64,000 nucleotides of DNA. Source: Rikenellaceae bacterium (GTDB lineage: Bacteria; Bacteroidota; Bacteroidia; Bacteroidales; Rikenellaceae). The stretch is from the NCBI GenBank assembly GCA_017935625.1, contig JAGBHC010000046.1, positions 1 through 64,000 on the forward strand, read 5' to 3'. The translations under genes were made by a program, and so were the position numbers. Shown one piece after another: positions 1-64,000 of the stretch. How positions within the stretch are numbered: the stretch's first letter is position 1; each line of letters opens with the position of its first letter. The notes under the pieces are model-generated. The model had not been told where the DNA came from. It was given only the letters and a program-made list of their open reading frames with translations, and did not search any database.

Positions 1-1
1 C

Positions 2-253
<252 letters not shown>

Positions 254-259
254 AAGATT

Positions 260-661
260 ATGGACGGAATCCGATTGATAGATTTGCCGAAGTTCCTCGA
301 CGCACGGGGGAACCTCTCATTTATCGAAGGGGAGCGGCATGTGCCGTTCCACATCGCGCGTACCTATTGGATATACGATGTTCCGGGCGGCGAAGTGCGC
401 GGCGGCCACGCCTATCGCAAGAACCGGGAGTTCATCGTGGCCCTTTCGGGAAGTTTCGACGTGACGCTGGACGACGGAAAGCAGCGGCGGGTCTATTCGC
501 TGAACCGCTCCTACACCGGCCTGTACGTGCCGGAGGGGATATGGCGTCAGATGGATAACTTCTCGACCAATTCGCTGGCGCTCGTGCTGGCCTCCACCGG
601 GTTCGACCGGAGCGATTACATATACGATTACGATGAATTTGTCAAAACCGTGTCACGATGA
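260..661 (+). CDS. Sugar 3,4-ketoisomerase (FdtA/QdtA/WxcM cupin), copy 1
   Basis: A 133-residue single-domain cupin of the FdtA/QdtA family, which isomerises dTDP-4-keto-6-deoxyglucose to the 3-keto sugar before transamination. The motif YDVPGGEVRGGHAY (residues 39-52) matches the catalytic strand, and the ending SDYIYDYDEF is typical. In this copy the second residue of the usual His-x-His pair is Tyr52 (His50-Ala-Tyr), unlike the next gene. It overlaps the next start by four bases (ATGA), so the two are probably translationally coupled. FdtA and QdtA differ in product stereochemistry at C4, which cannot be settled by eye. Confidence 0.87.
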   Translation: MDGIRLIDLPKFLDARGNLSFIEGERHVPFHIARTYWIYDVPGGEVRGGHAYRKNREFIVALSGSFDVTLDDGKQRRVYSLNRSYTGLYVPEGIWRQMDNFSTNSLALVLASTGFDRSDYIYDYDEFVKTVSR

Positions 662-1071
662 AAAAATCAACCGTATACGATTGTACGATAATCGAACTGG
701 ACAAGCATCATCAGGAGCGGGGCAATATCACGGTGGTCGAAAACGGGGTCACCGTGCCGTTCGACGTGAAGCGCACCTATTATCTCTACGATGTGCCGGG
801 CGGCGAGTCGCGCGGCGGCCACGCCCACAAGGAGCTCCGGCAGCTGATAGTGGCGGCGAGCGGCAGTTTCAGCGTCACCATCGACGACGGAAGCATCAAG
901 CGGACGTTTCTGCTGAACCGACCCTATCAGGGGCTGTTGGTCGTGCCGGGAATCTGGCGAACGCTGGACGATTTCTCATCCGGTTCGGTGTGTCTGGTGC
1001 TGGCGTCGCATGTCTACGACGAGGCCGACTATATCAGGAATTATGACGATTTTTTAAAGTATAAGCGATGA
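658..1071 (+). CDS. Sugar 3,4-ketoisomerase (FdtA/QdtA/WxcM cupin), copy 2
   Basis: A second 137-residue cupin of the same family, roughly 45% identical by eye to the preceding one. It keeps the normal His55-Ala-His57 pair in RGGHAHKEL and the C-terminal [12 protein letters not shown] signature. It probably supplies the active 3,4-ketoisomerase; whether copy 1 is active, has other stereochemistry, or is structural is unknown. The stop overlaps the next start by four bases (ATGA), continuing a tightly coupled operon for a dTDP-3-amino-3,6-dideoxyhexose. Confidence 0.9.
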
Positions 1072-1565
1072 TTAGAAGACATCCGCTTGCGGATATTCAA
1101 AGCGAGCACATCGGAGAGGGAACCTCCGTCTGGCAGTTCTGCGTGGTGCTGCCCGGGGCGGTCATCGGCAGGAACTGCAATATCTGCGCAGGTGTTCTCA
1201 TCGAGAACGACGTGCGGATAGGCGACAATGTCACGGTGAAGTCGGGCGTGCAGTTGTGGGATGGCGTCACCCTGGAGGACAACGTGTTCGTAGGGCCCAA
1301 TGTCACCTTTACCAACGATTTGGTTCCGCGTTCGAAAGTCTATCCCGAACGCTTCAGCCGCACGCTGATAAAGAAAGGGGCGTCGATAGGAGCCAACACG
1401 ACGATTGTTGCCGGACACACTGTCGGCGAATATGCCCTGGTGGGGGCCGGCAGCGTGGTGACCAAAGATATTCCCGCCCGCACGGTGTGGTTCGGCAATC
1501 CGGCCGTCATGAAAGGCCGTGTGACCGAAAAAGGAGAGATAACGTATTGTGAAAACGAGAAATAG
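1068..1565 (+). CDS. Hexapeptide-repeat sugar N-acyltransferase (FdtC/WxcM-type)
   Basis: A 165-residue left-handed beta-helix protein with repeating [LIV]-G-x4 hexads (VIGRN, RIGDN, SIGAN, TVGEY). The [10 protein letters not shown] segment is characteristic of the WlbB/FdtC/WxcM group. The family transfers an acetyl or related acyl group from the CoA thioester to the amine of dTDP-3-amino-3,6-dideoxyhexoses. Placement between the ketoisomerases and the aminotransferase fits: isomerase, aminotransferase and acyltransferase together give the 3-acylamino sugar nucleotide. Acyl-group specificity is not visible from sequence. Confidence 0.88.
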
Positions 1566-1574
1566 ACAGAAAGT

Positions 1575-2672
1575 ATGATAAAGTTTTTGGATTTACAGAA
1601 AGTGACGGCCAAGTATGCCGATGAGATTCACGAAGCCGTGAACCGGGTCGTCGATTCGGGATGGTATCTGCAAGGCCGGGAGAACGAAAGGTTCGAGGCC
1701 GATTACTCCCGCTACATCGGAACCAAACACACCGTGGGCTGTGCCAACGGACTGGATGCGCTCGTCTGGATATTCAGGGCTTACGTGGAAATGGGCGTGA
1801 TGAAACCGGGCGACGAGGTAATCGTGCCCGCCAACACCTACATCGCCTCCATTCTGGCCATTACGGAGAACGGACTCAAACCGGTGCTCGTCGAACCCCG
1901 GCTTGATACCTATCAAATCGACGATTCGCTCGTCGAAGCGGCCGTTACTCCCCGCACCAGGGCGGTGCTCATCGTGCACCTCTACGGACAGTGCGCCTAC
2001 ACCGACCGCATCGGGGAAATCTGCAGGAAGCACGGACTCAAACTGGTGGAGGACAACGCCCAGGCGCACGGCTGTCTGTTCAAGGGACGCAAGACCGGGT
2101 CGCTGGGCGATGCCGCCGGCCACAGCTTCTATCCCGGCAAGAACCTCGGCGCTTTCGGAGACGCGGGTGCGGTGACCACCGACGACGACCGGCTGGCCGC
2201 CGTGGTAAGGGCCGTGGCCAACTACGGTTCGACCAAAAAGTATGTCTTCAAGTACTGCGGACGCAACAGCCGTCTGGACGAGATACAGGCTGCCGTTCTG
2301 GATGTCAAGCTGCGCCATCTGGACGAGGACGTCGCCCTGCGCAAGGAGGTGGCGCGCTACTACATAGAGCATATCGTCAATCCGGCCGTGGTGACGCCGA
2401 AGGTGGAGGACTGGGATGCGCACGTGTTCCACATCTTCACGGTGCGCTGTGCCGAGAGGGACCGCTTGCAGCGCTATCTGACGGAGAACGGCGTGCAGAC
2501 CATCATCCACTATCCGATTCCTCCCCACAAGCAGGAGTGCTACAAGGAGTGGAACTCGCTGAGCTTCCCCGTCACGGAGCGGATTCACGACGAGGAGCTC
2601 AGCCTGCCCATGAGCCCCGTCATGACGCGGGAAGAGGTGGAGAAGGTCGTGGAGATTATCAACAAATTCTAA
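1575..2672 (+). CDS. DegT/DnrJ/EryC1 sugar aminotransferase (FdtB/QdtB-type)
   Basis: A 365-residue PLP enzyme of the DegT/StrS family. The PLP lysine is Lys189 in [14 protein letters not shown]; Asp160 in VEDNAQAHG would hold the pyridine nitrogen, and the active-site Gln/His follow it. The 3-keto-6-deoxy sugar specificity is inferred from its neighbours: it would aminate the product of the ketoisomerases, using glutamate, to dTDP-3-amino-3,6-dideoxyhexose, which the preceding acyltransferase then modifies. Length is normal for the family. The gap from the previous gene is 9 bases. Confidence 0.92.
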
Positions 2673-2681
2673 GTTTTCGTT

Positions 2682-3914
2682 TTGCTGTCTCGAGTCAAGA
2701 GTCTGGTGAAGACCTGTCTGCCCGAACCGGTGGTCGATGCCGCGAGGACGGTCGTCGATTGGTGCAGGTATGAATCGGTGCGGAGAGAGGTGGTGTCGGT
2801 TGCCCGCTATTGCGAATCGACGGGGGGCGGAAGCTGCCGGGTGACGGATGGGGAACGGATGTCACCGGTCTGCTCTCCGCTCTACTATCCGGCGCGGGAG
2901 CGGAAACGGGCCGAGGTTCCGATGCCGCCGGCCTATTGCGCCCGGCTGCACGATGCGACGCTCATAGGGGAGTCGGATGCGGTGCTGGCTGGCGGGTATA
3001 TCGTCTACGACGCTCCGGAGACGGACAACGTCAATTTTACGGACTGTGCGTTTCTGGACCGGCGCAAGATATATCGGATAGAGGGGAAGACGAAAGCCTA
3101 CTTTGCACGTTCCCGGGCCCGAAGGGTCGGGCAGGCCGTTTCGCTGGTCGGCAACTATTCGTGGAACTATTACCATTGGGTGTTGGAGTTCATGGCCAAG
3201 CTGTGGCTGCTCTCCCGGTGCGACATTCCCCGGCAGGTTCCGTTGGCCGTGGATGCCTGCGTGCGTGCGGTGCCGCAGTTCATGACCTATCTCGAGGCGT
3301 TCGGCGGCGGCCGTCCCCTGATTTTCGTCCGGCGGCGGGAACGCCTGTGCGTCGGCGAATTGTACCTCCTCTCTGCGGTGAATGTCATTCCGCCCAATTT
3401 CATCGACACCTCCCGAATCGAGGGGCACGATATTCTGTTCGACATGCGCTCGGTCGATTTCATCCGCGAACGGATGTCGGATTACAGCCGGCGGCAGCTC
3501 GCAGGAGAGAGGCGGGAGTATCCCGGCCGGGTCTTCATTTCCCGCAAGGGAAACCGGAACCGGAGCTACAACGAGCCGGAAGTGGAGCGCGCGGTGCTCC
3601 GCCACGGGTTCCGGCCGGTGATGCCGCAGCACTATTCCGTGGCGGAGCAAATCGAGCTGTTCGCCGGGGCGGATTTCATCGTGGCGGCCTCGGGAGCGGC
3701 CCTCACCAATATCATCTATTGCAAACGGGGCTGCAAGGTGGCGGTGCTGACGAGCCAGGAAGTGGAGCTCTCTATTTTTTCGAGCATCGCCGACCACCTG
3801 GGCGTGGAGATGATATATCTGGCGGGCAAGTCGGACAGCGACAATAACATTCAGACCGGGTTCGAAATTGACCCGGCGGAAATCGAACGGCTGTTGAGCG
3901 AATATTGCAATTAA
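2682..3914 (+). CDS. Glycosyltransferase family 61 (DUF563)
   Basis: A 410-residue protein with the GT61 hallmarks: NYSWNYYHWVLEFMAKL in the middle (the N-x-x-H-W-L-x-E type motif), then RVFISRKGNRNRSYNE, and near the C-terminus a nucleotide-binding stretch AGADFIVAASGAALTNI. It most likely adds a sugar to the growing repeat unit on the inner membrane. The start used is a TTG ten bases after the previous stop; no ribosome site is evident, as usual in this group. An internal start is possible because the first 90 residues are poorly conserved in appearance. Acceptor and donor are unknown. Confidence 0.82.
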   Translation: MLSRVKSLVKTCLPEPVVDAARTVVDWCRYESVRREVVSVARYCESTGGGSCRVTDGERMSPVCSPLYYPARERKRAEVPMPPAYCARLHDATLIGESDAVLAGGYIVYDAPETDNVNFTDCAFLDRRKIYRIEGKTKAYFARSRARRVGQAVSLVGNYSWNYYHWVLEFMAKLWLLSRCDIPRQVPLAVDACVRAVPQFMTYLEAFGGGRPLIFVRRRERLCVGELYLLSAVNVIPPNFIDTSRIEGHDILFDMRSVDFIRERMSDYSRRQLAGERREYPGRVFISRKGNRNRSYNEPEVERAVLRHGFRPVMPQHYSVAEQIELFAGADFIVAASGAALTNIIYCKRGCKVAVLTSQEVELSIFSSIADHLGVEMIYLAGKSDSDNNIQTGFEIDPAEIERLLSEYCN

Positions 3915-3927
3915 AGGAATTGAATAT

Positions 3928-4773
3928 ATGGGAATAAGAGAATCGTTGCGCAAGTCGCCCGCATTGGTGAAGGCGGTTCGCAAGTGGCGGAATTTCGTAA
4001 CCACGCATAAAGGGGTCAATTGGAATAAGACACTGTATCTGAACTTCAAGACGCAGCGTTTTGCCGATGCCGTGAAGCTGCCTATTCTGGTTTATGGAAA
4101 GTTGAAAATCCCCAATCTGTCGGGAAAGATAGTGATAGAGGGCCCTGTTTATCATGGAAAAATCAAGCTGGGATTCAACAGCGAATATTTCTCCGCTTCG
4201 AGGGGCAGCGCCATTCTGATGGTCTCCGGACAACTGATTTTCCACGGAAGATTCCGCTCGTCCGTAGACTGCATGATAGATGCGGCCGGCGTGTTGGAGT
4301 TCGACGATTTGTGTTTCGTCGGAAACGCAGTGAAAGTCAGTTGTAAGAATCATATCTCGCTGGGACGGGCTTCCCGCCTGGGAGTGGAATCGCAAGTCTT
4401 CGACAGCAACTTCCATTATGTCCGCGATGTGGAGACAGGTGTGGTCCGGAAGAAAAGCGCCCCGATTGTCATAGGTCGTTTCTGTTGGATAGGAAACCGG
4501 GCGACTTTGATGAAGGGCACCCGCTTGCCGGATTACTCCATCGTGGCGGGAAACAGTATGTGCAACAAGGACTACACGGTGGATGCGCCGGCCTATCCCT
4601 GCTTTGCCGGCTCTCCTGCGAAAGCGGTGGGAAAAGGCGGCGGCTTGCGGATTTTCGATATCGAAGAGGAGGCGAGAATAGACGCCTTCTTCGCAGCCAA
4701 TCCCCAGGCGGCTACCTGCACTTCCTATACGGGAGTTATCGATGAAACGGATTTGATAGGAAAGTATTTTTAG
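3928..4773 (+). CDS. Hexapeptide-repeat acyltransferase (LbH, O-acetyltransferase-like)
   Basis: A 281-residue protein with scattered hexapeptide turns; the C-terminal half (IGRFCWIGNRATLMKGTRLPDYSIVAGN then CFAGSPAKAVGK) resembles the maltose/galactoside O-acetyltransferase fold. The N-terminal 90 residues look like the extended helix region of putative capsular acyltransferases. It probably O-acetylates a sugar of the repeat unit. The base composition is visibly more AT-rich than its neighbours, common for strain-specific glycan genes. An esterase of opposite chemistry follows directly. Confidence 0.75.
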   Translation: MGIRESLRKSPALVKAVRKWRNFVTTHKGVNWNKTLYLNFKTQRFADAVKLPILVYGKLKIPNLSGKIVIEGPVYHGKIKLGFNSEYFSASRGSAILMVSGQLIFHGRFRSSVDCMIDAAGVLEFDDLCFVGNAVKVSCKNHISLGRASRLGVESQVFDSNFHYVRDVETGVVRKKSAPIVIGRFCWIGNRATLMKGTRLPDYSIVAGNSMCNKDYTVDAPAYPCFAGSPAKAVGKGGGLRIFDIEEEARIDAFFAANPQAATCTSYTGVIDETDLIGKYF

Positions 4774-4775
4774 TC

Positions 4776-5696
4776 GTGAAGAAGTTTTTCATCCTTCTCC
4801 TCGCGGTGATTGCTTTGTGCGGGTGCGGAAAGAATCTGCTGGAGGATGAGATTTATACGGAGGTATATTATACCGATATTCAATATGGAATTTCGGACCG
4901 TCAGAATCTATCCATCTGGCGGGTGACCGATTCGCAGGTGTGGGGCGAGGCTCCGGTGCCGGTGGTCGTGTTCATCCACGGAGGAGGTTGGAACAACGGC
5001 GACAAGAAGGATTGGGATGTCCGTAAAGCGTCCGTATTCGCATCGCATGGAATCATGTCCGTATCGCTGAATTACCGGCTCTCTCCCTATCCGTGCCGCT
5101 TGGACGACGACACCCGGATTAAGCACCCCGCTCATGTGCAGGATGCGGCCCGGGCCGTGAAGTGGATACACGACTACATTGCGGAGTTCGGAGGGGATGC
5201 CGGCCGCATCACGGTGGTGGGGCACTCTGCCGGCGCTCAAATCGTGTCGCTGCTGGCGACCGACGAAAAGTATCTGAAAGAGGTCGGACTCGACCTTTCC
5301 GACCTGGACGGGGCGGTCGCGCTGGACGGCGGAGCCTACATGACCTTGAGCCCGATGCTGTTCGCAGAGACGAACGCTTACCATGCGGAGTTGAAGAGTT
5401 GCTATCTGAATGCGTTCGGTTCGCAGACGGACGACCACATCGATGCCTGCCCCTATTATCACGTCGCGTCCGGAAAGCACATCCCGCCGTTTTTGCTGGT
5501 CTATCAGAGAAACGACGAATACCGGGCCATTCCAAATAAGGCTTTTGCGAACAGACTTACGGATAACGGAATCCGTGTCGAGACCTGCGAGGTGTCCCAC
5601 AGCGACCATAATTCGATTTTCGAATCGCTGAGAACCTACAACGATTCGGAAGGCATCACCAAAAGGGTCATCGGATTCGTTTCGCGACCCGATTAA
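4776..5696 (+). CDS. Alpha/beta-hydrolase lipoprotein (esterase-like)
   Basis: A 306-residue protein starting at a GTG two bases after the upstream stop. The N-terminus is a lipoprotein signal (hydrophobic run, then LCGCGKN with Cys17 the likely lipidation site). It has the BD-FAE/esterase pattern: oxyanion loop HGGGW (68-72), nucleophile elbow GHSAG with Ser151, and a late HSDHNS segment with the probable catalytic His. A lipid-anchored esterase inside a glycan assembly cluster could remove acyl groups from the finished polysaccharide in the periplasm or at the surface. That role is inferred from context only; a peptidase of the same fold is the main alternative. Confidence 0.8.
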   Translation: MKKFFILLLAVIALCGCGKNLLEDEIYTEVYYTDIQYGISDRQNLSIWRVTDSQVWGEAPVPVVVFIHGGGWNNGDKKDWDVRKASVFASHGIMSVSLNYRLSPYPCRLDDDTRIKHPAHVQDAARAVKWIHDYIAEFGGDAGRITVVGHSAGAQIVSLLATDEKYLKEVGLDLSDLDGAVALDGGAYMTLSPMLFAETNAYHAELKSCYLNAFGSQTDDHIDACPYYHVASGKHIPPFLLVYQRNDEYRAIPNKAFANRLTDNGIRVETCEVSHSDHNSIFESLRTYNDSEGITKRVIGFVSRPD

Positions 5697-5713
5697 TTTA
5701 ACGACATTCGATT

Positions 5714-7159
5714 GTGGAAGAAACTTTAAAAGACAAAGCCGTCAAGGGCGTTGCGTGGAGCGCGGTGGACAAGGTGGCCGTGCGAGGCATCAATTTCCTT
5801 ATCGGCATCGTCATCGCACGCGTGCTCATGCCCTCCGACTACGGCGTCATCGGCATGATTGCCGTTTTCATCACCCTGTCGAACCTGCTTATCGACAGCG
5901 GACTGAGCCAGGCGCTCGTACAGAAGAAAAACCGTACCCAGACCGACATGTCCACGGCGTTCGTGTTCAACATCGCCATCGCCGCGGGATGCTATGCCGT
6001 GCTCTATTTGGCGGCCCCCTGCATCGCTTCGTTCTACGATATGCCGATTCTGACCTCCGTGCTGCGGGTCATCGGTGTCAATGTGATTTTCAATTCGCTG
6101 GCTACGGTGCAGCGGGCGAATCTGTTGATAAGAATCGATTTCAGAACCACGGCCATCGTGGACGTGATAAGCGTGGTCATCAGCGGGGTTATCGGCATCG
6201 GCATGGCCTACAAGGGATTCGGCGTGTGGGCGCTGGTGGGCCAGACGCTCACGCTGCAATGCTGCACGGCGGCCATGCTGTGGCTGTTGGGCGGCTGGCG
6301 GCCCACGCGGGAGTTCTCGAAATCGTCGATAAGGCAGTTGTGGAACTTCGGCGTGAAACTGCTGGCGGCCGGAACGGTCTCCACCGTCACGCGGGAGATT
6401 TACTCCATCGTCATCGGCAAGTTCTACAAATCGGCGGAGCTGGGGTTCTACCATCGTGCGGTGCAGACCACGGACATGATTTCCACCACGGTGCACGAAG
6501 TGATTAACACCGTGACATTCCCCATCCTGAGTTCCATTCAGGACGAGCGGGAGCGGATGGTGTCGGTTTACAGCCGGATGCTCTCCATGACCGCTTTCTG
6601 CATCTTTCCGGTGATGACGCTGCTCGCGGTGGTGGCTTCGCCGCTGGTGAGCGTGCTGCTCACCGACAAGTGGCTGCCGGCGGTTCCTCTCATCCAGTGG
6701 CTTTGTTTCGCCCGGATGTTTACCCCCATCAGTTCGCTCAATATGAATATCCTCAACGCAATAGGACGCTCGGACCTCTTCCTGAAGGTCGATTTGGCGA
6801 AACTTCCTCTGACCGTTCTGACCATGGCTATTACTCTGCCTATCAGTGTCAAAGCGGTTGTCATCGGCAATTTCGTGTGGACCTTCGTCTGCTATTTCAT
6901 CAATGCCTATATGCCCGGAAAACTGTTCGGGTTCGGTGTGGCGGCGCAGTTCAGAATCTTCTATAAAATCGTCATCGCGACCGCGGTGATGGCTGCGGCT
7001 GCGGCTGCGTCGATGATGTGGACGGACAACGCCTGGCTGAAGCTGGCGGTCGGCGGTTCGGTGGCGGCGGTCTCCTATCTGGGGGCCTCCTACCTGATGC
7101 GCCTGCCGGAACTGGACGAAGCGGTCGCCATGGCGCGGAAATACTTAAAACGGCTCTAA
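5714..7159 (+). CDS. wzx: Polysaccharide flippase, Wzx/MOP superfamily
   Basis: A 481-residue integral membrane protein with about 12-14 hydrophobic segments. The N-terminus KAVKGVAWSAVDK and the ARVLMPSDYGVIGM stretch are typical of the WzxC-like polysaccharide transport branch of the MOP superfamily. It would move the undecaprenyl-linked repeat unit across the inner membrane. The start is a GTG. Sitting between the sugar-nucleotide genes and the polymerase, it marks the locus as Wzx/Wzy-dependent rather than ABC-transporter dependent. Confidence 0.9.
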   Translation: MEETLKDKAVKGVAWSAVDKVAVRGINFLIGIVIARVLMPSDYGVIGMIAVFITLSNLLIDSGLSQALVQKKNRTQTDMSTAFVFNIAIAAGCYAVLYLAAPCIASFYDMPILTSVLRVIGVNVIFNSLATVQRANLLIRIDFRTTAIVDVISVVISGVIGIGMAYKGFGVWALVGQTLTLQCCTAAMLWLLGGWRPTREFSKSSIRQLWNFGVKLLAAGTVSTVTREIYSIVIGKFYKSAELGFYHRAVQTTDMISTTVHEVINTVTFPILSSIQDERERMVSVYSRMLSMTAFCIFPVMTLLAVVASPLVSVLLTDKWLPAVPLIQWLCFARMFTPISSLNMNILNAIGRSDLFLKVDLAKLPLTVLTMAITLPISVKAVVIGNFVWTFVCYFINAYMPGKLFGFGVAAQFRIFYKIVIATAVMAAAAAASMMWTDNAWLKLAVGGSVAAVSYLGASYLMRLPELDEAVAMARKYLKRL

Positions 7160-7163
7160 TCGG

Positions 7164-8138
7164 ATGAGAAATTCGGAAATCCAATCCGACGTGAAACTGT
7201 CGGTGGCGGTAATAACCTACAACCAGGAGAAGACCATCTCCCGGACGCTGGATAGCATTCTGGGTCAGGAGCACGACTACACCTGCGAAGTGGTCGTCGG
7301 GGATGACTGTTCTTCGGACGGCACGCGGGATATCCTGCGCGGCTATGCCGCCCGTTATCCCGACCGGGTCAGACTTCTGCTCAATGAGAAGAATCTCGGG
7401 GTCGTGGGGAACTACTTCAACGTGATTGCGCATTGCCGGGGAGAGTATATCATGGAGTGCGCGGGCGACGACTGGTGGCTGCCGGGCAAGGTCGCCCTGC
7501 AAGTGCCCTATCTGGATGCCTGTCCGGAGTGCGGCATGTGCTATACCGATGCCGCGTGTGTATACGGGAGCGACCCGGAGTCCTCAGGCCGCATCCTTCG
7601 GGGGCAGCCGGACAACACCTACCCGTCGTTGCTGATTTCGGACCCTGTGCCGGCGGTGACAATCGTCATGCGTTCGCGGCTCGTCGCCCGTTATCTGGAG
7701 GAGATACGGCCCGAGCAGCATGACTGGAAGATGGAGGATTATCCCATGTGGCTTTGGTTTGCCCGCCATTCCCGCATAGACTATATTCCGGTCCGGACCT
7801 GCTGTTACCGGGTTTTGCAGAATACGGTGAGCCACTCGGCGACCTATCTCTCCCAGTTGCGGTTCCTGCAATCCGTATCCGATGTCAAATTATTCTACTG
7901 CAACCGGTATCCCGACGTGTCGGATGAGCTTCATGCGCTGGTGCAGTCGGAGTATCACATGAACGACTTGCAGATTGGATATATTCTGAACGACTCCGAA
8001 CGTATCGCGCGGTCGAGAGCGGCGTTGCGGAAATACGCGGGAGTAGGCCAGGGGTGGGCCAAGCGGGTCAAGCTCTGGGGGCTGCTGTGGTTTCCCGGTC
8101 TGATGATGAGAGTGCTTCAGTACAAGTTCAAAGCCTGA
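7164..8138 (+). CDS. Glycosyltransferase family 2
   Basis: A 324-residue GT-A enzyme. The N-terminus reads LSVAVITYNQEKTI, followed by VVGDDCSSDGT (about 45-54) for nucleotide binding and a second acidic motif ECAGDDWW (about 98-105) where the metal-binding DxD-like residues lie. No membrane segment is obvious. It would add one sugar of the repeat unit at the cytoplasmic face. Spacing from the flippase gene is four bases, so cotranscription is likely. Confidence 0.9.
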   Translation: MRNSEIQSDVKLSVAVITYNQEKTISRTLDSILGQEHDYTCEVVVGDDCSSDGTRDILRGYAARYPDRVRLLLNEKNLGVVGNYFNVIAHCRGEYIMECAGDDWWLPGKVALQVPYLDACPECGMCYTDAACVYGSDPESSGRILRGQPDNTYPSLLISDPVPAVTIVMRSRLVARYLEEIRPEQHDWKMEDYPMWLWFARHSRIDYIPVRTCCYRVLQNTVSHSATYLSQLRFLQSVSDVKLFYCNRYPDVSDELHALVQSEYHMNDLQIGYILNDSERIARSRAALRKYAGVGQGWAKRVKLWGLLWFPGLMMRVLQYKFKA

Positions 8139-8146
8139 GACTATCG

Positions 8147-9475
8147 ATGCTCGCTGTTTCGGAAAGCAACAATCCCCGGATTCCGTTATACCGTTTGCTG
8201 AATAAGGTGGAGGCTCTCGGCAAACTGTCGGTGGTCCTGTTCTGCTATTTCGTCTACTTCTTTCCGTTCAAGGCCTACGGCTTCGAGCCGCGACTGCTCA
8301 TATTCCTGCTGGCGTTCGTCGTCGCTGTGATTCACCGGGACAGGATTCAGTACCGGAAAATTCCGGCATTCTATGTCAAACTGCTGGCAATTCCGGTTTG
8401 CATCGGGCTGGCGGCAATCGTGAGTCTGGCGGTAAACGGTACGTCGGATATCGCGTTCGTCATCTATCCGGTGCAAATCGTCTACCTGCTGCTGCTGTCG
8501 TATCTGATTTTCTATATCCAGAAGAGACTCCTGGGAAAGACGGATATGGTTACCGTCATCGACCTGATTATTGCGGTTCTGCTGGTGCAGTCCCTGATAA
8601 CGGTCGCGATGTTCCTCTTTGCTCCGATTAACGACTTCCTGTTCCAGCTTCAGGGTATCGACCTGCGCTCGAAGGTCATACAGATGTATGTGGGAAAACG
8701 GTTAATCGGCCTGGGGTGCTTCTATTTCGTGGGAGGAATCATTTACGGATTCGGTCTCATGTTGGTGGTGCTGAGATTGCTTCTGAAGGAGCGTGTGTCT
8801 CGTGTCGAGAGCATTGTTTATGTGTTGATATACTGCATATTGTTTGTCGTCGGAATCTGCATTGCCCGCACCTGTCTCGTCGGAGCCGGACTCAGTGTCC
8901 TGTTGCTGTGCGTCAATACTCTGGGGCGCAGACAGCAGCGCAGGGTGTGGAATGTCCTCAAAAAGTTTTTCATCCTCATCGGCATATTGACCGTCGGCCT
9001 GGTGTCGCTCTACAACATGTCGCCCTCGTTCCGTGACAAGTACGGAGCCATCATCGATTTCGGTTTCGAGATGTTCTTTACCTTCTTCGAGCAGGGAGAG
9101 CTATCGACGGCTTCGACCGAAAGTCTCAAGACCCTGTACGTGTGGCCTGAGAAAATCGATACCTACCTTATCGGGGACGGGCGCTTTACGGACGGGGAAT
9201 CCTACTACATGCACACGGATGTCGGTTACATCCGGCTGATATACTATTTCGGAATCGGGGGGCTTTTTCTGCTGATGCTGCAACAGTTCTATTGTACGGG
9301 GGTGCTGCGGCGTTTGAGCGGAAACAGATACGTCCGCAGTTTTTCGTGGCTTCTGTTTCTGTATGCCCTGCTTCTTAACCTGAAGGGATACATCGATTTC
9401 TCCACGTTTGTTTTCATTCTCGCCATATCTGCCTATTCGGATTTTGCCGGAAAGCGGCTCCTGCAGTCCGAATAG
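8147..9475 (+). CDS. wzy: O-antigen/capsule polymerase, Wzy-like
   Basis: A 442-residue protein with roughly ten to twelve hydrophobic helices and a large central loop (FGFEMFFTFFEQGELSTAST... to DGESYYMHTDVGYI), the usual layout of Wzy. Sequence similarity in this family is weak, so the call rests on topology, the YIRLIYYFGIGGL segment after the loop, and position between flippase and glycosyltransferases. The open frame continues upstream into the previous gene, but ATG 8147, eight bases after that gene's stop, is the sensible start. Confidence 0.78.
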   Translation: MLAVSESNNPRIPLYRLLNKVEALGKLSVVLFCYFVYFFPFKAYGFEPRLLIFLLAFVVAVIHRDRIQYRKIPAFYVKLLAIPVCIGLAAIVSLAVNGTSDIAFVIYPVQIVYLLLLSYLIFYIQKRLLGKTDMVTVIDLIIAVLLVQSLITVAMFLFAPINDFLFQLQGIDLRSKVIQMYVGKRLIGLGCFYFVGGIIYGFGLMLVVLRLLLKERVSRVESIVYVLIYCILFVVGICIARTCLVGAGLSVLLLCVNTLGRRQQRRVWNVLKKFFILIGILTVGLVSLYNMSPSFRDKYGAIIDFGFEMFFTFFEQGELSTASTESLKTLYVWPEKIDTYLIGDGRFTDGESYYMHTDVGYIRLIYYFGIGGLFLLMLQQFYCTGVLRRLSGNRYVRSFSWLLFLYALLLNLKGYIDFSTFVFILAISAYSDFAGKRLLQSE

Positions 9476-9499
9476 GGTGTCGAACCATACGAATCTATC

Positions 9500-10612
9500 A
9501 TGCGGATTTTGTTTGTAAGTCATTCGTGCCGGATGGGCGGTGCGGAGACCGTTTTGCTGGAGGTGCTCAAGGTCGCCCGGCTCAATCCCGAGGCGAAACT
9601 CACTTTGGTGATTCCTTTCGAGAAGGACGAGGTCCTGGTTCGGAAACTCTCCTCCTCGAACATCGATATCGACCTGGTGAGGCTGCCTTACAAGATAATC
9701 AGAGAGAGCCTGCTGCTGAGCGTGCGCAACATCGTTTACAGCCTGTGGGCCGTCGCCTACCTGTCGTTTTTCTGCAAGAGGAACCGGGTGGATGTGATTT
9801 ACTCCAATTCGAGCGTCAATTTCATCGGAGCGGTCGTGGCCCGGCTGCTTTCGCTGAGGCATATCTGGCACATCCACGAACAGCCGGACGACAAGAAAAA
9901 GTGGATTGCCGAACCGTTGGTGGGAATATACCGGAGACTGTTTTGCCGCAAGCGCAACACCGTGGTGTGCATCTCGCGGATTACGCTGAATCTCTGGGAG
10001 ACCTTTCTGGGGGTTCGCCTGGACAATGCCCAGGTCATTTACTCTCCCATAAAGGAGTTCCCGTTCGGGGAGGGTCGGGAGAAGTCCGCTTCTTTCGTAT
10101 TCGGATATGCCGGGAGCCTGGACGCGAACAAGAACATACGGACTCTTTTGGATGCCTTTAGAATCGTGCGGGAACGCAGCGACGTGGAGCTGCGCATTGC
10201 CGGCACCGGCCCGGACAGCGCGCTGTTGCGGCAGTATGTCCGTTCGGAGGGAATCGAGGGGGTGGATTTCGTGGGGTTTCAGAGCGATTTGACCTCGTTC
10301 TACCGCTCGATTGATGCCCTGGTGCTGCCTTCGTTCAACGAATCGTGGGGGCTGGTGGCGCTGGAGGCCCTCTCCTGGGGCAAGGCGCTTGTCCTGACTC
10401 GGGTCACCGGACTGCGCGAGGTGCTCGAAGAGCGGAAGCATTGTCTTTATATCGACCCCCACAGTGTGCAGGGGCTTTGCGATGCGATGTCGGAGTTGCT
10501 GAGCGATGCCTATTTGAGAGAGACAATGAAAGAGCAGGGGCGGGAGCTGCTGCGGGAGTTGAACCTGAATGAAAATTTCCGTCGGAAGATTCAATCGCTT
10601 CTTTTTCAATAA
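9500..10612 (+). CDS. Glycosyltransferase family 4 (GT-B)
   Basis: A 370-residue GT-B enzyme. The N-terminal Rossmann half has MRILFVSHSCRMGGAETVL, and the C-terminal half has the GT4 donor site: FGYAGSLDANKNIRTLLDAF, LRIAGTGPD, and the E-x7-E motif in FNESWGLVALEALSWGK. The family retains anomeric configuration and uses nucleotide sugars. It probably transfers one residue of the repeat unit. It begins 24 bases after the polymerase gene. Confidence 0.92.
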   Translation: MRILFVSHSCRMGGAETVLLEVLKVARLNPEAKLTLVIPFEKDEVLVRKLSSSNIDIDLVRLPYKIIRESLLLSVRNIVYSLWAVAYLSFFCKRNRVDVIYSNSSVNFIGAVVARLLSLRHIWHIHEQPDDKKKWIAEPLVGIYRRLFCRKRNTVVCISRITLNLWETFLGVRLDNAQVIYSPIKEFPFGEGREKSASFVFGYAGSLDANKNIRTLLDAFRIVRERSDVELRIAGTGPDSALLRQYVRSEGIEGVDFVGFQSDLTSFYRSIDALVLPSFNESWGLVALEALSWGKALVLTRVTGLREVLEERKHCLYIDPHSVQGLCDAMSELLSDAYLRETMKEQGRELLRELNLNENFRRKIQSLLFQ

Positions 10613-10695
10613 GGGGGGAGTTTCCCTCGAATTTCTGGAGACTGGCATCGGGGCGATGCCTGCCTCTCTGCGGTCGATTTTATTAGCCTGAACTT

Positions 10696-11508
10696 ATGAT
10701 TGATATTCTCTTATCCACCTACAACGGGGAGGCTTATCTGAGCGAGCAGCTGACGTCGATACTGAACAACACCTGTCAGGATTTCAGGATTCTGGTTCGG
10801 GACGACGGCTCTTCGGACAGAACGGTCAATATTGTCCGCGATTTCGCGTCGGCTTATCCTGAAAAGGTATTTCTAATCGAAGACGGCCGAGGAAACCTGG
10901 GGCCGACCAAGTCGTTCGAGGCGCTTGCCCGCTGCGTCACGTCGGACTACTTCATGTTTTCCGACCAGGACGATTTCTGGTGCGACCGTAAGATAGAACA
11001 CTCTCTGAACTGCCTGCAAGCCCTCGAGAGGGCGCACGAGCCGGGAACGCCGTGTCTCGCCTTCACGGATTTGTATGTGGTGGACAAGGAGCTGCATCTG
11101 CTGAACGATTCGTTCATCCGGTCGAACCGGCTGGATGCGGGGGTGATTGGGGACATCCATAAGACTTTGGCGCTGAGTGTGGCTCCCGGTTGCACGATGA
11201 TTATGAACCGGTTCGTACTGGAGCGCGTCTTCCCCTTTCCGGCCGAGGTCACGCACGATTTCTGGGTGATGATTCTCACGGTGCGCTATGGCGCTGCGGC
11301 TTTTCTTGACGAACCTACCATCAAATACCGACAGCACGGGCACAATGTCCTGGGGGCCCGGATGAGAGGGAGCTACCTGTTGTCGAAACTCTCCAGAATC
11401 TCTTCGTGGTTCCGCGTATACGGGGTGCTGTTCCGGGCTTTGCCGTTTAGAGTCAATTATCTGAAATTCATTTTCTGGAAGTGTTATTATATCGTAGTAC
11501 GTATCTGA
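10696..11508 (+). CDS. Glycosyltransferase family 2 (rhamnosyltransferase-like)
   Basis: A 270-residue GT-A enzyme: MIDILLSTYNGEAYLSEQL, RDDGSSDRT at about 36-44, and a metal site FSDQDDFW near residue 97. The compact form with a late QHGHNVLGA segment resembles bacterial rhamnosyl/alpha-transferases. It follows an 83-base gap that includes a small hairpin (GGCATC/GATGCC), the widest spacing in this part of the operon, so an internal transcript boundary is possible. It is three bases from the next gene. Confidence 0.9.
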   Translation: MIDILLSTYNGEAYLSEQLTSILNNTCQDFRILVRDDGSSDRTVNIVRDFASAYPEKVFLIEDGRGNLGPTKSFEALARCVTSDYFMFSDQDDFWCDRKIEHSLNCLQALERAHEPGTPCLAFTDLYVVDKELHLLNDSFIRSNRLDAGVIGDIHKTLALSVAPGCTMIMNRFVLERVFPFPAEVTHDFWVMILTVRYGAAAFLDEPTIKYRQHGHNVLGARMRGSYLLSKLSRISSWFRVYGVLFRALPFRVNYLKFIFWKCYYIVVRI

Positions 11509-11511
11509 TTT

Positions 11512-12588
11512 ATGAAAAATGTTGCTGTAATCGGAACCGTGGGAGTTCCCGCCGAATACGGGGGATTCGAAACGCTGGTAGAGAATCTCGTATCCCGCAA
11601 ACATACGGAAGATATCCGTTATACGGTCTATTGTAGTGCGAAACATTACGGGCAGCGACCCGCCTCCTACCGGGGAGCCCGATTGAAATATCTGCCCCTG
11701 AATGCCAACGGAATTCAGAGCATACCCTATGATATTCTCTCCATGCTGAAAGCTTCGGGGTGCGATGTGCTTCTGGTATTGGGGTGTTCGGGTTGTATTT
11801 TCCTGCCTGTTTTCCGCCTGTTCTCGAAGAAAAGGGTGGTCGTTAATATCGACGGCCTGGAACACCGCCGGGACAAGTGGAACCGGTTGGCGAAGTGGTT
11901 TCTGAGGTGTTCGGAGGCGATGGCCGTCCGGTATGCGGATGTCGTCGTCGCCGACAATCAGGGCATCGCGGACTACGTTCTGGAGACCTACGGAAAAGAG
12001 GCCTGCCTGATAGAGTACGGCGGAGACAATGCCGTAGCCGGCACCGACGATGCGTCGCTGGGCGGGTCGTACGGTCTGACCCGGGGCGATTATGCCTTCA
12101 AGGTGGCGCGAATCGAACCCGAGAACAACATCGCCATGGTGCTCGAAGCCTTCGCGAAACTGCCCGACCGAAAGCTGGTCGTCGTCGGGAACTGGGAGAA
12201 CAGCGAGTACGGCCGGGAGGTGAGACGCCGCTACGGGGCTTGTCCCAATATCATGATGCTGGACCCGATTTACGAGCCGGCGAAGCTCAATCTGCTGCGG
12301 AGCAACTGCGGCGTGTACGTACATGGACACAGCGCCGGCGGGACCAATCCCTCTCTGGTCGAGGCCATGTGCCTCGGGCTGCCCGTCGTGGCTTTCGATG
12401 TGGTCTACAACCGCAGTACCACGGAAAACGAGTCTCTGTATTTCTCCAGTGCGCAGGAGCTGGCGGAGGTGCTGCAAAGCGTCGGTCGCGAACGCCTTGC
12501 GGAAATCGGAACCAGGATGGCGGAAATCGCGCAGAGAAGATATCGCTGGGAGCTCATCTGCCGCAAATACGAGTCTCTGTTCCGATGA
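11512..12588 (+). CDS. Glycosyltransferase with DUF1972 N-domain (GT4-type)
   Basis: A 358-residue GT-B protein. The opening VAVIGTVGVPAEYGGFETL is the signature of the DUF1972 group found in O-antigen and exopolysaccharide clusters (often annotated as rhamnosyl- or fucosyltransferases). The C-terminal half keeps the donor motif SAGGTNPSLVEAMCLGLPVVAFD. It probably uses a deoxysugar donor, but this is inference. Its stop overlaps the next start (ATGA). Confidence 0.88.
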   Translation: MKNVAVIGTVGVPAEYGGFETLVENLVSRKHTEDIRYTVYCSAKHYGQRPASYRGARLKYLPLNANGIQSIPYDILSMLKASGCDVLLVLGCSGCIFLPVFRLFSKKRVVVNIDGLEHRRDKWNRLAKWFLRCSEAMAVRYADVVVADNQGIADYVLETYGKEACLIEYGGDNAVAGTDDASLGGSYGLTRGDYAFKVARIEPENNIAMVLEAFAKLPDRKLVVVGNWENSEYGREVRRRYGACPNIMMLDPIYEPAKLNLLRSNCGVYVHGHSAGGTNPSLVEAMCLGLPVVAFDVVYNRSTTENESLYFSSAQELAEVLQSVGRERLAEIGTRMAEIAQRRYRWELICRKYESLFR

Positions 12589-13352
12589 ACCGCGGACTCG
12601 TCTCGGTCGTATCTCCCATCTGCGACTCGGCTTTCATCGGCGAGGCCATCGAGTCGGTGCTGGCGCAGAGTTATGCCGCCTGGGAGATGATAATCGTGGA
12701 CGACTGCTCCTCGGACGGCGGGGCGGGAATCGCCGTGGTGAATTCGTATGCGGGGCGGGATTCCAGAATCCGGTTGATTGCGAGCGGAGAGAAACGCGGT
12801 TCGTCCGGCGCACGGAACATAGCCCTTCGGGCAGCCCGGGGACGGTACGTGGCGTTTCTCGACTCGGATGACCTGTGGCATCCCGATTTTCTGGAGAGAC
12901 AGCTCTCCTTCATGGAGCGGAACGGGGCGTTCCTTGTCTTCTCCTCCTACCGGCGTATCGATGAGACCGCCCGGGAGGAGGTGCTCCCTCCGTTCGCGGT
13001 TCCTCCGAAGGCCGATTACCGGTCGCTGCTCAAGACCTGTCCCATATTTCTCTCCACGGCCATATACGACACTTCCAAAATTGAAAAAATCTACTTCAAC
13101 GAGGCTTTGGGCAGTCTGCGGGACGATTACGTATATTGGCTGTCGATGCTCCGGGAGGGAGGGTGCGCATACGGAAATCCCGAAGTGCTGGCGGATTACC
13201 GGCTTCGGAAAAATTCCGTTACGGCAGACAAGAGGAGAGTCGTCGGACCTCAGTGGAACGTGCTGCGCAAGGTGGAGCGTCTGTCGTTGATACGCAGCGC
13301 CTACTGTCTGTGCTGCTGGGCGGTAACCGGTTATTTCAAATACCGCAGATAG
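12585..13352 (+). CDS. Glycosyltransferase family 2, last gene of glycan locus
   Basis: A 255-residue GT-A enzyme: LVSVVSPICDSAFIGEAIESVL, IIVDDCSSDGG, then the metal motif FLDSDDLWHPDF near residue 90. The same frame is open far upstream, but ATG 12585, overlapping the preceding stop by four bases, gives the proper family N-terminus. It ends 24 bases before a clear hairpin terminator, which closes the polysaccharide operon. Confidence 0.9.
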   Translation: MNRGLVSVVSPICDSAFIGEAIESVLAQSYAAWEMIIVDDCSSDGGAGIAVVNSYAGRDSRIRLIASGEKRGSSGARNIALRAARGRYVAFLDSDDLWHPDFLERQLSFMERNGAFLVFSSYRRIDETAREEVLPPFAVPPKADYRSLLKTCPIFLSTAIYDTSKIEKIYFNEALGSLRDDYVYWLSMLREGGCAYGNPEVLADYRLRKNSVTADKRRVVGPQWNVLRKVERLSLIRSAYCLCCWAVTGYFKYRR

Positions 13353-13376
13353 ACGGCGATAGTTTTTGCCGACAGG

Positions 13377-13410
13377 AATCCGCCCCGGAAGACCTCTCCC
13401 GGGGCGGATT
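13377..13410 (+). terminator. Rho-independent terminator of the glycan operon
   Basis: A perfect 12-bp inverted repeat (AATCCGCCCCGG / CCGGGGCGGATT) around a 10-base loop, followed by a T-rich stretch (CGTTTCTTCC). It lies just after the last glycosyltransferase and before the next promoter box. Confidence 0.8.
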
Positions 13411-13459
13411 CGTTTCTTCCGGTTGGCCTTCTTGCGGTCCGATGAATCCGTTTTTTGTC

Positions 13460-13467
13460 TATATTTG
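13460..13467 (+). promoter_or_regulatory. -7 box TATATTTG upstream of the nucleotidyltransferase-fold gene
   Basis: An exact TAnnTTTG box only four bases before ATG 13472. No convincing -33 element is seen. If it is used, the transcript would start at or near the ATG, giving a very short leader or a slightly later start codon. Confidence 0.45.
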
Positions 13468-13471
13468 TATC

Positions 13472-14653
13472 ATGCGACTCCATGAAAATATCGAAGTTCG
13501 GGAACAGGCCGGCGGCAGCCGGCTTTTCGGCGTGCTGGCCGATTTGCTTCGGCTCGCCCTCGCGCAGGCGGACGGCGGGTCCCGGAGTGCGGGGACCGGC
13601 GATGGCGTGACCCGGCTGCGGAACCTGGGTTCCCTGACGGAGGAGGAGTGGCGGGAGCTGCTTCGGCTGGCGAATCGTCAGGATGTGGTGGCGGTGGCCT
13701 GGGACGGAATCGGCCGGCTGGCGCAGGAGCTGCGGCCTCCGCGTTCCGTCGCGGTGGGTTGGGCGGTTCATGCGGCCGGCATCGAGGCCCGTTACGAGGC
13801 GATGGTGTCGGCGGCGGAGTGGCTGGGCGACTTCTCGGCGCGTCGCGGCTTGCCGGAACCGATATTGCTCAAGGGACTGGGCCTGAGCGCCTGTTATCCG
13901 GTGCCGTCGCATCGGCGGTTCGCCGATGTGGATATCTTCCTTCCCGAAGGATACCGGCAGCTCGACCGCGCGTTGGCTGCGGAGGGGATTCCGGTCTGCG
14001 ACGATTTTCACCATCATACGGTTTTCGTGGTCCGGCATGTGATGTTCGAGAACCATTTTACGCTGCTCGACGGTGCCTCCTGCCGGTCGAACCGCCGGCT
14101 GGAACGGAGCGTGCTGCGCTGCGGACAAGGGCAGATGCGGCAGGTGACGGTGGGGAAGAGCCGCTTCGGGGCCTTGCCTGTTACGCAGGAGGCGATTTTT
14201 CTGATGCGCCATGCGGCCGTCCATTTCACGGCCCGGTGGATTCGTCTGCGCGACGTATGCGACTGGACGGTGTTCGTGAGACGCCATGCCGGAGACATCG
14301 ACTGGGCGGAGTTCTGGAGCGTTTGCCGGGAGTTCAACTTCCACCGGTTTGCGGCGGCGGTCTGCCGTATCGCCTCCCGACGGCTGGGTGCCGATGAGCG
14401 TGCGCTGCGGATACCGGCCGATGCGCTCTGCGGGGCGGAGGAGCTCGCCCTGCGCATCGAGGCCGACATGGCGGCCTGCAATACGCAGACTCCGCCGCGG
14501 CGGCGGGCGATGCTGCTGGCGGGGAAACTGAAAAGATACCTCGGCAGCCGCTGGAAGCGGCGGGTGGTCTACTCCGACGGCGAGTTCTCGCTGCTCGTGA
14601 ATTCGCTCTGGGCGAAAGTGCGCAAGCCGCGGTCGCTGTTGCTGCGGAAGTAG
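13472..14653 (+). CDS. Nucleotidyltransferase-fold protein (NTP_transf_5-like)
   Basis: A 393-residue protein resembling the putative nucleotidyltransferase family often found near capsule and exopolysaccharide genes. The key segment is PILLKGLGLSACYPVPSHRRFADVDIFL, with the D-x-D pair of the fold, followed by HHHTVFVVRHVMFENHFTLLD. The family's reaction is unknown. The open frame runs upstream through the terminator, so the start was set at ATG 13472; a start at 13442 is possible. It converges on the minus-strand genes five bases downstream, with no terminator visible between them. Confidence 0.75.
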   Translation: MRLHENIEVREQAGGSRLFGVLADLLRLALAQADGGSRSAGTGDGVTRLRNLGSLTEEEWRELLRLANRQDVVAVAWDGIGRLAQELRPPRSVAVGWAVHAAGIEARYEAMVSAAEWLGDFSARRGLPEPILLKGLGLSACYPVPSHRRFADVDIFLPEGYRQLDRALAAEGIPVCDDFHHHTVFVVRHVMFENHFTLLDGASCRSNRRLERSVLRCGQGQMRQVTVGKSRFGALPVTQEAIFLMRHAAVHFTARWIRLRDVCDWTVFVRRHAGDIDWAEFWSVCREFNFHRFAAAVCRIASRRLGADERALRIPADALCGAEELALRIEADMAACNTQTPPRRRAMLLAGKLKRYLGSRWKRRVVYSDGEFSLLVNSLWAKVRKPRSLLLRK

Positions 14654-14658
14654 CGCGG

Positions 14659-15666
14659 TTACATCATGTTGCCGAACCTTTTCCGGAACAGATATCTCAG
14701 CAGTACGGAGCCGCGGTAGATGCCTTGCGGTTCGGCGCTCCGTCCCTCCTGCACGCTTCGGCGCACGGGCCGGAGTTCGGGTAGCCGCCGGCGGAAGTCG
14801 CGGTGGGCGTTCCAGACGGCCCGGAAGGCGTCGAGGTGTCCCGTGGCGAGATAGACGAGGGCGGAACAGCCGTCCAGAATCATGCGCAGCGGAAGTTTCC
14901 ACCACAGACTCCCCGCGGGGAGATTCTTGTAGAGCATGGAGAGGTTGTTGCGGAAGTTGAGATAGAGTTTGCGGGGCGAGTCCGCGGCCAGCGTTCCGCC
15001 GCCGAGATGTTGTACGACGCTGCGCGGCTCCACTCCGATTTTGCGGCCGCGAAGCTGCATTCTCCAGCAGAGGTCTATCTCTTCCATGTGGGCGAAGAAG
15101 GCTTCGTCGAACCCTCCGGCCGCGTGAAAGTCGGCGGCCCGGCAGCAGAAGCAGGCGCCCGAAGCCCAGAATACGTCGCGGGGGCTGTCGTATTGTCCCT
15201 GGTCCGTTTCGACGGTCGAAAGAATGCGGCCGCGGCAGAACGGATAGCCCAGCGCATCGACGAATCCTCCGCAGGCGCCCGCATATTCGAAGCGGGCGGG
15301 GGAGTCGAGCGCCCTGATTTTGGGCATGACGGCGGCATGGTCGGGGTGGGAGTCGAGGTATTCGGCCAGCGGAGGGTACCATCCCGGCAGGGGGGCGATG
15401 TCGGAGTTCATGAGCACGTAGCGGTCGGCCTCGATGCGCTTCAGGGCGCGGTTGTAGCCACCCGTGAAGCCGTAGTTGCGCTCGAGGGCGACGATTTCGA
15501 CCGAGGGGAATTCGCTGCGCAGCAGGGCGAGCGAATCGTCCGTGGAGCCGTTGTCCGCGACCACGATGCGGACTTCGCCGGGCGTATGGGCCAGCACGCC
15601 GGGCAGGAAGCGGCGCAGGTGGTGCGCCCCGTTCCAGTTGAGTATGACGACGGCTGCGGAGGACAT
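14659..15666 (-). CDS. Glycosyltransferase family 2 (WbbL/rhamnosyltransferase-like)
   Basis: A 335-residue GT2 enzyme: AAVVILNWNGAHHL, VVADNGSTDDS, YGFTGGYNRAL and the acceptor-side VLMNSDIAPLPGWY, as in WbbL-type enzymes. The C-terminal segment after residue 230 (ARHxRRD-like FFAHMEEIDLCWRMQLRG) supports that subgroup. The longer frame upstream is a shadow of the next gene; start 15666 sits two bases before that gene's stop. The pairing with an acyltransferase suggests a role in envelope lipid or glycan decoration. Confidence 0.88.
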   Translation of the reverse strand: MSSAAVVILNWNGAHHLRRFLPGVLAHTPGEVRIVVADNGSTDDSLALLRSEFPSVEIVALERNYGFTGGYNRALKRIEADRYVLMNSDIAPLPGWYPPLAEYLDSHPDHAAVMPKIRALDSPARFEYAGACGGFVDALGYPFCRGRILSTVETDQGQYDSPRDVFWASGACFCCRAADFHAAGGFDEAFFAHMEEIDLCWRMQLRGRKIGVEPRSVVQHLGGGTLAADSPRKLYLNFRNNLSMLYKNLPAGSLWWKLPLRMILDGCSALVYLATGHLDAFRAVWNAHRDFRRRLPELRPVRRSVQEGRSAEPQGIYRGSVLLRYLFRKRFGNMM

Positions 15667-15668
15667 GG

Positions 15669-16598
15669 CTACCTGGTGATTGCGTTGCGGAGTTCGTACT
15701 CCCGGAGCTCTTCCGGCGAGGGGGTGTGTTTCCAGCGCCGGTGCGACCACATCCACAGTTCGGGGGTCCGGCGTATCATGGCGTCGAGTCGGGCGACGTA
15801 GCGGCCCAGCACTTCGTTGGGGCCGATGGCCTCGCGGCCGTCGTATATCATCTCGAAGCGGGCACGGTAGCGGGCCACGCCGAGTTTTTCGATGTGCATG
15901 AAGTAGACCGGCATGCCGAATTTGACGGCAATCTTTCCCATGCCGTGGTAGAAGAGGGTGGGCTGGTTGAGAAAACGGAACCAGAAACGGTCTTCGTCGA
16001 GTTTGGGATTCTGGTCGGCTATCATGCCCAGCGAAATGGGTTTGCCCTGGTTCACGCAGTTGCGCACGATGTATTTGAGCAGCCGTTTCATGGCCACGGG
16101 CTCCAGTCCGAAGCGGGTGCGGTTGCGTTTGTAGAAGCGTTCGAAGGCCGCGTTGTGCAGCGGCTTGTAGACTCCCACCACCTGCTGGGTGGTGTAAATC
16201 TGATAGGACATGGCATACTCCCACGAGCCGTAGTGCGCCATGGCCGAAATCCAGCTGTGGCCGTCGGTCTGCCGGCGGTGCTCGTCGAGGCCGTCGTAGG
16301 TGATGCGTTTGCGGAGCTCCTCCTCGGAGATGACCGTCATGCTGATGGTGTCGATGAAGATTTCGGCCAGGTGGCGGTAGAAGCGGCGTTCGATGAGCCG
16401 CCGCTCCTGCTCGGAGCGTTCGGGGAACGACCTTTTCAGGTTGTCGCGCACCACCGAGCGGCGATAACCGGTCACGCGGTAGAGCAGAAAATAGAGAAAA
16501 CCCAGAAAACCGCCGTAAAGGAAACTCTTGGGCAGGGAGCCCACCGCCCGGCAGAATCCGAGCAGGATGCCGTATTGTATCTTTTCGCAGAATTTCAT
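15669..16598 (-). CDS. Lysophospholipid acyltransferase, LpxL/HtrB-like (lipid A acyltransferase)
   Basis: A 309-residue protein with an N-terminal membrane anchor (LYGGFLGFLYFLLYRVTGY) and the acyltransferase motif AMAHYGSWEYAM, where the His acts in catalysis; Bacteroidota LpxL homologues carry the same HxGxWE-like form. It would add a secondary acyl chain to lipid A at the inner membrane. Start 16598 overlaps the stop of the upstream phosphatase gene by one base, so coupling is likely. Confidence 0.85.
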   Translation of the reverse strand: MKFCEKIQYGILLGFCRAVGSLPKSFLYGGFLGFLYFLLYRVTGYRRSVVRDNLKRSFPERSEQERRLIERRFYRHLAEIFIDTISMTVISEEELRKRITYDGLDEHRRQTDGHSWISAMAHYGSWEYAMSYQIYTTQQVVGVYKPLHNAAFERFYKRNRTRFGLEPVAMKRLLKYIVRNCVNQGKPISLGMIADQNPKLDEDRFWFRFLNQPTLFYHGMGKIAVKFGMPVYFMHIEKLGVARYRARFEMIYDGREAIGPNEVLGRYVARLDAMIRRTPELWMWSHRRWKHTPSPEELREYELRNAITR

Positions 16599-17380
16599 TA
16601 CTTGAGCACTGAGGTGAATTCGTCGTAGAGGTCGGGATTGGCGACCGTTATCTGACGACCGAAAATGTAGTTGTCGCCGCCGGCGAAGTCGGTGACCCGG
16701 GCTCCGGCCTGCCGGGCGATGAGCGCTCCGGCGGCCACGTCCCACGGCGAGAGCTTCTCCTGGGAGAAGGCGTCCATGCGTCCGCAGGCCACGTAGGCGA
16801 TGTTGGCGGCGGCGGAACCGGTGCGGCGGATGCCGTCGCTGTTCTTCTGGAAATAGGCCACGTTATCGAGGTACTGCTCCACGTTGGCGATGGCCGAGTG
16901 GGAGAATCCGATGGCCACCAGCGCCTTGTCCACGCTCTTGACCTGCGATACCCGGATGGGGCGTCCGTTCAGATAGGCGGGCGAACCCTCCCAGGCGTAG
17001 AACATCTCCCGGAGCGTAACCTCGTAGATGACGCCCACCACCACCCGTTCCTCCCGCATGAGGGCGATGCTCACGCAGTAGGGCGGCAGTCCGTGGACGA
17101 AGTTGGTGGTGCCGTCCAGCGGGTCGATGACCCATTTGTACTCCTGGTCGCCGCACTTCCCGGCGGTTCCCTCTTCGGTGATGAATCCGGCCTGCGGCAC
17201 GATTTCGCGCAGACCGGCTACCACCATCTTCTCGGTCTCCTTGTCTACGTAGGATACCATGTCGTGCAGTCCCTTGAACTCCACCTTGTCGAATGAAAAT
17301 CCGTCGCGCTGCTGTGCGATGTATTCGCCAGCCTGTCGGGCGAGGGTGCGCACCCGGTCGCATATCTCTTCGTAATTCAT
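16598..17380 (-). CDS. suhB: Inositol monophosphatase family protein
   Basis: A 260-residue member of the Mg-dependent IMPase fold. It shows FITEEGTAGK (Glu69/Glu70), the metal site WVIDPLDGTTNFVHGLP (Asp86, Asp89) and the late SPWDVAAGALIARQAGARVTDF with the third Asp. SuhB-type enzymes dephosphorylate inositol 1-phosphate, and some act on related sugar phosphates or in rRNA maturation; which applies here cannot be told. It sits upstream of the acyltransferase with a one-base overlap. Confidence 0.88.
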   Translation of the reverse strand: MNYEEICDRVRTLARQAGEYIAQQRDGFSFDKVEFKGLHDMVSYVDKETEKMVVAGLREIVPQAGFITEEGTAGKCGDQEYKWVIDPLDGTTNFVHGLPPYCVSIALMREERVVVGVIYEVTLREMFYAWEGSPAYLNGRPIRVSQVKSVDKALVAIGFSHSAIANVEQYLDNVAYFQKNSDGIRRTGSAAANIAYVACGRMDAFSQEKLSPWDVAAGALIARQAGARVTDFAGGDNYIFGRQITVANPDLYDEFTSVLK

Positions 17381-17437
17381 ATTCTGTGTCTCGTTTTTTT
17401 GTTCGTAGTTCGGTGTATGGGCGAATCCCGTTTCGGG

Positions 17438-18154
17438 TTACGATTCGTCGCTCTGCTGTTCGTCCTCTTTCTCGCGCTCCGGTTTGGGGGCTCCGGCCAC
17501 CACGATGACGAATTCGCCCTTGGGTTCGTGCTCCCTGAAATAGCGGGCCGTTTCGCTCAGCGTGCCGCGCACCGTCTGTTCGAACTTCTTGGTCAGTTCG
17601 CGCGATACGGAGACGGCGCGGTCGGGCCCGAAGGTTTCGGCCATCTGCTCCAGCGCCTTGACCACCCGGTAGGGCGATTCGTAGAAGACGATGCTGCGGC
17701 TCTCCCGGGCCAGCTGGGCCAGACGTTTGCTGCGGCCCTTTTTCTGGGGCAGGAACCCTTCGAAACAGAACCTGTCGCACGGAAATCCGCTCTGGACCAG
17801 TGCGGGAATGAGCGCCGTGGCTCCCGGCAGGGTCTCCACCTCGATGCCCGCCTCGACGCAGGTGCGCACCAGCAGGAAGCCGGGGTCGGAGATGGCGGGC
17901 GTTCCCGCATCCGACACCAGCGCCACCGTGCGTCCCCGGGCGATGGCGTCCGCCACCATTTCGACGGTCTGGTGTTCGTTGAACTTGTGGTGGGAGTAGA
18001 GCTTCTTCTCGATGCCCAGGTGTTTGAGCAGGAACGAGGTGGTGCGGGTGTCTTCGGCCAGGATGAAATCGACCTCGGAGAGCACCTTTATCGCCCGCAG
18101 GGTGATGTCGTCGAGATTGCCGATGGGCGTGGGGACTATGTAGAGCTTTGGCAT
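17438..18154 (-). CDS. rsmI: 16S rRNA (cytidine(1402)-2'-O)-methyltransferase
   Basis: A 238-residue tetrapyrrole-methylase fold protein. The start MPKLYIVPTPIGNLDDITLRA, then ILAEDTRTTSFLLKHLGI and VSDAGTPAISDPG are diagnostic of RsmI, which methylates C1402 of 16S rRNA with S-adenosylmethionine. It lacks the long C-terminal extension of some homologues and ends in a charged tail. It lies 57 bases from the phosphatase gene and 13 from the upstream gene. Confidence 0.95.
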   Translation of the reverse strand: MPKLYIVPTPIGNLDDITLRAIKVLSEVDFILAEDTRTTSFLLKHLGIEKKLYSHHKFNEHQTVEMVADAIARGRTVALVSDAGTPAISDPGFLLVRTCVEAGIEVETLPGATALIPALVQSGFPCDRFCFEGFLPQKKGRSKRLAQLARESRSIVFYESPYRVVKALEQMAETFGPDRAVSVSRELTKKFEQTVRGTLSETARYFREHEPKGEFVIVVAGAPKPEREKEDEQQSDES

Positions 18155-18167
18155 GGAGCGAAGGGGG

Positions 18168-19415
18168 TTACGCCAGTTTGCGAATCAGCAGTTCGACCAG
18201 CAGTTTCACGCCGTCGCTGTTCTGGTTCCAGTGTTTGTCGTAGATGCAGAGCATGGCGTCGTCCAGGTCGTCGAATCCGTCCAGTTCGTCGATAGTCTGC
18301 TCGTAGAGGGTGCCGTCGCCGTCGAACAGGTCGCGGATGATGAGGAACTTGTCGTTGAGACCCAGTCCGTCGCGGAGCGACGCGAGACGCTCTGCGGCCG
18401 TTACGCTCTGGGGCGCGGCGGCAGCCAGCGTGTCGGCCAGCGTGCGGGTGTCGGTGTTGATGACCTCGCCCAGTACGACGGTCGGAGTGTCGGTTTCCGC
18501 TTCGGAGCGGGAGAAGACGGTGTCGGGTTCGAAGGCGGGGAGCTCCGCGTCGGGTCGGCTCTGTTCCGTCGAAACGGCCTCTTCGGGCTCGGTGGCGGTG
18601 ATTTGTTCCGTTATCAGTTCCAGCGCAGGGTATTCCGCCGGTTCGGGGTCCGTCTTCTCCGGTTCGGATTCGGGGGCGGACAGAGCCTGCGGAGCGGCTT
18701 CGGCTGCTTCGGCAGAGGTGTCGGCGGGCTGAGCTTGCGGCTCCTCGGTCCGGGGTGCGGCGGACATGTCGGGGGTCTTCGCCGGCTCGCCGGCCGTGTC
18801 CGGCTGCGGTGCCGGTACGGGAGTCTCGGCGACGGGTTCCGGTTCGGGCTCGGGTTCCGGGACGGCGGGCGGAGCGGGCTCGGGCTGCGGTGCCGGTTTG
18901 CAGGGGCGGCTGTTGTCGCCGTAAAGCGACAGCAGAGCGTCGCGTCTGCTGCGCCGCGGGGCCTCCTTCTCGACGTCGAACAGTTCGTTTTCGATGACCT
19001 GCCGCGGGGAGTCGTCTTTCGTCGGCTTCGGCGCGGGGGCCGGAGCGGGCTCGGGCTGCGGCGCCGGAACGGCTGCCGCCGGGGAGTCGATGCCGTTTCC
19101 GGTCTCGGTCTCGGGAGCGGCCGCGGGTTCGGGCCGGGTGCCGCAAGCTCCGCTCTTCGCGGATTGCTCCCGGTCGGCCTCGTCGGGTTCGTCGAAAAGC
19201 AGTTCCACCTCCACTTCCGGCTCTGCGGAGAACTCCTCCTCCGGTTCGGCGGCGACTGCGGCGGTCGTGTCGAGCGAAGAGGTCAGTTCGTAGAGGGTGC
19301 GCATTTTGTGGAGCGCTATCTCCTTTTCTATCAGGCTCGCACCTCCTTCCCGCTGCCAGCGGCGGACCAGGTGCAGTATGTATTCCAGTTCGGAATGGAT
19401 TCGATTCAGGCTCAT
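18168..19415 (-). CDS. Conserved-looking protein, Pro/Glu-rich, unknown function
   Basis: A 415-residue protein I do not recognise. The first 45 residues (RIHSELEYILHLVRRWQREGG) form a probable helix; residues about 55-330 are low complexity, rich in Glu, Pro, Ala and Thr; the last 75 residues are folded-looking and acidic (DKFLIIRDLFDGDGTLYEQTI, then LLVELLIRK). Two ordered ends joined by a long disordered linker suggest a scaffold. No signal peptide or membrane segment is seen. The codon use matches its neighbours, so it is a real gene despite the repetitive middle. Confidence 0.72.
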   Translation of the reverse strand: MSLNRIHSELEYILHLVRRWQREGGASLIEKEIALHKMRTLYELTSSLDTTAAVAAEPEEEFSAEPEVEVELLFDEPDEADREQSAKSGACGTRPEPAAAPETETGNGIDSPAAAVPAPQPEPAPAPAPKPTKDDSPRQVIENELFDVEKEAPRRSRRDALLSLYGDNSRPCKPAPQPEPAPPAVPEPEPEPEPVAETPVPAPQPDTAGEPAKTPDMSAAPRTEEPQAQPADTSAEAAEAAPQALSAPESEPEKTDPEPAEYPALELITEQITATEPEEAVSTEQSRPDAELPAFEPDTVFSRSEAETDTPTVVLGEVINTDTRTLADTLAAAAPQSVTAAERLASLRDGLGLNDKFLIIRDLFDGDGTLYEQTIDELDGFDDLDDAMLCIYDKHWNQNSDGVKLLVELLIRKLA

Positions 19416-19441
19416 GGCGGTCTATGATTGAAAATTTCCCC

Positions 19442-19449
19442 CAAAAATA
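19442..19449 (-). promoter_or_regulatory. -7 box TATTTTTG for the Pro/Glu-rich protein gene
   Basis: The minus strand reads TATTTTTG about 26 bases upstream of the start codon at 19415, matching TAnnTTTG. The rest of the 326-base intergenic region to 19741 holds the ychF promoter and a related hairpin repeat. Confidence 0.5.
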
Positions 19450-19611
19450 CGTTTTTTCGGTCGATATACCAAACATCGGAGCGCTTTTTGGGCCGCGGCC
19501 GTGCACGGTGCGAAAATATGGACACGGGGTGTGCCGATTCGGATAATAATCGGTATGGTTCGGATAGTTCCGCTTGTGCGGGAGGCAAACGGGCCTGTTT
19601 CTACTCGCTTG

Positions 19612-19700
19612 TTTCGTATCTTTGGGCTTCGTATCGGAAACTTCCGTCCGGCAAAATACGGACGAGCTTGTTTTTGCCCCTGCTTATTGTTATCTTTGCA
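19612..19700 (+). repeat. Promoter-hairpin repeat, copy A (with ychF promoter)
   Basis: A roughly 90-base segment that aligns with 47988-48071: both run CGTATCTT(C/T)GG(G)CTTCG, then CCGxCCGGCAAA, a hairpin, TGCTTATT or CGCTTATT, and a closing TATCTTTGCA. In this copy the hairpin is GGCAAAA/TTTTGCC with a 15-base loop. A -33 TTG (19668-19670) and a -7 TATCTTTG (19691-19698) are separated by 20 bases, so the repeat end supplies the likely ychF promoter. Confidence 0.6.
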
Positions 19701-19741
19701 ACTCGAATGATTTGTAATACCAAAAGCGAAAATAGATAATT

Positions 19742-20839
19742 ATGGCTCTTCAATGCGGCATAGTGGGGCTTCCGAACGTCGGAAAATCCACACTTTTCAA
19801 CTGTTTGTCCAATGCCAAGGCTCAGGCGGCCAATTTCCCGTTCTGCACCATCGAACCCAATGTGGGCGTCATCACGGTGCCCGACGAGCGGCTGGTGGCT
19901 CTGGCGAAAATCGATAATCCCAAGCGGGTGATTCCCACCACCATCGAAATCGTCGATATCGCGGGACTGGTCAAGGGCGCCTCCAAGGGCGAGGGACTCG
20001 GCAACAAGTTTCTGGCCAATATCCGCAATACGGATGCGATAATCCATGTGCTCCGCTGCTTCGACAACGGAAACATCACCCATGTGGACGGTTCGGTGAA
20101 TCCGGTCCGCGACAAGGAGATTATCGACACCGAGCTTCAGCTCAAGGACCTGGAGACCGTCGAGAGCCGTCTGGGCAAGGTGCAGAAGCAGGCGACCGCC
20201 GGCGACAAGCAGGCCAAGCGTCAGTTCGAGATTCTTTCGCGCTATCATCAGGCGCTGGTGCAGGGCAAAAGCGCGCGCACGGTGGAAATCGACAAGGACG
20301 ACCGGAAATTCATGAGCGACCTGAATCTGCTCACCGACAAGCCCGTGCTCTATGTCTGCAACGTGGACGAGAAGAGCGCCGTTTCGGGCAATGCCTATGT
20401 GGATGCGGTGCGCGAGGCAATCAGGGACGAGGATGCCGAGCTGCTGGTGGTGGCGGCGGCCACCGAGGCCGACATCGCCGAGCTGGAGGAGTACGAGGAG
20501 CGGCGGATGTTCCTCGAGGAGATAGGCCTCTCCGAGAGCGGCGTGAGCCGGCTCATCCGTGCGGCATACAAGTTGCTCGACTTGGAGACCTACTTCACCA
20601 CCGGACCCGACGAGACCCGTGCCTGGACCTATGGCAAGGGAACCAAGGCGCCCCAGGCCGCCGGCATCATCCACACCGATTTCGAACGCGGATTCATCCG
20701 GGCGGAGGTCATCAAGTACGCCGACTACGTGTCGCTGGGGTCGGAGAAGGCCTGCCGCGACGCGGGTAAGATAGGTATCGAAGGTAAGGAATACGTGGTG
20801 CAGGACGGCGACATCATGCACTTCCTGTTCAACGTCTGA
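19742..20839 (+). CDS. ychF: Redox-regulated ATPase YchF
   Basis: A 365-residue Obg-family P-loop protein. G1 is GLPNVGKST (about 9-17), preceded by QCGIVG; the effector region is NFPFCTIEPNVGVITVPDERL. The C-terminal TGS-like domain ends in KAGKIGIEGKEYVVQDGDIMHFLFNV-type sequence, as in YchF. YchF binds ribosomes and prefers ATP over GTP. Start and length match the family exactly. Confidence 0.97.
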   Translation: MALQCGIVGLPNVGKSTLFNCLSNAKAQAANFPFCTIEPNVGVITVPDERLVALAKIDNPKRVIPTTIEIVDIAGLVKGASKGEGLGNKFLANIRNTDAIIHVLRCFDNGNITHVDGSVNPVRDKEIIDTELQLKDLETVESRLGKVQKQATAGDKQAKRQFEILSRYHQALVQGKSARTVEIDKDDRKFMSDLNLLTDKPVLYVCNVDEKSAVSGNAYVDAVREAIRDEDAELLVVAAATEADIAELEEYEERRMFLEEIGLSESGVSRLIRAAYKLLDLETYFTTGPDETRAWTYGKGTKAPQAAGIIHTDFERGFIRAEVIKYADYVSLGSEKACRDAGKIGIEGKEYVVQDGDIMHFLFNV

Positions 20840-20862
20840 CAATGTTTTAAAAGCATACGATT

Positions 20863-21582
20863 ATGAAAAAGTACATCTTCATCGCACTGGCAGCCGTCTG
20901 CTGCGCTTATGTATTGGGCCGCGCCTACACCTACAAGTACCGTTCGCAGGACACCATCGTGGTGACGGGACTGGGCGAGACGGAATTCACCTCCGACCTC
21001 ATCGTCTGGTCGGGTGCGCTCACCGCCGAGGCCCAGAACGTGGCCGCGGGCTACGCCCAAATCGAACAGAGCAAGAAAAAAGTGCAGGAGTATCTGGCTT
21101 CGAAGGGACTGCCGGCCGATGCGGTGGTCTTCGAGTTCGTCAATGTGGACAAGAACTACGAGTCGGTCTATCAGGACGGACGATGGGCCGGGCAGCGCTT
21201 CACGGGCTATCAGCTGCGCCAGCGCTTCATCGTCGAGTCGAAGGAGGTGGAGAAGGTGGAGACCATCTCGCGCGAGATTTCTTCGCTCATCGCCCAGGGC
21301 GTCTCCATCGAGGCCTATGCCCCCGACTACTACTACACCCGGCTGGACGACGTGAAGATGGGGCTTATCGAAACCGCATCGAGCGATGCCCGCACGCGGG
21401 CCGAGAAGATTGCGGTGAATGCCGGAACCCGCATCGGCCGCGTGGCTTCGGCCCGCATGGGCGTTTTCCAGATTACGGGCGCCAACTCCAACGAGGAGTT
21501 CTCGGCCGGCGGTTCGTTCAACACCTCGAGCCGCAACAAAAAGGCGCGCATCACCATGCGTATCGAGTACCGAATCAAATAA
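20863..21582 (+). CDS. SIMPL domain-containing protein (DUF541)
   Basis: A 239-residue protein with an N-terminal membrane anchor or signal (MKKYIFIALAAVCCAYVLG), then the SIMPL core: DTIVVTGLGETEFTSDLIVW near residue 30, AQIEQSKKKVQEYLASKGLP and the end RITMRIEYRIK. SIMPL proteins are periplasmic or membrane-tethered and of poorly known function; several affect oxidative stress or signalling. It is 23 bases after ychF, so possibly cotranscribed. Confidence 0.88.
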   Translation: MKKYIFIALAAVCCAYVLGRAYTYKYRSQDTIVVTGLGETEFTSDLIVWSGALTAEAQNVAAGYAQIEQSKKKVQEYLASKGLPADAVVFEFVNVDKNYESVYQDGRWAGQRFTGYQLRQRFIVESKEVEKVETISREISSLIAQGVSIEAYAPDYYYTRLDDVKMGLIETASSDARTRAEKIAVNAGTRIGRVASARMGVFQITGANSNEEFSAGGSFNTSSRNKKARITMRIEYRIK

Positions 21583-21600
21583 CGGAAAAGGCGGAAGGCG

Positions 21601-21623
21601 GCCGCCCGACTGAAACGGGCGGC
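21601..21623 (+). terminator. Hairpin after the SIMPL gene
   Basis: GCCGCCCG and CGGGCGGC pair around a 7-base loop, followed by CCCGTTTG. It could end or attenuate the ychF-SIMPL transcript before gltX. The T-run is weak. Confidence 0.45.
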
Positions 21624-21679
21624 CCGTTTGCCGAGAAAACCGGAGATAAAAACAATTAGAGAGACCTTGTTTCCGAACT

Positions 21680-23212
21680 ATGGAAAGGAGAGTAAGAGTA
21701 CGTTTCGCACCGAGTCCCACGGGACCGTTGCACATCGGCGGAGTGAGAACCGCTCTGTATAACTATCTGTTCGCGCGCCGTCACGGCGGCGATTTCATCC
21801 TGCGCATCGAGGATACCGATTCGCAGCGTTTCGTGCCCGGGGCCGAAGCCTATATCACGGAGGCTCTGAAGTGGTGTGGCATCGAGGTGGACGAAGGGGT
21901 GGCCGAGGGCGGTCCGCACGCTCCCTACCGTCAAAGCGAACGCCGGGAGATATACCTCAAATACGCCTTGCAGCTGGTCGAGAGCGGCAATGCCTACTAT
22001 GCCTTCGACACGCCCGAGGAGCTCAATGCCCTGCGGGCCGAAACGGAGGCCCGGGGCGAGACCTTCTCCTACAATTATCAGGTGCGCGAGCGGCTCGCCA
22101 CCTCGCTGCGGCTGAGTGCGGCCGAAGTGGAGGAGCGCATCGCACGCGGCGACCAGTGGGTCATCCGCTTCAAGATGCCCGAAGGGGAGGAGGTGCACAT
22201 GAGGGACCTGATTCGCGGCGAGGTGACCATGAACACCTCCACGCTCGACGACAAGGTGCTCTACAAGTCGGCCGACCGGCTTCCCACCTACCACTTGGCC
22301 AACATCGTCGATGACCACCTGATGGAGATTTCGCATGTGATACGCGGCGAGGAGTGGCTTCCGTCGCTGCCGCTGCACTATCTGCTCTACCGGGCGTTCG
22401 GATGGGAGCAGACCCGTCCCGAGTTCGCCCACCTGCCGCTGCTGCTCAAGCCGACCGGCAAGGGCAAGCTCAGCAAGCGCGACGGCGACAAGATGGGATT
22501 CCCCGTATTCCCGCTCCGGTGGGTTTCGCCCGACGGAGAGACCGCGCACGGCTATCGCGAGGACGGCTATTTCCCCGAGGCGTTCATCAACATGCTGGCG
22601 CTGCTGGGATGGAATCCCGGAACCGAGCAGGAGCTCTTCTCCATGCAGGAGCTCATCGAACAGTTCTCGCTGGAGCGGGTCAGCAAGTCGGGAGCCCGTT
22701 TCCAGCCCGAAAAGGCGCAGTGGTTCAACGCACAGTACATGCACCGCAAATCCGACGCCGAGCTGGCGGAGCTCTATCTGCCCATCGCCGAAGCGCACGG
22801 GGTGGAGTGCAGCCGGCAGAAGGCCGAGCGCATCGTGGGGCTGATGAAGTCGCGTGCTACGTTCATGAGCGACTTCTGGGAGCTGAGCGACTATTTCTTT
22901 GCGGCTCCGACGGAGTACGACGCCAAGTATATGAAAAAATGGTGGAAACCCGAAACCCCGCGCTATCTGGCCGAACTGAAGCAGGTGCTGGCCGGTGCGG
23001 ACGATTTCCAGGCTCCGGTGCTCGACCGGGCGGTCAATGAGTGGATGGATGCCAACGGCTATCCCCACGGTCCGGTGATGAACGCCTTCCGTCTGGCCAT
23101 CGTCGGCGTAGGCAAGGGACCCGGCATGTTCGAGCTCTGCGAGGTGATAGGCCGTGAAGAGAGCCTCGAGCGTATCGGCCGGGCTTTGCGGGAGCTGGCT
23201 CCCGAAGCCTGA
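21680..23212 (+). CDS. gltX: Glutamyl-tRNA synthetase
   Basis: A 510-residue class I aminoacyl-tRNA synthetase. The HIGH-equivalent motif is [11 protein letters not shown] (11-21), followed by [10 protein letters not shown]; the KMSKS-equivalent is [14 protein letters not shown] near residue 260, with the P-V-F insertion normal for Bacteroidota. The C-terminal anticodon-binding part is complete. It charges tRNA-Glu in the cytoplasm. A hairpin terminator follows. Confidence 0.97.
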
Positions 23213-23239
23213 CCCTCAGCCGAGTGGCGTCCGAAAAAG

Positions 23240-23286
23240 AAGACCCGTCCCGATTGCCGGTCCTCGCGGCCGCAGGGGCGGGTCTT
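23240..23286 (+). terminator. Terminator after gltX
   Basis: AAGACCCG pairs with CGGGTCTT, extended by a TCCC/GGGG step, and is followed by TTCC. It sits 27 bases past the gltX stop. Confidence 0.65.
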
Positions 23287-23350
23287 TTCCTTAGAAGGAA
23301 TAATAAACGGCGCTTCCCTACGTTAGAAGCGCAGAAAATATAACCGCACA

Positions 23351-26041
23351 ATGAAGAAAGCATTCAAAATCGTCGGTATCGTCTTTGCGGCTCTGCTGCT
23401 GTTGCTGATAGTCGTGCCGATGGCCCTGAGGGGTAAGATTGAAACCATCGTCAAACAGCAGGCCAACGGGATGCTCGATGCCCGGCTGGATTTCGACAAA
23501 TTATCCGTCAGCCTCATACGCAACTTCCCGCAGGCGTCGGTTTCGCTCGACGGCCTGCGCATCGAAGGCGTCGGAGCGTGGGAGGGCTGCACGCTGGTGG
23601 CAGCCGACCACATCCGGGTGGGAGTCAATCTCCTGTCGCTGTTCGGCGACTCGGGTTTCGAGGTGAGCCGGGTGATTCTCGACTCTCCGCAGGTGACGGC
23701 CGTGGTGAACAGCCGCGGCGAGGTGAACTGGGATATCGTGAAGTCGGAGGGCGAGGAGCCCGCCGAAGAGGAGCCGGAAGAGGAGGCGGGCGGATTCCGT
23801 CTGAAGGTGAAACGGCTGAAAATCGATGACGCCCGCATCGTGTACGTGGACTCCACCTCCGTGATGGGGTTCGCGACGGAGCGGTTCTCCCTCCGGGCTT
23901 CGGGCGACCTGTCGGCGGCGCATTCCGAGTTGAAGTTCTCGGTCTCCAGCGACGGAACCAGCCTCTACATGGGTGGCGTGCCGATGCTCAGCAAGGTGTC
24001 GGTGGGCGTGTCGGCCGCCGTGGATGCCGATATGGAAAACGGCCGCTACACCTTGTCGGGCGCCCGTCTCAGCCTGAACGAAGTGGGCGTGGAGGTGAAC
24101 GGCTGGGTGGCTCTGGCCGACGACAAGACGGAGATGGACCTCTCGCTCGATGCCGCGAAAGTGGGATTCCGGGAACTGCTCTCCATCGTCCCCGGATTCT
24201 ACACCAAGGAGTTCAAGAACCTCTCCGCTTCCGGCAGCATGAGTCTGGCGGCCTGGGTCAAGGGCGAGATGAAGGGGGAGAGCATGCCGGCCTACGGCGT
24301 GACGCTCTCGGTTGCCGACGGCTCGTTCAAGTATGCGGGGCTGCCGATGGGTGTGGAGAAGATAAATCTCGACCTCAAGGCCGGCAGCCAGGGCGGCAGC
24401 CTGGACAACACGGTGGTGGACCTGTCGCGCCTGTCGCTCGCCATGGGCGGCAATCCGTTCGCGGCGTCGCTTCATGTGGCCACGCCGATGAGCGACCCCC
24501 GTTTCAAGGCCTCGGCCGACGGAAAGGTGGACCTGGGCATGATTGGGCAGGTCTATCCGTTGCCCGATTCGGTGGCTCTTTCGGGTGAGGTGACGGCTGC
24601 GGTGAAGGTGGCGGCCCGGATGTCGGATATCGAGAAGTTGAATTATCCGGCTATCGATGCGAGCGGTACGCTGGCCGTGAGCGGCGTGTCGGCGAAGGTG
24701 TCCGGTCTGCCGGAGGTGCGGGTCGAGCGCATTGCGGCCGGTGTCGCGCCTGCGGCGCTGAGCCTCTCGGAGTGCAGGATAAAGGTGGGCGGCAGCGACC
24801 TCTCGGCACAGGGCTCGCTGAGCGACTACCTGGGATACGTGTTGAACGGAAAGACCCTGAACGGCAGGTTGAACGTCTCCTCGCAGCTGCTCGACCTGAA
24901 CGAGTTGATGGGCATCGTGCCCGAGAGCGGGGAGGAGACGCGGACCGAGGCCGAAGAGCCGGAGTCCGGAGCTCAGAGCGCCGGAGCGTTCGTCGTGCCG
25001 AAGAACCTGAACCTGGCGATGACCGCTTCGCTCGGCAAGATACTCTTCCAGCAGATGACCGTCACCGACCTGACGGGAGCCGTGTCGGTGCGCGGCGGCG
25101 AGGTGAGACTCGAGAAGCTCGACATGAATGCGTTCGGCGGCCGGGTGGCCACCTCCGGAGCCTACAGCACGGCGGTGGAGGGTGCGGCTCCCGCACTCGC
25201 GCTCGATGCGGCGATTCGCGGCGCTTCGTTCTCCGAGACCTTCAGGCAGCTGGACCTGGTCCGCAAGATTGTGCCGCTGTTCGAGCAGGCCGGAGGCAAT
25301 TACACCATGTCGCTGAATATGACCGCCCGGCTGAACGACGACATGAGTCCCGACCTGAATTCGGTGAATGCCGAAGGCGTGCTGCGTTCGCAGGATATCC
25401 GGCTTCAGAATATCGGGGCGCTCTCCAAACTCGGCGAGGCGCTCAAGAGCGACAAGTTCAAACAAATCGAGGCCCGCGACGTGAACATCGAATTCACCGT
25501 CGCCGACGGCCGTCTTACCACGGCACCGTTCGATTTGAAGCTCTCCGACAACGTTTCGATGAATCTGAGCGGCAGCACCGGTCTCGACCAGACTATCGAC
25601 TATGTGGGCCGCGTGTCGCTGCCGGAGGGTTTCGCAGGCGGTTATCTGGGCAACGTGAATGTCAAAATCGGCGGAACCTTCACTTCGCCCACCGTTTCGC
25701 TCGACTTGAAGAGCGCCGCGCAGGAGGCGGTTTCGAATGCCGTGAATGAGCAACTGAGCAAGATTACGGGACGCGACACCTCGCTGGGCGAGGAGTTCGA
25801 GAAGCAGGCCGAAAAGTTGCGCGACGAGGCCCGCAAGGCCGGGGAGAAGCTGGTGGCGGCGGCCCAAGCCGAGGGTGACAAACTCATCGAGAAGGCCGGC
25901 GACAGCAAGCTCAAGCAGGTGGCGGCCCGCAAGAGCGCCGAGGCGCTGGTGAAGAAGGCGCAGGAGCAGGCTGACAAGCTCAACGCCGGGGCGGAGGAGA
26001 AAATCGCCGCGCTCAAGGCGAAGAACGACGCGGCGGAGTAA
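23351..26041 (+). CDS. AsmA family protein with charged helical tail
   Basis: An 896-residue protein with a single N-terminal membrane helix (IVGIVFAALLLLLIVVPMAL) and the AsmA start KIETIVKQQANGMLDARLDF; the conserved late SRINLDL-like segments and the domain near residues 590-790 follow AsmA. Such proteins bridge the inner and outer membranes and are implicated in phospholipid transport. Residues about 800-896 form a long Lys/Glu/Ala helix (KKAQEQADKLNAGAEEKIAAL), probably coiled coil, which is an addition to the usual AsmA layout. Flanked by terminators on both sides, so monocistronic. Confidence 0.88.
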   Translation: MKKAFKIVGIVFAALLLLLIVVPMALRGKIETIVKQQANGMLDARLDFDKLSVSLIRNFPQASVSLDGLRIEGVGAWEGCTLVAADHIRVGVNLLSLFGDSGFEVSRVILDSPQVTAVVNSRGEVNWDIVKSEGEEPAEEEPEEEAGGFRLKVKRLKIDDARIVYVDSTSVMGFATERFSLRASGDLSAAHSELKFSVSSDGTSLYMGGVPMLSKVSVGVSAAVDADMENGRYTLSGARLSLNEVGVEVNGWVALADDKTEMDLSLDAAKVGFRELLSIVPGFYTKEFKNLSASGSMSLAAWVKGEMKGESMPAYGVTLSVADGSFKYAGLPMGVEKINLDLKAGSQGGSLDNTVVDLSRLSLAMGGNPFAASLHVATPMSDPRFKASADGKVDLGMIGQVYPLPDSVALSGEVTAAVKVAARMSDIEKLNYPAIDASGTLAVSGVSAKVSGLPEVRVERIAAGVAPAALSLSECRIKVGGSDLSAQGSLSDYLGYVLNGKTLNGRLNVSSQLLDLNELMGIVPESGEETRTEAEEPESGAQSAGAFVVPKNLNLAMTASLGKILFQQMTVTDLTGAVSVRGGEVRLEKLDMNAFGGRVATSGAYSTAVEGAAPALALDAAIRGASFSETFRQLDLVRKIVPLFEQAGGNYTMSLNMTARLNDDMSPDLNSVNAEGVLRSQDIRLQNIGALSKLGEALKSDKFKQIEARDVNIEFTVADGRLTTAPFDLKLSDNVSMNLSGSTGLDQTIDYVGRVSLPEGFAGGYLGNVNVKIGGTFTSPTVSLDLKSAAQEAVSNAVNEQLSKITGRDTSLGEEFEKQAEKLRDEARKAGEKLVAAAQAEGDKLIEKAGDSKLKQVAARKSAEALVKKAQEQADKLNAGAEEKIAALKAKNDAAE

Positions 26042-26075
26042 CGCGCCGCGAGTCGTCCGGCGATTGGAAAAAAAG

Positions 26076-26119
26076 GACTCCGGCGAAGTTTCCCGATAGC
26101 GGGGAACTTCGCCGGAGTC
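26076..26119. terminator. Bidirectional terminator between asmA-like gene and lipoprotein gene
   Basis: A perfect 15-bp stem (GACTCCGGCGAAGTT / AACTTCGCCGGAGTC) with a 14-base loop, preceded by an A-run and followed by CTGTTTT. It can serve both converging transcripts. Confidence 0.85.
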
Positions 26120-26202
26120 TCTGTTTTCGGCCTGTGCGGCAGCGGTGCTGCGGACCCGTGCCGGAGCTGCGTGCCGGAGCTCTGCGCGGCCTGCCCCGGG
26201 GG

Positions 26203-26901
26203 TCAATATCTCACATCCGTGATGGTCAGGGCCGAAATCAACTGCTCCGGCCACCGGTGCAGCAAAATGTAGCCTTTCACGCGTTCTCCGGGTAAGCAGA
26301 GTATGCGTGCCGAATTGTTATCGACCCGGAAAAGCTTGACTGCGCCCATGCTGGTTTCGCCGGTGAGCGCGTTGTCGTATCTGTAGTGCAGGGTGGTTGC
26401 ACGTTGGGTCAGCGTTCCCTCCACCCTGATGCGTATGCTGTTGGGCGAGCCGGAGATGCGTTCGATTACGGCCTCGGTCTCGGTCAGCCCGTTCTCGCAG
26501 AAGCAGGGCACGAAGTTGCCTACGATGTCCCGCATGGCCTCCTCGATTTTGGGGGCGTAGTGGGAGTCGATGCGGTTCATGACCTGTTCGTAGAGAACAT
26601 CGTACTCCTCCCGCTTCTTCGGGTCTTCGATGCTGACGCGGATTCCGTCGTAGTCGGGGTCGAACTTTTCGCCGAGCTTCCCGGCCGCATAGTTGCGCGC
26701 CTGCTGGAGTTCGCCGTTCAGGCAGGGCAAATCGCCTGCCGGGATGGGGGTGTCGTATTCGGCCAGGGGGCTGAAATATTCCATCGATTGCTTTTCGGCC
26801 TCGGCGATGGCTTTTTTCGCCAGACTTTGAGGATTTACGCTGCAAGAGCTCAGGTTCAACAGGATAGCTCCGAAGGCTATCAGCGATAATTGTCTTTTCA
26901 T
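26203..26901 (-). CDS. Hypothetical lipoprotein
   Basis: A 232-residue protein with a lipoprotein signal (LIAFGAILLNLSSC, Cys20). The mature part has a helical stretch (KKAIAEAEKQSMEYF), then a charged middle and a C-terminal half with short beta-like runs ending in LLHRWPEQLISALTITDVRY. I do not recognise the family. It is the downstream-most of three minus-strand lipoprotein genes, but 100 bases separate it from the FISUMP gene, and no promoter box is evident there. Confidence 0.75.
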   Translation of the reverse strand: MKRQLSLIAFGAILLNLSSCSVNPQSLAKKAIAEAEKQSMEYFSPLAEYDTPIPAGDLPCLNGELQQARNYAAGKLGEKFDPDYDGIRVSIEDPKKREEYDVLYEQVMNRIDSHYAPKIEEAMRDIVGNFVPCFCENGLTETEAVIERISGSPNSIRIRVEGTLTQRATTLHYRYDNALTGETSMGAVKLFRVDNNSARILCLPGERVKGYILLHRWPEQLISALTITDVRY

Positions 26902-27001
26902 CGGTTCGTTTTTTTTAGGTTTGAGTTGTTGGGGCAGTCATTCGATGCCCGGTCGTTTTTGCGGTTCGTCAATCGTCCTGCCTTCAAAAGTCGCGGCGGG
27001 G

Positions 27002-27655
27002 TCAGTCGCACACGGGCCGCACGGAGTAGCCCATATGACAGGGACTCTTGAAAATCCGATGCGTTTTCAATGCGTAATAATAACATGAGAGATGATGCCG
27101 GCTGTCTGCCGTAGCAGTCCAGTATTTGCCGATTCTGCCTCCGGTGATGTCGTAAGTCGTTCTGAATATGTTCTGTTCCTTTTCTCCGGCATAAGGTAGA
27201 ACAAGGGTGTTGCCATTGGGACCGATAAAGAGGACATAGTCTTCGTAAGCTTCGGTTTTGCACACCTTAAACAACTCTTCGAACTCGATTTTAGTAGGCA
27301 TACGCCACTTCCCGCCCCAATTGGCCGTGGCGGCATCATAGCCGGCCGTGAGGTTGTCATCGTCGTCTACGGCACCGTGTCTCTTTAAAATTCCCAACTC
27401 GTTTTCATGCCATAGTCCCTGGTTGGGAACCCTCGGTTTATGAGGTTGCGTTTCACCCCAACCGTAATAATCGCCGTAATCCTCGGGACTCGCGGCTCCT
27501 AAGTTGCACGTCGCCCATTTTGTGCCGCTGGGCAGGCCCAGGTCGATGCAGGTGTGTCCGTTGTGTTCGGCGGGGGCCGGCCGGTGGCTGCAGGCCGTCA
27601 GGACGAGACCCGCCATCAGAACGAGCGCTGTTCTTGCTAATCGTGTTGTTTCCAT
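27002..27655 (-). CDS. FISUMP domain lipoprotein
   Basis: A 217-residue lipoprotein (signal through LVLTAC, Cys22) with a FISUMP (Fibrobacter succinogenes major paralogous) domain: CIDLGLPSGTKWATCNLGA, DYGDYYGWGE, WRMPTKIEFEEL, YWTATAD and the ending YSVRPVCD. The domain is abundant on surface proteins of Bacteroidota, with no defined activity; it may be a C-type-lectin-like binding fold. It overlaps an out-of-frame upstream ORF by about 200 bases. Confidence 0.85.
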   Translation of the reverse strand: METTRLARTALVLMAGLVLTACSHRPAPAEHNGHTCIDLGLPSGTKWATCNLGAASPEDYGDYYGWGETQPHKPRVPNQGLWHENELGILKRHGAVDDDDNLTAGYDAATANWGGKWRMPTKIEFEELFKVCKTEAYEDYVLFIGPNGNTLVLPYAGEKEQNIFRTTYDITGGRIGKYWTATADSRHHLSCYYYALKTHRIFKSPCHMGYSVRPVCD

Positions 27656-27920
27656 TGTGTTTTGTCTGTTTCAATCGTTCTTCGATTATTCCGTAGCCGT
27701 AGAGGCTGCTTGTCTGCGGGGTGTCCCAGGAGAGAGGAGTGTCGGACCAGTCGCCGTTCGGACTGAAAAAACGGTCGTATTTCTCTTCCGAAGTCGCCAG
27801 TCTGATTACTCCCGCCTCCGGGTCGCCGGTATAGGTGCAGCGCGTGCGCAGATAGGGGAGGTACTCTCCCTGGCAGTCCGCATCTATGGCGGCGATGTGG
27901 CGAACGTAGGAGTCCGTCAT
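27453..27920 (-). CDS. Uncertain ORF between lipoprotein genes, possibly broken at its 3' end
   Basis: A 155-codon frame starting 21 bases after the upstream lipoprotein stop, with GAGAGGGCGAG just before its ATG. The first ~90 residues (VRHIAAIDADCQGEYLPYL, CTYTGDPEAGVIRLATSEEKY, FFSPNGDWSDTPLSWD) look like real coding sequence, but from about residue 93 the frame runs out of phase through the FISUMP gene and turns Arg/Pro-rich. A one-base shift near 27700 would give a stop at once (TAA). So it is either a small gene with an unusual overlap or a frameshifted remnant. It has no signal peptide. Function unknown. Confidence 0.4.
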   Translation of the reverse strand: MTDSYVRHIAAIDADCQGEYLPYLRTRCTYTGDPEAGVIRLATSEEKYDRFFSPNGDWSDTPLSWDTPQTSSLYGYGIIEERLKQTKHNGNNTISKNSARSDGGSRPDGLQPPAGPRRTQRTHLHRPGPAQRHKMGDVQLRSRESRGLRRLLRLG

Positions 27921-27943
27921 CTCGCCCTCTCCGGCGCCGGTCG

Positions 27944-28465
27944 CTACAAATCGACGAGCGGATAGAACCCGATTACGCAGTCGGCCCGGTCGTGTACGTT
28001 GTATACCTCGACGCCTCCATTGAATTCGAAATATTTTCCGTCCCTGGAGAAAATCAGGTCGTAACGGTAGGCTCCGGCCCACTGCGAACCGCTCTTCCTG
28101 ACATATTTCTTATCGACGGCATACTGTTGCAGCTTTTCGATTGTCAGTTCGCTGCGGCTGCGATGATAGTCCGATACGTCGTAGACGGCATCCGCATATT
28201 TCAGGACTCCTTTCACGCATTGCTCCAGGTAATCGAAACTCTGTTTGTGATTTTCGGTTTCGAAAGTGAAGAACCGGCCGTTGTCGTCGGCTCCGTCCGG
28301 ATAGATGCCGGAGAATTTCAGAAAACGTTGGGGCTGTTTGAGATACGGAGCTCCGCACTCTTCCCAGCCGGTTTCATTCCAGCCCGGGATTTCCTTTTCG
28401 CTGTGGCAGGCTGTCAGAACGGAGACAGCTGCGGCCGCAAGGGCAATCAATAGAACTTTCTTCAT
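27944..28465 (-). CDS. Hypothetical lipoprotein
   Basis: A 173-residue lipoprotein (signal MKKVLLIALAAAAVSVLTAC, Cys20). The mature part is rich in aromatic residues and ends GGVEVYNVHDRADCVIGFY. I do not recognise it. It heads the minus-strand lipoprotein group; the promoter would lie in the 337-base region upstream, which also contains a structured element and AT-rich boxes. Confidence 0.72.
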   Translation of the reverse strand: MKKVLLIALAAAAVSVLTACHSEKEIPGWNETGWEECGAPYLKQPQRFLKFSGIYPDGADDNGRFFTFETENHKQSFDYLEQCVKGVLKYADAVYDVSDYHRSRSELTIEKLQQYAVDKKYVRKSGSQWAGAYRYDLIFSRDGKYFEFNGGVEVYNVHDRADCVIGFYPLVDL

Positions 28466-28532
28466 GGTTTCAGGTTCTCTGTCTTGTCCCTCGGCAGAGT
28501 CGGTTTAACGGGTTAAAAAAGACGTGGGACAA

Positions 28533-28690
28533 TACCTTTATCCGTCTCTGAGGTCTTCGACTACCTGCCTAACAAATAAATGAGTAAAGCCCACGTTCAA
28601 CGTGAGCGTTTACGCCTTACTCTTGTTAGGTCTTGAAAGTGTCGAAGTTTCAGAGACAAGAATAAAAGCTAACGCTTTCTCTTTTTATAT
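28533..28690 (+). ncRNA. Structured intergenic element, candidate small RNA or dispersed repeat
   Basis: Nested stems stack in order: GTCTCTGA (28544-28551) with TCAGAGAC (28650-28657); CTTCGAC (28555-28561) with GTCGAAG (28641-28647); CCTAACAA (28568-28575) with TTGTTAGG (28623-28630); GAGTAA (28582-28587) with TTACTC (28617-28622); and an apical CACG/CGTG hairpin. On the plus strand a box TACCTTTA lies just before the first stem, and an AAAGC/GCTTT hairpin followed by CTCTTTTTAT ends it, like an intrinsic terminator. An 18-codon ORF lies inside. The strand is inferred from those flanks. Identity is not known to me; no transposase is nearby. Confidence 0.55.
28580..28636 (+). CDS. 18-codon ORF inside the structured element
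   Basis: ATG to TGA encoding MSKAHVQRERLRLTLVRS, spanning the apical part of the hairpin. It may simply be a chance reading of the folded element; the basic, Arg-rich peptide has no recognised domain and no ribosome site is apparent. Listed because the frame is exactly contained by the stems. Confidence 0.2.
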   Translation: MSKAHVQRERLRLTLVRS

Positions 28691-28763
28691 TTGAAGATTC
28701 GTTTATGCCATTATGATTCCTTATAAATGTCGTATTTTTTACAAATATACGAATTATACTTCA

Positions 28764-28771
28764 TATATTTG
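28764..28771 (+). promoter_or_regulatory. -7 box TATATTTG for the GH105-like gene
   Basis: An exact TAnnTTTG box 31 bases before the start codon, in a very AT-rich stretch. A second copy (TATATTTG, 28686-28693) overlaps the end of the structured element, and the minus strand reads TATATTTG at 28749-28742, which could serve the divergent lipoprotein gene. Confidence 0.55.
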
Positions 28772-28802
28772 TCCCTATACTGACCTTTTATTCGATTGAA
28801 AC

Positions 28803-29969
28803 ATGAAGAAATTATTCGTTTGTGCGGCCGTGTGCCTCGTGTCGCTGGCGGCGATGACCGGCTGCGGAAGCAGACCCCGGCATGCCGACCGGGTGGGCAG
28901 GAGTTTCGTCGCACGCTGGGAAAATCCCGATTCGATACACTGGCGCGGCCAGCGTAACCACTTTTCGTGGCAGGCGGGATACATCATGTACGCCATGGAG
29001 AAGATGTGGCGCTTCACGGGCGACCCCGTCTATTTCGATTACATCAAACGCTATGTGGACCAGCAGGTGGACAGCGTGGGCAACATCCCCGACTTCAGAC
29101 CCACGGCGCTGGACAACTTCGCGCCGGGGTATGCGATACTGCTGCTCTACGAGCAGACCGGCGAGGAGCGTTACCGCCGGGCCGCGGAGACCATCCGCCG
29201 CGCTTTCGACGACTATCCGCGCACCGATTGCGGTCTGTTCTGGCACTCCCGTTCCATGTACCGGCAGGCCTGGGTGGACGGCGTCTACATGGGGCAGCTG
29301 TTCCTGGCCCGTTACGGCAGGTCGGTGGGCGACAGCGACTATGCCTTCGGGGAGGTGGTGCGTCAGATGACCCTCATCGAAGAGAAGTGCGGCAAGGAGA
29401 ACGGACTGCTGCTGCATGCGTGGGACGAGTCGGGCCGGGCCCGGTGGGCCGATTCGCTTTCGGGCCGTTCGCGCGAGGTGTGGAGCGAGGGGCTGGGATG
29501 GTATGCCGTGCTGATAGCCGATGTGTTCGATTTTCTGCCCGAGGAGCAGCCGGGGCGGGAACATCTGCTGGAGGTGCTGCGCCGGCTGTGCGCGGGACTC
29601 AAGGCGAGTCAGGACCCCCGCACGGGCATGTGGTGCCAGGTGGTGGACAAGTGCGACAGCGCCGGAAACTGGAACGAGACCTCCGGAACGGGCATGTTCG
29701 TCTATCTGTTGCAGAAAGCCATCGACGACGGATATATTCCGGCCGGCGAGTATCAGCCCGTGGTGGACAGGGCCTATGCGGGGCTGGTCGGAAAGGCGGT
29801 CGAACGGGCGGACGGAGCGGTGGATATCGTGGATTGCAGCAGCATCGGCGTGCAGACCGACTACCGGGCCTATGTCTCCAAGCCGCGCGAGGTGAGCCCC
29901 TTTACCGGTTTCGGGTCGTTCATGATAGGGGCGGGCATCGTCGAATACGGCAGCGAAAAATTGCGATAG
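28803..29969 (+). CDS. Glycoside hydrolase family 88/105-like lipoprotein (unsaturated glucuronyl/rhamnogalacturonyl hydrolase)
   Basis: A 388-residue protein with a lipoprotein signal (MTGC, Cys21) and an (alpha/alpha)6-barrel pattern: WQAGYIMYAMEKMW, FAPGYAILLLYEQTGEERYRRAAE, GLFWHSRSMYRQAWVDGVYMGQLFLARY, WSEGLGWYAVLIADVFDFLP and ETSGTGMFVYLLQKAID. The AWVDGVYMG block with its Asp is where GH88/GH105 enzymes place the general acid/base. The family hydrolyses unsaturated uronic acid ends left by lyases. It stands outside any SusC/SusD cluster. The downstream propeller gene is only six bases away. Confidence 0.85.
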   Translation: MKKLFVCAAVCLVSLAAMTGCGSRPRHADRVGRSFVARWENPDSIHWRGQRNHFSWQAGYIMYAMEKMWRFTGDPVYFDYIKRYVDQQVDSVGNIPDFRPTALDNFAPGYAILLLYEQTGEERYRRAAETIRRAFDDYPRTDCGLFWHSRSMYRQAWVDGVYMGQLFLARYGRSVGDSDYAFGEVVRQMTLIEEKCGKENGLLLHAWDESGRARWADSLSGRSREVWSEGLGWYAVLIADVFDFLPEEQPGREHLLEVLRRLCAGLKASQDPRTGMWCQVVDKCDSAGNWNETSGTGMFVYLLQKAIDDGYIPAGEYQPVVDRAYAGLVGKAVERADGAVDIVDCSSIGVQTDYRAYVSKPREVSPFTGFGSFMIGAGIVEYGSEKLR

Positions 29970-29975
29970 GAGGAT

Positions 29976-30878
29976 ATGACCATGAGAAATAGGTTGTTGC
30001 GGGCTCTCGCAGCCCTTTTGACGGGGGTCGTGTGCAGCGGAAATGCGCAGACCCAGCCCTGCGGGTCGTTCGTCGCGACGGACTACACGCAGGGAAAGGT
30101 TTTCATTTTCGAGCAGGGGAAAATCGTGTGGGAGCACGAGGCTCCGCTTTCGAACGATGTGTGGGTGCTGGAGAACGGAAATCTGCTCTTCACCACCGGC
30201 AACGGCGTGCTGGAGGTGACGCGCGACAAGGATACGGTGTTCTGCTATCGCTCGGCGAGCCGGATTTTCGCCTGCCAGCGGCTGGCCGACGGCAACACTT
30301 TCATCGGCGAGTGCAATGCCGGGCGCTTGCTGGAGGTGACTCCCCGGGGCGAGATTGCCAGGTGTGTCTCGATTCTGCCCGAGGGGGTGACCAATGCCGG
30401 CAGCGCCTTCATGCGCAATGCCCGCCGGCTCGACGACGGTCACTATCTGGTGGCCCACTACGGAGGCGGCCGCGTGGTCGAATACGATGAGCAGGGCCGG
30501 GAGGTCTGGAGCGTGGAGGCCGGCGGCGGTCCGCATTCGGTGATTCGTCTGCCGGACGGTAATACGCTGGTGGCCATCGCCGATGCCGACGACAATCCGC
30601 GCATCGTGGAGTACGACCCGCAGGGCCGGGAGGTGTGGCGGCTGACGAACGACGACCTCGAGGGGCGGCCGTTGCGCTTCATGTCGGGAATGCAGTATGT
30701 CGAGGGGGTGGGGCTCTACCTGACCAACTGGCAGGGGCACCGTCCCCGGGTCGAGGCTCCGCATCTGCTGCTGGTGACGCGCGACAAGCGGGTGGTGTGC
30801 ACCGTGCCGCCGATGGAGGGGGTGATGACCTTTTCGAGTGTGTTCGTACCGCAGTCCGGCGGAAAGATTCGGCATTGA
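29976..30878 (+). CDS. Secreted beta-propeller protein
   Basis: A 300-residue protein with a signal peptide (LRALAALLTGVVCSGNAQ) and repeated blades: GSFVATDYTQGKVFIFEQGK, VLENGNLLFTTGNGVLEVT, LADGNTFIGECNAGRLLEVTPRG, LDDGHYLVAHYGGGRVVEYDEQGREVW, LPDGNTLVAIADADDNPRIVEYD. The D-G-N/H-x-L and E-Y-D-x-Q-G-R-E-V-W pattern repeats about six times, as in PQQ-like or arylsulfotransferase-type propellers. Catalytic residues of sulfotransferases are not apparent. It is probably cotranscribed with the hydrolase, perhaps as a binding or regulatory partner. Confidence 0.75.
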   Translation: MTMRNRLLRALAALLTGVVCSGNAQTQPCGSFVATDYTQGKVFIFEQGKIVWEHEAPLSNDVWVLENGNLLFTTGNGVLEVTRDKDTVFCYRSASRIFACQRLADGNTFIGECNAGRLLEVTPRGEIARCVSILPEGVTNAGSAFMRNARRLDDGHYLVAHYGGGRVVEYDEQGREVWSVEAGGGPHSVIRLPDGNTLVAIADADDNPRIVEYDPQGREVWRLTNDDLEGRPLRFMSGMQYVEGVGLYLTNWQGHRPRVEAPHLLLVTRDKRVVCTVPPMEGVMTFSSVFVPQSGGKIRH

Positions 30879-30972
30879 CCGGCCCGCTCCGCGCGAAGTG
30901 CTTCTCTCCGCGTGACAGGAGACTGCCGGGAACTGCGTTCCGCGGCGGAGGAAAGAGAGGCGTTGCAGACGA

Positions 30973-31007
30973 AAAAGGCTGTCCGACAACTCGTCGGACA
31001 GCCTTTT
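30973..31007. terminator. Bidirectional terminator between propeller gene and purT
   Basis: A perfect 15-bp stem (AAAAGGCTGTCCGAC / GTCGGACAGCCTTTT) with a 5-base loop and A/T ends on both sides, serving the converging propeller and purT transcripts. Confidence 0.92.
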
Positions 31008-31035
31008 CCATTGCGTGGTTACGTATTTTGACGCG

Positions 31036-32229
31036 CTATCGCGGCAGTACCTTCACCTTGAGTTTGGCATAGGCGCGTTCGGCTTTGGCGAGCGCCTCCT
31101 CCACGGTGTCGGCGCTGGCGAGGATGACGCCCATGCGGCGATGGCCGCAGACCTCGGGCTTGCCGAACAGCCGCAGCTGTACGTCGGCTTCGGCGAGCAC
31201 CTCCTCCAGGTTGTCGAACACCACTTTGTCGGTGTCGCCCTCCACTACGATGGCCTTCGATGCCGAGGGGCGGTAGAAGCGGATGGCGGGAACGGGCAGA
31301 CCGAGTACGGCGCGGGCGTGGAGCGCGAATTCGGAGAGCTCCTGCGAAATCATGGTGACCATGCCCGTATCGTGCGGGCGGGGCGACACTTCGCTGAAGA
31401 GCACTTCGTCGCCGCGTATGAAGAGTTCCACGCCGAAGATGCCGTAGCCGCCCAGGGCGTCGGTCACGCGCAGGGCAATCTCCTCGGCCTTGGCGAGGGC
31501 CGCCGGGCTCATGGGCTGGGGCTGCCACGACTCGCGGTAGTCGCCGTCCACCTGATGGTGGCCTATGGGTTTGAGGAACGAGGTTCCGGCGCTGTGGCGC
31601 ACCGTGAGCAGCGTGATTTCATAGTCGAACTTCACGAAGCCCTCCACGATGACGCGTCCCGCACCGGCGCGGCCGCCCTCCTGGGCGTTGGTCCATGCCG
31701 CGTCGATATCCTCGCGGCTGCGGATGACGCTCTGGCCGTGTCCCGAGGAGCTCATGATGGGCTTCACCACGCAGGGAATGCCTATCTGCTCCACGGCTTC
31801 GTCGAATTCGGCTTTCGTCGAGGCGAAGCGATAGGGCGAGGTGGCGATGCCTAGACGTTCGGCGGCCAGGCAGCGGATGCCTTCGCGGTTCATGGTCAGC
31901 AGGGCCGCCTGGGCCGTGGGGATGACCTTGTAGCCCTCTTTCTCGAGCTCCACCAGGGTGGGGGTGGCGATGGCCTCGATTTCGGGAATGATGATATCGG
32001 GCTGTTCGGCCTCGATGATTTCGCGCAGGCGTTTGCCGTCGAGCATCGACAGCACGTAGGAGCGGTGTGCGACCTGCATGGCCGGAGCGTTTGCGTATTT
32101 GTCGAGCACCACGACTTCCACTCCGTATCTTTGCAGCTCTATGGCTACCTCCTTGCCCAATTCTCCGGAGCCGCACAGCAAGGCCTTCTTGGCGGCGGGA
32201 GAGTTGTGTGTACCTATTTTCACCATCAT
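31036..32229 (-). CDS. purT: Formate-dependent phosphoribosylglycinamide formyltransferase 2
   Basis: A 397-residue ATP-grasp enzyme. [30 protein letters not shown] at the N-terminus, the [17 protein letters not shown] lid region, [16 protein letters not shown] in the ATP site and the [15 protein letters not shown] segment are diagnostic of PurT, which makes formyl-GAR from GAR, formate and ATP in purine synthesis. The frame stays open through the upstream repeats, but the family N-terminus begins at one of two adjacent ATGs (32229 or 32226). It is preceded by three promoter-like repeat units. Confidence 0.95.
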
Positions 32230-32254
32230 TGTATCTTTTTTCGGGTTAAAGCGC

Positions 32255-32470
32255 GACAAATATAGTAATATTCGATGAGAAATGAAAGCGCGGGCGGCAT
32301 AGCCGGCGTGCGTTCGCAAGGCGATTCATTCGAGACAAATATAGTAATATTCGATGAGAAATGAAAGCGCGGGCGGCATAGCCGGCGAGCGTTCGCAAGG
32401 CGATTCATTCGAGACAAATATAAGAATATTCGATGAGAAATGAAAGCAGGGGCGGCATAGCGGGCGTGCG
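32255..32470. repeat. 79-bp tandem repeat, about 2.7 copies, carrying -7 boxes
   Basis: Units begin at 32255, 32334 and 32413 (period 79). The first two differ at one base of 79; the third is 58 bases long with about five differences, then diverges. Each unit reads TATATTTG on the minus strand (32264-32257, 32343-32336, 32422-32415), with a CTTTC 19 bases upstream as a possible -33 element. The array directly precedes purT, so it seems to give several copies of the purT promoter. Confidence 0.88.
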
Positions 32471-32496
32471 CTATTTTTTTCATCGAATATACTCCG

Positions 32497-32504
32497 TATA
32501 TTTG
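32497..32504 (+). promoter_or_regulatory. -7 box TATATTTG for the iron alcohol dehydrogenase gene
   Basis: An exact TAnnTTTG box on the plus strand, preceded by a T-run (32474-32480) at -33 distance. The flanking CATCGAATAT is the inverse of sequence in the tandem repeats, so the divergent promoters look like an inverted duplicate. Confidence 0.6.
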
Positions 32505-32560
32505 TATCGGGGCCGCCGGAAGGGCGGCCCGGAAAAGCGATAACTGAAAAGGTTTTGACT

Positions 32561-33709
32561 ATGAAAAATTTCGTGTTTCAGAATCCGACCAAACTGCTGT
32601 TCGGTCGGGGAGCGATAGAGCGCATGCGGGCGGAGATTCCCGCGGATAAGAAGCTGATGGTGACTTTCGGCGGGGGCAGCGTGCGTGCCAACGGCGTCTA
32701 CGAACGTGTGACCCGGGCGCTCGAAGGGCTCGACTATGTGGAGTTCTGGGGCATAGAGCCCAATCCGAAAGTGGAGACGGTGCGGGAGGCCGTGGCGATG
32801 TGCCGCCGCGAGGGGGTGGAGTTCCTGCTCGCGGTGGGCGGCGGTTCGGTGCTCGATGCCACGAAGCTCATCGCCGCGGCGGTGCATGCCGGGGCCGATG
32901 CCTGGGAGCTGGTGCGCAATCCGGCGCTGTTGCCCGAGGCGATTCTCCCGTTCGCCGATGTGATGACGCTTCCGGCCACGGGCTCCGAAATGAACAACGG
33001 AGCGGTGATATCCAATGCGGCCACCCGCGAGAAGTTCGCCTTCTATTCGCGGTTCCCGCTCTTTTCGGTGCTCGACCCCGAGGTGACCTACTCGCTGCCG
33101 GAGTATCAGATTGCCTGCGGGCTGGCCGACACGTTCGTCCACACCGTGGAGCAGTATCTGACCGTGGCGGGGGAGTCGCCGCTCATGGACCGCTGGGCCG
33201 AAGGGTTGCTTTCGACCCTGGTGGAGGTGGCGCCCGGAGCGATGGCCGCCGAGCCCGACTACGACAGTAGGGCGACCTACATGCTGTGTGCGACGATGGC
33301 CCTGAACGGATTCATCGCCATGGGCGTGAGCCAGGATTGGGCGACCCATCGCATCGGGCACGAAATCACGGCTCTGCACGGGGTGACGCACGCCCAGACG
33401 CTGGCCGTGGTGCTGCCGGCCGTGATGGCCGAGCTGCAGGAGCAGAAACAGGACAAACTGTTGCAGTATGCGGCCCGTGTGTGGGGCCTGTGCGAGGGGA
33501 GCCGGCAGGAGCGTATCGACGCGGCGATAGCCCGGACCGGGGAGTTTTTCCGTTCGCTGGGGCTGAAGACCCGTCTTTCGGAGCTGGGCATCGGCCGGCC
33601 GACGGCGGAGGAGATAGTGCGCCGGTTCGCTGAGCGCGGTACGCGGTTGGGCGAAAAGGCCAATGTGGACGCCGCAGCGGTGGGGCGCATTCTGGAACGA
33701 TGCCTGTGA
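32561..33709 (+). CDS. Iron-containing alcohol dehydrogenase (NADPH-dependent butanol dehydrogenase-like)
   Basis: A 382-residue group III alcohol dehydrogenase. It has the nucleotide-binding LMVTFGGGSVRANGVYERV and AVGGGSVLDATKLIAAA segments, PATGSEMNNGAVI, and the metal-binding late HRIGHEITALHGVTHAQTLAVVLPA with its His ligands; Asp in GLADTFVHTVEQYL is also conserved. Close to the BDH/YqhD branch that reduces short and medium aldehydes with NADPH. A TTG two codons upstream extends the frame, but ATG 32561 is the usual start. The next gene starts within a few bases. Confidence 0.92.
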   Translation: MKNFVFQNPTKLLFGRGAIERMRAEIPADKKLMVTFGGGSVRANGVYERVTRALEGLDYVEFWGIEPNPKVETVREAVAMCRREGVEFLLAVGGGSVLDATKLIAAAVHAGADAWELVRNPALLPEAILPFADVMTLPATGSEMNNGAVISNAATREKFAFYSRFPLFSVLDPEVTYSLPEYQIACGLADTFVHTVEQYLTVAGESPLMDRWAEGLLSTLVEVAPGAMAAEPDYDSRATYMLCATMALNGFIAMGVSQDWATHRIGHEITALHGVTHAQTLAVVLPAVMAELQEQKQDKLLQYAARVWGLCEGSRQERIDAAIARTGEFFRSLGLKTRLSELGIGRPTAEEIVRRFAERGTRLGEKANVDAAAVGRILERCL

Positions 33710-33736
33710 ACGGTGAATGACAAAAAAGAGACGACT

Positions 33737-34096
33737 ATGGCTAAACCTTTGTTTTTATGCTATTCGGGATGTTCCACCTGCCGCAAGGCTGCGGCGTGGC
33801 TGCGGGACAACGGAGTGGAGGTCGAGGTCCGCGATATCGTGGCCCGGAAGCCTTCGCAGCAGGAGCTCGGGGAGTGGATTGCCCGCAGCGGATTGCCGGT
33901 GCGCAAATTCTTCAACACGAGCGGCGTGAGGTATCGGGAGCTGAACCTGAAGGAGAGGGTCGCTACCGCTCCGGAGAGCGAACTGACGGCGTTGCTGGCC
34001 TCGGACGGCAAGCTGGTGAAACGTCCGCTGCTGGTGTGGAGCGGCGGTGTGCTGGCGGGGTTCGACCCCGAGTCGTGGCGGCGGAGTCTGAAATGA
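33737..34096 (+). CDS. ArsC/Spx/YffB-family protein
   Basis: A 119-residue thioredoxin-like protein: FLCYSGCSTCRKAAAWL has a CxxC pair (Cys12/Cys15), then RDIVARKPSQQELGEWI, KFFNTSGVRYRELNLKE and VKRPLLVW, the usual YffB/Spx-related pattern. In Firmicutes Spx binds RNA polymerase; in this branch the role is unknown, and arsenate reduction should not be assumed. Start 33737 matches the family; an in-frame ATG at 33713 lies just after the dehydrogenase stop. Likely cotranscribed with the dehydrogenase. Confidence 0.85.
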   Translation: MAKPLFLCYSGCSTCRKAAAWLRDNGVEVEVRDIVARKPSQQELGEWIARSGLPVRKFFNTSGVRYRELNLKERVATAPESELTALLASDGKLVKRPLLVWSGGVLAGFDPESWRRSLK

Positions 34097-34139
34097 CGCG
34101 AAGGGCCTCATGCGACCGAAACGACTGAAAAGACCGAAA

Positions 34140-34181
34140 AGAGGACTCCTCCCCGTCATCGGGACCGGGGAAGAGTCCTCT
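34140..34181 (+). terminator. Terminator after the ArsC/Spx-like gene
   Basis: AGAGGACTC pairs with GAGTCCTCT, with an inner CCCC/GGGG step, followed by CTCTTTTCG. It lies 44 bases past the stop. Confidence 0.75.
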
Positions 34182-34315
34182 CTCTTTTCGTCCCTTTCGG
34201 GGATTCGTGACGAAGGCGCCACACGGCGGACCCGCTTCGCGGAAGAGCCGCGGGGTGCCGCTGGTCCGGTGCGGGAAACCTCCGGGAAGGGGCGTGCCGA
34301 TTCTTCGGGGCGGGA

Positions 34316-35116
34316 TTACTCTTCGAAATCGTCGTCGTCATAGTCGTCGTATTCCTCCCGCTCGGAGTGGGGAGGCAGTGCGACCGAGAGTCGGAAAGTT
34401 CCGTATTTGATGCCGTTCACCAATCCGGAGTAGGAGGTTTCGATTACCGCCTGACCGCCGTGGGCTTCGACCAGCGTTTTGAGGAAATTGAGGCCGTAGC
34501 CGCTGCCCCGGGTGCCGGTCTGGCTGGCGTTCTCGCCTCGTATGCCGCAGGCGAAGAGGCTCTCAATCTCCTCCTCCGCGACGTAGGGGCCTTCGTTCTC
34601 CATCGAGATGATGAGGTTTTCGGCCGTGTCGTATTCGAATTCGCAGAGAATCTCGCTCCCTTCCAGCGCATATTTGGTGGCGTTGTCGAGCATGATGTTG
34701 GCTATGGCGTTGATGACGCCGTAGCCGATGTAGTCCTGTATGATGGAGACTCCGATTTTCTTCACGGAGTAACGGAGGTTCTTGCTGCGGATGATTCCCT
34801 GGAAGTAGCTGTTGGGCTTGTAGAATCTTCCCCAGAGATTCTGCGGGTGCATGCAGGCATTCTTGAAATAGTCGGCGTTGTTGGTCATCTGCCAATAGTT
34901 CAGATGGTTGTTTATGTCGTCCGAACATTGCAGGGCGTTGGCGATTTGTTCCTTGATTTCGTTGCGTCCGGCGGGCGTGGAGAGGTTCCGGTCGTTCACG
35001 GTCTGCAACGATTTGTTGATGCTGATGAGTGCCGCATGGATTTCGTGCATGACGAAATCGAGTTGCCGGGCTTCTTGGCTGTTGAAGTGCAGGCACATGT
35101 TCTTTTCGGTTGCCAT
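34316..35116 (-). CDS. Soluble histidine kinase-like protein
   Basis: A 266-residue protein without membrane segments. FVMHEIHAAL (His24) looks like an H-box; IMLDNATKYA (about 141-150) is the N-box; the middle has SMENEGPYV; GTRGSGYGLNFLKTLVEAHGG is the G2 box of the HATPase domain. There is no recognisable sensor domain, and the C-terminus is very acidic (DDYDDDDFEE). It is downstream of a receiver-domain gene with 14 bases between them, so they form a minimal two-component pair. The longer frame upstream is a shadow of the receiver gene. Confidence 0.83.
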   Translation of the reverse strand: MATEKNMCLHFNSQEARQLDFVMHEIHAALISINKSLQTVNDRNLSTPAGRNEIKEQIANALQCSDDINNHLNYWQMTNNADYFKNACMHPQNLWGRFYKPNSYFQGIIRSKNLRYSVKKIGVSIIQDYIGYGVINAIANIMLDNATKYALEGSEILCEFEYDTAENLIISMENEGPYVAEEEIESLFACGIRGENASQTGTRGSGYGLNFLKTLVEAHGGQAVIETSYSGLVNGIKYGTFRLSVALPPHSEREEYDDYDDDDFEE

Positions 35117-35130
35117 GATGGGTAGAAGTT

Positions 35131-35889
35131 TTATAGTAGCGAAAGGATGGATATGGTGAACTCTACGATGGACTTGGAGGCCAGAAGGAAGACGGAGAAG
35201 GAACCCGGTTCGGATGTCGAGGAGATTCTCCGGCTCGCCCGCTCGTAGTAGGACGGATTGTTGAGCATGATGGATTGGACATAGGCGTCTTCGAGCCGGG
35301 CCAGGGCCGAGAGCGAAATGTTGGTTTTGGAGATGAAGTTGCGCCGAATCATTTTCCATCTCGCCACGGGGTCGAGCGTGTAATCGACTTCGGCCCGCAC
35401 CTTCTCCGAAAAGGAGTCGGCGCCCCGGCGTTCGTTGTCGGCCAGCACGTCCTTTGACCAGACCTTGACCCGGGTGAGGTCCTTCTGGTTGTTGGCGAAA
35501 TTGTTGATGTTCACGTCCACGTTCGAACACAGCACGTAGTTCTTGTGGGGGTATTTCTCGATGAGGCCCTTCAGCAGGTTGAGTCCGCTGGCGAACCGGC
35601 CGTAAATCTTGATGCCGATTCCCTGATTGTCGCAGATGATTAGGTCGTAGGCTTCGGCGTCGTAGAGATTCTCCAAATCGGATTTGGCGGTAATCGAAAG
35701 GTTGTATTGGTTGCGGAGCGAGGTCAGCTGCTCGTCGAACGGATAGCTTCCGTCCTCGAAACTGTCGTCGATTATCAGAATGCGGCATTTCGATTCCATC
35801 TGCGAGCGGGCGACCTCTTTCTTTACCCGGATGTAGTTGTCGAGGTCCTGCAGGGTGTATTTTTTCGAGAAAAACGGAAGAAACGGCAT
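35131..35889 (-). CDS. Receiver-domain protein with C-terminal hydrophobic segment
   Basis: A 252-residue protein whose middle matches a response-regulator receiver: acidic pair Asp41/Asp42 in CRILIIDD, phospho-acceptor candidate Asp87 in DLIICDNQGIG, a Ser near 122 and Lys146 in KVWSKD. There is no DNA-binding domain. The last 18-20 residues (VFLLASKSIVEFTISILSLL) could anchor it to the membrane. It is the upstream partner of the histidine kinase gene. A -7 box (TAATTTTG on the minus strand, 35927-35920) lies 31 bases before its start. Confidence 0.75.
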   Translation of the reverse strand: MPFLPFFSKKYTLQDLDNYIRVKKEVARSQMESKCRILIIDDSFEDGSYPFDEQLTSLRNQYNLSITAKSDLENLYDAEAYDLIICDNQGIGIKIYGRFASGLNLLKGLIEKYPHKNYVLCSNVDVNINNFANNQKDLTRVKVWSKDVLADNERRGADSFSEKVRAEVDYTLDPVARWKMIRRNFISKTNISLSALARLEDAYVQSIMLNNPSYYERASRRISSTSEPGSFSVFLLASKSIVEFTISILSLL

Positions 35890-35919
35890 GATTGTGCGGA
35901 AAGTTTACGTTTACGGTTA

Positions 35920-35927
35920 CAAAATTA
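35920..35927 (-). promoter_or_regulatory. -7 box TAATTTTG for the receiver-kinase pair
   Basis: The minus strand matches TAnnTTTG 31 bases upstream of the receiver gene start. The 161-base divergent region also holds the box of the glycosylase gene. Confidence 0.55.
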
Positions 35928-36018
35928 GGAATTTTTCGGCGAAGAAACGGAAAGATTGTCCGATTCTTTGTCGAATAAATTAGTGTCCCGATTCTTTTGA
36001 ATATTTCGTTTGTGTCGA

Positions 36019-36026
36019 TATCTTTG
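36019..36026 (+). promoter_or_regulatory. -7 box TATCTTTG for the glycosylase-like gene
   Basis: An exact TAnnTTTG box 24 bases before ATG 36051. It argues against the longer frame that begins at 35997, because that start would precede the transcript. Confidence 0.6.
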
Positions 36027-36050
36027 GGTTCTGAAAATGCGATTGATGCG

Positions 36051-36644
36051 ATGGAAACGAACGAAATGAACCGGGAGATACACCCGCTGGAACCCTTTTT
36101 GCCGGCCGGGGCGCGGCTGCTGATGCTGGGCAGTTTTCCGCCCAAGCGCGAGCGCTGGTCGATGGAATTTTACTATCCGAACCTGCAGAACGACATGTGG
36201 CGTATCGTGGGGCTGGTCTTTTTCGCGGACAAGGAGCGCTTTCTCTCCGCCGACCGGCGCCGTTTCGAACGGGAGCGGATAGCGGAGTTCTGCCGCGAGC
36301 GGGGCATCGCGCTCTGCGACACGGCCCGGGAGGTGATACGCCTGCGCGACAATGCCTCCGACAAGTTTCTGGAGGTGGTGTCGGCCGTCGATTTGCCGGC
36401 GCTGCTGGCCCGGATTCCCCGTTGTTCGGTCATCGTGGTGACGGGACAGAAGGCCGCGCAGACGCTCGTGGCGCTGACCGGCTGCCGGGAGCCGGCCGTG
36501 GGCGAGGCGGTGGAGTGCCGCTATGCGGACCGTGCGTTGCGCATCTACCGGATGCCCTCTTCGTCGCGGGCCTATCCGCTGGCGCTGGAGCGCAAGGCCG
36601 AAATCTACGGGCGGATGTTCCGCGAGGCGGGGCTGCTGGAGTAG
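36051..36644 (+). CDS. Uracil-DNA glycosylase-fold protein (Mug-like)
   Basis: A 197-residue protein of the UDG superfamily. The first catalytic loop is MLGSFPPKRERWSMEFYYPN, followed by NDMWRIVGLVFF; the closing loop is RMPSSSRAYP. This pattern resembles Mug/DUF4918-type G:U/G:T mismatch glycosylases and related 'hypoxanthine/uracil' branches rather than canonical Ung. The substrate is unknown. It stands alone, converging on an MFS gene 12 bases downstream. Confidence 0.78.
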   Translation: METNEMNREIHPLEPFLPAGARLLMLGSFPPKRERWSMEFYYPNLQNDMWRIVGLVFFADKERFLSADRRRFERERIAEFCRERGIALCDTAREVIRLRDNASDKFLEVVSAVDLPALLARIPRCSVIVVTGQKAAQTLVALTGCREPAVGEAVECRYADRALRIYRMPSSSRAYPLALERKAEIYGRMFREAGLLE

Positions 36645-36656
36645 CGGGCCTCTGCG

Positions 36657-37853
36657 CTATCGGAGCCGGTTGCGGTTGAAGTGGGGTACGACCCGGAGTC
36701 TGAAGTAGAGGGTCGATACGATGCAGAGACCGCCGCCGAAGAGATAGGCGACCTCCAGCGAGCTGATTTGGCCGATGTAGCCTCCCAGAATGAGCCCGAT
36801 GCCGATGCCTACGTCCCACGAGGTGAGGTAGGTGGAGGTGGCCGTGCCGCGCTGGCTGTTGGGCGCCAGACTGACGAACAGGGTGTTGAAGGCCGGGAAC
36901 ATGGTGCCGAATCCCACGCCCAGCAGCAGGGCTATCGTGAAGAAGAGCCAGGTGGCGGTCTGCGGATGCCACTCCATTATCGCCCGGCAGGAGGAGAGCA
37001 GGAAGAAACAGAGGCAGACCAGATACATGCCCAGCGAAATGACCTGCGTGATGTATCCCTTATCAACCTGCCGGCCCGAAAAGATGCGGGAGATGGCCAT
37101 GCCGGCCGCCATGCAGGTGAAGAAGATGCCGCTGCCGACTTCGATTCCGATTTCCCGGGCATAGACGGCGATGTAGGTGGTGGTCATGCCGTAGGGGATG
37201 GAGAGCATGAGCAGGGCGATGCCGGCCCGCACTCCTTTGAGCAGGAAGAAGCGGTCGAGCGAAACGGGGGCCCGCTTGACGGGCGGTTTCGGCGGGGTCT
37301 TGACCAGCACGGCCATCGCCAGTCCCAGACAGCACGAGCAGAGGGCGCAGGCGAATATCACGCGGAACGAATAGGCCTGGTGGAGGAAAAGTCCCACCAT
37401 GGGGCCGACCGACATGGCGATGTTGTTCGACAGGCCGTAGTAGCCCAGTCCTTCGCCGCGGCGGGAGGAGGGCATGATGTCGATGACGATGGTGTTGCCC
37501 GACACGGTGACCGTACCGAACGAGAGTCCGTGCACGATTCTCAGGATGGTGAACAGGGTGAGGGTGCCGGCTGCCAGATAGCCGGCGAACACGGAGGTGA
37601 AGATGAAGAAGGCGAACAGGTAGAGCGGCTTGCGTGCGAACGTGTCGAGCAGGTAGCCCGAAAAGGGTCTTACGGTGAGTGCGGCTACCGTATAGCAGGC
37701 CAGTATGACGCCGGCCGTGGCGCTGCCGGTGGCGAAAACCTCGGTGAGATAGAACGGCAGTATCGGCATCAGCAGATAGAAGCCGAAGTAAAGCAGGAAG
37801 TTGGCTGCCAGAATGTAACAGTAGCTCGGGGTTATCAGTCGCTCTTTGGTCAT
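36657..37853 (-). CDS. MFS transporter (drug efflux type)
   Basis: A 398-residue protein with about 12 transmembrane helices. The N-half has FGFYLLMPILPFYLTEVF and the MFS loop signature RPFSGYLLDTFARKPLYLF between helices 2 and 3; the C-half repeats with SRIFSGRQVDKGY. It belongs to the small-molecule/drug:H+ antiporter group. Substrate unknown. A -7 box (TAATTTTG, minus strand at 37883-37876) is 23 bases upstream. Confidence 0.88.
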   Translation of the reverse strand: MTKERLITPSYCYILAANFLLYFGFYLLMPILPFYLTEVFATGSATAGVILACYTVAALTVRPFSGYLLDTFARKPLYLFAFFIFTSVFAGYLAAGTLTLFTILRIVHGLSFGTVTVSGNTIVIDIMPSSRRGEGLGYYGLSNNIAMSVGPMVGLFLHQAYSFRVIFACALCSCCLGLAMAVLVKTPPKPPVKRAPVSLDRFFLLKGVRAGIALLMLSIPYGMTTTYIAVYAREIGIEVGSGIFFTCMAAGMAISRIFSGRQVDKGYITQVISLGMYLVCLCFFLLSSCRAIMEWHPQTATWLFFTIALLLGVGFGTMFPAFNTLFVSLAPNSQRGTATSTYLTSWDVGIGIGLILGGYIGQISSLEVAYLFGGGLCIVSTLYFRLRVVPHFNRNRLR

Positions 37854-37875
37854 CGCATGTCGTGTTAATCGGGTG

Positions 37876-37883
37876 CAAAATTA
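37876..37883 (-). promoter_or_regulatory. -7 box TAATTTTG for the MFS gene
   Basis: An exact TAnnTTTG box on the minus strand just upstream of the MFS start. The 245 bases to the next plus-strand gene hold nothing else I can name. Confidence 0.55.
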
Positions 37884-38098
37884 CGCATAGATTGTCGATT
37901 TTGTAACCTTTTCCGTGCCGAAATGCCCCTTTGCCTCGGCCGGACCGGCGGCGGAGTGCCCTGAGGACGGGCCCTCGGGGCGGGTGCGGCAGGCGGCTCG
38001 GGGGCGGGAACGGAGCGGGTTTTTTGTTTTCTCAATCAAAAAGCGTACATTGTCCGGAAATATCGAAACGATTCGGGGCGATGCGGAAAGAACGGAGT

Positions 38099-38485
38099 AT
38101 GGAACACCACGGAGATAGACCGAAAGGGCGGGCGGCGGAAGCCGGGACCGGCGGGCCGGCGGACATTGCCGGCGGGCCGGACGGTTCGTTTTTCGCTGAG
38201 GTGTGCGATGTCGTGGCGCAGATTCCTGCGGGCAAGGTGGTCACCTACGGACAGATAGCGCGGCTGGTGGGCCGGCCGCGGCATGCCCGCATGGTGGGGG
38301 CGGCCCTGGCCGGTATCTTCCCGGAGCTCGGTTTGCCGGCCTGGCGCGTGGTGAATGCGCAGGGGCGGACGGTTCCTTTCTGGCCGGAGCAGCAGCGGCT
38401 GCTGGAGCGCGAGGGCGTGCGTTTCAGGGCCCCGGGACGGGTCGATATGAAAAGCGCTCTATGGAATCCCTTCGATGAGTTCTGA
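38099..38485 (+). CDS. MGMT-family protein lacking the acceptor Cys (alkyltransferase-like)
   Basis: A 128-residue protein with the MGMT helix-turn-helix fold: CDVVAQIPAGKVVTYGQIARLVGRP, then ARMVGAALAG, and LPAWRVVNAQGRTVPFW where active MGMTs have PCHRV. Here the acceptor Cys is Ala and the next His is Trp, so alkyl transfer is not expected. Such alkyltransferase-like proteins bind alkylated guanine and recruit nucleotide excision repair; that role is inferred. The N-terminal 30 residues are low complexity, and the start could also be 38081. Confidence 0.8.
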   Translation: MEHHGDRPKGRAAEAGTGGPADIAGGPDGSFFAEVCDVVAQIPAGKVVTYGQIARLVGRPRHARMVGAALAGIFPELGLPAWRVVNAQGRTVPFWPEQQRLLEREGVRFRAPGRVDMKSALWNPFDEF

Positions 38486-38532
38486 CCGGCGTAGCCTCTG
38501 CGGCCGGGTCGGAGGCGGTGCGCCGGGACGGG

Positions 38533-39762
38533 TCACCGGCGGGACTCCGCATCCCCGGAGGCGTCTCTTCGTTTCAGCATCACGATTTGCGCATCCGCAC
38601 CGTTTTCCCCGTATTCGCTGACCAGGATGTAGCGCTCGTCGCATGCGATGCCGAAGCAGCGGCCGTCGGAGCCGCATTTCTCCACCTGGGTGCCCCAGTA
38701 GCTGTTGTCGTCGTCGAGGAGTTTTACGGCGTTGCCGTTGTGCTTGTATTCGAGATTGACGAAAGAGCCTTGGAGAACGAACAGATTCTCTATCTTCGGC
38801 ATGCCGGCGATGCCGAGCGCGTTGATTTCGTCGATGAGCCGCCGTTTGACGGGCGAGTCGGCATGGGGAAGCCGCTCTTCGGCCAGCCGCCAGCGCTTGA
38901 GGGTCGGGTAGTATCGGCGAAGCATGGCCTTGTACTCCTCCTTCGTGAGGCTGCGGCCGCTCTCCCTGTTGTACTCTTCGACGAACTGCGCGCAGAATTC
39001 GACCATCTCCTCCAGGGTGAAATTACCGGTGAAGGCGCCGTCCTTGTAGCAGTAGATGCAGTATTCGCAGTTCCTGCTTCCGTCGGCGTCGCTCCCCGCA
39101 ACGGCCTCCGTCAGCGGCATTCCGCAGCTCTGGCAGAACTGGGGAAGCTGCCCGGCCTGCAACTTTTTCTCTTTCGGGGGGAACGTGGCATCGTAGGCTT
39201 CGAACGCCTCGGGGTCTTCGTCGGCGGCGAAGTACCCCTTCGGCGTGCGGAACGTGCACTCCATGCCCTTGAGATACCCCGGTGTGAGCTCCCGGGCGAG
39301 GAAGTGGGGATGATGGCCGGTCTCTTCCGGCTCTCCGGGATAGCGGAGGTGCAGGGTGCCGGCCGCGACGAACCCCGCATGCCCGTAGAAGTCGAGATTC
39401 CCCTCGATGCACAGCAGGCCGAGCCCCAGCCGCCTTGCCTCGTCGAGAGAGTGGAGCAGCAGCTTCAGTCCGTATCCCTTGCGTTGATAATCCGGGTGGA
39501 TGCTGATGGGGCCGAGCGTCCCGGCCGGCAGCCGACTTCCGTTCTCGCAGGTGATTTCGGCCTTCGAATACATCACATGGCCGATGATTCTGCCCTCTTC
39601 CTCCATCACGAAGTCGAGTTCGGGGATGAAGTCGGGATTCTCCCGAAACCGGTTGAGCAGATAGTGTTCGGTGCATCCGGGACGGTATACGTTCCAGAAA
39701 GCCTCTCGCGTAAGGTTTTCGACCTGGCGGTAATCCTGGGGGCGTTCTCTTCTGATATTCAT
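38533..39762 (-). CDS. GNAT acetyltransferase fused to zinc ribbon and C-terminal domain
   Basis: A 409-residue three-part protein. Residues 1-165 are a GNAT domain with the acetyl-CoA loop HPDYQRKGYGLKLL (89-102). Residues 205-290 form a putative zinc ribbon (Cys210-x2-Cys213, Cys235-x2-Cys238) in FCQSCGMPL and YCIYCYKDGAF, as in PF12674-type proteins. Residues 300-409 (LIDEINALGIAGMPKIENLFVLQG, then EKCGSDGRCFGIACDERYILVSE) are a separate domain I do not recognise. Substrate unknown. The fusion order is unusual in my experience; it does not look like an assembly error, since the coding frame is continuous. Confidence 0.75.
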   Translation of the reverse strand: MNIRRERPQDYRQVENLTREAFWNVYRPGCTEHYLLNRFRENPDFIPELDFVMEEEGRIIGHVMYSKAEITCENGSRLPAGTLGPISIHPDYQRKGYGLKLLLHSLDEARRLGLGLLCIEGNLDFYGHAGFVAAGTLHLRYPGEPEETGHHPHFLARELTPGYLKGMECTFRTPKGYFAADEDPEAFEAYDATFPPKEKKLQAGQLPQFCQSCGMPLTEAVAGSDADGSRNCEYCIYCYKDGAFTGNFTLEEMVEFCAQFVEEYNRESGRSLTKEEYKAMLRRYYPTLKRWRLAEERLPHADSPVKRRLIDEINALGIAGMPKIENLFVLQGSFVNLEYKHNGNAVKLLDDDNSYWGTQVEKCGSDGRCFGIACDERYILVSEYGENGADAQIVMLKRRDASGDAESRR

Positions 39763-39836
39763 TTTGTCGTCTGTATGATGTCAATCGGGTTGTAAATATA
39801 GGTCAAAGTCGCTATATTCGCAAAAATATATCGCAG

Positions 39837-40364
39837 ATGAAAGAGATGGAAACAGGCAAATGGCTGCTGAGAAGGGCCGAAGAGAGGGACCGGCAACGGA
39901 TATGGGAAATTTTGCTTCAGGCCAAGGAGCAGATGCGGCGGCAGGGGAAGCGGCAGTGGGACGAGGCCTACCCCTCGATGGAGCATGTCTCGGCGGACCT
40001 CGCCCGCGGATGGGCCCATGTGCTGTGCGACGAACAGGGCGGCGTGATAGCCTGCGGGGCGGTGGTCTACGACGGCGAACCCGCCTACGAGCGGCTGGGC
40101 GGCCGGTGGCTGAGCGAAGCTCCCTATGTGGTGGTGCACCGTCTGGCGGTGGCCGAAGAGGCCAGGCACCGCGGGGTGGCGCTGCGTTTCATGCAGGAGG
40201 TGGAGCGGATGAGCCGGGAGCGCGGCGTGGAGAGTTTCAAGGTCGATACCAATTTCGACAACCTCTACATGCTGCATCTGCTCGAAAAGCTGGGCTTCGT
40301 CTACTGCGGAGAGATATTCTATCCGCAGGGACAGCGCAAGGCGTTCGAAAAATTGTTGAAGTAG
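39837..40364 (+). CDS. GNAT family N-acetyltransferase
   Basis: A 175-residue GNAT: VVVHRLAVAEEARHRGVALRFM carries the acetyl-CoA pyrophosphate loop (R-x-x-G-x-A), followed by GVESFKVDTNFDNLYMLHLLEKLGFVYCG, typical of the fold. The substrate is unknown. The divergent upstream region to the zinc-ribbon GNAT is 74 bases and holds a TATATTCG box (near consensus). A terminator follows. Confidence 0.85.
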   Translation: MKEMETGKWLLRRAEERDRQRIWEILLQAKEQMRRQGKRQWDEAYPSMEHVSADLARGWAHVLCDEQGGVIACGAVVYDGEPAYERLGGRWLSEAPYVVVHRLAVAEEARHRGVALRFMQEVERMSRERGVESFKVDTNFDNLYMLHLLEKLGFVYCGEIFYPQGQRKAFEKLLK

Positions 40365-40372
40365 AAACGAAA

Positions 40373-40401
40373 AGCCCGCGAATGGATGTCGTTCGCGGGC
40401 T
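40373..40401. terminator. Terminator between GNAT and DUF3592-like gene
   Basis: A perfect 10-bp stem (AGCCCGCGAA / TTCGCGGGCT) with a 9-base loop, between converging genes. The T-run is short. Confidence 0.7.
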
Positions 40402-40407
40402 CGGGGG

Positions 40408-40791
40408 TCATTCGTTTCCGAATTTGATTCGGCTGGTCGCCGGATGATTCCCGGCATAGATTATCGTTATCGAATCGCCGGTGCGGGGCAGGCGTCCGGG
40501 GCCGTGCCGGGTCGAAGAGCGGCCGGTGTAGCTCTCTTCTCCGACCTGATAGGAGTACTCTATCTCCACCGAAGTGTAGGCGCGGTGCACTATCCGGCGG
40601 TGCCGCACGTATTGCACGCGCTCGGGGTGGTGTATCCGTTGGGCCGACAAGACGGCCGCCCGGGCCTCTACGGGGTATTTTTTCAGGCTGCGGACGTCGT
40701 AGAAAATCTTCGCACCTCCGACCGCGACGGCTATCGCGATGGCCGTCAGCGCTATCTTGAACAACGGAATGGTCGGACGCCTGTTTTCCAT
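40408..40791 (-). CDS. DUF3592-like small membrane protein
   Basis: A 127-residue protein with one N-terminal membrane helix (LFKIALTAIAIAVAVGGAKIFY) and a beta-rich remainder: VEARAAVLSAQRI, EIEYSYQVGEESYTGRSS, RTGDSITIIYA. This is the DUF3592 pattern (small membrane-anchored domain of unknown function). It starts three bases after the metalloprotease gene, so it is probably cotranscribed with it. Confidence 0.72.
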   Translation of the reverse strand: MENRRPTIPLFKIALTAIAIAVAVGGAKIFYDVRSLKKYPVEARAAVLSAQRIHHPERVQYVRHRRIVHRAYTSVEIEYSYQVGEESYTGRSSTRHGPGRLPRTGDSITIIYAGNHPATSRIKFGNE

Positions 40792-40794
40792 GGA

Positions 40795-41583
40795 CTACTG
40801 CTTGTCGGCGTTGTACTCGTCGGCCTTCTGTTTCATGCGTGCTGCGCGTTTCTCGCTGTCGGGGTGCGACGAGAACATCTTCTGGATGGCCGAGGCCTGG
40901 GCGCCTTTGGAGAGCTCGACCAGTTTGTTGAGTCCGTTGGCCATGCCGTAGGGGCTGAATCCGTGTTTTACGCTGAATTCGAATCCGTATTCGTCGGCTT
41001 CGTACTCCTGCTTCTGGGAGAACCGGGCGTCCATGAATGCCGCAGCCACGTCGCCGAGTTGCGATTCGGAGAGTTTGCCGACCGTGCCGCCCGCCGCACC
41101 GGCCGCGTTGCGGGCTGCCGAAGCCAGGTAGGCGTTCTTCATGGCGTCCCTTACGTCGTGGTGCACCACGTGGCCTATTTCATGTCCGATGATGGCCATC
41201 AGTTCGTCGTCGTCCATGATGTCCATCAGCGAAGAGAAGACCCGGATGGAACCGTCGCCGCAGGCGAATGCGTTGATGTCGATTACGTAGTAGACCTTGA
41301 AGTTGAGTTTCAGACCGTCCACCTCGGTGATGCCGGCGGTGAGGCGTTTGAGCCGGGCGTCGTATTCGCCGGTGTCGATGGGGTTGTGGGCGTCCATCCA
41401 TTCGACCGATTCGCGGCTCATGCGGGCGATGTCCGCGTCGGAGAGCGTGGCGGCGGTGGCTACGTCGCTGACTGCCTGTACCGCTTTTTTGGCGTTGATT
41501 GTGCGGCCTCCTATTTTGAATTGGGCCTGTGCGGTGAGTGCGCCGCATATCAGTACGGCTGCAAGAATAAGAATCCGTCTCAT
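40795..41583 (-). CDS. M48 family metallopeptidase, secreted
   Basis: A 262-residue zinc protease with a signal peptide (ILILAAVLICGALTAQAQ). The HExxH motif is IIGHEIGHVVHHD; the third ligand Glu is in EYEADEYGFEFSVKHGFSPYG. YggG/BepA-type M48 enzymes act in periplasmic protein quality control. The extra upstream frame was rejected in favour of ATG 41583. A TATCTTTG box (minus strand, 41625-41618) lies 35 bases upstream. Confidence 0.88.
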   Translation of the reverse strand: MRRILILAAVLICGALTAQAQFKIGGRTINAKKAVQAVSDVATAATLSDADIARMSRESVEWMDAHNPIDTGEYDARLKRLTAGITEVDGLKLNFKVYYVIDINAFACGDGSIRVFSSLMDIMDDDELMAIIGHEIGHVVHHDVRDAMKNAYLASAARNAAGAAGGTVGKLSESQLGDVAAAFMDARFSQKQEYEADEYGFEFSVKHGFSPYGMANGLNKLVELSKGAQASAIQKMFSSHPDSEKRAARMKQKADEYNADKQ

Positions 41584-41617
41584 AATACTTTTTGTAAGGT
41601 TAGTTTTATACGGGGTG

Positions 41618-41625
41618 CAAAGATA
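41618..41625 (-). promoter_or_regulatory. -7 box TATCTTTG for the M48 peptidase gene
   Basis: An exact TAnnTTTG match 35 bases upstream of ATG 41583; no clear -33 element. Confidence 0.55.
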
Positions 41626-41809
41626 ATAAATTATTCCCATCGCGGAGCGGCTCCGACGGCAATAGCTTCCGCTCCCCGGCCATCTGCTTGGCAATGACCG
41701 GGGTGGAGAAAAATACGGTCCGGGGCTCTGCGGCACGGCGGAGCGGAGATGCGGACCGGCGGGAGACGGAGAGCGGCCCTTCGCGGGGCGTGTGCCCTCG
41801 GCCGGGCGG

Positions 41810-42154
41810 TCAGCTGCGGACGACGGCCGATTCCGTTTCGGCGAATGTCATGTCGGCGGTGTAGTCTCTGAGTTCGTCGCGCGAGGAGAGCCGGCAGTAG
41901 CGGTATCCGGCGGGGAGCGTTCCGCCGCAGCGGAAGCGGACCAGGTCTTCGGAGCTCGACTCCAGACCGATGGCTCCGTTGCCGGAGAGGTGGTCGAACA
42001 TGCCCCACAGGGAGCTTTCGGGCGGACAATTGCGGTCCGAGGTGTGGAACAGATACAATTCGCCGACCCGGAATTCGATGTCGGGAAACGGTGAGCCGGG
42101 TTGCATGGATTGGCGGTTCGGGGTGGTGAAACGCGGGTGTCGTGATTCTTTCAT
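41810..42154 (-). CDS. Hypothetical protein
   Basis: A 114-residue protein of unknown family: FRVGELYLFHTSDRN, then GLESSSEDLVRFRCGGTLPAGYRYCRLSSRDELRDYTA. It has no signal or membrane segment. The coding frame looks real (the opposite strands are open but Arg/Pro-rich), but there is no informative neighbour. A 280-base region upstream has an unexplained hairpin. Confidence 0.6.
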   Translation of the reverse strand: MKESRHPRFTTPNRQSMQPGSPFPDIEFRVGELYLFHTSDRNCPPESSLWGMFDHLSGNGAIGLESSSEDLVRFRCGGTLPAGYRYCRLSSRDELRDYTADMTFAETESAVVRS

Positions 42155-42184
42155 AACGGCATACTTTTAGTGGGTTCATAAAAA

Positions 42185-42270
42185 TATGCGCGGAACTTGA
42201 CCTGCGTAGCCCGTCCTTGCCCTTAGGATATGACAGCATGCCAAGAACCGCGCATAGTGCGTCCTTGGCC
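42185..42270. other. Unexplained hairpin with internal direct repeat
   Basis: TATGCGCGG (42185-42193) and CCGCGCATA (42248-42256) pair perfectly, and four further pairs (CTTG with CAAG) stack across an AA/AA internal loop. Inside and just outside, GCGTAGCCCGTCCTTGCC and GCATAGTGCGTCCTTGGCC form a direct imperfect repeat. It lies upstream of the 114-residue gene. It could be a leader structure, a terminator or a small RNA; nothing fixes its strand. The rest of this gap (to 42434) shows no gene. Confidence 0.4.
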
Positions 42271-42434
42271 GTTTATCTGTCATTTTAATGAATCAGGGCT
42301 TTTCGGGTTGGATAAACAGCGTGATACAAAATAGCTATATCAACATCAAAAGTAGTATAAATCGAATGGATATCCAAATATAATGTAAAATTTATTATTT
42401 CATCCGGCGGCCGAATGCCGGACGGAAGTCGTGC

Positions 42435-42923
42435 TCACCGGGCGCTCCGCTTGGCTTTCCCGCTCCAGCTCTCGATGTCGAGGCGGATGATTCGGGTGCG
42501 GTGGAACGATTTTTCCGCGTATCCGAGGCCGGTTTCCTTGTCGAGAGGGGAGTACTTGTCCAGCAGCAGCGACAAGGCATGCCGCCGCTCCCGCTCGTCG
42601 GGACCCAGGAAAGCCCGGCACGAGAGGACGATGCTCTCGTACTCGGTGGTGAACTTGTCCGGCAGGACACGGGTCGTTCCCACTACGCAGAACGATACGC
42701 GGTCGCATCGTTCCAGGCAGCGCAGCTTGCGGCCCTCGGGGGCGCAGTGGATGTAGATGGCGGAACGGCCGTCCCACACATAGCTGACGGGAATGCCGTA
42801 GGCCCCCGTCTCTTCGGCCTGCATCGAAAGAACGCCGTACTCTCCGTTCTTGAGCAGGTGCGTCGCCTCCGCCTCTTGCAGCAGGCGGTCCCGGCGTCTT
42901 ATCCGTTCGTTGTCGTAAATCAT
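42435..42923 (-). CDS. Pyridoxamine 5'-phosphate oxidase-like flavoprotein (Nim-like)
   Basis: A 162-residue split-barrel flavin-binding protein: LLKNGEYGVLSMQ, YGIPVSYVWDGRSAIYIHCAPEGRKLRCLERCDRVSFCVVG, TTEYESIVLSCRAF and LLLDKYSPLD. The pattern closely follows the Nim 5-nitroimidazole resistance group (IPVSYV..., K-F-T-T-x-Y/F-x-S-x-x, A-x-K-Y-S-P) of anaerobes. A resistance role is inferred and many homologues have none. The frame stays open upstream to a tRNA, but ATG 42923 gives the family start. Confidence 0.8.
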   Translation of the reverse strand: MIYDNERIRRRDRLLQEAEATHLLKNGEYGVLSMQAEETGAYGIPVSYVWDGRSAIYIHCAPEGRKLRCLERCDRVSFCVVGTTRVLPDKFTTEYESIVLSCRAFLGPDERERRHALSLLLDKYSPLDKETGLGYAEKSFHRTRIIRLDIESWSGKAKRSAR

Positions 42924-43085
42924 GGTTCGATATCTTTTATCCCGGCGTCGGTCCCGTCGGAATGCTTCCTCTCTTATGCGAGTGGTATTCCGGATACGCA
43001 AAATCCGATTCCTGATACGCAAAATCCCGCAAGGTCGCTACCTTACGGGATTTGTCCTGTGCCCCTCCCCTTGCTTCGGGAAGTC

Positions 43086-43176
43086 TGGCGGAGAGAAGGG
43101 GATTCGAACCCCTGAAACCCTTTAGAGGTTTACACGCTTTCCAGGCGTGCCAGTTCAACCACTCCTGCATCTCTCC
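43086..43176 (-). tRNA. tRNA-Ser(GGA)
   Basis: A 91-base serine tRNA including an encoded CCA. Acceptor GGAGAGA pairs with TCTCTCC; the anticodon loop is CTGGAAA in CCTGGAAAGCG; the T-loop reads GGGGTTCGAATCCCC; the long variable arm (CCTCTAAAGGG) is typical for Ser. Its upstream promoter is described separately. Confidence 0.96.
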
Positions 43177-43252
43177 TCGGGTTGAATGCGCTGTCGCCGC
43201 TCTGCGGCGGAATTCATCCTCTGCGGACGACAGCTTCTCGTTTTTGAGATTG

Positions 43253-43283
43253 CAAATGTAGGACTTTTGTTGCGAAAATCCAA
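43253..43283 (-). promoter_or_regulatory. Promoter for tRNA-Ser
   Basis: On the minus strand a TTG (43283-43281), 20 bases, then TACATTTG (43260-43253): a full Bacteroidota -33/-7 promoter 77 bases upstream of the tRNA 5' end. Confidence 0.7.
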
Positions 43284-43858
43284 CTTTCGAACCGAATATT
43301 TCGATGAAACGTATGCTTTTCGTTTCCGTACGGGTCCGGAAAGGGCGGTAGGGAGGCCGCCGGTCGGGGACTAATCGGCATTTTCCCGAATCGTCCCGGC
43401 GAAATGTCCGGGCTGGCGGTGGAATGTGGTTTGGGTGAGGTATCCTTATCCCGGAAGCAAGATAAGATTTTGTTTTTGCGCAGGTGCGCCCGATTCGCAG
43501 GAGAACGCAGCCGAGGAGTGCCGGAGGCGGCTTGGGGTTTTCGGAGGAGTGCGCCGTGAATAAAAAATAGTGAGTGACACTACTGATTTTTGCCGTCAGG
43601 GGCAAGTTGTGCAATTTTATCTTTTCAAATTTAAAATTCATGTTCCAAGGCTGTTTGCGGGTGCGATACGTGGGCGGAGGACGGCGGTTTCCGTGGCTTC
43701 GGATTTGCGGAGAGAGTGTGGAGGTTCGCAGGGGAGGATGGGCGGCCGAAGAGGGCCTGCGGGTATCGTTTTTGCCGGCACCACCCGAGGGGAGAGAGAT
43801 TTCCCGGTTTCGCACGGTGGCGGCAGATGGGGATATGTAACGAATTAAAGTGATGATT
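43284..43858. other. 575-base region without a recognised gene
   Basis: Several short frames are open but none looks coding. A stretch near 43610 (TATCTTTT) is a poor promoter candidate for the small gene that starts at 43859. I see no hairpin or repeat that stands out. Confidence 0.4.
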
Positions 43859-44131
43859 ATGTATCATTCCGGAAATTTGAAGTGGCGGAGAGTGATTACC
43901 CATATCATGGCGAAAGAATTCGTAAGGAAAGGAGATTCGCGTCGTTGTCACAAACAGTTGTACCGTCGGCTGGGCGTGTTCCTGACCTATGTGAATTACG
44001 ACACTTTCATGGATGATGTGAAAGCCGGAGCTACGGAGGAGGAGATTGCGCAGGTGCCGAACTACGTGAAAGAGGGTATCAGAAATATTGTCCGGGAGTT
44101 GCTCGGAAGCCCTCAGCCGTTGCGTAAATGA
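43859..44131 (+). CDS. Small conserved-looking protein, function unknown
   Basis: A 90-residue protein: LKWRRVITHIMAKEFVRKGD, LYRRLGVFLTYVNYDTFMDDVKAG, EEEIAQVPNYVKEGIRNIVREL. Two or three amphipathic helices are likely and codon use is normal, so it looks genuine. Start choice is uncertain (GTG 43850, ATG 43853 or ATG 43859). No neighbour informs its function; a tRNA gene lies 280 bases downstream. Confidence 0.6.
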   Translation: MYHSGNLKWRRVITHIMAKEFVRKGDSRRCHKQLYRRLGVFLTYVNYDTFMDDVKAGATEEEIAQVPNYVKEGIRNIVRELLGSPQPLRK

Positions 44132-44340
44132 TTGCCGGTGAGAGGTGCGCGTGCGGACCGGAACTTGGGTTGCGGTCGGGGTTGTCATTACCGCAGGGGC
44201 GGGCGCGAGGCGCGGGATTTTCGGATTCGGCAGCGACGGCCGTGCCGTTGCCGCGCTGTTCCGAGGCCGGGGGCTCTGCGACGGGACTCTCCGGTGCGGG
44301 CGAATCGGCAGATAAATCCGTAAAAACGGAGCGAAACGTT

Positions 44341-44370
44341 TTGCAGTCAATTCTAAATTCACTACCTTTG
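44341..44370 (+). promoter_or_regulatory. Promoter for tRNA-Gly
   Basis: TTG (44341-44343), 19 bases, then TACCTTTG (44363-44370): a textbook -33/-7 arrangement 42 bases before the tRNA. The remaining 200 bases from 44132 hold no recognised gene. Confidence 0.75.
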
Positions 44371-44412
44371 CAACGTCGTTCGAAAGAAAGGCGCGATGCC
44401 TTGGGCCGAATT

Positions 44413-44485
44413 GCGGAAATAGCTCAGTTGGTAGAGCATTAGCTTCCCAAGCTAAGGGTCGCGGGTTCGAGTCCCGTTTTCCGCT
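44413..44485 (+). tRNA. tRNA-Gly(CCC)
   Basis: A 73-base tRNA. Acceptor GCGGAAA pairs with TTTCCGC and the discriminator is T; the anticodon loop reads TTCCCAA inside TAGC/GCTA, giving anticodon CCC. The T-loop is GCGGGTTCGAGTCCCGT. CCA is not encoded. Other glycine tRNAs must lie elsewhere. Confidence 0.94.
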
Positions 44486-44490
44486 CTTGA

Positions 44491-44532
44491 AAATCAGCTA
44501 ATTGCGAAGTATTCGTAATTGGCTGATTTTTT
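44491..44532 (+). terminator. Terminator after tRNA-Gly
   Basis: AAATCAGCTAATT pairs with AATTGGCTGATTT (one G-T pair) around 13 bases, followed by TTT. It lies six bases past the tRNA. Confidence 0.85.
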
Positions 44533-44594
44533 ATTTGCATACGTTTGCACGCGACGAACCGGTCATCTCATTGTAATATCACCGCATCAGGTCA

Positions 44595-44640
44595 AGCATC
44601 CGCCCCCGTACTTCTTCGATGAGGCACGGGGGCGGATGCT
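44595..44640. terminator. Strong hairpin downstream of the EFR1-type ferredoxin gene
   Basis: A perfect 15-bp stem (AGCATCCGCCCCCGT / ACGGGGGCGGATGCT) with a 16-base loop, about 120 bases past the ferredoxin stop. No T-run follows on either strand, so it may be a rho-linked or processing hairpin. Confidence 0.5.
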
Positions 44641-44761
44641 CTTCGGATTGCACCTGCGGAGTGGTCGCTTCGGGCGGTGCCGTGTCTCCTCTTCGTTATC
44701 GCCGGCCTGTGCCGCAGCGCGAAGCTGCCGGCGGCAGTCTGCTTTCGTGTGCCGGACCGAT

Positions 44762-45571
44762 TCACAGCAGGGTGCGGTTGGGTTTGCGTGCGGAGAAGTT
44801 AAGGAAGAGGAGCGGGGCGAACGGCGAATCGTAGCTTCGGGCCCGGGCGGGGCATGCCTTGACGCAGGCGCAGCAGCGGATGCAACGGTCCGCATCCGTA
44901 TGGCATTCGTCGCCCCCGGCGATGGCTTCGGTGGGGCAGACGGCCGTGCACCGGCCGCAGCGGATGCAGCGCGATTCATCCGCAGTCGGGGTGCGGGGAG
45001 CCTGGGAGGCCGCGAGAATCTTTGCGGCGCCGCTCTTGAAACGCCGGGTCGCTTCCGGCGGGTCGGCCGGCCGTTCGATTCGTTCCAGCTCGACCTCCGC
45101 GACCTTTCCCGTGGCCAGCTTTTCGCCGATTGCCCTGCCGACTCGGAGGGCCTGTCCGAGGTCCGACCGGTCCGGTCGGCCGGAGGCGATGGGGTAGCGG
45201 GCGCAACTGTACGAATGCTCTCCGATGAAAGCGCCTCCGGCGACGACCGCGAATCCGGCTCCGCGCATGGCCACTCCGAGTTCTGTCAGGGCGTTTTCGT
45301 AGTCCCGGTTGCCGTATACGACGAGTGCGACGCCTTTCGCTCCGCTGCGTGCGCGTATGTTTTTCATCCGCTCCAGGGCCGGACGGGCCGCATGTCCGCC
45401 GTAGACGGGGAGGCTGATGATGACCACGGAGTCGGCGGAAATCTCCTTCTCCGCCGGACGGGGACGGGTCAGGTCGATGAGTTCGTACGTTTCGGATATG
45501 CCGCGGGCCACGGCCTCTCCCACTTTTCGGGAGGTGCCGGTCGGCGAGAATGTGACGAGATAGGTTTTCAT
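44762..45571 (-). CDS. EFR1-type flavodoxin-ferredoxin protein
   Basis: A 269-residue protein. The N-terminal 180 residues form a flavodoxin fold (YLVTFSPTGTSRKVGEAVARGI, SLPVYGGHAARPALERM). The C-terminus has two 4Fe-4S clusters: CIRCGRCTAVCP (202-213) and CIRCCACVKACP (230-241). This is the EFR1 ferrodoxin layout, an electron carrier of anaerobes with no defined partner. It sits downstream of an AraC gene on the same strand (47 bases). Confidence 0.88.
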   Translation of the reverse strand: MKTYLVTFSPTGTSRKVGEAVARGISETYELIDLTRPRPAEKEISADSVVIISLPVYGGHAARPALERMKNIRARSGAKGVALVVYGNRDYENALTELGVAMRGAGFAVVAGGAFIGEHSYSCARYPIASGRPDRSDLGQALRVGRAIGEKLATGKVAEVELERIERPADPPEATRRFKSGAAKILAASQAPRTPTADESRCIRCGRCTAVCPTEAIAGGDECHTDADRCIRCCACVKACPARARSYDSPFAPLLFLNFSARKPNRTLL

Positions 45572-45618
45572 GTCGGGTTGTCGGGTTTTCGAAAGTTCGG
45601 AATCGGGGCGGGGGGACA

Positions 45619-46509
45619 TCAGCCGTTCTGGCTTTTCTCCCGGAATTCGGCGGGCAGAGAGCCGGTCTGCCGCTTGAAAAATTTGACGAAGTAGGAGGGG
45701 TCTTCGAATCCCAGCAGGTAGGCGATTTCCTTGACCTTGATGTCGGAGTAGAACAGTTGTCGTTTGGCCTCCAGCACGATGCGGTCGTTGATGAGTTTCA
45801 GCGGGGTCGAACGGGAGCTTTCGGCCACGCAGTTGGTGAGGGTCTTCGATGAGACGTTCAGTGCGACGGCATACTCCTTCACGGTGTGCATCCGGGTGTA
45901 GTGGTTCTCCAGCATCTGGCGGAAGCGGATGAAAAGCCGGTTCGCGGTGTCGTTGGGGCACAGCAGATTCTCGACATTCCAGCTTCCCACGCGCTGTGCC
46001 TCGATGAGAAAGAGCTGGACCAGGTATTTGAGGTAGTCGCGGTGTGCGAACAGAGTGCGGTTGGCCGTTTCCTGCCTCAGATGACGGATGAGCAGGTTGA
46101 ACCTTTCGGCATCGGCGTCGGAGAGCCGGCAGAAGGGTTCCGTATCGAAGGCGTTGAACATGTTGTATTTGAGAAATACGCTCTCGCTGCTGTTTTCGTC
46201 GGAGAGAAAACTTTCGTTGAAGTGCAGTATGGTCCCCTCGGAGCGTATCTGCCGGTCGAAGTAGTGTATCTGTCCGGGAGAGATGAAAAAGAGCATGTTG
46301 CCGTGCACGGGATAGCGCTTGAAGTCCACGAAGTGGCACCCTTCGCCGTTTCTGAAGTAGAGAATCTGGTAAAAGCCGTGCAGGTGCGCCACGAACGGGT
46401 TGTTGTACCTTCGGTTGCAGAAATCGGGCATCTCCATCATCTCGAACTCGATGGAGTCGTGTTCGCTCTCTTTTATCTCGTACAGGGGCAATTTGTCTCT
46501 TTCGGTCAT
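45619..46509 (-). CDS. AraC family transcriptional regulator
   Basis: A 296-residue protein with a cupin-like N-terminal half (FVAHLHGFYQILYFRNGEG, GNMLFFISPGQIHYFD) and a C-terminal HTH_18: EYAVALNVSSKTLTNCV and KEIAYLLGFEDPSYFVKFFKRQTG. The upstream frame up to 46665 is discounted; ATG 46509 fits. It is divergent from a metal permease gene with a 15-bp palindrome between them, a natural operator for one or both. Confidence 0.88.
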   Translation of the reverse strand: MTERDKLPLYEIKESEHDSIEFEMMEMPDFCNRRYNNPFVAHLHGFYQILYFRNGEGCHFVDFKRYPVHGNMLFFISPGQIHYFDRQIRSEGTILHFNESFLSDENSSESVFLKYNMFNAFDTEPFCRLSDADAERFNLLIRHLRQETANRTLFAHRDYLKYLVQLFLIEAQRVGSWNVENLLCPNDTANRLFIRFRQMLENHYTRMHTVKEYAVALNVSSKTLTNCVAESSRSTPLKLINDRIVLEAKRQLFYSDIKVKEIAYLLGFEDPSYFVKFFKRQTGSLPAEFREKSQNG

Positions 46510-46558
46510 TTCGGTTCGTGCGTGTCCGTTGGCGGGTGATGCAAATATTGTGACAATG

Positions 46559-46566
46559 CAAATATA
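46559..46566 (-). promoter_or_regulatory. -7 box TATATTTG for the AraC gene
   Basis: Exact on the minus strand, about 50 bases before the start codon; the transcript would start near 46552. Confidence 0.6.
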
Positions 46567-46610
46567 GTCGATTCTGTTGCCGCCGCAGATGCAATAAACG
46601 GAATTCCGAT

Positions 46611-46663
46611 GGTAAATTCGGGAATAAAAAATCGTATGCGCATGCCGCATTCCCGAATTTACC
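46611..46663. promoter_or_regulatory. 15-bp palindrome, candidate operator in the divergent AraC/permease region
   Basis: GGTAAATTCGGGAAT (46611-46625) and ATTCCCGAATTTACC (46649-46663) are exact inverses with a 23-base spacer that includes ATGCGCAT. A partial third element GTATGCGCA ... TGCGCATAC sits between and beyond (46634-46687). The placement between the AraC box and the permease box fits a regulator-binding site. Confidence 0.55.
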
Positions 46664-46707
46664 ATTCTTTCTCCCCTTTGCGCATACTTTTACGGAGGTT
46701 CTTGCCG

Positions 46708-46715
46708 TATTTTTG
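46708..46715 (+). promoter_or_regulatory. -7 box TATTTTTG for the permease gene
   Basis: Matches TAnnTTTG and lies 24 bases before ATG 46739, so the GTG at 46718 would be too close to the transcript start; the ATG is favoured. Confidence 0.55.
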
Positions 46716-46738
46716 TCGTGAAAAATAGATTGCAGGAT

Positions 46739-47959
46739 ATGGAACTTTTGAATTCACTGTTGTTCATGCTCAACGAGATGTCGCCGTATGTCTTGCTGGG
46801 CTTTCTGATAGCGGGCGTGATGCACGCGTTCGTCCCGCAGCGAACATTCGCACGCCACCTCTCGGGCACGGGGCTCGGGGCGGTGGTCAAGTCGGCGCTG
46901 GTCGGCATTCCGCTGCCGCTTTGTTCGTGCGGTGTGCTGCCTACCGCGATTGCCATGCGTCGCAACGGAGCTTCGAGAGCCGCTTCGACCTCGTTTCTCA
47001 TATCCACGCCGCAGACCGGCGTGGACAGCATCGCGGCGACCTGGTCGCTTCTGGGACCGGCCTTTGCCGTCCTGCGGCCGATTGCCGCTCTGGTGACGGC
47101 CGTGCTGGGAGGCGTGGCGGTCGGCAAGTCGGAGACAGACTCCGCGGGGCAGCTCTGCGGGCGAGGGACCGTCGCACCGGCCGAAAGCAAATCTTTCGCA
47201 CGGAAGAGTCTCGATGCGCTGCGCTACGGTTTCATCGACCTGGTGGGAAGCATCGGCGGCTGGCTGGTTACGGGATTGATAATCGCCGCCCTGATAACGG
47301 TCTACGTGCCGGCCGATTTCTTCTCGCTGTTCGGCAGCCGGCCGCTTTTGTCGATGATTGCGGTGCTGATTATCGCCATTCCCATGTATGTGTGCGCCAC
47401 CGGCTCCATTCCCATCGCGCTGTCTTTGGTGCTGAAGGGGCTTTCGCCCGGCACGGCTTTCGTGCTCCTGATGGCCGGGCCTGCGGCCAATTTCGCATCA
47501 TTCACCCTGATTTCGAGAGAAATGGGCCGGAAGGCGGCGGTCATATATCTTGCTTCGATTGTCTTCGGCGCGATTGCCTTCGGTCTGGCCATCGACTATC
47601 TGCTGCCGGTCGAGTGGTTCGTTCCGAAAGCGGCGGGGGCCATGGCCGGACACGAACGCGGATTCGGAGTCTTCTCCTCCGTCTGCTCGGCGGTGCTCGT
47701 CAGCCTGCTTCTGTTCACACTCATCAAAGGACATGTACATCATAAAATAAATGCGACTACCATGACAAAGACCTATGTAATCAAAGGAATGAACTGCTCT
47801 CACTGCCAGGCGACCGTCGCCCGCAGCATCGCTTCCGTAAAGGGAGTCGAGCAGGTCGATGTGAATCTTTCGACCGGCATCGCGACGGTCGATGGCCTGC
47901 ACGATGCCGATGCCGTCGTCGCGGCGGTCCGGGATGCCGGATTCGACGTGGTGCGATAG
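46739..47959 (+). CDS. SO_0444-type Cu/Zn efflux permease with C-terminal HMA domain
   Basis: A 406-residue protein. Residues 1-330 are a DUF318/permease domain with about eight helices and Cys-rich loops (GIPLPLCSCGVLPTAIAMRRNG, YVCATGSIPIALSL), as in SO_0444-type transporters thought to export Cu/Zn. The last 70 residues are a heavy-metal-associated domain: YVIKGMNCSHCQATVARSI with the CxxC pair, DVNLSTGIATVDG. So the transporter carries its own metal-binding chaperone domain. The regulator upstream is divergent. Confidence 0.85.
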   Translation: MELLNSLLFMLNEMSPYVLLGFLIAGVMHAFVPQRTFARHLSGTGLGAVVKSALVGIPLPLCSCGVLPTAIAMRRNGASRAASTSFLISTPQTGVDSIAATWSLLGPAFAVLRPIAALVTAVLGGVAVGKSETDSAGQLCGRGTVAPAESKSFARKSLDALRYGFIDLVGSIGGWLVTGLIIAALITVYVPADFFSLFGSRPLLSMIAVLIIAIPMYVCATGSIPIALSLVLKGLSPGTAFVLLMAGPAANFASFTLISREMGRKAAVIYLASIVFGAIAFGLAIDYLLPVEWFVPKAAGAMAGHERGFGVFSSVCSAVLVSLLLFTLIKGHVHHKINATTMTKTYVIKGMNCSHCQATVARSIASVKGVEQVDVNLSTGIATVDGLHDADAVVAAVRDAGFDVVR

Positions 47960-47987
47960 CGCGGGGAGCCTCCTTGCCCGGGAGATT

Positions 47988-48071
47988 CCGTATCTTCGGC
48001 TTCGCCTTGGATACTCCCGCCCGGCAAAGGCAAATCCGTTTGCCTTTGCTCTCGCTTATTCGTATCTTTGC
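47988..48071 (+). repeat. Promoter-hairpin repeat, copy B
   Basis: Aligns with the element at 19612-19700 (same flanks, same GTATCTT...GGCTTCG...CCGGCAAA...CTTATT...TATCTTTGCA order). Here the hairpin is a perfect 11-bp GCAAAGGCAAA/TTTGCCTTTGC with a 4-base loop. A TTG at 48040-48042, 20 bases and TATCTTTG (48063-48070) form the promoter for the downstream membrane protein gene, so the -33 element is inside the stem. Confidence 0.65.
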
Positions 48072-48086
48072 ACCCAAAAAACAAGT

Positions 48087-48839
48087 ATGAATTCGACTTC
48101 GGCAACCGGTAGGAGAGAAAAGATTCTCTCATTCCTCTGGCAGCACCTGCTGCTGTCGGGGGCATTGTATCTGATGACGTTGGGCGTCGCCCTGTGTGTG
48201 AAATCGAACCTGGGCAGCAGTGTGATTTCCTCGCTGCCGTTCGTCTTTTCGCTGGCGGGGCCGGTGAGCGGAGTCCCGGAGTGGACCATCGGCGGCTATA
48301 CGATTGCGATGAATTTTCTGCTGGTCCTCTGTCAGATACTCATCCGTCGCCGCCGGTTCGACCCGTTGCAGCTTTTCCAGCTGGTTGTGGGGTTCGTCTT
48401 CGGCTGGCTCATAGACCTCAACATGTCTCTGACCTCCGGACTGGAGTGCACGACCCTGCTCACCCAGTCGCTGGTCCAGCTCCTGGGGTGTACGGTCATG
48501 GGAGTCGGCATCGCTTTCGAAGTCAAGTGCGGCTCCGTGACCATGCCGGGGGAGGGCATCTCCATCGCCATCAGTCAGGAGTTGCAGCGTCCTTTCGCGA
48601 AGGTCAAGATTGGAGTGGACACGACCCTGGTGCTGCTTGCCGTCGCGAGCAGCTATCTCTTCTTCGGAAGCTGGCAGTGGAACGTCATCGGCGCGGGAAC
48701 GATTTTCGCCATGGTCTATGTCGGACTCGTCGTGAAGTTCGTCACGCCCCGCCTGGGATGGTTCGACCGGCTGCTGGCCTACGTTCCGGGGTTCCGGCGC
48801 TATCTGTTCGGACTGGCCCGGTTCATCTATCGCCGTTGA
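48087..48839 (+). CDS. YczE/YitT-like integral membrane protein
   Basis: A 250-residue protein with about six transmembrane segments. LYLMTLGVALCVKSNLGSSVISSLPFVFS at the start and the TVMGVGIAFEVKCGSVTMPGEGISIAI region match the YczE/YyaS/YitT-related membrane family (DUF6198 group). The function is unknown; a transport role is a guess. The start was moved to ATG 48087, 17 bases after the -7 box, since the longer frame would begin before the promoter. Confidence 0.8.
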   Translation: MNSTSATGRREKILSFLWQHLLLSGALYLMTLGVALCVKSNLGSSVISSLPFVFSLAGPVSGVPEWTIGGYTIAMNFLLVLCQILIRRRRFDPLQLFQLVVGFVFGWLIDLNMSLTSGLECTTLLTQSLVQLLGCTVMGVGIAFEVKCGSVTMPGEGISIAISQELQRPFAKVKIGVDTTLVLLAVASSYLFFGSWQWNVIGAGTIFAMVYVGLVVKFVTPRLGWFDRLLAYVPGFRRYLFGLARFIYRR

Positions 48840-48956
48840 TTGGTCCCGAAGGGCGCTTTTGCCGGCCGGATGCCGGCAGGCCCGCTTGGCCGGGTGCTCC
48901 GTCGCTTCGGGCGGGACTCTTCGAACCCGGGGGGGGAAGCCCCCTGCCGGGGGATT

Positions 48957-50123
48957 CTATTTCCGGGGCAGCACGAGCCTCTGCAATCCCTGCGCCAGCA
49001 GGGTGCGGGGAGTGGCGATGTTGAGCCGCAGGAACCCTTCGCCTTCGGGGCCGTACATCGTGCCGGGATTGACCAGCAGACCGTGCTGCTCGGCGAGCAT
49101 TCGGGCGAGAGGTTCGGCCTTCATGCCGGTCGCGCGGCAATCCATCCACACGAGGTAGGTGCCTTCGAGCGGCAGTACGGGGCAGTGGGGCAGGTGCCGG
49201 GCGCAATGGGTGCGCACGAGCCGGTAGTTCTCCCACAGATATCCGCGCAGCGCGTCGAGCCACTCTTCTCCGCGGCCGTAGGCCGCCATGAGGGCCTCCA
49301 CGCCGAACGGATTGACGTCGCACACCTCGTTGTCGTTGATGGCCCGGTCGATGCGGCGGCGAAGCTGCTCGTCCTCGGCCACGATGTTGGCGATTTGCAG
49401 TCCGGCCAGGTTGAAGGCCTTCGACGGCGAGAGGCAGGTGACCGAGCGGCGGAGGAACTCCCCGCCGAGCGAGGCGAAAGGCGTGTAGTCGTGACCTGCG
49501 TAGGTGAGTTCGCAGTGGATTTCGTCCGCGACGACCAGCACGTCGTGCCGCAGGCATATCTCCCCGATGCGGAGGAGCTCTTCGCGGCTCCACACCCGGC
49601 CTACGGGATTGTGGGGGTTGCACAGCAGCAGCAGGCGCACCTGCGGGTCGGATACCACCCGTTCGAGGTCGTCGAAGTCGATGCGGTAGCCGTCGGAGCG
49701 GTAGAGGAGCGGGCTGGCAACCGCCTGGCATCCGTTGTTGCGAATCGAGGAGAAGAAGCAGTTGTAGACGGGGGTCTGCACCGCGATTTTGTCGCCGGGG
49801 GCGGCCAGAGCCTTGATGATGGCCGAAAGGGCCGGCACCACGCCGGTGGTGTAGACAATCCATTGCGGGTCGATGCTCCACGCATGACGGCGGGCGAACC
49901 AATCGACCACGGCGCGGTAATAGGCGTCGGGGACTTTCGTATAGCCGAAAATTCCGTGTTCCACGCGTCTGAGCAGTGCTTCCCGTACGGCGGGAGCCGT
50001 GCGGAAGTCCATGTCGGCGACCCACATGGGCAGGGTATCGGGGTCGTCGGGGGTGTCCCATTTGTAGGAGCCGGTCCCGCGGCGCGGGACGATTTCGTCG
50101 AAGTCGTATTTCATATCGGTCAT
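48957..50123 (-). CDS. MalY/PatB-family C-S lyase (aminotransferase class I/II)
   Basis: A 388-residue PLP enzyme. MWVADMDFRTAPAVREALLRR near the start, NPHNPVGRVWSREEL, DEIHCELTYAGHDYTPFASL with the conserved Asp, and the Schiff-base Lys in TCLSPSKAFNLAGLQ follow MalY/PatB. The family includes cystathionine beta-lyases that make homocysteine and, in PatB, volatile thiols. It overlaps the next (MATE) gene by four bases, and an in-frame alternative start is three codons in. Confidence 0.9.
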   Translation of the reverse strand: MTDMKYDFDEIVPRRGTGSYKWDTPDDPDTLPMWVADMDFRTAPAVREALLRRVEHGIFGYTKVPDAYYRAVVDWFARRHAWSIDPQWIVYTTGVVPALSAIIKALAAPGDKIAVQTPVYNCFFSSIRNNGCQAVASPLLYRSDGYRIDFDDLERVVSDPQVRLLLLCNPHNPVGRVWSREELLRIGEICLRHDVLVVADEIHCELTYAGHDYTPFASLGGEFLRRSVTCLSPSKAFNLAGLQIANIVAEDEQLRRRIDRAINDNEVCDVNPFGVEALMAAYGRGEEWLDALRGYLWENYRLVRTHCARHLPHCPVLPLEGTYLVWMDCRATGMKAEPLARMLAEQHGLLVNPGTMYGPEGEGFLRLNIATPRTLLAQGLQRLVLPRK

Positions 50124-51493
50124 CGTTTTTCGAGCGGTAATTTAATCCATTTTTCGTTTCGCAGCCGCAGCAGGAATATCGCTCCCCGGAAGCAGAGTTC
50201 GATGCACATGGCTATCCACACGCCCTGCAGTCCCAGCGAGGGCGCGAGCGCTGCGGCCAGCGTGAGGCGCACCGCCCAGATGCTCAGCAGATTCATGCCG
50301 CAGGGGATGAGCGTGTCGCCCGCCCCGACGAATACGCCGTAGGCTACGATGGAGGCGGCGAACATGGGCTCTGCGAATGTCTCGGTGCGCAGGGCCATCG
50401 TCCCCAGGGCGCGTATGGCGGCGTCGGGGGTCATGATGGCCATCATGGCCGGAGCGGCGATGTACATGACGGCCCCCATGACCGTCATCACGGCCATGCC
50501 CATGAAGACGGTGATGTAGGCGAAGCGGCGGGTCAGCTGTTTGCGGCCGGCTCCCAGGCTCTGTCCCACGAGGGTGGTGGCGGCGTCGGCGATGCCGTAT
50601 CCGGGCATGTAGCAGAGGCTTTCGGCCGTAATGGCGAATGCGTTGGCGGCTATGGCGAACGACCCCAGCGGAGCGACGATGACGGTGGTCAGAATCTGGG
50701 CTCCGCACAGTACGGCGTGTTCGGTTCCGAGCGGCAGTCCGATTTTCAGCGCTTTGCGCAGGCATTCGGCCCGGGGGCGGAAACTTCCGCGGTTGCGATA
50801 GAGCCGCAGCTCGGAGGAGCGGAACCACAGGAATCCCGTCATGGCTGCGGCCGTAACGGTTGCGGCGAGGGCGGTGCCCAGGGCCGCACCCTCCACTCCG
50901 AGCCCCGCTCCGGGGACGAAGAGTTCCTTTCCGCCCACCGTCAGGGTGCGCGAGGGGAAGATGAGCAGGGCGTTGAAAAGCACGTCGAGCAGGCACATGC
51001 CCACGTTGAGCAGGCCGGGAACGAGCATGTTGCCGCTGCACCGGAGCATGCTGCCCGACAGAAAGTTGAGTTGCAGGACGGGCAGCGAGAGGGCGAAGAT
51101 GCGGAAGTAGAGCGAGGCATCGGGCACGATTGCGGCATGGCCGCGCAGCCACACGGGCAGCCGGGGGCTGAGGATGCAGCCGAGGGCCGAGAGGGCGAGG
51201 CTGAAGAGCACCACGGCAACGAAGGCCTGCCTTACCACGGCCCGGGCTCCGAGCCGGTCGCCGGCGCCGATAAGGTGGGCGACCTGCACCGAGAATCCGG
51301 TCGCCGCGGCGGTGCATAATCCCCCGAAGAGCCAGGTCGAAGTGGCCATCAGCCCGATGGAGGCCGAGGCGTCGGCGCCGAGACTCCCGACCATCGAGGC
51401 GTCGATGTACTGCATGACGATGGACGAAACCTGTGCCATGATGGCCGGCACGCTGAGTGCCGCCGTCAGGCGCAGTTGTTGTCTGAGGGTCAT
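50120..51493 (-). CDS. MATE family efflux transporter
   Basis: A 457-residue MATE exporter with about 12 helices, repeated halves (LSVPAIMAQVSSIVMQYIDASMVGSLG and KIGLPLGTEHAVLCGAQILTTVIVAPLGS), typical of the Na+/H+:drug antiporter group. The frame reads far upstream without a family N-terminus, so ATG 51493 was chosen. Its last bases overlap the lyase start (ATGA), so the two are probably cotranscribed. Confidence 0.9.
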   Translation of the reverse strand: MTLRQQLRLTAALSVPAIMAQVSSIVMQYIDASMVGSLGADASASIGLMATSTWLFGGLCTAAATGFSVQVAHLIGAGDRLGARAVVRQAFVAVVLFSLALSALGCILSPRLPVWLRGHAAIVPDASLYFRIFALSLPVLQLNFLSGSMLRCSGNMLVPGLLNVGMCLLDVLFNALLIFPSRTLTVGGKELFVPGAGLGVEGAALGTALAATVTAAAMTGFLWFRSSELRLYRNRGSFRPRAECLRKALKIGLPLGTEHAVLCGAQILTTVIVAPLGSFAIAANAFAITAESLCYMPGYGIADAATTLVGQSLGAGRKQLTRRFAYITVFMGMAVMTVMGAVMYIAAPAMMAIMTPDAAIRALGTMALRTETFAEPMFAASIVAYGVFVGAGDTLIPCGMNLLSIWAVRLTLAAALAPSLGLQGVWIAMCIELCFRGAIFLLRLRNEKWIKLPLEKR

Positions 51494-51573
51494 GGGCCGG
51501 CCTTCGCGGATGAGCGCGAGCAAGCTCTCTTTTCCTTTCGTGCGGGAGTGCTGGTTCACCGGCGCGGGATTCG

Positions 51574-52428
51574 TTAGTCGTCGTTCCGGCGTGCGGTGAT
51601 GACGCAGTCGCCCGGAGCCTTGATGTTTTCGTCGAGAATGATTTCGCCGTACCGTTCGGCCGTGATGGAGCCGCTGCGGGGGTTCTTCACGCTGCGGACC
51701 GCGCCGGCGATTGAGGCATGCACCGAGGAGTATTCGAATGCCAGGTCGCAGTCGTCGGCCATCGTGCAGTTCTCCAGCACCAGGTCGGTGGCATAGCACA
51801 GGGGCTGGGTGCCTGCGATGCGGCAGTTGATGAGCCGCAGCCGTTTGGAGTGCCAGCCGAGATACTCGCCGTCGATGAGCGAGTCGTAGACCGTGACGTC
51901 TTCCGTGTTCCAGAAAGCGTCTTTGGAGTAGATTTCGGCGTTGCGGATTTCCACGTTGCGGCAATACTGGAACGAGTAGTTCCCGTGCTGGCGGTAGCCG
52001 TCGATGCGGATGTTCTCGCTGTGCATGAACAGGTAGTCGGCCCGTTCGACCTCCACGTTCTCGAGCGACACGTTGCGGCAGTGCCACAGGGTCTCCTGCG
52101 CGTCGGGAATCCGCACGTTGCGCAGGCGGATGCCATCCATTTCGCGGAACATCTTGGGCGCTTCCACCAGGGTGTCGCTTATCTCCAGATTGCGGGAGTA
52201 CCACAGGGCCGCCCGTGCGCCTTCCCGGAAGATGCAGTCGCGGACGGTGAACCCGTCGGTGTGCCAGAAGGGGTATTTGCCCTTGAATTCGCACCCCACG
52301 GCTTCGATGCCGGAGCACTCCTTGAGTGCCGATTCGCCGGGTTCGATGGTTATGTTTTCCAGACGCAGGTCGTGCGAGGCGAACAGCGGACGTTCGCCGC
52401 CGAAAGAGGTTTCCTTGATAGTCTTCAT
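51574..52428 (-). CDS. DUF3737 protein (right-handed beta-helix)
   Basis: A 284-residue protein of the DUF3737 family. KETSFGGERPLFASHDLRLENITIEPGESALKECSGIEAVGCEFKGKYPFWHTDGFTVRDCIF and later repeats of [EN]-[IV]-x-[IV]-x-[NDC] units (NVSLENVEVE, NVEIRNAEIYS) give a parallel beta-helix of about ten turns. The family is small-molecule or sugar-linked by genome context only; no function is known. The initial ATG was set at 52428, because the preceding residues are not family-like. Confidence 0.82.
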   Translation of the reverse strand: MKTIKETSFGGERPLFASHDLRLENITIEPGESALKECSGIEAVGCEFKGKYPFWHTDGFTVRDCIFREGARAALWYSRNLEISDTLVEAPKMFREMDGIRLRNVRIPDAQETLWHCRNVSLENVEVERADYLFMHSENIRIDGYRQHGNYSFQYCRNVEIRNAEIYSKDAFWNTEDVTVYDSLIDGEYLGWHSKRLRLINCRIAGTQPLCYATDLVLENCTMADDCDLAFEYSSVHASIAGAVRSVKNPRSGSITAERYGEIILDENIKAPGDCVITARRNDD

Positions 52429-52486
52429 GGTCGTTTCGTTTTGTCGGTTTTGCATTGCCGGGGCGTCCCCCTGATTTTCGATGCTG

Positions 52487-52494
52487 CAAAATTA
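52487..52494 (-). promoter_or_regulatory. -7 box TAATTTTG for the DUF3737 gene
   Basis: An exact TAnnTTTG box on the minus strand 59 bases upstream of the start. Confidence 0.5.
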
Positions 52495-52808
52495 ACCGTT
52501 TTTTTCGACTTCCGGCGTGCACTTTTTACAGGGATTGCTACCCGAAATCCGGTCGGTGCTTCCGGTGCGGCCGTCGCGGCGCCCGCGGCGTGCGGAGCGG
52601 GGCTCCGCCCGTCGGTCCGCCGGGTTGCAAAAAGGGAGGGCGTTTTGTTTTTTTGGCGGATTTTTGTACTTTCGCCCCCGATTTCGCCGCTCTCCGTCGG
52701 GAGCCGGCCGATTTTCGAATTCCGTCGATCGTATAATATTTGATGTTGTAAATCAAATCAGTTCGCGTGGGTTCTGCGCAAGCGAAAGGTATTTATAACT
52801 TGAAATTT
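52495..52808 (+). promoter_or_regulatory. Upstream region of the TolC-HlyD-MFS operon with a small palindrome
   Basis: A 314-base gap with no recognised gene. It has a TACTTTCG (near-consensus) at about 52668 and a palindrome TTTGAT/ATCAAA (52739-52757, 7-base spacer) that overlaps the weak box ATAATATTTG. The palindrome is a candidate binding site for a regulator of the efflux operon. Confidence 0.4.
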
Positions 52809-54134
52809 ATGATACGATTGATTCTCTTTTTCGTGTCGCTTTCCGCGACACTTCTCATCGGCGCCGGCTGCCTGCCGTGCTGCGCGCAACCCGTCCGGCT
52901 TTCGGTCGATAGCCTGTTCCGCCTCATTGACGAGCGAAGCCGTACCGTCCGGCTGCAGACCTTGCGGGTGGACGATGCGGGAGAGGGCGAGAGCGTAGCC
53001 CGCAGCCACCGTCTTCCGTCGCTCGACGCATCGCTCAGCGTGGGCTACCTCGGCAACGGTCATCTCTCCGACCGCGATTTCTCCGGCGGCATGTCCGTGC
53101 ACAATCCGCATTCCGCAAATAATTTCGCCGTCGAGGCGATGCAGGTCGTCTACAGCGGCGGCGCCGTCTCCGGCGGCATACGTCTGGCGGAGCTGAACAC
53201 CGAGGTGGCGAAGCTCGATTTGGAGCAGGGGCGCCAGCAGGTGAGATTCCTGATGCTGGGCTGGCTCATCGACCTGCAATGTCTCCGCAATCGCCGCCGG
53301 GTGCTCGACGAAAACATCGGGCTCGCCCGTCGGATGCTTGAGGATATGCGGACCCGCCGCGAGGAAGGGGTGGTTCTGCAGAGCGATATCACGCGCTACG
53401 AATTGCAGCTGGAGGAGGTGAGGCTGCAGCGGGAGAAGACGGACGAATCCCTGCGGACCATCAATTACCGGCTGGCCAACGCGCTCGGCTTCCCTGTGCC
53501 GGATACGGAGTTCGAACCGGAGCTTCCGCCCGTGGACCTCTCTGCTCCGGTCGCTGCGGAAAGCCACTGGCAGCAGGTGGCCCGAGGGTCGAATCTGTCG
53601 CTGAAGCGGGCCGGTTTCACCGTCGATATCATGGAGACCAACAGCCGGATTGTCGCGGCCGACAAGCGCCCCCGGTTGTTCCTGTACGCATACGGCAAGT
53701 TCGATTCTCCGATTGTGACGGAGGTGCCGGTTCTCAATAAGAACTTCATGTACTGGGGATTCGGCGTGGGCATGAGTTTCAGGATATCCTCTTTGTACAC
53801 GGCCAACCGTCGCATACGTCAGGCCAGAATCGCAGAGATGGAGAGCCGCGAAGCCTATGAACTGCGACTGGAGAACGTGCAGAACGACGTGCAGGCTGCC
53901 TACGAGAGCTACCGGACCGCCGCCACCGAACTGCGCACCCGGGAGAAGAGCCTCGAACTCGCACTCCGCAATTACGACATCGTCAGCGACCGCTACGCGA
54001 ACGGGATGGTGCTGGTCACGGATATGGTGGATGCGGCCAACGTGCGGCTCGCCTCCGAAATCGGATTGGAAAATGCGAAGACCATGCTGCTGTTCTGCTA
54101 CTATCGTCTGAAATATATAACCGATACATTATAA
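52809..54134 (+). CDS. TolC-family outer membrane efflux protein
   Basis: A 441-residue protein with a signal peptide (MIRLILFFVSLSATLLIGAGCLPCCAQ; a lipobox-like Cys pair is present, so lipidation is uncertain). The mature part has the coiled-coil repeats of TolC/OEP: LNTEVAKLDLEQGRQQVRFLML and VQNDVQAAYESYRTAATELRTREKSLELAL, each about 60 residues. First gene of a TolC-HlyD-MFS operon; the next gene follows at 10 bases. ATG 52809 gives the signal, and an earlier in-frame ATG lacks one. Confidence 0.87.
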   Translation: MIRLILFFVSLSATLLIGAGCLPCCAQPVRLSVDSLFRLIDERSRTVRLQTLRVDDAGEGESVARSHRLPSLDASLSVGYLGNGHLSDRDFSGGMSVHNPHSANNFAVEAMQVVYSGGAVSGGIRLAELNTEVAKLDLEQGRQQVRFLMLGWLIDLQCLRNRRRVLDENIGLARRMLEDMRTRREEGVVLQSDITRYELQLEEVRLQREKTDESLRTINYRLANALGFPVPDTEFEPELPPVDLSAPVAAESHWQQVARGSNLSLKRAGFTVDIMETNSRIVAADKRPRLFLYAYGKFDSPIVTEVPVLNKNFMYWGFGVGMSFRISSLYTANRRIRQARIAEMESREAYELRLENVQNDVQAAYESYRTAATELRTREKSLELALRNYDIVSDRYANGMVLVTDMVDAANVRLASEIGLENAKTMLLFCYYRLKYITDTL

Positions 54135-54144
54135 AAATAACGTT

Positions 54145-55176
54145 ATGAAAAGAAAAATGAAAGTCCGCGTCTACAATATCGTTGTCGGGGCGCTGCTCGT
54201 GTGGGGCATGGCGTACGTGTATTCCAGGTTCGTTCATTGGGGAAGGGTGGAATTTACCGACAATGCCTGCGTGCATCAGCACATTACGCCTGTGAATTCG
54301 CGCATCCAGGGTTTTATCAGGGAGATTCGTTTCGAGGAGTACATGCCGGTCCGGAAGGGGGACACGCTCGTGGTCATCGAGGATGCGGAGTTCCGCCTGT
54401 ACGAGGCGCAGGCGGAAGCCGCGCTGTGCAATGCGCTTTCGGGCCGGAGCGCCTCGGCGACGTCCGTGGCTGCGGCGCAAAGCGACATTGGCGTGAACGA
54501 TGCGGCCCTCGCGGAGTGCAGGGCGCAGCTCGACAATGCCCGCCGCGAGGACGAGCGCTACGAACGCCTGCTGGAACGCGGCTCCGTCACCCGGCAGCAA
54601 TACGACAACGTGCATACGGCCTTGCTGGCAGCGCAGGCACGCTATGAAGGGCTCGTCCGTTCGCGGCGCTCGACCTCGCTGGCCAAGGATGCGCAGAACC
54701 ATCGCCTCGGACAGAATGAGGCCGACATCCGTGTGGCGCAGGCCGCGCTCGACCTTGCCCGGCTCAATCTGTCGTACACCGTCATAGTCGCTCCCTGCGA
54801 CGGCGTGTCGGGGCGCAAGGACATCAATGTCGGACAGCTGGTGCAACCGGGCCAGACACTCCTGGATATCGTGGATTCCTCCGACAAGTGGGTCGTGGCC
54901 AACTACAGGGAGACACAGCTGCGTCATATCGAGGAGAACGACGAGGTGGAAATCCGGGTGGACGCCGTGCCGGATTGCAGACTGAAAGGATACGTGCAGG
55001 CCATATCCGACGCCACCGGTTCGGCGGTGTCGGTGCTGCCGGCCGACAATGCCACGGGCAACTTCGTGAAGGTCGAGCAGCGCATACCGGTCCGCATCGT
55101 TTTCAGCGACAAGGACTCGGAGGCATATCGCCGGCTGCGTGCCGGCATGAGCGTCGAATGCGAGGTGAAATATTGA
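54145..55176 (+). CDS. HlyD/EmrA-type membrane fusion protein
   Basis: A 343-residue protein with one N-terminal helix (VYNIVVGALLVWGMAYVYSRF) and the membrane-fusion fold: INSRIQGFIREIRFEEYMPVRKGDTLVVIED (lipoyl half), a coiled coil, then LSYTVIVAPCDGVSGRKDINVGQLVQPGQTLLDIVD (second half). It couples an inner membrane pump to TolC. The gene continues directly into the MFS gene with a five-base gap. Confidence 0.9.
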   Translation: MKRKMKVRVYNIVVGALLVWGMAYVYSRFVHWGRVEFTDNACVHQHITPVNSRIQGFIREIRFEEYMPVRKGDTLVVIEDAEFRLYEAQAEAALCNALSGRSASATSVAAAQSDIGVNDAALAECRAQLDNARREDERYERLLERGSVTRQQYDNVHTALLAAQARYEGLVRSRRSTSLAKDAQNHRLGQNEADIRVAQAALDLARLNLSYTVIVAPCDGVSGRKDINVGQLVQPGQTLLDIVDSSDKWVVANYRETQLRHIEENDEVEIRVDAVPDCRLKGYVQAISDATGSAVSVLPADNATGNFVKVEQRIPVRIVFSDKDSEAYRRLRAGMSVECEVKY

Positions 55177-55180
55177 CGCT

Positions 55181-56800
55181 ATGGCTGAACACGATAATAA
55201 TGGTCGGGGCGGTTTCGCGATGCCGATGTTCAAGGAGTGGGTGCCGGCCGGAGTGCGTCCGTGGCTGTATGTCTATCTGGCTTTTACCTTCCAGCTGTCG
55301 AGCGGCGTGTATCTGGGGAGCCTCAACGAGATGATGGGGTCGATGTCGCTCATGCGCGAGGACATACTGATGTGTTTGTATTCCGGTCTGTGCGGACTGG
55401 CGTTCACGTTCCCGATTCTGTTCCGGACGAAGTTCCGTTTCACGAACCGCACCCTGCTGCTCGTCTCGGCATTGGGCATTGCGGCATGCAATATTGCCGG
55501 CATGCTGGTCACCAGCCTGCCTCTGCTGTGGCTTCTCTGCTTCGTGGCAGGCTGCCTGAAGATTCAGGGTACCTTCGAGTGCATGTCCAACATCCAGCTG
55601 TGGATGACGCCCCGGCGTGATTTCCGGGTGTTCTTTCCGCTGCTCCATCTGTGGATTATGCTCTCCATATCGGTGTCGGACCTGCTGGCGGTATATTTCT
55701 GTTATGTCTCCACGTGGCACGCCATGGCCTGGCTGATGGGCGGAGTGATGCTGTTCAACGCATTGTGGCTGGGGCTCTGCACCCGGCATTTCCGTTTCAT
55801 GAAGCCGCTGCCCCTCTATGCCATCGACTGGCTGGGGGCCCTGCTGTGGATAGCGGCGGTAATGCAGACGGTCTATGTTTTCTGCTACGGGGAGTTTTAC
55901 GGTTGGTGGAACAGCGGAGTCGTCCGGACGCTGACTGTTACGGCATTCGCGACATGGGGGCTGGCCGTGGCGCGGATGTTCCTGGTCCGGCATCCCTACA
56001 TCGAGCCGAAGATGTGGCGGAACAGACACCTGCCTGCGATTTTCTTCCTGGCTTTGGTGGCTGAGGCGTTTCTGGCGACGGAACACGTACTCGAGGAGGT
56101 GTTCTACGAGAGCGGAATGGAGTGGCACAAACACACGCGGGCGATTCTCGACTGTCCGGCGATGGCCGGGGCGGTATGCGCCTGTCTGTTCTCGCTGCTT
56201 TGGCTGAAGGTCTGGCAGCGCGGACGTGTGAAGCTCCTCGCTGTCGGTCTTGCCGCATTCGTCGTCTATGTACTCTATTTCTACTTCACGATTTCGACCC
56301 GGATGAGCATGTCGCAACTCTTTTTCCCGATATTCATGCGGGGATTCGCCGCCGCGTCGCTCGGAATCGTACTGCTGTACAGTCTTCAGTCGGTGATGCA
56401 TTTCATGGTCTTCTTCCAGTCGCTGGCTGTTTTCCAGGTGCTGCATCTGCTGGTGGGCGGAGTGGTGGGCGCTGCGTGTTATGCCTTCGGCGTGCGCTAT
56501 TTCGTCGCGGACAACATGGCGCGTTACGGGGTCTGTCTGGACAGCGTGGGCATGCCGCCCCAAGAGCTGCCCCGGCATCTCGGGACGCTGATGGCCCGGT
56601 TTCAGGTCGCCGGCGTGAAGCAGGTCTACGGGCTGGTCGCCTATGCCGCCGTCGCCCTGCTGCTGGCGGTGCTGCTTTACGACATTCCCTTCACCCGGGA
56701 GCGCATCCGGCGGATGCCGTCGTGGACTGCTGTCGGGAAGGTGCTGCGCATGAGGTTGGGCCCGGGCGCCGGTGCGGCGGGCGACGGCTCTCCGGAGTAA
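55181..56800 (+). CDS. MFS transporter (EmrB/DHA2-like, divergent)
   Basis: A 539-residue membrane protein with about 14 hydrophobic segments (AFTFQLSSGVYLGSLNE, TFPILFRTKFRFTNRTLLLV). The 14-helix size and its position after an EmrA-type fusion protein suggest the DHA2 (EmrB) branch, but the usual EmrB signatures are hard to see and it may be a Bacteroidota-specific relative. The substrate is unknown. Only a five-base gap from the fusion protein gene. Confidence 0.78.
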   Translation: MAEHDNNGRGGFAMPMFKEWVPAGVRPWLYVYLAFTFQLSSGVYLGSLNEMMGSMSLMREDILMCLYSGLCGLAFTFPILFRTKFRFTNRTLLLVSALGIAACNIAGMLVTSLPLLWLLCFVAGCLKIQGTFECMSNIQLWMTPRRDFRVFFPLLHLWIMLSISVSDLLAVYFCYVSTWHAMAWLMGGVMLFNALWLGLCTRHFRFMKPLPLYAIDWLGALLWIAAVMQTVYVFCYGEFYGWWNSGVVRTLTVTAFATWGLAVARMFLVRHPYIEPKMWRNRHLPAIFFLALVAEAFLATEHVLEEVFYESGMEWHKHTRAILDCPAMAGAVCACLFSLLWLKVWQRGRVKLLAVGLAAFVVYVLYFYFTISTRMSMSQLFFPIFMRGFAAASLGIVLLYSLQSVMHFMVFFQSLAVFQVLHLLVGGVVGAACYAFGVRYFVADNMARYGVCLDSVGMPPQELPRHLGTLMARFQVAGVKQVYGLVAYAAVALLLAVLLYDIPFTRERIRRMPSWTAVGKVLRMRLGPGAGAAGDGSPE

Positions 56801-56900
56801 TCCCGTTCGAGCCTCTTCGTCGCTGCCGGGAGCGGCGGTCGGGCGTGTTTCCCCCTCCCGGCGGGAGAATCGGGGACACGGGCCGGGGAGCGTCGCAGGT

Positions 56901-57392
56901 TCACAGGATTCTCAGCGCGATGGCCGCGCAGGCCTCGGCGTCGGCCAGGGCGTGGTGATGGCTCTCGAGAGAGTAGCCGCACCGGGCGCTGACGGTTTGC
57001 AGCTGGTAGTTGGGCAGCCCCTTTATCGTGCGCCGGGCGGCCCGGAGCGTGCAGTGGAAGGGGTAGTCGGGGTAGTGGATGCGGAAGTGTTCGTGGACGG
57101 CCCGCAGACACCCCTGGTCGAAAGGCGCGTTGTGGGCCACGAGCGGCAGTCCGGCCAGCTTGGGCGCTATCTCCCGCCACACCTGCGGAAACTCCGGCCG
57201 GTCGTCGGTGTCGGCGGCGGAGAGTCCGTGCACGCGGGTGCAGAACCAGCTGTAATAGTTGGGATAGGGTTTCACGAGGCGGTAGAAACGGTCGTGGAGC
57301 TCTCCGTCGCGCACGATGACCACCCCGATGCTGCAAATGCTCGTGCGCTGTCCGTTGGCCGTTTCGAAATCGATGGCTGCGAAATCTCTCAT
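56901..57392 (-). CDS. DEDDh 3'-5' exonuclease (DNA polymerase III epsilon-like)
   Basis: A 163-residue exonuclease domain. The acidic set is visible: Asp8-x-Glu10 in AAIDFETANG, HNAPFD with the third Asp, and H146-x4-D151 in HHHALADAEA, so it is of the DEDDh type. It has no polymerase or other partner domain. It sits just two bases from the AraC gene on the same strand, which suggests cotranscription, but no functional link is evident. The long frame upstream belongs to the AraC gene in another phase. Confidence 0.9.
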   Translation of the reverse strand: MRDFAAIDFETANGQRTSICSIGVVIVRDGELHDRFYRLVKPYPNYYSWFCTRVHGLSAADTDDRPEFPQVWREIAPKLAGLPLVAHNAPFDQGCLRAVHEHFRIHYPDYPFHCTLRAARRTIKGLPNYQLQTVSARCGYSLESHHHALADAEACAAIALRIL

Positions 57393-57394
57393 CT

Positions 57395-58234
57395 CTATTT
57401 CTGATTGCGGTACTGGGACGGTGTGATGCCGGTATGGCGTTTGAAGTAGCGGCCCAGATAGGACTGGTCGGGGAAGTGGAGCCGGTCGGCAATCTCCTGT
57501 ATGGTGAGAGTCGTGGATTGCAGCATCACCTTTATCTCCAGCAGCACGCAGCGGTCTATAATCTCCTTGGCCGATTCCTGGGCGACGTTGTGCACCACGG
57601 CCGAGAGGTATCGGGTGGAGATGCACAATTTGTCGGCGTAGAATCCCACTTCGCGGTGCTGGCGGCAGTGTTCGTGCAGCAGGGAGACGAACCGGTGGAA
57701 AAGGTCCAGCTGGCGCGAGCCGCTGATTTCCTCGTCGTAGTTGCAGAGCTTGTTGCGGCAGGCCTTGTCGTAGATGTCGAGGAACATGTTCTGCAACAGG
57801 TTCTTGATGATGGTGTTGCGGAACATGTTCTCGCGGTCGTCGTAGATATGCTCCACTCTGCGCATCCACAGGTCGGCCGCGAAGAGGCTCTCCTGGTTGA
57901 GCTTGTGTATGGGGTTGTTGTTCAGGAACAGAAACAGCGACGGGTCGAGCTTGTAGACTGCCGTGTTGAACAGTTCGAGCGAGAACGAGAAGAAGGAGAC
58001 CTTGAAATCGGGCGAGACGGCCGATGTCATGATGATGGCTCCGGGAGGGAGCAGCACTTCGCAATGCTGTGTCATGAGCGAGGTCCTCAGGTTCATCTGA
58101 ATGTCGGCCTGTCCGCTCCGGCAGAGCAGAATGACGCCGCAGTCGAGCTTGCACGGATGGTTGAGAAAGTGGCTCAGGTCGCTTTCTCCGACTATGAATT
58201 GTTCGCTGCCCGTGGTACTGAGAGGAGTACGCAT
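57395..58234 (-). CDS. AraC family transcriptional regulator
   Basis: A 279-residue protein with a C-terminal HTH_18 domain (FYADKLCISTRYLSAVVHNVAQESAKEII, EIADRLHFPDQSYLGRYFKRHTGITPSQYR) and a cupin-like N-terminal half. It is divergent from the RND operon, so the natural hypothesis is that it controls that pump. The upstream promoter (TTTTG 58292-58288, 20 bases, TATTTTTG 58267-58260 on the minus strand) is a full match to the group consensus. Confidence 0.9.
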   Translation of the reverse strand: MRTPLSTTGSEQFIVGESDLSHFLNHPCKLDCGVILLCRSGQADIQMNLRTSLMTQHCEVLLPPGAIIMTSAVSPDFKVSFFSFSLELFNTAVYKLDPSLFLFLNNNPIHKLNQESLFAADLWMRRVEHIYDDRENMFRNTIIKNLLQNMFLDIYDKACRNKLCNYDEEISGSRQLDLFHRFVSLLHEHCRQHREVGFYADKLCISTRYLSAVVHNVAQESAKEIIDRCVLLEIKVMLQSTTLTIQEIADRLHFPDQSYLGRYFKRHTGITPSQYRNQK

Positions 58235-58259
58235 AGTTTTATAATTACTCGTTTTGACA

Positions 58260-58292
58260 CAAAAATAATACTTTTATTCCAATTGACCAAAA
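58260..58292 (-). promoter_or_regulatory. Promoter for the AraC gene upstream of the RND operon
   Basis: -33 TTTTG (minus strand 58292-58288), 20-base spacer, -7 TATTTTTG (58267-58260), 26 bases before the start. It lies back to back with the RND operon promoter, so a single regulator could reach both. Confidence 0.75.
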
Positions 58293-58356
58293 CCCATGTT
58301 CCGATAATGACAATAATTGTGCTTCTATTGGAGTTAATATATGAGTCGATGAATGG

Positions 58357-58364
58357 TACTTTTG
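58357..58364 (+). promoter_or_regulatory. -7 box TACTTTTG for the RND operon
   Basis: Exact TAnnTTTG, 21 bases before ATG 58385. No clear -33 element at the standard spacing, which may suggest activator dependence. Confidence 0.6.
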
Positions 58365-58384
58365 CACCGTAAAAAGTTTTCAAA

Positions 58385-59551
58385 ATGGAAAAAATGAAAA
58401 AGAAGGTATTTCAGGCAACATTGGCAGCATGTTGCATCGCAGCCGTTTCCTGCTCTCAGCAGCAGGCTGCAATGAGTGAGGCGGAGTATGCCGTCATCAA
58501 AATCGCTCCCGCCGACCGCGAGTTGTCGAGCGTCTATTCGGCGAGCATCCGCGGTCGTCAGGACATCGCCATCTATCCGCAGGTGGGAGGCACCATCTCC
58601 CAGGTGAACGTTCGTGAGGGCGAGCGGGTCCGCAAGGGCCAGACCCTGTTCATTATCGACCAGGTGCCCTACAAGGCGGCTTTGCAGACCGCCGAGGCGA
58701 ACGTGAAGGCGGCCGAAGCGTCGGTGGCTACCGCCCAGCTGATTTTCGACAGCAAGAAGGAGCTGTTCGCCCGCAACGTGGTTTCGCAGTTCGACCTCTC
58801 TTCCGCCGAGAATTCGCTGCTGACGGCCAAGGCCCAGCTGGCTCAGGCCCAGGCTCAGGAGGTGAATGCACGCAACAGCCTCTCCTACACGGTCGTGAAG
58901 AGTCCTTCGGACGGTGTGGTAGGTACCATTCCCTACCGTGTGGGCGCACTGGTCGGTTCTTCGATGCCGCAGCCTCTGACGACGGTTTCGGACAATTCGC
59001 AGATGTACGTATATTTCTCTCTTACCGAGAACCAGCTGCTCAATCTGACCCGCCAGTACGGCTCCATCGCGGGAACGTTGGAGAATATGCCGGGCGTGCA
59101 GCTGTCGCTCAGCGACGGCTCCCTCTACGACCAGACGGGCAAGGTGGAGGCCATCAGCGGCGTTATCGACACTTCGACCGGCAGCGTGCAGCTGCGTGCC
59201 GCATTCCCCAATGCGAACGGTCTGCTTCACAGCGGAGGTGTCGGCAACATATTGATGCCTACCTATTACAGCGACGTGATTGTCGTTCCGCAGAACGCTA
59301 CGTTCGAAATCCAGGACAAGGTCTATGTATATAAAGTAATCGACGGCAAGGCCAGTGCGGCGATGATTGACGTGGAGAAGATTTCCGACGGACGTGAGTA
59401 CATCGTCCGTTCCGGTCTTACGCCCGGCGAGGTCATCGTGGCCGAGGGCGTGGGCCTGATGCGCGAAGGCACTCCCATCAAGATGAAGGGTGCCGCCGCA
59501 GCGCAGCCCGCCGCAGAGGCTGCCGCAGTCGAAACTCAAAAGGAGGAATAA
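58385..59551 (+). CDS. RND efflux periplasmic adaptor (AcrA-like lipoprotein)
   Basis: A 388-residue membrane fusion protein, lipidated at Cys23 (AAVSCSQQ). Core: IRGRQDIAIYPQVGGTISQVNVREGERVRKGQTLFIIDQVPYKAAL, then a coiled-coil hairpin (EANVKAAEASVATAQLIFD, AKAQLAQAQAQEVNARN), then SLSYTVVKSPSDGVVGTIPYRVGALV. It links the AcrB-like pump to the outer membrane factor. The C-terminal tail is Ala/Glu-rich. The next gene begins four bases on. Confidence 0.94.
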   Translation: MEKMKKKVFQATLAACCIAAVSCSQQQAAMSEAEYAVIKIAPADRELSSVYSASIRGRQDIAIYPQVGGTISQVNVREGERVRKGQTLFIIDQVPYKAALQTAEANVKAAEASVATAQLIFDSKKELFARNVVSQFDLSSAENSLLTAKAQLAQAQAQEVNARNSLSYTVVKSPSDGVVGTIPYRVGALVGSSMPQPLTTVSDNSQMYVYFSLTENQLLNLTRQYGSIAGTLENMPGVQLSLSDGSLYDQTGKVEAISGVIDTSTGSVQLRAAFPNANGLLHSGGVGNILMPTYYSDVIVVPQNATFEIQDKVYVYKVIDGKASAAMIDVEKISDGREYIVRSGLTPGEVIVAEGVGLMREGTPIKMKGAAAAQPAAEAAAVETQKEE

Positions 59552-59555
59552 GCCT

Positions 59556-62500
59556 ATGACACTCAAAAATTTCATCGAACGCCCGGTGTTGGCGTCGGTT
59601 ATATCCATCGTAATCGTTATTGCCGGAATCATCGGTCTGGCGACGCTGCCTATCGAGCAGTATCCCGACATCGCGCCTCCGACGGTCATGGTGCGTGCCT
59701 CCTATCCGGGTGCGAGCGCCGAAACGATTCAGAAGTCGGTCATCGTGCCGCTCGAGGAGGCCATCAACGGCGTGGAGGACATGACCTACATCACCTCTTC
59801 CGCAGCCGCGGGCAGCGGTTCGCTCTCGATTTATTTCCGTCAGGGCACCGACCCCGATATGGCGGCCATCAACGTGCAGAACAAGGTGTCGCGTGCGACC
59901 GGTCTGCTGCCCAGCGAGGTAACCCAAATCGGAGTGATGACCATGAAGCGTCAGACCTCCATGATTAAGATTTTCTCGCTCTACAGTCCGGATGACAGCT
60001 ATGACGAGACATTTCTTTCCAACTATCTGAAGATAAACGTCGAACCGCGTATCCTGCGTATCCCGGGCGTCGGCGAGGCCTTCACCCTGGGTGCCGGCTA
60101 TTCCATGCGAATCTGGCTCAAGCCCGATGTGATGGCCCAGTACAAGCTGATGCCGTCGGATATCACGAGCGTGCTCGCCGAGCAGAACATCGAGGCGGCG
60201 ACGGGTACTTTGGGCGAAAACTCGGAGAATGCCTTCCAGTATACGATGAAGTACGGCGGCCGCAAGATGACCCCCGAGGAGTTCGGCGAGTTCGTCATCC
60301 TCTCCCAGGAGGACGGAACCACGCTGCGTCTGAAAGACGTGGCCGATATCGAACTCGGCAGCGAGTCCTACGCCTACAAGGGCTATACCAACGGCCATCC
60401 GGGTGTGAGTACGCTGGTGTTCCAGACCGCGGGCTCCAATGCCACCCAGGTGGTGAACGACATCGAAGCGCTGCTGGAGGAGGTTCGTGCGGAGCTGCCG
60501 AAAGGCATCGAAATCGCGCACCTGCAGAGTGTGAACGACTTCCTCTACGCCTCCATCAACGAGGTTATCAAGACCCTGTTCGAGGCCATCGTGCTGGTGG
60601 TGCTGGTGGTGTATGTCTTCCTGCAGGATATTCGCTCGACCCTCATTCCGACCGTCTCCATTCTGGTGGCGCTCATCGGTACGTTCGCGTTCCTGTCTGT
60701 GGCGGGATTCAGTATCAACCTGCTGACCCTGTTCGCACTGGTGCTGGCAATCGGTACCGTGGTGGACGATGCCATCATCGTGGTCGAGGCGGTGCAGGCG
60801 CGTTTCGACGTGGGCTACCGCTCTTCCTATAAGGCTACGGTGGATGCCATGTCGGGCATCACCTCGGCCATCGTCACCTCGACCATGGTCTTCATGGCCG
60901 TGTTCATCCCCGTTGCCATGATGGGCGGTACTTCCGGTGTGTTCTACACCCAGTTCGGTATCACCATGGCCGTGGCCGTGGGTCTTTCGGCCGTGAATGC
61001 ACTGACGCTTTCGCCGGCACTCTGCGCCCTGATTCTCAAACCCTATCTCGATGAGAACGGACAGATGCGCGACAACTTCGCGGCCCGTTTCCGCAAGGCG
61101 TTCAACAGTGCGTTCACCGTCATGATTAACAAGTACAAGCACGGCGTGCTGCTGTTCATCAAGCGCCGCTGGCTGATGTGGTCTACGCTCGCTCTGGCAC
61201 TGGGTGCGCTGGTCGTGTTGATGAACACCACCAAGACCGGTCTGGTTCCCGACGAGGACCAGGGTACGATTATGGTCAATGTGACCACTGCGCCGGGCTC
61301 TTCGCTGGCCGAGACGCACAAGGTCATGGAAGAGGTTTCGCAGCGCATACAGGGCATTCCCCAGATTCAGAACTTCATGTCGGTGGCCGGTTACGGTATG
61401 ATTGCCGGCCAGGGTTCCTCCTACGGTATGTGTATCGTCAAGCTGAAGGATTGGGAAGAGCGTCCCGAGAAGTCCGACGAGGTGAATGCCGTCATCGGTC
61501 AGATTTACGGCCGCACGGCCGACATCAAGGACGCGCAGATTTTCGCCGTGGCGCCGCCTATGATTTCGGGTTACGGTACCTCGACCGGTTTCTCCATGAA
61601 CCTGCAGGACAAGGCCGGCGGTGACCTGACCGACTTCTACAACGTCTATCTGCAGTATATCGCGGCGCTCAACCAGCGTCCCGAAATCGAGCGCGCCTAC
61701 TCCACCTTCAACATCAACTTCCCGCAGTATCGCGTGGATATCGATGCGGCGAAGGCCAAACGTGCGGGCATCTCTCCCAGAACGCTGCTCTCGACGCTGG
61801 CCGGTTACTACGGCGGTCAGTACGTGTCGAACATCAACCGTTTCTCGAAGATGTACTACGTGACCATGCAGTCCGACCCGAAATACCGCCTCGACACCGA
61901 GTCGCTCAACCACGTCTACGTGCGTTCCGGCAACGGCGAGATGGCTCCTCTGGGTCAGTTCGTGACGCTCACCAAGGTATATAGCTCCGAGGTGCTGAGC
62001 CGTTTCAACCTCTACAACTCGATTGCCATTACGGGTACTCCCGCCGCCGGTTACTCGTCGGGCGACGCCATCCGCGCCATCGAGGAGGTGGCCGCCCAGG
62101 TGCTGCCGCGAGGCTACGGCTACGAGTTCGACGGCATCACCCGCGAGGAGGCGCAGACGGGCAGCAATACGACCATCATATTCGGTATCTGTATCCTGCT
62201 GATTTACCTGATTCTGAGTGCGCTCTACGAGAGCTTCATCATTCCCTTCGCGGTGATTCTCTCCGTGCCGTGCGGACTGATGGGTTCGTTCCTCTTCGCC
62301 AAGTTCATGGGCCTGGAGAACAACATTTACCTCCAGACGGGTCTTATCATGCTCATCGGTCTGTTGGCCAAGACGGCGATTCTGCTCACCGAGTATGCGG
62401 GCGACCGTCGCCGTGCGGGCATGAGCATCGCCCAGGCGGCCGTGTCGGCAGCCAAGGTGCGTCTGCGTCCTATTCTGATGACGGTGCTGACCATGGTGTT

Positions 62501-62744
62501 CGGTATGATTCCGCTCGTGCTTTCGCACGGTGTGGGCGCCAACGGTAACTCGACCCTCGGAACGGGCGTGGTCGGCGGTATGATTATCGGTACGCTGGCC
62601 CTGCTGTTCCTCGTTCCTTCGCTGTTCGTGGTATTCGAGTGGTTGCAGGAGAAGGTGAAGCCCATCAAGTTCGAGACTTGCGAGGACATGTCCATCGTCG
62701 CCGAAATGACGACTTCCAAAAACGAAACAGAAGATGAGAAGTAG
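59556..62744 (+). CDS. RND efflux pump, inner membrane transporter (AcrB-like)
   Basis: A 1062-residue HAE-RND transporter: FIERPVLASVISIVIVIAGIIGLATLPIEQYPDIAPPTVMV at the start, GTVVDDAIIVVEAVQARF with the Asp-Asp proton relay in TM4, and a second half YEFDGITREEAQTGS, SLPCGLMGS-like VPCGLMGSFLFAKFMG. Length is normal for AcrB. It is preceded by a good AAAAGGAGGAATAA ribosome site, rarer in this organism. It exports hydrophobic toxicants, with substrate unknown. Confidence 0.97.
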   Translation: MTLKNFIERPVLASVISIVIVIAGIIGLATLPIEQYPDIAPPTVMVRASYPGASAETIQKSVIVPLEEAINGVEDMTYITSSAAAGSGSLSIYFRQGTDPDMAAINVQNKVSRATGLLPSEVTQIGVMTMKRQTSMIKIFSLYSPDDSYDETFLSNYLKINVEPRILRIPGVGEAFTLGAGYSMRIWLKPDVMAQYKLMPSDITSVLAEQNIEAATGTLGENSENAFQYTMKYGGRKMTPEEFGEFVILSQEDGTTLRLKDVADIELGSESYAYKGYTNGHPGVSTLVFQTAGSNATQVVNDIEALLEEVRAELPKGIEIAHLQSVNDFLYASINEVIKTLFEAIVLVVLVVYVFLQDIRSTLIPTVSILVALIGTFAFLSVAGFSINLLTLFALVLAIGTVVDDAIIVVEAVQARFDVGYRSSYKATVDAMSGITSAIVTSTMVFMAVFIPVAMMGGTSGVFYTQFGITMAVAVGLSAVNALTLSPALCALILKPYLDENGQMRDNFAARFRKAFNSAFTVMINKYKHGVLLFIKRRWLMWSTLALALGALVVLMNTTKTGLVPDEDQGTIMVNVTTAPGSSLAETHKVMEEVSQRIQGIPQIQNFMSVAGYGMIAGQGSSYGMCIVKLKDWEERPEKSDEVNAVIGQIYGRTADIKDAQIFAVAPPMISGYGTSTGFSMNLQDKAGGDLTDFYNVYLQYIAALNQRPEIERAYSTFNINFPQYRVDIDAAKAKRAGISPRTLLSTLAGYYGGQYVSNINRFSKMYYVTMQSDPKYRLDTESLNHVYVRSGNGEMAPLGQFVTLTKVYSSEVLSRFNLYNSIAITGTPAAGYSSGDAIRAIEEVAAQVLPRGYGYEFDGITREEAQTGSNTTIIFGICILLIYLILSALYESFIIPFAVILSVPCGLMGSFLFAKFMGLENNIYLQTGLIMLIGLLAKTAILLTEYAGDRRRAGMSIAQAAVSAAKVRLRPILMTVLTMVFGMIPLVLSHGVGANGNSTLGTGVVGGMIIGTLALLFLVPSLFVVFEWLQEKVKPIKFETCEDMSIVAEMTTSKNETEDEK

Positions 62745-62748
62745 CAGT

Positions 62749-64000
62749 ATGAAAAAGATATTGATTCTTGGTATGGCCGTGGCTCTGACCGGTTGCGGCA
62801 TATACAAGCCCTACAGCCGTCCGGAGGTCGAAACCGACGGCCTCTACGGTCAGGAGTGGGAGACCGCCGACACGACCACCATCGCCGACGTCAGCTGGCG
62901 GGAGATGTTCACCGACCCCTATCTTCAGTCGCTCATCGAGCAGGGGCTGGAGAACAATCTCGACCTTCAGTCGGCCGGCTGGCGCCTCGAGGAGGCCGAG
63001 GCCTCTCTCAAGTCGGCGCGTCTGGCTTTCCTGCCGGCGTTCAATCTGGCGCCCCAGGGTTCGGGCAGCAGTTTCGACGGGTCGAAGGTGACCTGGACCT
63101 ACAACGTGCCCGTGACCGCCAGCTGGGAGATAGACATTTTCAGCCGTCTGCGCAACAGCAAGCTCCAGGCCAAGGCGCTTTACGCCCAGAGCAAGGAGTA
63201 TCGCCAGGCGGTGCGCACCCAGCTTATCGCCGGCATCGCCAACTATTACTACACGTTGCTGATGCTCGACAAGCAGTATGCCATTTCGCTGGAGACGGCG
63301 GGCAAGTACAAGGAGAGCGTGAAGACCATGCAGGCGATGATGGATGCCGGCATGACCAACCGTGCGGGCGTGTCCCAGATGGAGGCGACCTACTATTCGG
63401 TGGAAAATTCGCTGCGCGACATGGCGCAGTCGATTAAGAAGGTCGAAAATTCGCTGTGCCTGCTGCTCGGCGAGGCGCCGCGGGCCATCGAGCGCGGCAG
63501 CATCGACGCCCAGGCGCTGCCCGACCGACTGCTGGTGGGCGTGCCCCTGCAGCTGCTCTCCCGCCGGCCCGACGTCAAGAGTTCGGAACTGGCGCTGGAG
63601 CAGGCGTTCTACGGAACCGCTGCGGCCCGTTCGGCACTCTATCCCTCGCTGACCCTGAGCGGCAGTGCGGGTTGGACCAACAATGCCGGCATGGTCGTCA
63701 ATCCGGGTAAGATACTGCTTTCGGCAGCCGGTTCGCTGGTGCAGCCCCTCTTCAATGCCAATGCCAATCGGGCCCGGGTGCGGATTGCACAGGCCCAGCA
63801 GGAGGAGGCCAAGCTGAGCTTCCAGCAGACTCTGCTCAATGCGGGCAGCGAGGTGAACAATGCGCTCACCCAGTACCAGACCGCTTTGTCCAAAGTCGAA
63901 TGGCGGAATCTTCAGATTGAATCGCTGGAGAGTGCCGTGGAGAGCACCCAACTGCTCATGCAGCACTCTTCGACCACCTATCTGGAGGTCCTGACGGCCC
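62749..64000 (+). CDS. RND outer membrane factor (NodT/OprM-like), 3' end missing
   Basis: A TolC/NodT lipoprotein (LTGCGIYKPYSRPEVETDGLY, Cys16) whose first 417 codons are in the window; the stop lies beyond. It has EQGLENNLDLQSAGWRLEEAEASLKSARL and a repeat later (LALEQAFYGTAAARSALYPSLTLSGSAGW), the two coiled-coil halves of the OprM group. Completes the AcrAB-OprM set with only four bases from the pump gene. Confidence 0.95.
   Translation, partial: MKKILILGMAVALTGCGIYKPYSRPEVETDGLYGQEWETADTTTIADVSWREMFTDPYLQSLIEQGLENNLDLQSAGWRLEEAEASLKSARLAFLPAFNLAPQGSGSSFDGSKVTWTYNVPVTASWEIDIFSRLRNSKLQAKALYAQSKEYRQAVRTQLIAGIANYYYTLLMLDKQYAISLETAGKYKESVKTMQAMMDAGMTNRAGVSQMEATYYSVENSLRDMAQSIKKVENSLCLLLGEAPRAIERGSIDAQALPDRLLVGVPLQLLSRRPDVKSSELALEQAFYGTAAARSALYPSLTLSGSAGWTNNAGMVVNPGKILLSAAGSLVQPLFNANANRARVRIAQAQQEEAKLSFQQTLLNAGSEVNNALTQYQTALSKVEWRNLQIESLESAVESTQLLMQHSSTTYLEVLTA

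Follow-up and report, generated by a model that had tools for sequence, protein, structure and literature searches.

Positions 28749–28465 on the minus strand of the 64-kb stretch of DNA analysed here (the window) very probably form a multi-part 5′ leader RNA in front of a predicted lipoprotein gene, one copy of a module-like family of leader RNAs in Bacteroidota of gut and environmental origin (Table 1). The best explanation of the observations as a whole, which we hold to be somewhat probable, is a new family of cis-acting leader RNAs with a translational mechanism.

Fold, strand and anatomy of the element

The element is flanked by a divergent gene pair, consisting of the lipoprotein gene (27944–28465, minus strand) and a gene of the GH88 family (PF07470; 28803–29969, plus strand). 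A sequence-only reading had described nested stems around an apical hairpin at 28533–28690, and these are indeed present as stems of 8, 7, 8 and 6 bp in the correct order, with an MFE of −52.8 kcal/mol on the plus strand (z = −6.95) and −58.5 kcal/mol on the minus strand (z = −7.39), none of 200 shuffles folding as low on either strand. The true extent of the element is approximately 28515–28689, with further 5′ and 3′ parts lying outside that description; the leader is about 165 nt long, and the start codon of the lipoprotein gene follows about 50 nt further on.

Table 1 Predicted features of the leader in the window, in transcript order
Feature	Sequence	Position	Strand	Basis or remark
Putative promoter −7 box	TATATTTG	28742..28749	−	direct match to TAnnTTTG
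Tiny uORF	ATGGCATAA (ATG GCA TAA, Met-Ala-stop)	28703..28711	−	read directly
Closing helix P0, 5′ strand	UAUAAAAAGAGAAAGCGU	28672..28689	−	complementary to U-run/ACG at 3′ end
Conserved segment preceding P1	GCGUUAGCUUUUAUUCUUG	28657..28675	−	homologue alignment
Rod of helices P1–P5		28544..28657	−	covariation, 104 homologues
P1		28650-28657/28544-28551	−	
P2		28641-28647/28555-28561	−	
P3		28623-28630/28568-28575	−	
P4		28617-28622/28582-28587	−	
P5		28600-28606/28590-28596	−	
P5 3′ strand	ACGUGGG	28590..28596	−	nearly invariant; also complementary to 28522-28528 (CCCACGU)
3′ strand	UUGUCCCACGU	28522-28532	−	pairs with P6 loop
U-run after 3′ strand	CUUUUUU	28515-28521	−	
Hairpin P6	CUCUGCCGAGGGACAAGACAGAG, stem CUCUG/CAGAG	28477..28499	−	direct; stem covaries
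P6 loop	GGGACAA	28484-28490	−	complementary to UUGUCCC 28526-28532
Predicted lipoprotein gene, 173 aa	MKKVLLIALAAAAVSVLTAC...	27944..28465	−	ORF; start 50 nt past U-run

Across 104 homologues, 33 of the 37 pairs in the five nested helices show changes on both sides, and 94.4% of cells in P1–P5 are paired, a percentage inflated by the fitting of this alignment to the structure. The covariation score of 0.627, compared with 0.179 in shuffled data, was reached in none of 500 shuffles, and when partners were slid out of register it came to at most about 0.07. An earlier MAFFT alignment, not fitted to the structure, showed double changes in 21 of 28 predicted pairs. The pairing of the closing helix P0 also exceeds permutations (z = −5.5; distal P0b alone, z = −4.4; 0 of 5000 permutations), and the unpaired motifs AAAC, AGGU, GACCUC and GCGUUAGCUU are highly conserved beside the covarying helices. 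The structured RNA suggested by the sequence-only reading is thus borne out by low folding energy and strong covariation, the compensatory changes that it proposed to look for being massive. An integron attC site, suggested by GCCTAAC...GTTAGGC, was considered and dropped, because P3 varies freely by compensatory pairs and so has no fixed core.

We used two covariance models, R1 built from 12 minus-strand copies, including that of the window, and R2 built from independent public contigs, the window copy being outside its training loci. The window copy, with its nested covarying rod and the conserved CGUGGGC in P5, scores 178 bits with R1 and 164 bits with R2, whereas R1 gives the plus strand 23 bits. 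Among paired cells of the structure-guided alignments read on the minus strand, G·U outnumbers A·C by 4.7–5.3 to 1; a plus-strand reading would invert this ratio, and the asymmetry therefore indicates selection as a minus-strand RNA. At almost all homologous loci, the gene whose start codon is near the element sits on the strand opposite to that first assigned. Judged on sequence, the functional RNA is the minus strand, and the plus-strand orientation of the earlier description was wrong.

Distribution and genes behind the leader

A blastn search finds one copy of the element in its own genome and detects it in 19 of 61 genomes of relatives (its own included), with 68–93% identity in the others and a best match in another genus that spans approximately 28514 to 28688. 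The R2 model finds two copies in the window genome, of 164 and 118 bits, and detects the leader in 55 of 148 genomes of the order, with a maximum of 18 copies in one genome. Of 61 genomes of the family, 53 contain the leader according to R1, which at E ≤ 1e-6 also finds it in 83 of 247 genomes of the order (75 of 207 good-quality genomes; 67 of 174 genera); across the phylum, R1 recovers it from 30 of 296 genomes, the majority belonging to the same class. A scan of public genomes gave at least 120 stretches; among the matches listed, all are from Bacteroidota except one recorded only as 'uncultured bacterium', and they include Alistipes, Prevotella, Paraprevotella clara, Tannerella, Dysgonomonadaceae, Odoribacter, Sphingobacterium and Pedobacter. 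Laboratory strains with members of the family include Alistipes sp. dk3624 and Paraprevotella clara YIT 11840. The scan pattern, which was built on the GCGUUAGCUUUUAUUCUUG segment and whose listed matches comprise only Bacteroidota or unnamed-bacterium records, had no match in viral contigs, and blastn of the window copy gave none in plasmids and a single weak 28-nt match in phages; no carriage by phage, plasmid or virus was found in these searches.

Two copies in this genome and hundreds elsewhere, with covariation, are far from the single unique copy without compensatory changes that the sequence-only reading had named as counting against it, and its impression of dispersal in Bacteroidales is borne out. 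Its suggestion of a mobile non-coding repeat stands as regards dispersal but mostly falls as regards a free-standing element, the RNA being a 5′ leader at a fixed short distance from a gene.

Of 152 copies having a downstream ORF, 99 have its start 40–79 nt past the U-run. ORFs starting 30–130 nt downstream are signal-peptide-like in 103 of 120 cases (86%), compared with 26% of the remaining ORFs of these loci, and carry a lipobox in 41 of 120 (34%), compared with a background of 6%, these calls being made by simple hydrophobicity and lipobox rules in place of a trained predictor, and the background ORFs including some non-genes. Domains in the sampled genes include BACON, Big_2, BspA leucine-rich repeats, TIG, fn3, OmpA and an outer-membrane barrel, and the window lipoprotein itself has no Pfam family. 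A common downstream function was rejected, since the Pfam domains are diverse and the genes have only a signal peptide or export in common. The other 17 of the 120 ORFs lack a signal-peptide-like N-terminus, so the preference for export is strong without being a rule; the exceptions include a C39-type ABC exporter, DarT-like and PD-(D/E)XK proteins and methyltransferases. At locus L178 (2653–3720) the leader precedes a DarT-like ADP-ribosyltransferase, and at L126 (4276–7212) a C39-peptidase ABC exporter.

Elements sharing at least 80% identity form 255 pairs, and in 238 of these the ORFs that follow are non-homologous. A single orthologue of the window lipoprotein was found (L233, 51% identity); it is without the leader, its locus being too divergent to reveal a precise empty site. 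Since near-identical leaders precede unrelated genes, we conclude that the leader spreads as a module.

Several loci depart from this arrangement. L094 (G073:C193, 410–1475) holds four divergent tandem copies at about 298-bp spacing, each unit having a promoter (TAnnTTTG) and a local hairpin (CGUGG...CCACG-U) as terminator, and these look like stand-alone sRNA-like units. L234, L235, L237, L244, L246 and L248–L252 come from other orders of the class and form a subgroup in which the rod is directly preceded by a conserved promoter, TTTGCGAtTCTTC, and several of them have a paralogous 408–424-aa gene (MNYFSFYKEGKALYCLFL...) about 226–276 nt downstream; this is possibly a second class of the leader family. 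Many copies lie 200–550 bp from contig ends (G206:C5:383-546, G206:C6:385-550 and several contigs of G052, G139 and G233), and because some point into genes that break the assembly, the leader may stand before surface-protein genes that are repetitive or multicopy. The 8-kb Paraprevotella clara locus L113 also contains, elsewhere, a TPP riboswitch (1546–1638).

Downstream pairings and the tiny upstream ORF

In the window copy, a hairpin loop with GGGAC ahead of the gene is the pairing partner of the 3′ strand GUCCCACG, UUGUCCC at 28526–28532 matching GGGACAA at 28484–28490 inside the P6 stem. The partner motif usually lies 19–34 nt after the 3′ strand that precedes the U-run, a median of 30 nt ahead of the start codon. 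In 180 non-redundant copies, own duplexes average −10.2 kcal/mol, compared with −8.6 kcal/mol for permuted downstream sequences (z = −12.5, 0 of 10000), and the same test on the 110 copies without GUCCC gives z = −8.4; permutation leaves some effect of relatedness in these values, against which the variant-only test is the best guard here. Strand and partner change together in L058 (AGUACCGC/ACGGUACA), L084 (AAACCCA/AGGGUUG), L012 (UUGGCCCA/UGGGCCAA) and L020 (CGGAGUCCAC/AGUGGACUCCG), and the P6 stem covaries in its own right (z = −9.0, 0 of 10000). A strong GGGAC partner is missing at the expected place in 60 of the 180 copies. No convincing P6 partner is seen in L003 (G028:C43), a copy 93% identical to the window element that precedes an OmpA-domain gene; here CCATAGGC, on the downstream side, complements the uORF surroundings GCCTATGG, and L003 is possibly a recently acquired copy.

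The same 3′ strand has other potential partners. CGUGGGC of the P5 3′ strand, one of the least variable stretches of the RNA, complements CCCACG of the 3′ strand more strongly than permutations do (z = −9.1), and the closing helix P0 uses the ACG and U-run of the 3′ end. CCC/ACG can join the P0, the P5-strand or the P6 pairing, but never all at once, which gives a switch-like layout, and we infer that the leader may switch between these pairings.

Upstream of the rod, we searched for a G[CG][CU]UAUG motif in the 182 copies with 130 nt or more of sequence upstream, and observed a conserved GCCUAUG-type motif in 76. An in-frame stop follows the AUG of the motif within 3 codons in 67 of these and within 7 codons in all 76, the two alternative frames having a stop within 3 codons in 7 and 21 of the 76. 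There are 48 distinct uORF sequences; 16 copies are a bare AUG-stop (AUG-UAG or AUG-UAA), and others include AUG-GCA-UAA, AUG-AAA-CAU-UAG and AUG-AAG-AAA-UGA. TAnnTTTG is the −7 promoter consensus of Bacteroidota, and this box is found upstream of the motif in 53 of the 76 homologues, compared with 3.7 expected from shuffles, mostly 31–45 nt before the uORF AUG and with A-rich sequence ahead of the AUG. In the window copy, a candidate promoter of the leader, the box TATATTTG, sits about 30 nt upstream of the main-clade tiny uORF ATGGCATAA (28711–28703). The uORF frame, the upstream box and the A-rich lead-in make translation of the uORF likely. In the divergent copies that represent other orders of the class, no uORF motif is evident; the uORF is thus a trait of the main clade and no part of the family's core.

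Proposed mechanism, alternatives and relation to known RNAs

We tentatively propose that the leader exerts cis-acting translational control of the exported protein. A ribosome would load on the minimal uORF and terminate 20–40 nt ahead of P0, P0 and the rod would hold the uORF stop beside the main start region, and the GUCCC–GGGAC pseudoknot would fix the segment directly upstream of the main start codon. Since the P5 strand CGUGGG is a second possible partner of GUCCCACG and P0 takes the ACG and U-run, the leader could switch between open and closed states. Sequence comparison itself establishes the spacing, the bias towards exported proteins, the frame of the uORF and the pairings. A more specific version, in which a ribosome that has started and stopped on a minimal AUG-(x)-stop ORF would be passed over the closed rod to the start of the exported protein, gated by the pseudoknot, in a module passed between unrelated Bacteroidota surface-protein genes, is speculative and by our reckoning improbable.

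The main rival, because the U-run is conserved, is transcription attenuation, which we regard as possible but doubtful. In this model, an intrinsic terminator would have CCCACG and the U-run as its 3′ arm and either the P5 strand CGUGGG or the P0 A-run as its 5′ arm, and the antiterminator would be P5 or the GUCCC–GGGAC pairing. In 134 of the 169 copies scored, at least five U stand in a row no more than 8 nt from CACG, which is in line with this model, as are the covariation between the P5 strand and CCCACG and the local CGUGG...CCACG-U hairpin of the divergent L094 copies; however, a proper local terminator hairpin or 5′ arm is seen only in those tandem units, and the P5 strand is more than 50 nt distant, with strands of P1–P4 intervening. 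The longest T run is moreover only 2 in 22 of the 169 copies (for example CACGCTTCGTATTTTT), and P0 pairing can account for the conserved U.

A riboswitch-like element, whose internal loops UGAAAC / GACCUCA would bind a metabolite or protein and thereby drive the P5/pseudoknot switch, appears unlikely to us. Mutually exclusive pairings and the conserved unpaired motifs beside covarying helices suit such a sensor, but the downstream genes share no pathway and point to no single metabolite, as would seldom be the case for metabolite riboswitches; an RNA-binding protein or an envelope signal common to the genes fits the leader better than a metabolite does. We give as little credence to an sRNA, stand-alone or derived from the leader, that would act in trans with the U-run as its 3′ end and the downstream gene merely as host. 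The four L094 units with their own promoters and terminators would be explained, as would the divergent copies in which the next gene is more than 200 nt away, and the multicopy sRNA FopS of Bacteroides provides a precedent (PMC11697453); against it stand the tight 40–79 nt distance to start codons, the exported-gene bias and a 3′ end that pairs with the mRNA directly ahead of the ORF.

Still less probable is a MITE-like mobile DNA element with inverted-repeat ends and structure at the DNA level. The P0 ends are inverted repeats, near-identical copies precede unrelated genes, and the element is missing before the L233 orthologue; yet the G·U/A·C asymmetry indicates selection on RNA of one strand, orientation and spacing to genes are fixed, the element pairs with sequence outside the block, and the viral-contig, plasmid and phage searches gave nothing beyond the weak 28-nt match. 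A retron or group II intron-like RNA, considered for the inverted-repeat ends, was rejected on inspection of the neighbours, which are diverse exported-protein genes with nothing to suggest an associated enzyme. The plus-strand sRNA, or repeat encoding an 18-aa Arg-rich peptide, put forward by the sequence-only reading is largely refuted and highly improbable, for although the 18-codon ORF MSKAHVQRERLRLTLVRS exists and hairpins are legible on both strands, its ATG is retained in only 8 of 29 homologues with a frame that shifts among copies, and both the 23-bit plus-strand score and the G·U/A·C test contradict it.

The cis-acting leader that we prefer has no counterpart in Rfam 15, in which no covariance model at its gathering threshold overlaps the element in the window (best sub-threshold score 16.6 bits, against a threshold of 128 bits) or any of 18 divergent loci of the family. 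The sole Rfam matches in the window are two tRNA genes, at 43089–43176 (minus strand) and 44413–44485 (plus strand). Riboswitch and attenuator leaders such as TPP and T-box are likewise cis-acting 5′ leaders with covarying helices and exclusive pairings near a start codon or U-run; unlike them, the present family has a tiny uORF and precedes unrelated exported-protein genes with no common pathway. In the ribosome-shunting leaders of plant pararetroviruses, a very short uORF ends before a long stable rod and the main ORF comes right after. The layout of uORF, rod and ORF is similar here, with no sequence relation claimed, but our family is bacterial and adds a pseudoknot and a switch pairing. 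Shunting by these viral leaders is the subject of a review (PMC5902531). A minimal uORF, AUGUAA, is also found in the 5′ leader of Arabidopsis NIP5;1 (PMC11915504), where, as here, a stop directly follows AUG, whereas our family is bacterial and most of its copies have 1–2 sense codons before the stop.

FopS and GibS, multicopy sRNAs of Bacteroides thetaiotaomicron (PMC11697453), resemble the family as multicopy Bacteroidota RNAs linked to outer-membrane protein genes. FopS has a single-stranded 5′ R1 seed followed by a terminator hairpin, acts in trans and is reported to have its structure deposited in Rfam (PMC11697453); it is without the rod, the uORF and the cis spacing to a gene, and we rejected membership on this difference in anatomy and on the absence of an Rfam match for the element. 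The HMP2 study computed 3161 structured RNA candidates, several of them from Bacteroidetes (PMC8040213), and among the main-text examples compared, none matches the leader anatomy; a fragment of the family may be among the 3161. We found no description of the family in the open literature searched. As far as comparison with Rfam and that literature shows, the leader family is new, its kind being that of a structured leader RNA, and what is unusual is that a start-stop uORF and a long rod occur together with a pseudoknot reaching the start region, in a leader that has spread promiscuously ahead of surface-protein genes.

Bacteroidota hardly use Shine-Dalgarno sequences, and translation control in this phylum is poorly understood. 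Of the order's sampled genomes of good quality, about one third carry the leader, which reaches as many as 18 copies in a genome and stands before genes for adhesins, outer-membrane proteins and BACON/Ig-like lipoproteins; such a leader would be a general switch for the make-up of the gut-bacterial cell surface. The conserved AUG-stop uORF makes bacterial start-stop regulation directly testable, and the leader module could serve as a part for expression control.

Follow-up and report, generated by a model that had tools for sequence, protein, structure and literature searches.

The 79-bp tandem repeat upstream of purT in the genome of this gut-type Rikenellaceae bacterium is probably a member of a dispersed, lineage-restricted and non-autonomous family of promoter-bearing repeats, whose history, as read from the sequences, would comprise insertion 3′ of TTTG, restoration of the promoter, local duplication and the use of a hairpin (H) as terminator or insulator. 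About 38 genes of one lineage seem to have had their promoters replaced by this family, translation, replication and cell-wall genes (efp, holB, glmS and rnhB) among them, whereas relatives use ordinary promoters.

The analysed stretch of 64,000 nucleotides, referred to below as the window, contains a tandem repeat at positions 32255–32470, to which Tandem Repeats Finder (TRF) assigns a period of 79, 2.7 copies, 94% matches and a score of 390. The features of this locus, with bit scores from the covariance model (CM) described below, are:

31036–32229, minus strand: purT, formate-dependent phosphoribosylglycinamide formyltransferase, above the cut-offs of TIGR01142 (587.8 bits, cut-off 502.15) and NF006766
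32257–32335, minus strand: unit 1, gene-proximal, a three-way-junction hairpin and then the promoter, with TATATTTG at 32257–32264 (CM R1 86.0 bits; TRF)
32336–32414, minus strand: unit 2, with TATATTTG at 32336–32343 (CM R1 85.1 bits)
32415–32471, minus strand: unit 3, truncated on its distal side and lacking the 5′ outer stem and the small hairpin, with TATATTTG at 32415–32422
32475–32504, plus strand: element-type promoter of the divergent gene, TTTCATCGAATATACTCCGTATATTTG, with a hairpin common with unit 3 and a box at 32497
32561–33709, plus strand: iron-containing alcohol dehydrogenase-like gene, divergent to purT, whose best NCBIfam match is NF011717 (461.9 bits, below the cut-off of 645)

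Units 1 and 2 are identical at 78 of 79 positions, the single mismatch (T/A) being at 32309, and unit 3 has 6 mismatches to unit 2 in 56 compared bases. On the minus strand, TAnnTTTG boxes start at 32257, 32336 and 32415, in register, and the purT ATG lies 25 bases beyond the array. The initial annotation, made from the sequence alone, had reported the repeat, the single difference between units 1 and 2, the promoter box at the same place in units 1 and 2 and its retention in the shortened third one, and the 25-base spacing, all of which we confirm; its reading of each unit as holding a plausible, correctly oriented promoter is likewise supported by the sequence. In the truncated unit 3, the hairpin meets the element-type promoter of the divergent dehydrogenase gene: the unit aligns to model positions 23–81, and its CM match (42.9 bits) reaches 32489, inside the divergent promoter, which matches the pattern CGAATATACTCCGTATATTTG on the plus strand at 32484–32504, with its −7 box at 32497. 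Positions 32415–32504 thus hold one hairpin between two opposite element-type promoters, those of the purT array and the dehydrogenase gene, as a large inverted repeat, ATTCGATGA...TCATCGAAT. A coding origin of the array was rejected, as the 85-aa ORF spanning it has no NCBIfam match and the period of 79 is not a multiple of 3. Elsewhere in the window, a separate 21-bp tandem repeat (42987–43027, 2.0 copies, 95%) lies near a minus-strand tRNA at 43089–43176.

Searching the genome of origin (2.18 Mb, 54 contigs) with a 281-base query from the purT array returned 37 matches, the query itself included. The CM was built on 37 units, which as seeds match it by construction. A whole-genome search with it gave 82 matches (E ≤ 0.05), and a search of the loci fetched from the genome gave 85 (E ≤ 0.01), the weakest of which may be decayed units or chance matches. 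With a reverse-strand match (L015 1481–1564, plus strand) left out, the other 84 units, each of about 81 bp, form 40 array segments of one to six units (14 single, 14 double, eight triple, three of four units and one of six), which are dispersed, short, non-coding and intergenic and stand before genes. Two pairs of contig ends face each other inside near-identical units, namely the right end of contig C33 of our genome, G000 (segment L003), with the left end of C14 (L009), and the right end of C41 (L018) with the left end of C4 (L021). These are probably two long arrays that broke the assembly, and joining them, as we infer, brings the number of loci to about 38. Where no contig end interrupts the gene side (38 segments), a start codon in the same direction follows 7–275 nt downstream in 37 (median 53; ORFs picked by codon-position GC). 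The sole unit pointing at no gene start (L170 1636–1716) has lost its −7 box, reading TATCCGA. On the far side of the arrays, the neighbouring genes, read by eye, are codirectional in 15 cases, divergent in 16 and unclear in nine.

A Pfam match at 1e-6 was obtained for 31 of the 37 proteins downstream of arrays, and these matched proteins revealed no common pathway. They include PurT, aminopeptidase P, a HemW-like radical SAM protein, DNA polymerase III delta′ (holB), a GlmS-like glutamine amidotransferase-SIS protein, EF-P (efp), RNase HII (rnhB), TatD, YicC, FTCD, GTP cyclohydrolase I, ZnuA, a PLD-type protein (cardiolipin synthase-like, cls), transporters and glycosidases. Beyond its own genome, the family is rare: the CM matched in five of 150 genomes of the bacterial family (our own; G036, G094 and G082, these three of one genus; and G090), so that related units occur in four of the 149 others scanned, among them three of the 23 in the genus of G036.

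Read gene-ward, the alignment yields the unit consensus TCTCGAACGAATCGCnTnGCGACCGCACnCCGGCCTnnGGCCGACnGTGCTTTCGTTTTTCATCGAATATTnnTATATTTG, in which a palindromic three-way junction of about 55 bases (H) is followed by a T-rich tract and the promoter P = TTTCATCGAATAT, a few variable bases and TATATTTG; the array can be written P(H-P)n, with a single repeated module. In the fold, the outer stem AACGAA/TTCGTT surrounds two hairpins, a small one (TCGC/GCGA) and a GC-rich one. Across 37 distinct units, 91.4% of the cells are paired, and two-sided change occurs in 11 of 20 pairs. Cells with two-sided change number 39 against 12.0 (sd 3.4) after shuffling, a contrast that sequence kinship can inflate; more weight was given to the slid-partner control, in which pairing falls to at most 47.7%, and to the distinct stem variants (AATGAA/TTCATT; CCGTCC/GGAC). 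RNAalifold alone retains 12 pairs. CGAATAT and ATATTTG are near inverted repeats of each other, separated by a variable-length loop; CGAATAT may owe its conservation to this arrangement.

Outer stems also divide the units into subfamilies. One with an A-run/T-run stem is found in our genome (L030, L026, the first unit of L029 and the second of L015) and in G090 (L149, L153), and it joins our units with those of G090, a different genus, in the unit tree. At the G036 loci L182–L198, two subfamilies carry AACGAA/TTCGT and ACCGAA/TTCGGT, respectively, a compensatory difference.

TAnnTTTG at −7 is the consensus of sigma-ABfr-type promoters, according to the passages cited (PMC7366714). It is present in all three purT units and, in its exact form, in 57 of the 82 units scored genome-wide (two of the 84, cut by contig ends, were left out). 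The composite motif CGAATAT-n(2–9)-ATATTTG occurs 47 times in our genome (once in the reversed control), 18 times in G036, 10 times in G094 and four times in G090, with 0–4 occurrences in each of the remaining genomes of 250. A hairpin and a T tract follow each inner promoter; on the simplest interpretation, the gene-proximal promoter would mainly drive the gene, here purT, and inner transcripts would be short. On this reading of the sequence, H is most likely an intrinsic terminator or insulator; a simple terminator scan of the window reported none on the purT strand.

These observations bear on three readings in which the array serves regulation. The initial annotation had suggested that gain or loss of 79-bp units alters the number of active purT promoters and hence purine synthesis, and the three in-register boxes, the two near-identical units, the range of one to six units per array and a difference of two units against one at an orthologous locus in our genome and G036 would all agree with such a switch. 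The family, however, fronts dozens of unrelated genes, and in multi-unit arrays the inner units keep the exact box less often (26 of 44) than the gene-proximal ones do (20 of 24; one-sided p 0.036, a value that ignores the non-independence of units within one array). Moreover, a terminator-like hairpin and then a T-rich tract come after every inner promoter (of 12 bases, on average 6.8 are T on the promoter strand and 2.1 on the other strand, 57 units), so that extra units need not add transcription. We therefore consider a dosage switch highly unlikely, and neither the link to purine synthesis nor added promoter output from extra units is supported; of the earlier reading, the plausible promoter in each unit and the fit with a recent duplication are kept, while the role specific to purT gives way to a genome-wide family. 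The recent local duplication proposed from units 1 and 2 fits the family as a whole, in which the mean identity of full-length units is 81% for the 57 pairs within an array and 64% for the 2499 pairs from different arrays, the comparison covering 72 of the 84 units (74–90 nt).

Alternatively, each promoter could give rise to a short RNA that folds as a three-way junction and stops at the T tract, acting as a small-RNA array or as an attenuator on the next gene, with the repeat kept for its RNA. The compensatory changes in the stem and the restriction of the T tract to the promoter strand would suit such a device, as would model-fitted alignments in which G.U outnumbers A.C (53 to 28 and 49 to 17); in the free alignment, however, the ratio is 32 to 27, and overall this strand test leans only weakly towards the promoter strand. 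An RNA device is distinctly unlikely in our view, considering that the unit belongs to no Rfam family, that no conserved loop sequence hints at a ligand or target, and that the array genes share no pathway. A known structured RNA was rejected for want of a match above the gathering score, the window giving two tRNAs only and the best sub-threshold match in 32200–32560 having an E of 0.5. That CGAATAT-n-ATATTTG is the operator of a regulator, with the arrays defining its regulon, is hardly probable at all: the motif is nearly confined to arrays and present in three genera, but its half-site spacing varies within the 2–9 bases searched, the targets mix housekeeping, transport and glycosidase genes, and only 3 of 20 orthologues in G036 have the element in common.

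Comparison with relatives indicates what stood at these loci without the element. Clear orthologues in G036 (at least 44% identity) were found for 20 of the 27 array genes in the joined query, and the element is present at three of them, the PLD/cls gene, znuA and the gene of L005; the presence of arrays thus differs between related genera at orthologous genes. Of 13 element-free G036 orthologues inspected, nine carry an ordinary box, exactly TAnnTTTG, no more than 150 nt from the start, and GAATAT was seen in only one of 27 upstream regions inspected in G036 and G094. Judging by these sequences, most genes that bear arrays in our genome would be served by one ordinary promoter in the relative. 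The promoter-to-start distances in our genome and G036 correlate with a Spearman coefficient of 0.90 or 0.29 (n = 9), depending on the box chosen at one gene.

At purT itself, the upstream regions of 13 relatives (among 80 loci fetched) hold no array, and the idea that purT regulation is conserved together with the array was rejected on that account. Ten genomes reached via purT loci, with no positive control among them, gave no CM match. In the closest relative by PurT (L037, 85%), the divergent dehydrogenase–purT pair is kept, with ordinary boxes and without an array as read from the sequence, and its genome has no CM match either. G036, G094, G082, G090 and G018 yielded no close purT orthologue; their best match (31%) is probably purK. 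Phage or plasmid carriage was also rejected: plasmid and phage records had no match to the array, the hairpin pattern was found in no viral contig, and the promoter pattern was found in one, AT-rich and without a full unit, which we treated as chance.

How the arrays arose may be traced at their left boundary. TTTG directly precedes the first unit in 17 of 38 arrays of our genome and 18 of 32 arrays of the relatives, against a shifted-position background of 3.4%; for the complete TAnnTTTG, the counts are 9 of 38 and 10 of 32, with a background of 0.08%. Since units were delimited from TTTG to TTTG by choice, this boundary is partly chosen, and the non-circular part of the evidence is a contrast in GAATAT, which lies near only 1 of the 17 and 1 of the 18 left-boundary TTTGs but near 52 of 71 unit ends with TTTG (Fisher 4e-7 for our genome). 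As GAATAT is nearby so rarely, the left-boundary boxes are, on this sequence evidence, not element promoters. The left boundary lacks an intact TTTG in 21 of our 38 arrays, including that of purT, where it was lost in the divergent promoter. None of 37 arrays has an ordinary TAnnTTTG between the last unit and the gene. Many arrays are flanked by TTTG on both sides, which would suit a target site duplication, but the 3′ copy is also the element's own −7 box.

The left TTTG, the GAATAT contrast and the lack of a box between array and gene are together compatible with a unit having entered between an ordinary box, directly after its TTTG, and the 5′ leader. The preferred reading would accordingly run as follows. 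A unit would insert directly 3′ of TTTG in an ordinary −7 box, and its own 3′ end would re-create the box, so that the new promoter could take over transcription, with the old one stranded behind the hairpin and left to decay. The unit would then multiply in place by tandem duplication, through slippage or unequal exchange, which the palindromes would favour, and H would stop or insulate inner transcription, leaving the gene-proximal promoter to serve the gene, here purT. Dispersal itself seems to lie further back: 14 within-array pairs of units are at least 95% identical, compared with 1 of the 2499 between-array pairs, which is probably a single array split by an assembly gap, and by this measure there is no recent dispersal. 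In a tree of 102 units (72 of our own and 30 of the relatives' 38 matches), in which columns are few and many forks open, units group by array and species, with 8 label changes against 27.8 after shuffling. At three orthologous loci shared with G036, the units do not pair by locus, and our znuA unit (L180), on a long branch of unsure placement, lies among those of G036.

A serious, if rather unlikely, rival to insertion is ectopic gene conversion or template switching among similar −33/−7 regions, which would have overwritten native promoters and spread the P-H unit in each genome without any transposition. It would account for the clustering of units by species and the failure to pair by locus, for a last promoter that lies roughly at the ordinary-promoter position of relatives, and for the lack of a transposase, Y1_Tnp (PF01797) having been found in none of the five element-bearing genomes (G000, G036, G094, G090 and G082; completeness 93% for G000 and 79% for G090; controls match in 5 of 14). 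The sharp left boundary at TTTG speaks against it, and ordinary promoters would seem to have too little sequence in common to prime conversion. A more far-reaching form of the insertion reading is possible but doubtful: the family may represent a new kind of mobile repeat that integrates at host −7 boxes after TTTG, a folded DNA or RNA module whose promoter restores the displaced one, so that it could settle in essential-gene promoters while the host survives and, its own promoter being the next target, yield tandem arrays.

IS200/IS605-type and REP/PATE elements insert 3′ of a short fixed motif and have palindromes near their ends, and the insertion proposed here, after TTTG, follows a similar logic. 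Their Y1 transposase family, however, is absent from the five genomes tested; because of this, we did not assign the array family to the IS200/IS605 type, and an origin from REP/RAYT or IS200/IS605 was rejected. Correia elements of Neisseria are MITEs with terminal inverted repeats and no tandem hairpin–promoter array, whereas the family described here is a tandem array of hairpin–promoter units, whose ends (TCTCAAACG... and ...TATATTTG) are not terminal inverted repeats and whose palindrome is internal. Both are small non-autonomous repeats that often lie just before genes and carry promoters (PMC10969869).

The nearest in kind, among the systems compared and as far as the cited passages describe it, is the BrickBuilt MITE of Porphyromonas gingivalis, with 19 dispersed, strictly intergenic copies and promoter activity in E. 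coli (PMC4596501). Like BrickBuilt, our family is found in Bacteroidota, is dispersed, intergenic and restricted in range (BrickBuilt to its species, ours to its lineage), varies in the number of tandem units, has predicted stem-loops and lacks a transposase of its own (PMC4596501). According to the same passages, BrickBuilt consists of a 23-nt minisatellite within leader and tail modules that end in inverted repeats and contain bidirectional promoters (PMC4596501), whereas here the unit of about 81 bp is itself hairpin and promoter, in one direction; the period at purT is 79, and the arrays have no leader or tail in common. The pneumococcal BOX, with RUP and SPRITE, is likewise interspersed and modular, one of its modules being a tandem repeat of variable number, and has a folded RNA (PMC3049150). 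BOX elements (boxA-boxB(n)-boxC) affect downstream expression and show low current mobility (PMC3049150), but they belong to a different phylum and have distinct end modules, and the BOX passages cited give no insertion at a −7 box with promoter restoration (PMC3049150). No boxA/boxB/boxC arrangement is seen in our family, whose single repeated module, P(H-P)n, sets it apart from BOX by description.

Promoter-carrying interspersed repeats are already known, but in this family the repeat unit itself is hairpin plus promoter. Among the openly licensed papers found on Alistipes, Rikenellaceae and Bacteroidales, none has a title or opening abstract lines that describe such a family. If the preferred reading, insertion with restoration of the −7 box, is true, the family would be a clear case of promoter turnover through a repeat whose insertion is tolerated even in important promoters since it restores what it breaks. 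The arrays, with one to six units in front of many genes, also offer a natural series on the effects of tandem promoter–hairpin units on expression, and, with two array pairs at contig ends, the family is one that breaks assemblies.
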